Shown here in pieces: positions 1-14,007 of a DNA stretch of 14,007 bases. The stretch is taken from positions 1-14,007 of the forward strand of contig JAAYZL010000099.1 in the NCBI GenBank assembly GCA_012514855.1, written 5' to 3'. This DNA is from Clostridiales bacterium (lineage in GTDB: Bacteria; Bacillota_A; Clostridia; Christensenellales; Aristaeellaceae). The position numbers and the translations under genes were made by a program. How positions within the stretch are numbered: position 1 is the stretch's first letter; every line of letters begins with the position of its first letter. The notes beneath the pieces are model-generated. The model saw only the letters and a list, made by a program, of their open reading frames with translations, did no database searches and had not been told where the DNA came from.

Positions 1-918
1 ACGCTCTACGAGGGCGAACTTGTCGAATACATGGGCGATACCTGGTTCTACCATTCCATCCCGTGGTACTACATCTACTATGACACGGATGACCGGGGCG
101 CGGGCTACGGCTATGTCATGTCGCAGCACCTTTGGAACTACGACAACACCGGCGCATCCTTGTTTTGGGTCGTGGCGGACGAGCGCGCGGATGTGCACTC
201 CGGCCCGGGCTTCGGCTATGAGGTCGTCAGAACGCTGGAGGTGGGCGAGCACGCCTTTTATCTCGGTGAGACCCGGTACGACAACAGGGGCGTTCCATGG
301 TATGAGGTGAGGATCCGAACGAACGAGTACGGATGGGTATCATCCCAGTATACCGAGCTTATCTCCGGGGCGCACGACACCGGGGAGGACATACTGCCGC
401 CCGAAGACGGCGAGGACACCGCGCCGGGCGAAGGCGGCGTCTATCTGGAGGCGACCGGAGACGTGAACATCCGCTCCGGCCCCGGGCTTGGCTATCGCGT
501 CCTGGGAACCATGCGCAGGGGGAATTACGCGCTCTATCTGAACGCGCAGGAGACCGACGCGCGCGGCGTGATTTGGTACGAGGTGTCCTTCGAAGGGGAC
601 ATCGGCTGGGTGTCGTCCCGATACAGCGAGTTTGTCTACGGGGATGCCGGTGAGGACGCCGCGCCCCACGACGAAGGCGACGACGATATGCCTCCTGGGG
701 AAGGCGGTAACTACGTCGTGGCGACGGGAAGCGTCAACCTGCGCTCCGGACCCGGCCTGAGCTATGACGACGTGGGCACGATGCGGGAGGGGGACCGCTT
801 GCCCTACGAGCACTCCCTGATCGTCGACGCGCGCGGCGTGGTCTGGTACAAGGTGTCCTTCAGGGGAGGCAGCGCTTGGGTGTCGTCCCGGTACAGCGAG
901 CTGCAAATGGCGCATTGA
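1..918 (+). CDS. Multi-SH3b-domain protein, C-terminal part (5' end outside window)
   Basis: The reading frame is open from base 1, so the gene starts upstream; the ATG at 31 is only an internal methionine. The visible 305 residues hold three clear bacterial SH3 (SH3b) repeats at about residues 55-120, 147-212 and 237-303, plus a degenerate aromatic-rich piece at 1-50. Each repeat has the R/H-SGPG-x-x-Y core, a GVxWYxV strand and an ending like WVSSxYSE. Acidic linkers rich in D, E, G and P (for example residues 121-146) separate them. Repeats 2 and 3 are exactly 270 bp apart and share long nearly identical DNA. In known families SH3b repeats bind peptidoglycan or other cell-surface ligands, often next to a hydrolase domain; any such domain would lie upstream. 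Function beyond surface binding cannot be stated. It appears unrelated to the genes that follow and is cut off from them by a hairpin. Confidence 0.85.
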   Translation, partial: TLYEGELVEYMGDTWFYHSIPWYYIYYDTDDRGAGYGYVMSQHLWNYDNTGASLFWVVADERADVHSGPGFGYEVVRTLEVGEHAFYLGETRYDNRGVPWYEVRIRTNEYGWVSSQYTELISGAHDTGEDILPPEDGEDTAPGEGGVYLEATGDVNIRSGPGLGYRVLGTMRRGNYALYLNAQETDARGVIWYEVSFEGDIGWVSSRYSEFVYGDAGEDAAPHDEGDDDMPPGEGGNYVVATGSVNLRSGPGLSYDDVGTMREGDRLPYEHSLIVDARGVVWYKVSFRGGSAWVSSRYSELQMAH

Positions 919-960
919 CCGAGAAGGAGGACGCGGGGGGAGCTTCCGGAGAAGGGGATA

Positions 961-1005
961 GAAAGGGCGGACGGCTCTGCGGGTTGCAGGGCCGTCCGCC
1001 CTTTC
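961..1005 (+). terminator. Perfect 15-bp hairpin after the SH3 gene, likely terminator
   Basis: Bases 961-975 pair perfectly with 991-1005, and CTGC at 977-980 can pair with GCAG at 986-989 inside the loop. It begins 42 bases after the SH3-protein stop codon, where a transcript end is expected. The T-tract is poor: CCCTTTC closes the stem and no run of T follows. Termination could therefore be partial, or the stem could mainly protect the mRNA 3' end. Confidence 0.6.
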
Positions 1006-1060
1006 CAACGGCTCCGCGGCATGGCCTCCTCCATGTGTAGCGGCGGCGGGCCGCGCCAAG

Positions 1061-1074
1061 CGTTACCGCTAACA
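1061..1074. promoter_or_regulatory. LacI-type operator O1 upstream of the regulator promoter
   Basis: The 14-mer CGTTACCGCTAACA has the central CG typical of LacI-family operators. Read on the minus strand it is TGTTAGCGGTAACG, matching the core of the palindrome at 2257-2270 (TGTTAGCGTTAACA) at 12 of 14 positions. It ends 6 bases before the -35 box of the regulator gene. This placement suggests autoregulation, either repression or a second anchor for looping to the stronger site about 1.2 kb downstream. The assignment is by similarity only. Confidence 0.6.
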
Positions 1075-1080
1075 TTATGA

Positions 1081-1109
1081 TTGACAAACCTCCTCCGTGT
1101 TGCTATGCT
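1081..1109 (+). promoter_or_regulatory. Sigma-A promoter of the LacI-family gene
   Basis: The -35 box TTGACA (1081-1086) is a perfect consensus. It is followed by a 17-base spacer and the -10 box TATGCT (1104-1109). TG at 1101-1102 forms an extended -10 (TGCTATGCT). The predicted start site near 1116 leaves a short leader with AGGAGG at 1129-1134 before the ATG at 1144. Confidence 0.8.
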
Positions 1110-1143
1110 GTGGGAAGGGCGGCGCGGGAGGAGGGGACAGCGC

Positions 1144-2178
1144 ATGACGACGATCGCCGACGTGGCCAGACAGGCGGGCGTTTCGATGATGACCGTCTCG
1201 CGCGTCATCAACAAGAGCGGGCGCGTCAGCGAGGAAACGCGAAAGCGCGTGCAGGACGCGATCGAGCGCCTCGGCTACCGCGCAAACATGGTCGCGCGGG
1301 GGCTGGCGACCGGGCGCAATCACCTGATCGCCTATGTCGTGTCGAACATCGGCAACCCGTTCTTCTCCAACGTCAGCATGGGCATCGAAAAAGCGTGCGT
1401 CGGGCGCGGATATTCCGTCATCGTGTACGATGTCAGCAGCGAAAAGAGCATGCTGGAGTGCGTCGACATGCTGATCGGGCGGCAGCTCGACGGGGTCGTC
1501 TTCCACCACCTGAACATCACGCGCGAGCAGGTTCAGCACCTGGCCTCCGGCGGCGTGCGCTGCGTGACCATCGACAACGAGGAGACGCTTCCGGAGACGG
1601 TCAGCGTCGATACGGACAACTACGCGGGCGCGCGCATGGCCGCGAGGCACCTGATCGAGAAGGGCCACCGCCGCATCGGCTGCATACGCGGCCTGATCGA
1701 CCCCGGCCTCAAGAACGGCGCCGCCGAATACATCGAGACGTTCCAGCGAAGGATCTGGCGCGACCGCACGAACGGCTTTCTGGACGAGCTTCGCGAGAAG
1801 GGGCTCGAGCCGACTTGCATGCACGAGGGCTCCGGCGGCACGCGCACGGGCTTTGCCTCCGGGCGCGAGCTGCTGATCCGGATACTCGACATGCCCGATC
1901 CGCCGACCGCCATCTACTGCGAGAACGACCTGATCGCGCTGGGCGCCCTGGGCGAGTGCCTCGAGCGGAAGACGCCCGTGCCGGAGCAATTGGCCATCGT
2001 CGGCCACGACGGTCTGGACTTCTGCGTGTACCTCTACCCGCGCGTGACGACCGTCCGGCAGCCGCAGTATGAGATCGGCCTGCTGGCCGCGGAAAAGCTG
2101 CTCGACTGCATCGAAACGGACCGCGCCGCCGAGCATATCGTCACGCAATCCTCGCTCTTCATCGGGGATACAACCTGA
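1144..2178 (+). CDS. LacI-family transcriptional regulator
   Basis: This 344-residue protein has the full LacI/GalR layout. The N-terminal helix-turn-helix is at residues 3-22 (TIADVARQAGVSMMTVSRVI), followed by a hinge around 44-60 (YRANMVARGLATGRN). A periplasmic-binding-protein-like effector domain fills residues 60-344, with motifs such as NPFF near 71 and PxAIYCENDLIALG. The ATG at 1144 is chosen because AGGAGG sits 9 bases upstream and the HTH begins at residue 3. A longer reading from TTG at 1081 would start on the promoter -35 box and is not credible. LacI proteins usually bind a small sugar-like ligand that releases them from DNA. Matching operators lie at 1061-1074 and 2254-2273, so it probably controls itself and the operon starting at 2337. 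The ligand is unknown, most likely the imported compound or a product of it. Confidence 0.93.
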   Translation: MTTIADVARQAGVSMMTVSRVINKSGRVSEETRKRVQDAIERLGYRANMVARGLATGRNHLIAYVVSNIGNPFFSNVSMGIEKACVGRGYSVIVYDVSSEKSMLECVDMLIGRQLDGVVFHHLNITREQVQHLASGGVRCVTIDNEETLPETVSVDTDNYAGARMAARHLIEKGHRRIGCIRGLIDPGLKNGAAEYIETFQRRIWRDRTNGFLDELREKGLEPTCMHEGSGGTRTGFASGRELLIRILDMPDPPTAIYCENDLIALGALGECLERKTPVPEQLAIVGHDGLDFCVYLYPRVTTVRQPQYEIGLLAAEKLLDCIETDRAAEHIVTQSSLFIGDTT

Positions 2179-2213
2179 TATTTTGTCCAAACTGCCTAAA
2201 TTTTGAAAAGCTA

Positions 2214-2242
2214 TTGACGATATGTGCGAAAACCGTTATAAT
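2214..2242 (+). promoter_or_regulatory. Strong sigma-A promoter of the transport/catabolic operon
   Basis: TTGACG (2214-2219), a 17-base spacer and a perfect TATAAT (2237-2242) make a near-consensus promoter. The upstream stretch 2179-2213 is A/T-rich compared with its surroundings, as in an UP element. The predicted start is near 2249, leaving a leader of about 88 bases. The palindromic operator begins 12 bases after the -10 box, so bound repressor would block initiation or escape. Confidence 0.85.
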
Positions 2243-2253
2243 GCTGTCGTGAC

Positions 2254-2273
2254 GGGTGTTAGCGTTAACACCC
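2254..2273. promoter_or_regulatory. LacI-type operator O2, 20-bp near-perfect palindrome
   Basis: GGGTGTTAGCGTTAACACCC has 8-base arms that pair exactly (GGGTGTTA / TAACACCC) around a CG centre, the classic LacI/GalR operator form. It covers about +6 to +25 of the promoter at 2214-2242, a standard repression position. The LacI-family gene immediately upstream is the obvious candidate to bind it, and a related site (1061-1074) lies before that gene. Confidence 0.85.
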
Positions 2274-2284
2274 ATCCGCCTTCT

Positions 2285-2309
2285 CCCGCGGACTCGGGTA
2301 AACCGCGGG
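2285..2309 (+). other. Leader hairpin in the operon 5' UTR
   Basis: CCCGCGG at 2285-2291 pairs perfectly with CCGCGGG at 2303-2309 across an 11-base loop. It lies between the operator and the ribosome site of the UroD-like gene (GGAGGGG, 2325-2331). No T-tract follows, so it is not a terminator. It may simply stabilise the 5' end of the mRNA. No recognised riboswitch was seen. Confidence 0.4.
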
Positions 2310-2336
2310 CCATGCGACGCTTTTGGAGGGGATTCC

Positions 2337-3431
2337 ATGACGCACCGGGAGAGGTTCCTGGCGGTTCTGCACGGCGGGATTCCGGATCGGATTCCGATCG
2401 TCTGCAACCTGACCATTCAGGCGGCGGAGAGGCTCGCGGAGGTCCTCGGCAAGGAGGTCGGCTTCGTGGACTCCTTCCTCGCGACCCGCATCTCGCACCG
2501 CGACATTTTGCTGGAACTCGGCAACGACGCCGTGCTGATCGCCGCGACGCGCGGCACACCCACGGTCGCGCTTCCCGACGGCGACGTCCGCGACGAATGG
2601 GGCATCGTCTACCGCACGGTCGGCTACTACGGGGAGGCGCACGGGCGCCCGCTGTCCGAGTGTGAGTCCATTGAGGATTTGGATAGGTATCAACTGCCCG
2701 ACCCGCTCGCGCCCGCGCGCTGGCTGCACGCCGCGGGCGAGGTCGCGAAATACGGGCGCGACTACGCGATCATCGGCGACCTCGAGGCGTGCATCTTCGA
2801 GCTCGCATGGAATCTCGTCGGGCTCGAAAAGTTCCTGATGGATCTGCTGACGGAGGAGGAGTACGTCGACCGGCTCCTCGACCGCATCGAGGCATACAGC
2901 ACCGCGTGCGGGCTGAAGATGATCGAGCTCGGCGCGGACATGATCTGGGCCGGCGACGACTTCGGCACGCAGAACGGCATGATGATATCGCCCGAAATCT
3001 GGCGCGAGCGGTTCAAGCCCCGCTACCGGCGGATGTTCGAGGCGTTTAAAAAGGCGAATCCCAAAATCAAAATCGCGTACCACTCCTGCGGGTCGATCGT
3101 GCCGATCATCCCGGAATACATAGAGATCGGGCTCGACTTCCTGAACCCCATCCAGCCGCAGGCGAAGGGCATGCATCTGGACGAGCTGTACCGGGAATAC
3201 GGCGATCGCGTCGGTTTCTTCGGCGGCGTCGACGTGCAGGGCGTGCTGCCCGACGGCACGCCCGAGGACGTGCGCAAGGAGGTCCGCCGCGTGATGGACG
3301 CCGTCGACCACTCCCCGCGCTTCATCATCGCGCCGGCGCACAACATACAGCCGGACACCTCGGTCGAAAACATACTGGCCTTCTTCGACGAGTCGATCCG
3401 ATACGGAAAAATCCCGAGGGGGGATTCGTGA
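2337..3431 (+). CDS. Uroporphyrinogen decarboxylase-fold (UroD/MtaA-like) protein
   Basis: This 364-residue protein has the UroD-superfamily pattern: N-terminal THRERFLAVLHGGIPDRIPI, GDDFGTQNGMMISPEIW at about 206-222, HSCGS at 249-253, GGVDVQG at 296-302, and APAHNIQPDTSVENI near the end. The start at 2337 is set by GGAGGGG 5 bases upstream; longer readings run back through the operator. True heme-pathway UroD carries an N-terminal arginine motif (PxWxMRQAGR) not seen here. The HxC (H249, C251) resembles the zinc site of corrinoid-dependent methyltransferases such as MtaA. The third ligand, a C-terminal cysteine in those enzymes, seems absent, with H335 nearby. It is the first gene of a LacI-controlled transport operon, so a catabolic step on the imported compound is likelier than heme synthesis. 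No corrinoid protein is in the window, so methyl transfer is unproven. Confidence 0.85.
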   Translation: MTHRERFLAVLHGGIPDRIPIVCNLTIQAAERLAEVLGKEVGFVDSFLATRISHRDILLELGNDAVLIAATRGTPTVALPDGDVRDEWGIVYRTVGYYGEAHGRPLSECESIEDLDRYQLPDPLAPARWLHAAGEVAKYGRDYAIIGDLEACIFELAWNLVGLEKFLMDLLTEEEYVDRLLDRIEAYSTACGLKMIELGADMIWAGDDFGTQNGMMISPEIWRERFKPRYRRMFEAFKKANPKIKIAYHSCGSIVPIIPEYIEIGLDFLNPIQPQAKGMHLDELYREYGDRVGFFGGVDVQGVLPDGTPEDVRKEVRRVMDAVDHSPRFIIAPAHNIQPDTSVENILAFFDESIRYGKIPRGDS

Positions 3432-3432
3432 T

Positions 3433-4932
3433 ATGGGCGATATCTTGGTGCTGGACAGGATCAACAAGAGCTTTCCCGGCGTGCAGGCGCTCAAGGACAT
3501 GAGCTTTTCCGTGCGCCGGGGCGAGGTGCACGCGATCTGCGGCGAAAACGGCGCGGGCAAATCGACGCTGATGAAGGTCGTCTCGGGCGTGTACCCGCAG
3601 GACTCCGGCGAAATCTTCATGGACGGCAAAAAGATCACGATCAAGAACCCGAACGACGCGTTCGATCAGGGCATCGCGATCATGTACCAGGAGACCTCGC
3701 TGTTCAACGAGATGACGATCCTCGAGAACATGTTTTTAAACCACGAGATCGTCAAAAAGATCGGCCCGATCCCGGTCTTGGACTTCAAGGCGATGGAGGA
3801 GCGCGTCGGCGCCATCTTCAAGAGGATGAACGTGGTGCTCGACCTGCGCGCGAAGGTCAAGGACATCGGCATGGCCTCGAAGCAGGTCGTCGAGATCGCG
3901 AAGGCGCTGACGTTCCATTCCAAAATCCTCATCATGGACGAGCCGACGGCGTCGCTCACCGACCGCGAGGTCGCCGCGCTGTTTGAGATCATCCGCGGCC
4001 TGAAGGCGGAGGGCGTCTCGATCGTCTACATATCGCACCGGCTCGAGGAGATCTTCGAGATCTGCGACCGCGTGACCGTGGTCCGCGACGGGGAGTTCAT
4101 CTCCTGCAGCGACGTGTCGGCCACGAACAAGGATAAACTCGTCGCCGACATGGTCGGGCGCGAGGTTTCGGCCTATTACCCGAAGGCGGAGGCCGAGATC
4201 GGCGAGATCGCGATCGAGCTCAAGAACATCAATCAGGGGAACCTCTTGCGCGACGTGAGCCTGAACGTGCGCCGCGGGGAGATCGTGGGCCTCGGCGGGC
4301 TGGCCGGCGCCGGCAGGACGGAGCTCGCGCAGGCGATCTGCGGCCTGACGAAGATCGATTCCGGAACGATATTCGTCGAGGGCAGGGAGACGAAGCTCGA
4401 TTCCTACCGAAAGGCGATGGGCAGGGGCATCGTGTACGTCACCGAGGATCGCGGGAAATACGGCCTGGTGCTCGGCATGGACATCAAGAAGAACATCACG
4501 CTCCCGCAGCTTCAAAATATCGCGAAGCTCAATATGATCGACTTCGCGCAGGAGCAGCGGATGGGCGACGACGCGATCCGCATGTTCGACATCATGGCGC
4601 CCAATTCCGACTTCGTCGTCGAAAACCTGTCCGGCGGCAACCAGCAGAAGGTCTCCGTCGCGCGCGCGACGGCGCTGAAGCCGAAAGTGATGATCCTCGA
4701 CGAGCCGACCCGCGGCGTCGACGTCGGCGCGAAGGCCGAGATCCACCGCATCATCGGGAACCTCGTCCGGCAGGGGCTGTCGATCCTGATGATCTCCTCG
4801 GAGCTCCCGGAGCTTCTCGGCATGTGCGACCGGATATACGTGATGAACGCGGGGCGCATCGTAGGCCTTTTCGACCGCGGCAGCGCGACGCAGGAGAGCA
4901 TACTCAAGGTCGCGCTCGAAACGAACGACTGA
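3433..4932 (+). CDS. CUT2-family sugar ABC importer ATPase, two nucleotide-binding domains
   Basis: This 499-residue protein has two fused ATPase domains, as in RbsA, RhaT and LsrA, and would power import through the two permeases that follow. Domain 1 has Walker A GENGAGKST (37-45) and Walker B ILIMDEPTASL, but its signature is degenerate (MASKQVVEIAKAL instead of LSGGQ). Domain 2 has a Walker A lacking the lysine (GLAGAGRTEL), as is usual in this family, with an intact LSGGNQQKV signature and VMILDEPTRGVDVG. Only one of the two composite ATP sites therefore looks fully consensus. The ATG at 3433 is one base after the previous stop, with a purine-rich GAGGGGGG site upstream, so translation is probably coupled. 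Substrate cannot be read from the ATPase. Confidence 0.95.
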   Translation: MGDILVLDRINKSFPGVQALKDMSFSVRRGEVHAICGENGAGKSTLMKVVSGVYPQDSGEIFMDGKKITIKNPNDAFDQGIAIMYQETSLFNEMTILENMFLNHEIVKKIGPIPVLDFKAMEERVGAIFKRMNVVLDLRAKVKDIGMASKQVVEIAKALTFHSKILIMDEPTASLTDREVAALFEIIRGLKAEGVSIVYISHRLEEIFEICDRVTVVRDGEFISCSDVSATNKDKLVADMVGREVSAYYPKAEAEIGEIAIELKNINQGNLLRDVSLNVRRGEIVGLGGLAGAGRTELAQAICGLTKIDSGTIFVEGRETKLDSYRKAMGRGIVYVTEDRGKYGLVLGMDIKKNITLPQLQNIAKLNMIDFAQEQRMGDDAIRMFDIMAPNSDFVVENLSGGNQQKVSVARATALKPKVMILDEPTRGVDVGAKAEIHRIIGNLVRQGLSILMISSELPELLGMCDRIYVMNAGRIVGLFDRGSATQESILKVALETND

Positions 4933-4948
4933 GGAAGGCGGACAACGT

Positions 4949-5953
4949 ATGAACATGACGCGCGCAACGGCCGGACCCTCCGCAAAGAAGCGCTCCATCA
5001 CCACCGAGGGCTTTCTCTCGATGCTGGTGGTCGCGATATTGGCCTTCCTCTATTTCGCCACGGGCGGCACCGCGGGCTTTTTCAGCGTCCAGAACATCAT
5101 CAACGTGATGCGCGTGTTCTCGTACCTGTTCATCGCGGGCATCGGCATGACGATGATCATCATCACCGGCAACATCGACATCTCGTTCGGCGCGGTCATC
5201 TCGGTCATCGCGATCGTGATGGCGGCCGTCAGCAAGCTCGACCCGTCGATCCCGTGGTACGTGTTCGTCCCCTGCGGCATGGTGGCGGGCGCGCTGCTGT
5301 GCGGCCTCAACGCGTGGATGATGGCGAAATTCAAGATCCCCTCGATGGTCATCACCCTCGCGACGACGCAGATCTACTACGGCGCGCTGCTGCTCTTGCT
5401 CGAGGGCTCGATCTACAACCTGCGCAAGAACTGGACGTGGATCTACAACAAGGCGAACCTGCTCGGCGGATATCTGCCGCTGTTGGTGCTGTTCGGGCTG
5501 ATACTGCTCGTCGTGTCGATCCTGTTCTTCCGCTACTCGCGGTTTGCGAAGAAGCTCTACGCGATCGGCAACAACAAGAGGGGCGCGGTCTACGCGGGCA
5601 TCAACGTCGACCGGACGCTGATCATCACCTACATGATCGCGGGCGCGCTGCTCGCGTTCAGCGCCACGATCCTCGCGACGTCCGGGACGCGCGTGACCTG
5701 CACGGTCGGCAACAACGTCGAGATGAAGATCATCGCGGCGGTCATCGTCGGCGGCACGAGCGCGGTCGGCGGCCTCGGAAACGTCTACGGGACGGCGATC
5801 GGCGCGCTGCTGCTCGCGATCATAAGCCCCGCGCTGACGCAATTGGGCATCAGCACGAACTGGACGGATCTGTGCACCGGCATCATCATCGTGGCGGCGA
5901 TCATCGTGAGCGCCTTCAGGAACATCAAAAGCACCGGCGTGAAGCGGGGATAG
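4949..5953 (+). CDS. CUT2-family ABC transporter permease 1
   Basis: This 334-residue integral membrane protein of the BPD_transp_2 (RbsC/RhaP/LsrC) family has about nine to ten hydrophobic segments. Family marks include TGNIDISFG (73-81), AIGNNKRGAVYAGI in a cytoplasmic loop, and GGTSAVGGLGNVYGT before the last helices. The N-terminal 18 residues are polar and basic. The ATG at 4949 has GAGGAAGG 10 bases upstream. The second permease starts 12 bases after its stop, so the channel is probably a heterodimer, as in rhamnose-type and AI-2-type systems, rather than the homodimer of ribose importers. Confidence 0.94.
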   Translation: MNMTRATAGPSAKKRSITTEGFLSMLVVAILAFLYFATGGTAGFFSVQNIINVMRVFSYLFIAGIGMTMIIITGNIDISFGAVISVIAIVMAAVSKLDPSIPWYVFVPCGMVAGALLCGLNAWMMAKFKIPSMVITLATTQIYYGALLLLLEGSIYNLRKNWTWIYNKANLLGGYLPLLVLFGLILLVVSILFFRYSRFAKKLYAIGNNKRGAVYAGINVDRTLIITYMIAGALLAFSATILATSGTRVTCTVGNNVEMKIIAAVIVGGTSAVGGLGNVYGTAIGALLLAIISPALTQLGISTNWTDLCTGIIIVAAIIVSAFRNIKSTGVKRG

Positions 5954-5965
5954 GAGGGCGCGCAT

Positions 5966-6967
5966 ATGGCGAAGAAGAAGTTCAAGTTCACCTACAACTA
6001 CGTGCTGATCGCGATCTGCGTCGGGCTGTTCGTGGTGTTCAGTTCGATCAACGCCTCGTTTTTCCGGTACGACTACATCATCGACATGGTGAAGCTCATC
6101 ACGGAAATCGGCATCATGGCGCTTCCGCTGACGCTGCTCATCATCATGGGCTGCATCGATTTCTCGATGTGCACGATCCTCTCGATGTCCGCGGCGCTGG
6201 GCGGCATCGTCGCCCACTATTTCGGCCCGCTGCCGGGGATTTTGACGAGCGTTTTGATCGGGCTTCTGTGCGGCGCGTTCAACGGCTTCATGGTCTCGAA
6301 GCTCAGGCTGCCGCCGCTGATCACGACGCTCGCGACGATGTACCTCTACCGGGGCATCGGCGTGGGCGCGACGCTCGCCTCCGGCTATGGCACGAACGTC
6401 GCCGCGACGCCGGTCGCGAGGTTTCTGGGCGCCGGCGCGATCGTCGGAATCCCCACGCAGATCTGGGTCATCGCGGTCATCGCGCTCGTCTTGCACGTCG
6501 TGCTCTCGCGGACGGTCTACGGGCGCACGCTCTACGCGATCGGGCTGAACGAAAACGCGACGCTGTTCGCCGGGATCGACGTGGTCAAGATCAAGTTCCT
6601 GACCTACGTGCTCGCGGGCTTCGTGTTCTCCATAGCGGGGCAGGTGTTGATGGGGCGCTTTTCGACGATGCAGTACGACTCGGCCGACGGGTATCTGATG
6701 CAGGTCATCATCGCGTGCGTGCTCGGCGGCACGAATATGCGCGGCGGGCACGGAAGCATCGGCGGGACGCTGCTCGGCGTGGCGACCATCGGCATACTCA
6801 AGGGAGGCATGAACGCGGTGCTGCTCCCGCAGACGCAGCAGAAGATCATCCTGGGCCTCGTGCTGCTCGCGAGCCTGATCGCCTTCCAGCTTCTCGAAGC
6901 GCACGACCTGAAGGCGAAGGGCAGGGCGCGCATCGCCGCGGCGGCCGAGGGCGCGGGCAAGGCATGA
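5966..6967 (+). CDS. CUT2-family ABC transporter permease 2
   Basis: This 333-residue membrane protein is the partner of the permease just upstream. It has about nine to ten hydrophobic segments and family motifs MGCIDFS (61-67), YAIGLNENATLFAGI and GGTNMRGGHGSIGGT. AGGAGGG lies 7 bases before the ATG at 5966 and overlaps the end of the previous gene. It is clearly different in sequence from permease 1, which argues for two distinct subunits instead of a recent duplication. Confidence 0.94.
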   Translation: MAKKKFKFTYNYVLIAICVGLFVVFSSINASFFRYDYIIDMVKLITEIGIMALPLTLLIIMGCIDFSMCTILSMSAALGGIVAHYFGPLPGILTSVLIGLLCGAFNGFMVSKLRLPPLITTLATMYLYRGIGVGATLASGYGTNVAATPVARFLGAGAIVGIPTQIWVIAVIALVLHVVLSRTVYGRTLYAIGLNENATLFAGIDVVKIKFLTYVLAGFVFSIAGQVLMGRFSTMQYDSADGYLMQVIIACVLGGTNMRGGHGSIGGTLLGVATIGILKGGMNAVLLPQTQQKIILGLVLLASLIAFQLLEAHDLKAKGRARIAAAAEGAGKA

Positions 6968-7016
6968 GAATGCACGCATCTGAAAGGGTGCGTTCAAATA
7001 AGGAGGAGGTCTGGAT

Positions 7017-8096
7017 ATGAAGAAACTGTTGGCCCTGTTGCTGGTCGCTCTGATGGCGACAACCCTGCTTGCCGGCGTCGCGTCTGCGGAGGAGCCCTAC
7101 AAAATCGGCATGCTCCCGAAATTCAAGGGCGAGAACTACTTCGACGGCTGCTACGTCGGCGCGGCCAACGCTGCCGAGGAGTTCGGCATCGAATTGGTCT
7201 ATGACGGCCCCCATCAGTCCGAAGCCACGAACGCGAAGCAGGTCGAGATTCTGACCGGCTGGCTGTCGCAGGATTTCGACGCGATCGTCGTCTCCCCCTG
7301 CGACGCGGAGGGCATCGCCTCCACGCTCAGGCAGTTCCAGGACAAGGGCGTTCTGGTGCTGACGTTTGACGCGGACGCGCCGAGCGACGCGCGCACCTTC
7401 TACGTGAACCAGGCGACCCCGCGCGACATCGCGGTCGGACTTGTCGACGTCATCGCCAACGGCCTGATCGAAGGCGGCTTCGGCCCGGACGTCCCCGCCC
7501 GCCTGGCGCTGATCTCCGGCTCCGGCCTCGACGTCAACCAGAACGAGTGGATTCTCGCGATCGAGGCGTATCTGGCCGAGACCTATCCGTGGCTCACGGT
7601 GGACGCCGACGAGGTCGGCTACCTCGGGCCGGACATCTGGACGCCCGGCTCCGACGAGACCGCCGCGCAGAACGCCGCGAACGAGTCGATCGCGCTGTCC
7701 GGCAACGCGACGGACGGCAGCCAGATCAACGCCGTCATCGGCACCTCCTCGATGTCCACCCCGGCGCTTGCGGCCGCCTGGGACGCGACGGTCGGCGACA
7801 AGCCCGAAGTCGTGATCACCGGCCTCGCGACGCCGATGGGCATTGTGGACTACATCCTCGACGAGGACAACCCCATGGACTACGGCGTGCTCTGGGATGT
7901 CAACAACCTCGGCTACCTCTCCATCGAGGCGGCCATCGCCTACCTCAACGGCGAGATCAAGGGCGAGGAGGGCGAGGTGTTCCCCTCGAACCTCGGCGAC
8001 AAGCATTTCGTGCTGGGCGACGACGGCGGCCTCGAGCTCCTGCTGGGCGCGGCGCTGACCTTCGGCCCGGACAACGTGGAGAGCTTCAACTATTAA
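7017..8096 (+). CDS. Sugar-type ABC transporter substrate-binding protein (RhaS/LsrB-like)
   Basis: This 359-residue exported receptor delivers substrate to the importer. Residues 1-24 form a signal peptide (KK, hydrophobic core, ASA then EEP) with a type I cleavage pattern and no lipobox cysteine, which is unusual if the host is a monoderm. The mature part has the Peripla_BP_4 fold. KFKGENYFDG (35-44), VYDGP, KQVEILTGWL, VLTFDADAP, FYVNQATP, a DVNQNEW segment and YGVLWDVNNLGYL resemble rhamnose (RhaS) and AI-2 (LsrB) receptors more than ribose receptors. The ligand is not determined; automatic annotation as an AI-2 receptor would be unsafe because no LsrK-type partner is seen. AGGAGGAGG (7001-7009), 7 bases before the ATG, predicts strong translation. 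A 49-base gap precedes it and a stable stem-loop follows it. Confidence 0.93.
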   Translation: MKKLLALLLVALMATTLLAGVASAEEPYKIGMLPKFKGENYFDGCYVGAANAAEEFGIELVYDGPHQSEATNAKQVEILTGWLSQDFDAIVVSPCDAEGIASTLRQFQDKGVLVLTFDADAPSDARTFYVNQATPRDIAVGLVDVIANGLIEGGFGPDVPARLALISGSGLDVNQNEWILAIEAYLAETYPWLTVDADEVGYLGPDIWTPGSDETAAQNAANESIALSGNATDGSQINAVIGTSSMSTPALAAAWDATVGDKPEVVITGLATPMGIVDYILDEDNPMDYGVLWDVNNLGYLSIEAAIAYLNGEIKGEEGEVFPSNLGDKHFVLGDDGGLELLLGAALTFGPDNVESFNY

Positions 8097-8113
8097 AATC
8101 CCCGGGCATCCCC

Positions 8114-8147
8114 GGCCGCGGGCATGGATTCGTCCGTGTCCGCGGCC
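8114..8147 (+). other. Stable intercistronic stem-loop (UUCG tetraloop) after the receptor gene
   Basis: Bases 8114-8128 pair with 8133-8147 over 15 bp (two G-U pairs) around a UUCG loop at 8129-8132. GGCCGCGG / CCGCGGCC forms the base of the stem. It starts 17 bases after the receptor stop and has no T-tract. The likely role is mRNA 3'-end protection, which would raise receptor expression over the downstream enzymes, as known for other binding-protein operons. Partial termination is possible. Confidence 0.65.
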
Positions 8148-8192
8148 CTTCCCGCAGGGGTTCCCGCAATGTGACGCAAGGAGGCGGCCGCC

Positions 8193-9239
8193 ATGTCTGT
8201 AATGACCGTCCTGGGGAGGGTCCCGCCGTCGGAGCTGGGCGTCGTGACCCCGCACGAGCATATTTTCATCGATATGAGCGTCTTTTTCGTGGAGCCGGAG
8301 GAGGTCTCGAAGAGGACCATGGCCCACGGCCCGGTCACCATCGAAACGCTCGGCGTGCTCAGGCGCAACCCGTTCGCGGTTCTGGACAACCTGCGGATGA
8401 CGGACAAGAAGACCCAGATCAGGGAGCTCAACCATTTCCGCTTCGCCGGCGGAAGGACCGTCGTCGACGCGACGAACCACGGCCTCGGCCGCGACCCGGA
8501 GCTTCTGCGCGAGGTCTCCCATCGCACCGGTTTGCACGTCGTCGCGGGCTCCGGCTATTACGTCGAGGGCGCGCAGGCGCCGGAAATCCGCGCGCTGAGC
8601 GTCGAAAAGATGGAGGAGGACATCGTCCGCGACCTCGAGGTCGGCATAGGGCACACCGGCATACGCGCCGGCGTCATCGGCGAGATCGGCGTGAGCCACA
8701 TCATGTACCCGTTCGAGAGGAAATCGCTGACCGCCGCGTGCCGCGCGCAGAGGAAAACCGGCGCGCCGCTGCTGGTGCACATCAACCCGTGGTCGACGCA
8801 GGGCTATCAGGCGATGGAACTGATCGAGGAGCACAAGGTCGACCCCCAAAAGGTCGTCGTCTGCCACTCCGACGTCGAGAACCGCGAGGACTACATATTC
8901 GACATCCTCGACAGGGGCGCGTACATCGAGTTCGACAACTTCGGCAAGGAGATGGCGACGGACCTCTGGGACGTCCGGCCCGGCTCCGGCCGCTTCGCGA
9001 CCGACTGGGAGCGCGTGCACTTGCTCAAAAAGATCATCGACCGCGGCTACGAAAAGCAGCTTCTGTTCTCCTGCGACGTGTGCTTGAAGAGCCTCTTGCG
9101 CGCCTACGGCGGCTGGGGCTACGACCACGTGATCGCCCACATTCTGCCGATGCTGCGCGAGGTGGGCGTGCGGGAAGAGACCATCGAGGAGATCATGGTT
9201 CACAATCCGGCGCGCTGGCTGGATTATGACGCAAAATAG
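8193..9239 (+). CDS. Phosphotriesterase-family amidohydrolase (PTE/PHP-like, likely lactonase or ester hydrolase)
   Basis: This 348-residue TIM-barrel hydrolase keeps the binuclear metal site of the phosphotriesterase family: HEH at 21-23, E164 in GEIG as the bridging acid, H196 (LLVH), H225 (VCHSD) and D295 (SCDVC). Bacterial phosphotriesterase uses a carboxylated lysine at the bridge, while E. coli PHP-type homologues have glutamate, so this belongs with the latter group. Natural substrates in the family include sugar lactones and other esters, and organophosphate hydrolysis should not be assumed. AAGGAGG (8178-8184) lies 8 bases before the ATG. A role in opening a lactone or ester made from the imported compound is inference from the operon. 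Confidence 0.9.
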   Translation: MSVMTVLGRVPPSELGVVTPHEHIFIDMSVFFVEPEEVSKRTMAHGPVTIETLGVLRRNPFAVLDNLRMTDKKTQIRELNHFRFAGGRTVVDATNHGLGRDPELLREVSHRTGLHVVAGSGYYVEGAQAPEIRALSVEKMEEDIVRDLEVGIGHTGIRAGVIGEIGVSHIMYPFERKSLTAACRAQRKTGAPLLVHINPWSTQGYQAMELIEEHKVDPQKVVVCHSDVENREDYIFDILDRGAYIEFDNFGKEMATDLWDVRPGSGRFATDWERVHLLKKIIDRGYEKQLLFSCDVCLKSLLRAYGGWGYDHVIAHILPMLREVGVREETIEEIMVHNPARWLDYDAK

Positions 9240-9248
9240 GAGGGCCCC

Positions 9249-10427
9249 ATGGAAAGACCGCGCATCCCCGATTCCGAATTTGCGCTTCGCGCGAAAAACG
9301 CGCAAGAGCTGATGCAAAAACAGAACATCGACGCGCTGCTCGCGTTCGGCAACGAGGCCGAGCCGCAGTTCGCGCGCTACCTGTCGGATTACTGGCCGTC
9401 GTTTGAGACCTGCGGCGTGCTTCTGGCGCAGAGGGGAGATCCGGTGCTTTTGATCGGCCCGGAGAGCTACACCTTCGCCGCCGACCGCTCGCGCATCCCG
9501 GACATCCGCCGGCTCGCGGCGTTCCGCGAATCGTCGAACCCGGAGTACCCCGGCGAGAAGCTCGAGACCGTCAAGGACGTGCTGGACGCGATGGTCGGGG
9601 GGACGGGCTGCAGGCGCTTCGCGATCGCGGGCTACAACCTGATTCCGCACGTGGCGTACGCCGAGATCGAGGCCGCGCTCAAGGGCTTCGGCGACGTCGA
9701 GATCGTGCGCGGCGACGAGCTGATGATGGAGCTGCGCATGGTCAAGAGCGAGAGCGAGATCGCCTGCATGCGCCACGCGGGGATGCTGACGGCGAAGGCG
9801 TTCGACTATACGCTCGAGCGCATCCGCCCCGGCATGACCGAATTGCAGGTGCGCGGGCTCGCCTCCGCCGCCATGTACGAGGCCGGCGCGGAGAACGAGG
9901 CGTATCCAATGTGGTTTCTGGCCGGCGCGGGCGGAAATCAGGCGATCTCCCGCGCGCGGCACAAGGTCATCGAGAAGGACGACTTCGTGATGCTGCAGAT
10001 CGGCGCGCGCTACGAGGGCTACGCGTCGTCGATCGGGCGGCCGGTGTTCTTCGGGAAGCCGGAGCAATACCTCGTTGACGCGGTAAAGGCCGGCTACGAG
10101 GCGCACGGCGTTATCTGCGGGCAGCTTTTCGCGGGCAACAGCGCGGCGAACGTCGCCAAGGCGTACTACGACTGCATGGACGGAAACGGCCACCGAAGCT
10201 GGCTCCTGTACGGCCCCTGCCACGCGACGGGGCTGATGGAGGGCGAGCCGCCGTGGATCGAGAGCAACTCCACCTATGCGCTGCGCGAGAACATGACCTA
10301 CTGCGTCGACGTGTTCATGGGAAACAACGGGACGTTGCGCGGCTTCCGCATCGAGGACAGCGTGCGCGTCGGCAGGACCCGCGCGGACAGCATGACCGAT
10401 TACAGAAAAGAGCTGTTCATGCTGTAG
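9249..10427 (+). CDS. M24 'pita-bread' fold protein, creatinase-like, metal ligands lost
   Basis: This 392-residue protein has the two-domain layout of aminopeptidase P, prolidase and creatinase: an N-terminal creatinase-type domain (about 1-155) and a C-terminal pita-bread domain (about 160-392, beginning ELRMVKSESEI). The five metal positions of M24 peptidases are altered. The first Asp is Q250 (LQIGARYEGY), the second is S261 (ASSIGRP), His is kept (H325 in CHATG), the first Glu is Asp (D354, VDVF), and the last Glu is kept (E369, RIED). Creatinase is a known metal-independent member that hydrolyses a guanidino/amidine C-N bond, so a non-peptidase activity is more likely than Xaa-Pro cleavage. 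AGGAGGG overlaps the stop of the previous gene and sets the ATG at 9249. It is the last gene before the terminator. Confidence 0.88.
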   Translation: MERPRIPDSEFALRAKNAQELMQKQNIDALLAFGNEAEPQFARYLSDYWPSFETCGVLLAQRGDPVLLIGPESYTFAADRSRIPDIRRLAAFRESSNPEYPGEKLETVKDVLDAMVGGTGCRRFAIAGYNLIPHVAYAEIEAALKGFGDVEIVRGDELMMELRMVKSESEIACMRHAGMLTAKAFDYTLERIRPGMTELQVRGLASAAMYEAGAENEAYPMWFLAGAGGNQAISRARHKVIEKDDFVMLQIGARYEGYASSIGRPVFFGKPEQYLVDAVKAGYEAHGVICGQLFAGNSAANVAKAYYDCMDGNGHRSWLLYGPCHATGLMEGEPPWIESNSTYALRENMTYCVDVFMGNNGTLRGFRIEDSVRVGRTRADSMTDYRKELFML

Positions 10428-10456
10428 CGCCGCAATAAACCGCATGGGAGATGAGC

Positions 10457-10493
10457 AAAAGCCGTCCCGGGACAGCGTCCGGGACGGCTTTTT
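10457..10493. terminator. Bidirectional Rho-independent terminator between convergent operons
   Basis: AAAAGCCGTCCCGG (10457-10470) pairs perfectly with CCGGGACGGCTTTT (10479-10492) around an 8-base loop. TTTTT follows the GC stem on the plus strand and TTTT on the minus strand. It lies 29 bases after the M24 stop and 7 bases beyond the minus-strand kinase stop, so it can end both transcripts. Confidence 0.93.
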
Positions 10494-10499
10494 CGATGC

Positions 10500-12275
10500 C
10501 TATTTCCGCAGCCCCATGCACCCGAAGTAGATCGCGCCCACGGCCTGCGCGAACTGGGCGATCGTGTAGTCCGGATGCGCCGCGAGCTGCCGCATCAGCG
10601 GCGAATTGGCGAGCGCGTCGTCTGCCGCGAACTGCCGGATGTCCGGCACGATGCGCTTCGCGCCCTCGTCGATCAGCCTGAAGCACGCGTCCGTCTTGAC
10701 CAGCCGGCCGAACAGCGCGCGCGACAGGGACGCGGGCCTGAGGATGTACTGCGTCTCCTTCCACGTGATGGCCAGGTATTCCCCGACGCGGCGGAAGATT
10801 TCGGCGGACACGGAATCGGGTTTTTCGGCCTCGCGCATGAAGAATTCGAGGCACGGCTTGCGCAGATCCCTCGGCTCGGTGGGCACGTGCAGCGCGTCCC
10901 CGCTTCGGACGAACAGGCCCTCCGCAAGCACGCGCGCGTAGAGGTCGGGCTCGCGCCCGGGCAGGTATTTCGCGGCGAGGCGGAACACCCCGGACTGGCA
11001 GGTGCACTTCTGCAGCGTCCCGCTGAGCCCGGTGTTGAAATTGCGGACGCTTCGCACGTCGTCGACGCCGTAGCCGCGCTGTTTGAAGCTCCCGAGGTCG
11101 ATGATGAAGTTGTAGACCTCGAGCGGGATTTCGGGGATCGAGCCGTCCGGGAGAATCCAGCCGGTGCCCAGCTCCGTGCCCAGCGTGTGCGCGAAGAAGC
11201 CGTCCCGCAGGTTCTCGCCCGCGGCCGCGACCTCGACCGCGGTCGTGAACGCGGCCATCGGGCCGTCGTTCGTGTTCATGATCGCGCCGCCCTCGACCAC
11301 GAAGGGGCGCAGCCGGTCGCAGAGGCCGGTGATCTCGGCGAATTCCGACTCGTAATCGACCTCCGCCTGCTCGCGCATGCCGCGCGTCTTGTAGGTCTCG
11401 CCGCCGACGATGCGGTTGCGGATCACGACGTCCGGGAAGCACAGCCCGATCGCGTCGAAGCCGGCAAGCGCGCCGCCGAGCGCCTTCTCCATGTCGGAAG
11501 CGGCCGCTTCCATCTCCGCGTCCGTCGCGGCCTTGTCGAGCGCCTTCGCGGGAACCTCGTCCGCCCTTCCGCACCTCGCCATCGAGGCCGCCGCGCGCAT
11601 CAGCCGCGTCAGCAGCACAATGGGGCCGATCAACTGCTCCGCGCGCGCAAACGCGGCGGGGAACCAGTCGTATTCCTTGAAAAAGCGCAGCTCGCCGTCG
11701 ATGGAAACGGCGATCTTGACGTCCGTGCCGCCGATGTCCATGCCCATCAGCGCTTTGCCGCGGGCCGCGTCCGGCAGCCGCGCGAAGTCGATCCTCCCGG
11801 TTTCCGGGGCGCCGTCCCGAAGCGGCGCTTCGGGCAGTTCGCCGAGCGGGTGCACGGAAAACCGGAAGCGCCCGGCGCCCTCGCACAGCGCGTTCAGCGT
11901 GCGCTCGTTGACGTTCAGGCACTTGCCGTAGCCCGTCCGCGCGCTCTTTTCGAGGTCGACCTGAAAGACCTCGTTGAGCCCGAGCGCGAGCGCGCGCAAT
12001 TCCTCGTCGCCGCAATAGAGGTCGAAGCGCTTCGCGCCCAGCGAGGACAGCATGTTGTAGATCGTGGCGCAGAGATACGACGCTGCGAACTCCACTTCCT
12101 CCGGGGTCTCGAACGCGGGGAAGCGCAGGTCAAACCGCCGCACGCGGCCGTCGTACAGCGTCACGAGGGACGTGAGCTGGCGCGTTCCCTCCCGCTCGAA
12201 GGTCTCGCGCACATCGCTTACAAACACCGCTTCGTCCGCGCGCGCGGTTTTGAGAAATCCCGCGATCGATGACAT
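10500..12275 (-). CDS. Large divergent ROK-like (ASKHA) kinase with unassigned N-terminal domain
   Basis: This 591-residue protein carries sugar-kinase (ROK/hexokinase-like) motifs in its middle. GMDIGGTDVK at 178-187 is the phosphate-1 loop, FDAIGLCFPD at 273-282 and NTNDGPMAA at 334-342 (likely catalytic N336-D337) follow, and LGTELGTG at 365-372 is the phosphate-2-like glycine loop. ROK kinases are usually near 300 residues with a CxCGxxGCxE zinc motif. Here only CTCQSG (424-429) hints at it, and about 170 N-terminal and 150 C-terminal residues are extra. The ATG at 12275 is preferred over the GTG at 12284 because of ribosome-site spacing. It is the third gene after a glycyl radical enzyme and its activase, so it may phosphorylate that enzyme's substrate or product. 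Regulatory ROK function is less likely because no helix-turn-helix is visible. The kinase call is by motif only. Confidence 0.75.
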   Translation of the reverse strand: MSSIAGFLKTARADEAVFVSDVRETFEREGTRQLTSLVTLYDGRVRRFDLRFPAFETPEEVEFAASYLCATIYNMLSSLGAKRFDLYCGDEELRALALGLNEVFQVDLEKSARTGYGKCLNVNERTLNALCEGAGRFRFSVHPLGELPEAPLRDGAPETGRIDFARLPDAARGKALMGMDIGGTDVKIAVSIDGELRFFKEYDWFPAAFARAEQLIGPIVLLTRLMRAAASMARCGRADEVPAKALDKAATDAEMEAAASDMEKALGGALAGFDAIGLCFPDVVIRNRIVGGETYKTRGMREQAEVDYESEFAEITGLCDRLRPFVVEGGAIMNTNDGPMAAFTTAVEVAAAGENLRDGFFAHTLGTELGTGWILPDGSIPEIPLEVYNFIIDLGSFKQRGYGVDDVRSVRNFNTGLSGTLQKCTCQSGVFRLAAKYLPGREPDLYARVLAEGLFVRSGDALHVPTEPRDLRKPCLEFFMREAEKPDSVSAEIFRRVGEYLAITWKETQYILRPASLSRALFGRLVKTDACFRLIDEGAKRIVPDIRQFAADDALANSPLMRQLAAHPDYTIAQFAQAVGAIYFGCMGLRK

Positions 12276-12280
12276 GGGCT

Positions 12281-13171
12281 TCACTCCTCCACGACGTCAA
12301 AAATACCTTCCCGGCGCAGTATACCGCAATAGAAATCCATTTCCTCCGCGGTCAGCGCCCGGCCCTCCACGGGGAAGGGCTGCTCGAGCGAATCGTACTT
12401 GCCGCGGCACAGGGGGTTGAAGTTCAGAAGCTCGAAGCGCGCTTTTTGGTCCGTTTTCGCGACGAACCTCGCGATCGCGCGGATATTCTCCTCCGTGGCC
12501 GTGTATCCGGGGATCAGCGGCGTCCGCACGAGCACGTCCGCGCCCGCGGCGACCAATAAGGCGTAGTTTTCTAGGATCAGCGCGTTGCCGACGCCGAGCA
12601 CGCGCCTGTGCGCCTCCGCGTCGAAAATCTTGATGTCCACGATGAAGTGGTCGACTACCGGCAGGAAGCGCTTGAGCACCTCCGGTTCGACGTACAGGCA
12701 GCTCTCGACCGCGGTGTCGACGCCCCGGTCATGGCACGCCGTGAGGACCTCCAGCGCGAACGGCCACTGCGCGAACACCTCGCCGCCGGACAGCGTCACC
12801 CCGCCCGGGTCGTAGAATTCGATGTCCCGCAGGAGAAGCTCCACCGCTTCCTCGGAGGATATCTCCCTTCCGTCAAAGGAAAGCGCCGCGGCGGGACAGA
12901 CCTTCACGCATTCGCCGCAGAGGTTGCAGGCCGTCTCGTCGATGTGCAGCCGGTCGGAAAAGCGCAGCGCGCCCGGCTTGCAGGCGTCGACGCAGCCCTT
13001 GCAGCCGACGCACAGCGACGGGTTCTGCCACAGCCGGATGTCTTTTTTCAGCCCCTCCGGGTTCTGGCACCACGGGCATCGGAGCGGGCAGCCCTTCAGA
13101 AACAAGGTGCTTCGGATGCCCGGCCCGTCGTGCACGGCGAAGCGCGTGAGCTCGAAGATCCGCCCGTTCAT
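12281..13171 (-). CDS. Glycyl radical enzyme activase (radical SAM, two extra [4Fe-4S] clusters)
   Basis: This 296-residue radical SAM enzyme installs the glycyl radical on the partner GRE. The SAM cluster motif is CxxxCxxC at C28, C32 and C35 (KGCPLRCPWC). A ferredoxin-like insert carries two CxxCxxCxxxC sets, at C54/57/60/64 and C82/85/88/92. SGGE at 128-131 is the SAM amino-group motif, and VDIKIFD (178-184) is typical of the family. The insert marks the activases of the PFL2-type GREs (glycerol, choline, hydroxyproline, isethionate classes) and excludes simple PflA, which lacks it. Its ATG overlaps the GRE stop as ATGA, so the two are translationally coupled. The ribosome site before it is weak (GAGG), consistent with coupling. 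Confidence 0.95.
   Translation of the reverse strand: MNGRIFELTRFAVHDGPGIRSTLFLKGCPLRCPWCQNPEGLKKDIRLWQNPSLCVGCKGCVDACKPGALRFSDRLHIDETACNLCGECVKVCPAAALSFDGREISSEEAVELLLRDIEFYDPGGVTLSGGEVFAQWPFALEVLTACHDRGVDTAVESCLYVEPEVLKRFLPVVDHFIVDIKIFDAEAHRRVLGVGNALILENYALLVAAGADVLVRTPLIPGYTATEENIRAIARFVAKTDQKARFELLNFNPLCRGKYDSLEQPFPVEGRALTAEEMDFYCGILRREGIFDVVEE
12285..12290 (-). promoter_or_regulatory. Ribosome binding site that decides the kinase start
   Basis: On the minus strand GGAGGA (12290-12285) lies 9 bases before the ATG at 12275-12273. The GTG at 12284-12282, which overlaps the activase stop as GTGA, directly abuts this site and so lacks workable spacing. The ATG start leaves 5 bases between the two genes. 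Confidence 0.8.
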
Positions 13172-14007
13172 ACGGCCTCGTAGGAGGTGCGCGCGATGAT
13201 CTCCTCCTGCAGGTCCGGCGCGAGCTCGGTGAAATACGCCGTGTATCCCGCGACGCGAACCGTCATCCCGCGGTACCGCTCCGGCTCTTTCTGCGCCGCG
13301 CGCAGGTCGGCCTCGTTGAGCACGTTGAACTGTATGTGGCTGATGCCGAGCCTGCAGAACGTGCGCAAAAAGCCCGCGAATTTCTCGACGCCGGCAACCG
13401 TTTTAAAGAACCGCGGCAGGAACTTCATGTTCAGAAGCGCGCCGTTGCTGGCCATCTCGAACGGCAGCTTCGACACGGACTGCAACAGCGCCGTCGGGCC
13501 GCCTGTGTCGCGGCCGTACATCGCGGACACGCCGCCGTCGGCGAGCGGGTCGCGCGCGTGGCGGCCGTCCGCGGAGGCGCCGACGTTCTGTCCCATCGGC
13601 ACGTGCGCGGACACCGTGTAAAGCCCCATCTGGTAGACCCCGCCACGGCGGTTGCGGTACAATTTCAGCCGCTCGCCGAAGTAGCGCGTCCACTTGGCGC
13701 CCAGTTCGTCCACCTCCGGAATGTCGTTTCCGTACTTGGGCGATTTGCGGATCAGCTTCGTGCGCAAAAGCTCCGCGCCCGCGAAGTCGCTCCTGAGCGC
13801 CGAGAGCAGTTCCCCCGCGGAGACGGATTTCTCCTCGTAGACGAACTTGCGGATGGCTTCGAGGCTGTCGGCGACGTTCGCGGCCTGGATCGCCTGCACG
13901 CCCGCGAAGTTGTAGTGCGCGCCGCCGAGCGTCACGTCTTTGCCGACCTCCATGCAGTCGTCGATCACGGAGGACAGGAAGGGCGTCGGCAGGTTTTCGG
14001 CGTGCAT
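13168..14007 (-). CDS. Glycyl radical enzyme (PFL2-type lyase/dehydratase), C-terminal part; 5' end outside window
   Basis: The visible 279 residues are the C-terminal third of a GRE; family members are near 800 residues. The glycyl radical loop is RVAGYTAYF with the radical glycine at visible residue 254, 25 residues from the end. GGAHYNFAGVQ (28-38) and SADGRHARDPLADGGVS are family motifs. The YNFxGxQ form resembles, from memory, glycerol/propanediol dehydratases and PflD/YbiW-type enzymes more than choline lyase. The catalytic cysteine loop and most substrate-contact residues are upstream of the window, so the substrate cannot be assigned. The methionine at the very edge of the window is not taken as a start. 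The activase directly downstream confirms the class. Radical chemistry of this kind is oxygen-sensitive, which points to an anaerobe. Confidence 0.92.
   Translation of the reverse strand: MHAENLPTPFLSSVIDDCMEVGKDVTLGGAHYNFAGVQAIQAANVADSLEAIRKFVYEEKSVSAGELLSALRSDFAGAELLRTKLIRKSPKYGNDIPEVDELGAKWTRYFGERLKLYRNRRGGVYQMGLYTVSAHVPMGQNVGASADGRHARDPLADGGVSAMYGRDTGGPTALLQSVSKLPFEMASNGALLNMKFLPRFFKTVAGVEKFAGFLRTFCRLGISHIQFNVLNEADLRAAQKEPERYRGMTVRVAGYTAYFTELAPDLQEEIIARTSYEAV

Follow-up and report, generated by a model that had tools for sequence, protein, structure and literature searches.

A LacI-associated operon joining UroD-like, phosphotriesterase-like and M24-fold proteins with a CUT2 importer in a Clostridia-like bacterium: a possible route for an O-methylated sugar-like compound

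Organization of the locus

The window (the whole stretch of 14,007 nucleotides that was analysed) comes from a Clostridia-like bacterium whose relatives are anaerobes. Seven co-directional genes lie on its plus strand between 2337 and 10427, with one promoter and a LacI-type operator in front and one terminator at the end. The genes and features are:

1062–1073, no strand assigned: operator-like palindrome GTTACCGCTAAC ahead of the LacI gene, an exact match on the minus strand
1144–2178, plus strand: LacI-family regulator (PF00356, 75.1 bits, cut-off 27)
2214–2242, plus strand: sigma-70-type promoter, TTGACG-17-TATAAT, 11 of 12 matches to consensus
2254–2273, no strand assigned: operator palindrome GGGTGTTAGCGTTAACACCC with core GTTAGCGTTAAC at 2258–2269, directly downstream of the −10 box
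2337–3431, plus strand: UroD/MtaA-fold protein, 364 a.a. (PF01208, 119.4 bits, cut-off 23.9)
3433–4932, plus strand: CUT2-type sugar ABC ATPase (family profiles)
4949–5953, plus strand: CUT2 permease 1 (family profiles)
5966–6967, plus strand: CUT2 permease 2 (family profiles)
7017–8096, plus strand: extracytoplasmic binding protein, LsrB/RhaS-like (family profiles)
8097–8192, plus strand: intercistronic gap with a hairpin (folding)
8193–9239, plus strand: phosphotriesterase (PTE)-family hydrolase, PTER-like (PF02126, 231.1 bits, cut-off 22.4)
9249–10427, plus strand: M24-fold non-peptidase (alignment and predicted fold)
10457–10492, no strand assigned: rho-independent terminator, hairpin plus T run (−27.7 kcal/mol; none of 200 shuffles as stable)

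The shared promoter and terminator, proposed in an earlier sequence-only reading of this DNA, were borne out by gene calls, a promoter scan and hairpin folding, and the families named for the genes passed the Pfam curated cut-offs. The promoter is the top one of five promoter matches in the window (mean of 2.0 in shuffles). Exact matches to GTTAGCGNTAAC occur only twice in the window, at 2258–2269 and at 1062–1073; when up to two mismatches are allowed there are five matches against 1.5 expected, a count reached in nine out of 200 shuffles. The palindrome at 1062–1073 is probably an autoregulation site of the LacI gene, whose ATG at 1144 is preceded by GGAGGGG (the open frame itself begins at TTG 1081). 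Both a LacI gene and an operator at the promoter are present, as in a LacI-regulated operon, and the regulator gene just upstream belongs to the operon's system. Another locus (L127) shows the same promoter/operator arrangement ahead of an ATPase gene.

The 96-base gap before the PTE gene can form a hairpin of −44.9 kcal/mol (z −2.06; eight of 200 shuffles are as stable), and attenuation or processing there may reduce expression of the two genes that follow. The terminator was spotted by eye and by folding: a pattern scan missed it on the plus strand, and returned 13 terminator-like sites in the window (9.4 expected). An Rfam search of the window gave no match. Family profile searches of the seven genes revealed no kinase, isomerase, aldolase or dehydrogenase, in agreement with the sequence-only reading, and no corrinoid protein, RACo (the corrinoid activator) or second methyltransferase is encoded within the window.

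The UroD-fold protein

The first gene encodes a TIM-barrel protein (model pLDDT 92.9) for which Foldseek ranks MtaA first (4ay7/4ay8, the nearest solved structure) and HemE next. MtaA has an H-x-C...C zinc site; the window protein keeps the H-x-C and has a His in place of the third Cys, and H249-x-C251 and H335 are invariant in 27 aligned relatives. By score (76.4 bits with the MtaA/CmuA model TIGR01463, cut-off 235.4) and by its His third ligand it falls outside the MtaA/CmuA family. From its fold, zinc-site residues and relatives it is probably a corrinoid-dependent methyltransferase I.

It could instead be a decarboxylase or lyase acting on a sugar acid, with the PTE-family protein as a lactonase for that acid, an unlikely reading in our view. 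The motif around H335 (APAHNIQPDTS) resembles that of uroporphyrinogen decarboxylase, HemE structures come just after MtaA, four conserved Arg of the M24-fold protein (R235, R237, R264 and R367) could bind a carboxylate, the PTE family includes sugar lactonases, and no UroD is seen in most M24–PTE loci. However, the zinc-type H-x-C is kept, the top structural match is a methyltransferase, and UroD genes of relatives occur with genes for a corrinoid protein, a methyl-THF:corrinoid methyltransferase and RACo. The PTE-family protein itself scores 76.7 bits with the phospho-furanose lactonase model NF045706, whose cut-off is 630.

Orthologues of the UroD-fold protein (E ≤ 1e-75; 38–56% identity) are rare: they were found in 2/297, 2/398, 1/22 and 1/139 genomes of four sets, with genome G701 entered in two of the sets; a class search returned the set of 22 genomes once more. 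UroD matches as such reach as many as 14 in one genome. The UroD tree has long branches and is relied on only for the window's clade and its split from the clade of two M24 loci, L002 and L004, whose UroDs lack the H-x-C. The window's own clade was never found beside a corrinoid gene in the loci examined.

One relative (55% identity, locus L084 of G701) belongs to a nucleoside operon; its neighbours encode a Bmp-type binding protein, an ATPase, two permeases, a GntR regulator, a phosphopentomutase (549.9 bits, cut-off 256) and a pyrimidine-nucleoside phosphorylase (613.1 bits, cut-off 559). The same machinery might accordingly serve a methylated nucleoside (e.g. a 2'-O-methyl nucleoside from RNA turnover), with demethylation by UroD followed by cleavage. 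We find this improbable for the window: its binding protein is LsrB/RhaS-like rather than Bmp-type, its genes include no nucleoside phosphorylase, and sugar kinases accompany the M24 relatives.

The PTE-family hydrolase and the M24-fold protein

The binuclear metal site typical of the PTE family, which includes lactonases, is complete in the window protein (H21, H23, E164, H196, H225 and D295), and these ligands are conserved (≥97%) across 35 of 36 PTE sequences from the loci (the 35 with at least 42% identity, some loci being counted twice). The nearest solved relatives, which share the metal ligands, are PTER/resiniferatoxin-binding PTE-related proteins (3k2g, 224.6 bits; 9efa, 207.6 bits). 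The window protein nevertheless has a signature of its own (HINPW, EFDNFGKE and D-C-L-K), and in an alignment by eye P199 and V228 occupy the positions of two Arg near the metal site of 9efa, which we take to be Arg204 and Arg233 of mouse PTER. According to one report, Arg204 and Arg233 of mouse PTER contact the substrate, as judged from docking and mutants (PMC11374699).

The M24-fold protein resembles creatinase, ectoine hydrolase and prolidases in fold (TM-scores of about 0.7–0.8). Its metal set D, D, H, E, E is changed to Q250, S261, H325, D354 and E369, and I233 stands in place of the active-site His, in the column that we take to be that of the creatinase catalytic His. The altered metal site noted in the sequence-only reading is confirmed, and it is common to the family; a relative in locus L016 (3277) keeps D, D, H, E, E and the His in the same alignment columns. 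Without the two metal-binding Asp residues and the His of the active site, the protein lacks the ligand set of an M24 metallopeptidase, and a peptidase function was rejected. The close family has instead a conserved set of its own: W222, Q231, S234, R235, H325, E331, R367 and E369. The earlier label 'creatinase-like' holds for the fold but not for the active site, as the His is lost in the family and the score with the DoeA model TIGR02993 is 56.2 bits (cut-off 613).

These two proteins raise another explanation, namely that the substrate is a nitrogen compound, N-methylated and similar to creatine or ectoine, whose C–N bonds are cleaved by the M24-fold and PTE-family proteins and whose N-methyl group is taken off by UroD. 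The fold that the M24 protein has in common with creatinase and ectoine hydrolase would fit, as would an M20 deacylase gene adjoining the M24 relatives in L043 and L044 and the likeness of the hydrolase to PTER, the mouse form of which is an amidase acting on N-acetyltaurine (PMC11374699). We give it only a small chance: Ile233 in place of the active-site His, the distance from the ectoine-hydrolase cut-off, P199 and V228 at the two Arg positions, and a transporter and many neighbours of sugar type all argue against it.

The importer

The four transporter genes form a complete CUT2 importer: a double ATPase, two BPD_transp_2 permeases and a Peripla_BP_4 receptor. LsrB is the best named family for the receptor (128.6 bits, cut-off 384), which also scores under the RhaS cut-off (108.7 bits, 342.25 needed). 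Import and destruction of AI-2 or of a lactone signal would agree with the LsrB match and with the presence of lactonases in the PTE family; it is very improbable nonetheless, with the LsrB cut-off far off and UroD and the M24-fold protein left without a role. AI-2 uptake was rejected; the window has no gene for an Lsr-type kinase or processing enzyme.

An orthologous transporter (ATPase identity 59–82%) was found in five of the 11 genomes searched (out of 18), and in all five a UroD-family gene, of a clade different from the window's UroD, is in or beside the transporter gene group. In G003 this UroD lies on the other strand, and in G004 the group is scattered over contigs. Two G003 contigs (L003 and L126) have 1,387 bases in common at 90% identity, may be two copies, and for this reason were not counted as one operon. 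Among 19 UroD-centred loci, which are non-independent and were chosen by likeness to a UroD already in a CUT2 operon, 11 have a CUT2 ATPase gene within 6 kb on the same strand, against 2–9% expected per locus (from 11 genomes).

Co-occurrence in other genomes

The sequence-only reading had called the enzyme set coherent and asked whether the enzymes co-occur elsewhere. For PTE and M24 they do: the two genes adjoin each other in 27 out of 44 genome loci, all found through M24 alone. Three metagenome contigs, recognised by their matching lengths, appear to carry all three enzymes. A chance neighbourhood is rejected on these grounds, and the set is not accidental. For UroD the answer is also positive, though thinner, with the three contigs and the five transporter genomes on one side and, on the other, a UroD gene in only two of the 44 M24 loci (L002 and L004) within the stretch examined per locus. 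At a threshold of 1e-20, UroD gave no match in five and PTE none in eight of 16 M24 genomes. The locus with the closest M24 relative (89%, L001 in genome G001) has neither PTE nor UroD, and the G001 genome shows no UroD at 1e-20, no RACo and a single PTE match of 35%; an incomplete genome is the only explanation offered for these gaps.

Corrinoid and sugar genes around the relatives

In L004 (M24 identity 78%) the gene order is PTE, M24, UroD, a methyl-THF:corrinoid methyltransferase (NF005719, 324 bits, cut-off 259) and a corrinoid protein. RACo was found above the cut-off in 13 of 14 genomes, compared with one of 14 control genomes; only four of the 14 RACo-tested genomes have a CODH/ACS marker. 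The B12-binding_2 family, for which only short open frames were counted, is a weak marker because it has matches in nine of 14 control genomes. The corrinoid genes of L004 and the distribution of RACo lend support to the earlier guess that the substrate has a methyl group to be removed.

The sequence-only reading had also found the enzymes ill-suited to a sugar importer. In relatives, by contrast, sugar genes accompany the M24 and UroD genes. In L077, one strand carries genes for RACo, a corrinoid protein and a methyl-THF methyltransferase, and the opposite strand those for M24 (39%), UroD, RhaM mutarotase, LacI and CUT2; L115 (genes named by likeness) combines UroDs, lyxose-isomerase-like, mannitol-dehydrogenase-like, CUT2, RACo and corrinoid genes. 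Ribulokinase and L-ribulose-5-phosphate 3-epimerase genes adjoin M24 relatives, and DUF4432 and ASRT are recurring sugar partners. The ASRT paper ties this family to sugar operons, and the part of its text available mentions none of 'M24', 'peptidase' and 'phosphotriesterase' (PMC2739507).

Proposed function

We propose, at slightly less than even confidence, that this is a LacI-repressed catabolic operon by which an O-methylated sugar-like compound is taken up, demethylated with the help of a corrinoid protein and hydrolysed. An inducer would free LacI from the operator observed behind the −10 box, and the CUT2 importer would bring in the compound as its ligand. Given its fold, its zinc-site residues and its relatives, the UroD-fold protein would transfer the methyl group of the substrate to cobalt in a corrinoid protein whose gene lies elsewhere and which RACo presumably holds reduced; a second methyltransferase would then pass the methyl group to tetrahydrofolate. 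The bond opened by the PTE-fold metal hydrolase may be that of a lactone, ester or amide; the M24-fold protein may act on the same sugar-like skeleton without a metal. Both steps would come ahead of ordinary sugar kinases encoded elsewhere. UroD in only two of the 44 M24 loci and the lack of RACo in G001 reduce the weight of this proposal.

A broader reading, somewhat more doubtful, is that anaerobic Clostridia and spirochaetes have a general, undescribed route for O-methylated sugars. CUT2 sugar operons would each carry their own UroD-fold methyltransferase of the H-x-C...H type, and these would pass the methyl group to one common corrinoid protein that RACo keeps active. The second transfer would fall to UroDs whose third ligand is Cys and whose genes neighbour the corrinoid gene. 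The window operon would be one such unit, its M24-fold protein being a new type of sugar enzyme that works without metal alongside a new PTE-family hydrolase.

Relation to known systems and significance

Literature searches found no described pathway matching the operon, for which the sequence-only reading had recognised none, and no paper on the enzyme names jointly. The UroD superfamily takes in MtvB, OdmB, VdmB, MtoB and CdmB, and the substrates of some clades are unknown, according to one account (PMC13222342). The corrinoid O-demethylases of acetogens (MtvB, OdmB and VdmB; also archaeal MtoB, and CdmB) combine two methyltransferases, of which methyltransferase I is of the UroD superfamily, with a corrinoid protein and an activator, and such parts flank UroD genes in our relatives; however, the substrates named in that account are methoxylated aromatics and haloalkanes (PMC13222342), whereas the window has UroD with a sugar importer, PTE and M24, and no corrinoid protein. 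MtaA-like (mlp) clusters also have UroD-superfamily methyltransferases outside methanogens, but are linked to methyl-sulfur or methyl-selenium (PMC10418091), and the window UroD is far under the MtaA/CmuA cut-off.

Methylated sugars occur widely in plant and algal material, and the only route for their demethylation that our literature search found is oxidative. In marine bacteria a cytochrome P450 is reported to demethylate 6-O-methyl-D-galactose with release of formaldehyde (PMC10033563), in contrast to the anaerobic corrinoid route proposed here. If our proposal is true, anaerobes would strip methyl groups from methylated sugars by B12-type chemistry. Many orphan 'uroporphyrinogen decarboxylase' genes would gain a role and a link to one-carbon metabolism, and M24 'peptidases' unable to be metallopeptidases, which form a wide family, would gain their first role.

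Organization and control of the operon

The operon is real, conserved, regulated and catabolic, and its substrate is most likely an O-methylated sugar-like compound. Each component belongs to a known kind, and the combination was not found in the literature searched, most subscription journals lying outside the coverage. The main features of the 14 kb contig are as follows (L numbers below denote loci from related genomes, and G numbers genomes):

1144-2178: LacI-family gene, upstream of the seven-gene run
2254-2273: palindrome GGGTGTTAGCGTTAACACCC, just after the promoter
2337-10427, + strand: operon encoding a UroD-family protein, a CUT2 (sugar-type ABC) importer, a phosphotriesterase-family protein (PTE) and an M24-fold protein

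The seven genes are separated by gaps of 1-96 bases, the importer is complete (a double ATPase, two permeases and a receptor), and the 3' end is a strong terminator hairpin; a stable hairpin is also present in the gap upstream of PTE. The top promoter match in the window (TTGACG-17-TATAAT) has its 3' end at 2242, and exact copies of the palindrome core occur at just two places in the window, one at 2254-2273 and one ahead of the LacI gene. The same layout is found at L127, a locus with an orthologous transporter (LacI 59% and ATPase 82% identical), where the LacI-ATPase interval carries TTGACA, TATAAT and GTTAACGTTAAC. The receptor (7017-8096) has a signal peptide, MKKLLALLLVALMATTLLAGVASAEE, that lacks a lipobox cysteine, an uncommon trait among receptors of single-membrane bacteria.

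As for the flanks, a convergent cluster on the - strand (10500-14007) encodes a PFL-like glycyl radical enzyme, of which the C-terminal part is present, the activase of this enzyme (above the TIGR02494 cut-off) and a third protein of 594 residues, which contains the ROK-like stretch GMDIGGTDVK and for which Pfam and NCBIfam searches gave zero matches. Positions 1-918 hold a truncated gene whose product carries three SH3_3 domains of the bacterial type (PF08239).

M24 and PTE proteins

The predicted fold of the last operon protein is surely M24; its model (pLDDT 88.9) has TM scores of about 0.7-0.8 against prolidases, creatinase and ectoine hydrolase. The peptidase metal set (D, D, H, E, E) corresponds to Q250, S261, H325, D354 and E369 in this protein, and the active-site His position is I233. 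Across the family the three variable metal positions are, in order, Q/G/N, S/T and D/C; as a control, the M24 relative at L016 has the complete peptidase set in those alignment columns. Because the close family retains a conserved residue set (W222, Q231, S234, R235, H325, E331, R367 and E369), its sequences argue for a site that is still functional but of a different type. Extra M24 paralogues near the M24 gene (L005, L006, L007, L010, L013, L014 and L015) are 27-32% identical to the window protein, also lack both metal Asp residues, mostly adjoin CUT2 genes and may form mixed complexes; at L002, a degraded second M24 gene (about 3564-4160) heads the orthologous operon.

The nearest solved structures to the window PTE are 3k2g and 9efa. 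Locus sequences of 42% identity or more, 35 in all (some loci being counted twice), conserve the six metal ligands and carry their own signature. P199 and V228 occupy Arg positions of 9efa, which probably correspond to the Arg residues that contact the substrate in mouse PTER. Those mouse residues are described in PMC11374699.

A scan with the M24 alignment, limited to a single genome for each species, yielded 44 loci: PTE directly adjoins M24 in the same orientation in 27 and lies three or four genes off in two, and the fetched stretch has no PTE in 15, several of them truncated by contig ends. Other companions, recognized by likeness, are an AraC regulator (19 loci), CUT2 ATPase (14), ASRT (11), a second M24 paralogue (8), FGGY kinase (5) and the UroD family (2). 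A 269-residue family without a Pfam match is found in 16 of the 44 loci. This family (e.g. L036 8117-8926 and L008 15861-16670) is mainly from gut Clostridia, and from its motifs WLWGHPEG, VFDDF and DGVIMWTW it looks like a putative TIM-barrel glycosidase.

At the genome level (1e-20), PTE is matched in eight and UroD in 11 of 16 M24 genomes. Among the matches listed, longest contigs of the same size were seen 17 times for M24 and PTE (the window being one of them), four times for M24 and UroD and six times for PTE and UroD; contig sizes coincide for all three enzymes in three listed cases (17,604, 44,568 and 65,083 bases). Eleven of the first 20 UroD relatives (P0243-P0262, 65-78% identity) are on contigs >10 kb, and six of these contigs match in size a listed M24 or PTE contig; one later relative (P0265) coincides with such a contig.

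UroD protein and proposed methyl chemistry

MtaA, a methylcobamide methyltransferase, is the sole solved structure matched by sequence to the window UroD (42 bits), and it is also the top Foldseek match of the UroD model (pLDDT 92.9), with HemE behind. H249, C251 and H335 are invariant in an alignment of 27 UroD relatives; MtaA shares the H-x-C zinc-site motif, whereas its later Cys is His in the window. UroDs with Cys as the third ligand (L087, L112, L115 and L117) each lie about 2 kb or less from a corrinoid gene, three of these four loci having been fetched around the corrinoid gene and the corrinoid-side UroDs of L113 and L114 being outside that alignment. No corrinoid genes were seen beside UroDs of the window's own clade in the loci examined, a point against the methyl-transfer reading. 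We propose that the His type would carry out the first methyl transfer and the Cys type the second. In the tree, the window UroD belongs to an eight-row clade (support 100/99), six rows of which share a same-size contig with M24 or PTE, the rows having been picked after these coincidences were known.

The gene order at L004, where M24 is 78% identical, is PTE, M24, UroD, methyl-THF:corrinoid methyltransferase (exceeding its NCBIfam cut-off) and corrinoid protein. An ATPase 59-82% identical to that of the window occurs in five of 11 genomes searched (no other listed match exceeds 47%), and in all five a UroD-family gene is inside or adjoining the transporter gene group: downstream of M24 (G002), on the opposite strand at distances of 3.2 kb to LacI and 4.5 kb to the ATPase gene (G003), after M24 with the ATPase gene on a different contig (G004), downstream of the receptor (G005), or after the receptor with a histidine-kinase gene intervening (G007). 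Only two of these five UroDs (L002 and L004) entered the tree, where they are in a separate clade from the window UroD, and both lack H-x-C; the other three have the L002/L004 UroDs as best matches (67-86%). Two UroD clades thus accompany one importer type, and we regard this as the strongest indication that the pathway includes a UroD reaction.

Stand-alone corrinoid proteins, counted as open frames of 196-326 residues, are encoded in 15 of 18 genomes, and the same family also matches nine of 14 control genomes. RACo, a corrinoid activator, is found in 13 of 14 genomes versus one of 14 controls; the one tested genome without it is G001, which carries the closest M24. The CODH/ACS marker is present in only four of 14, so RACo has no visible acetogenic partner in nine of these draft genomes. 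The RACo matches of G002, G005, G008, G009, G010 and G014 contain in-frame stops, one or two each (TAG, TGA or TAA); these could be frame effects, alignment effects or recoding.

Probable sugar-like substrate

A methylated nucleoside is a possible substrate, since a 55% UroD relative is located in a nucleoside gene group. The O-methylated sugar-like compound is the most likely one, and sugar genes are found around the relatives of UroD and M24: RhaM-type mutarotases (L077 by Pfam; L078, L086, L087 and L093 by likeness), a PfkB kinase with mannitol-dehydrogenase and lyxose-isomerase relatives (L088, in part also L115), and ribulokinase (L044) and L-ribulose-5-phosphate 3-epimerase (L014), both passing cut-offs. 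DUF4432, presumably akin to aldose epimerases, is in two orthologous-transporter gene groups (L126 and L127). Of 19 UroD-centred loci, which are non-independent, 11 have a same-strand CUT2 ATPase no more than 6 kb away (expectation 2-9%). ASRT is also among the genes beside UroD/M24 relatives, and sugar binding is proposed for it in PMC2739507. The UroD-RhaM-CUT2 gene group of L077 ends with a gene (17138-17875) for a Creatininase-family protein with weak likeness to IolN, below cut-offs, which perhaps stands in for PTE.

Demethylation cannot be the core job of the M24-PTE pair, because most M24 loci show no UroD. The sugar skeleton may be what the pair works on, with UroD perhaps extending its use to methylated forms.
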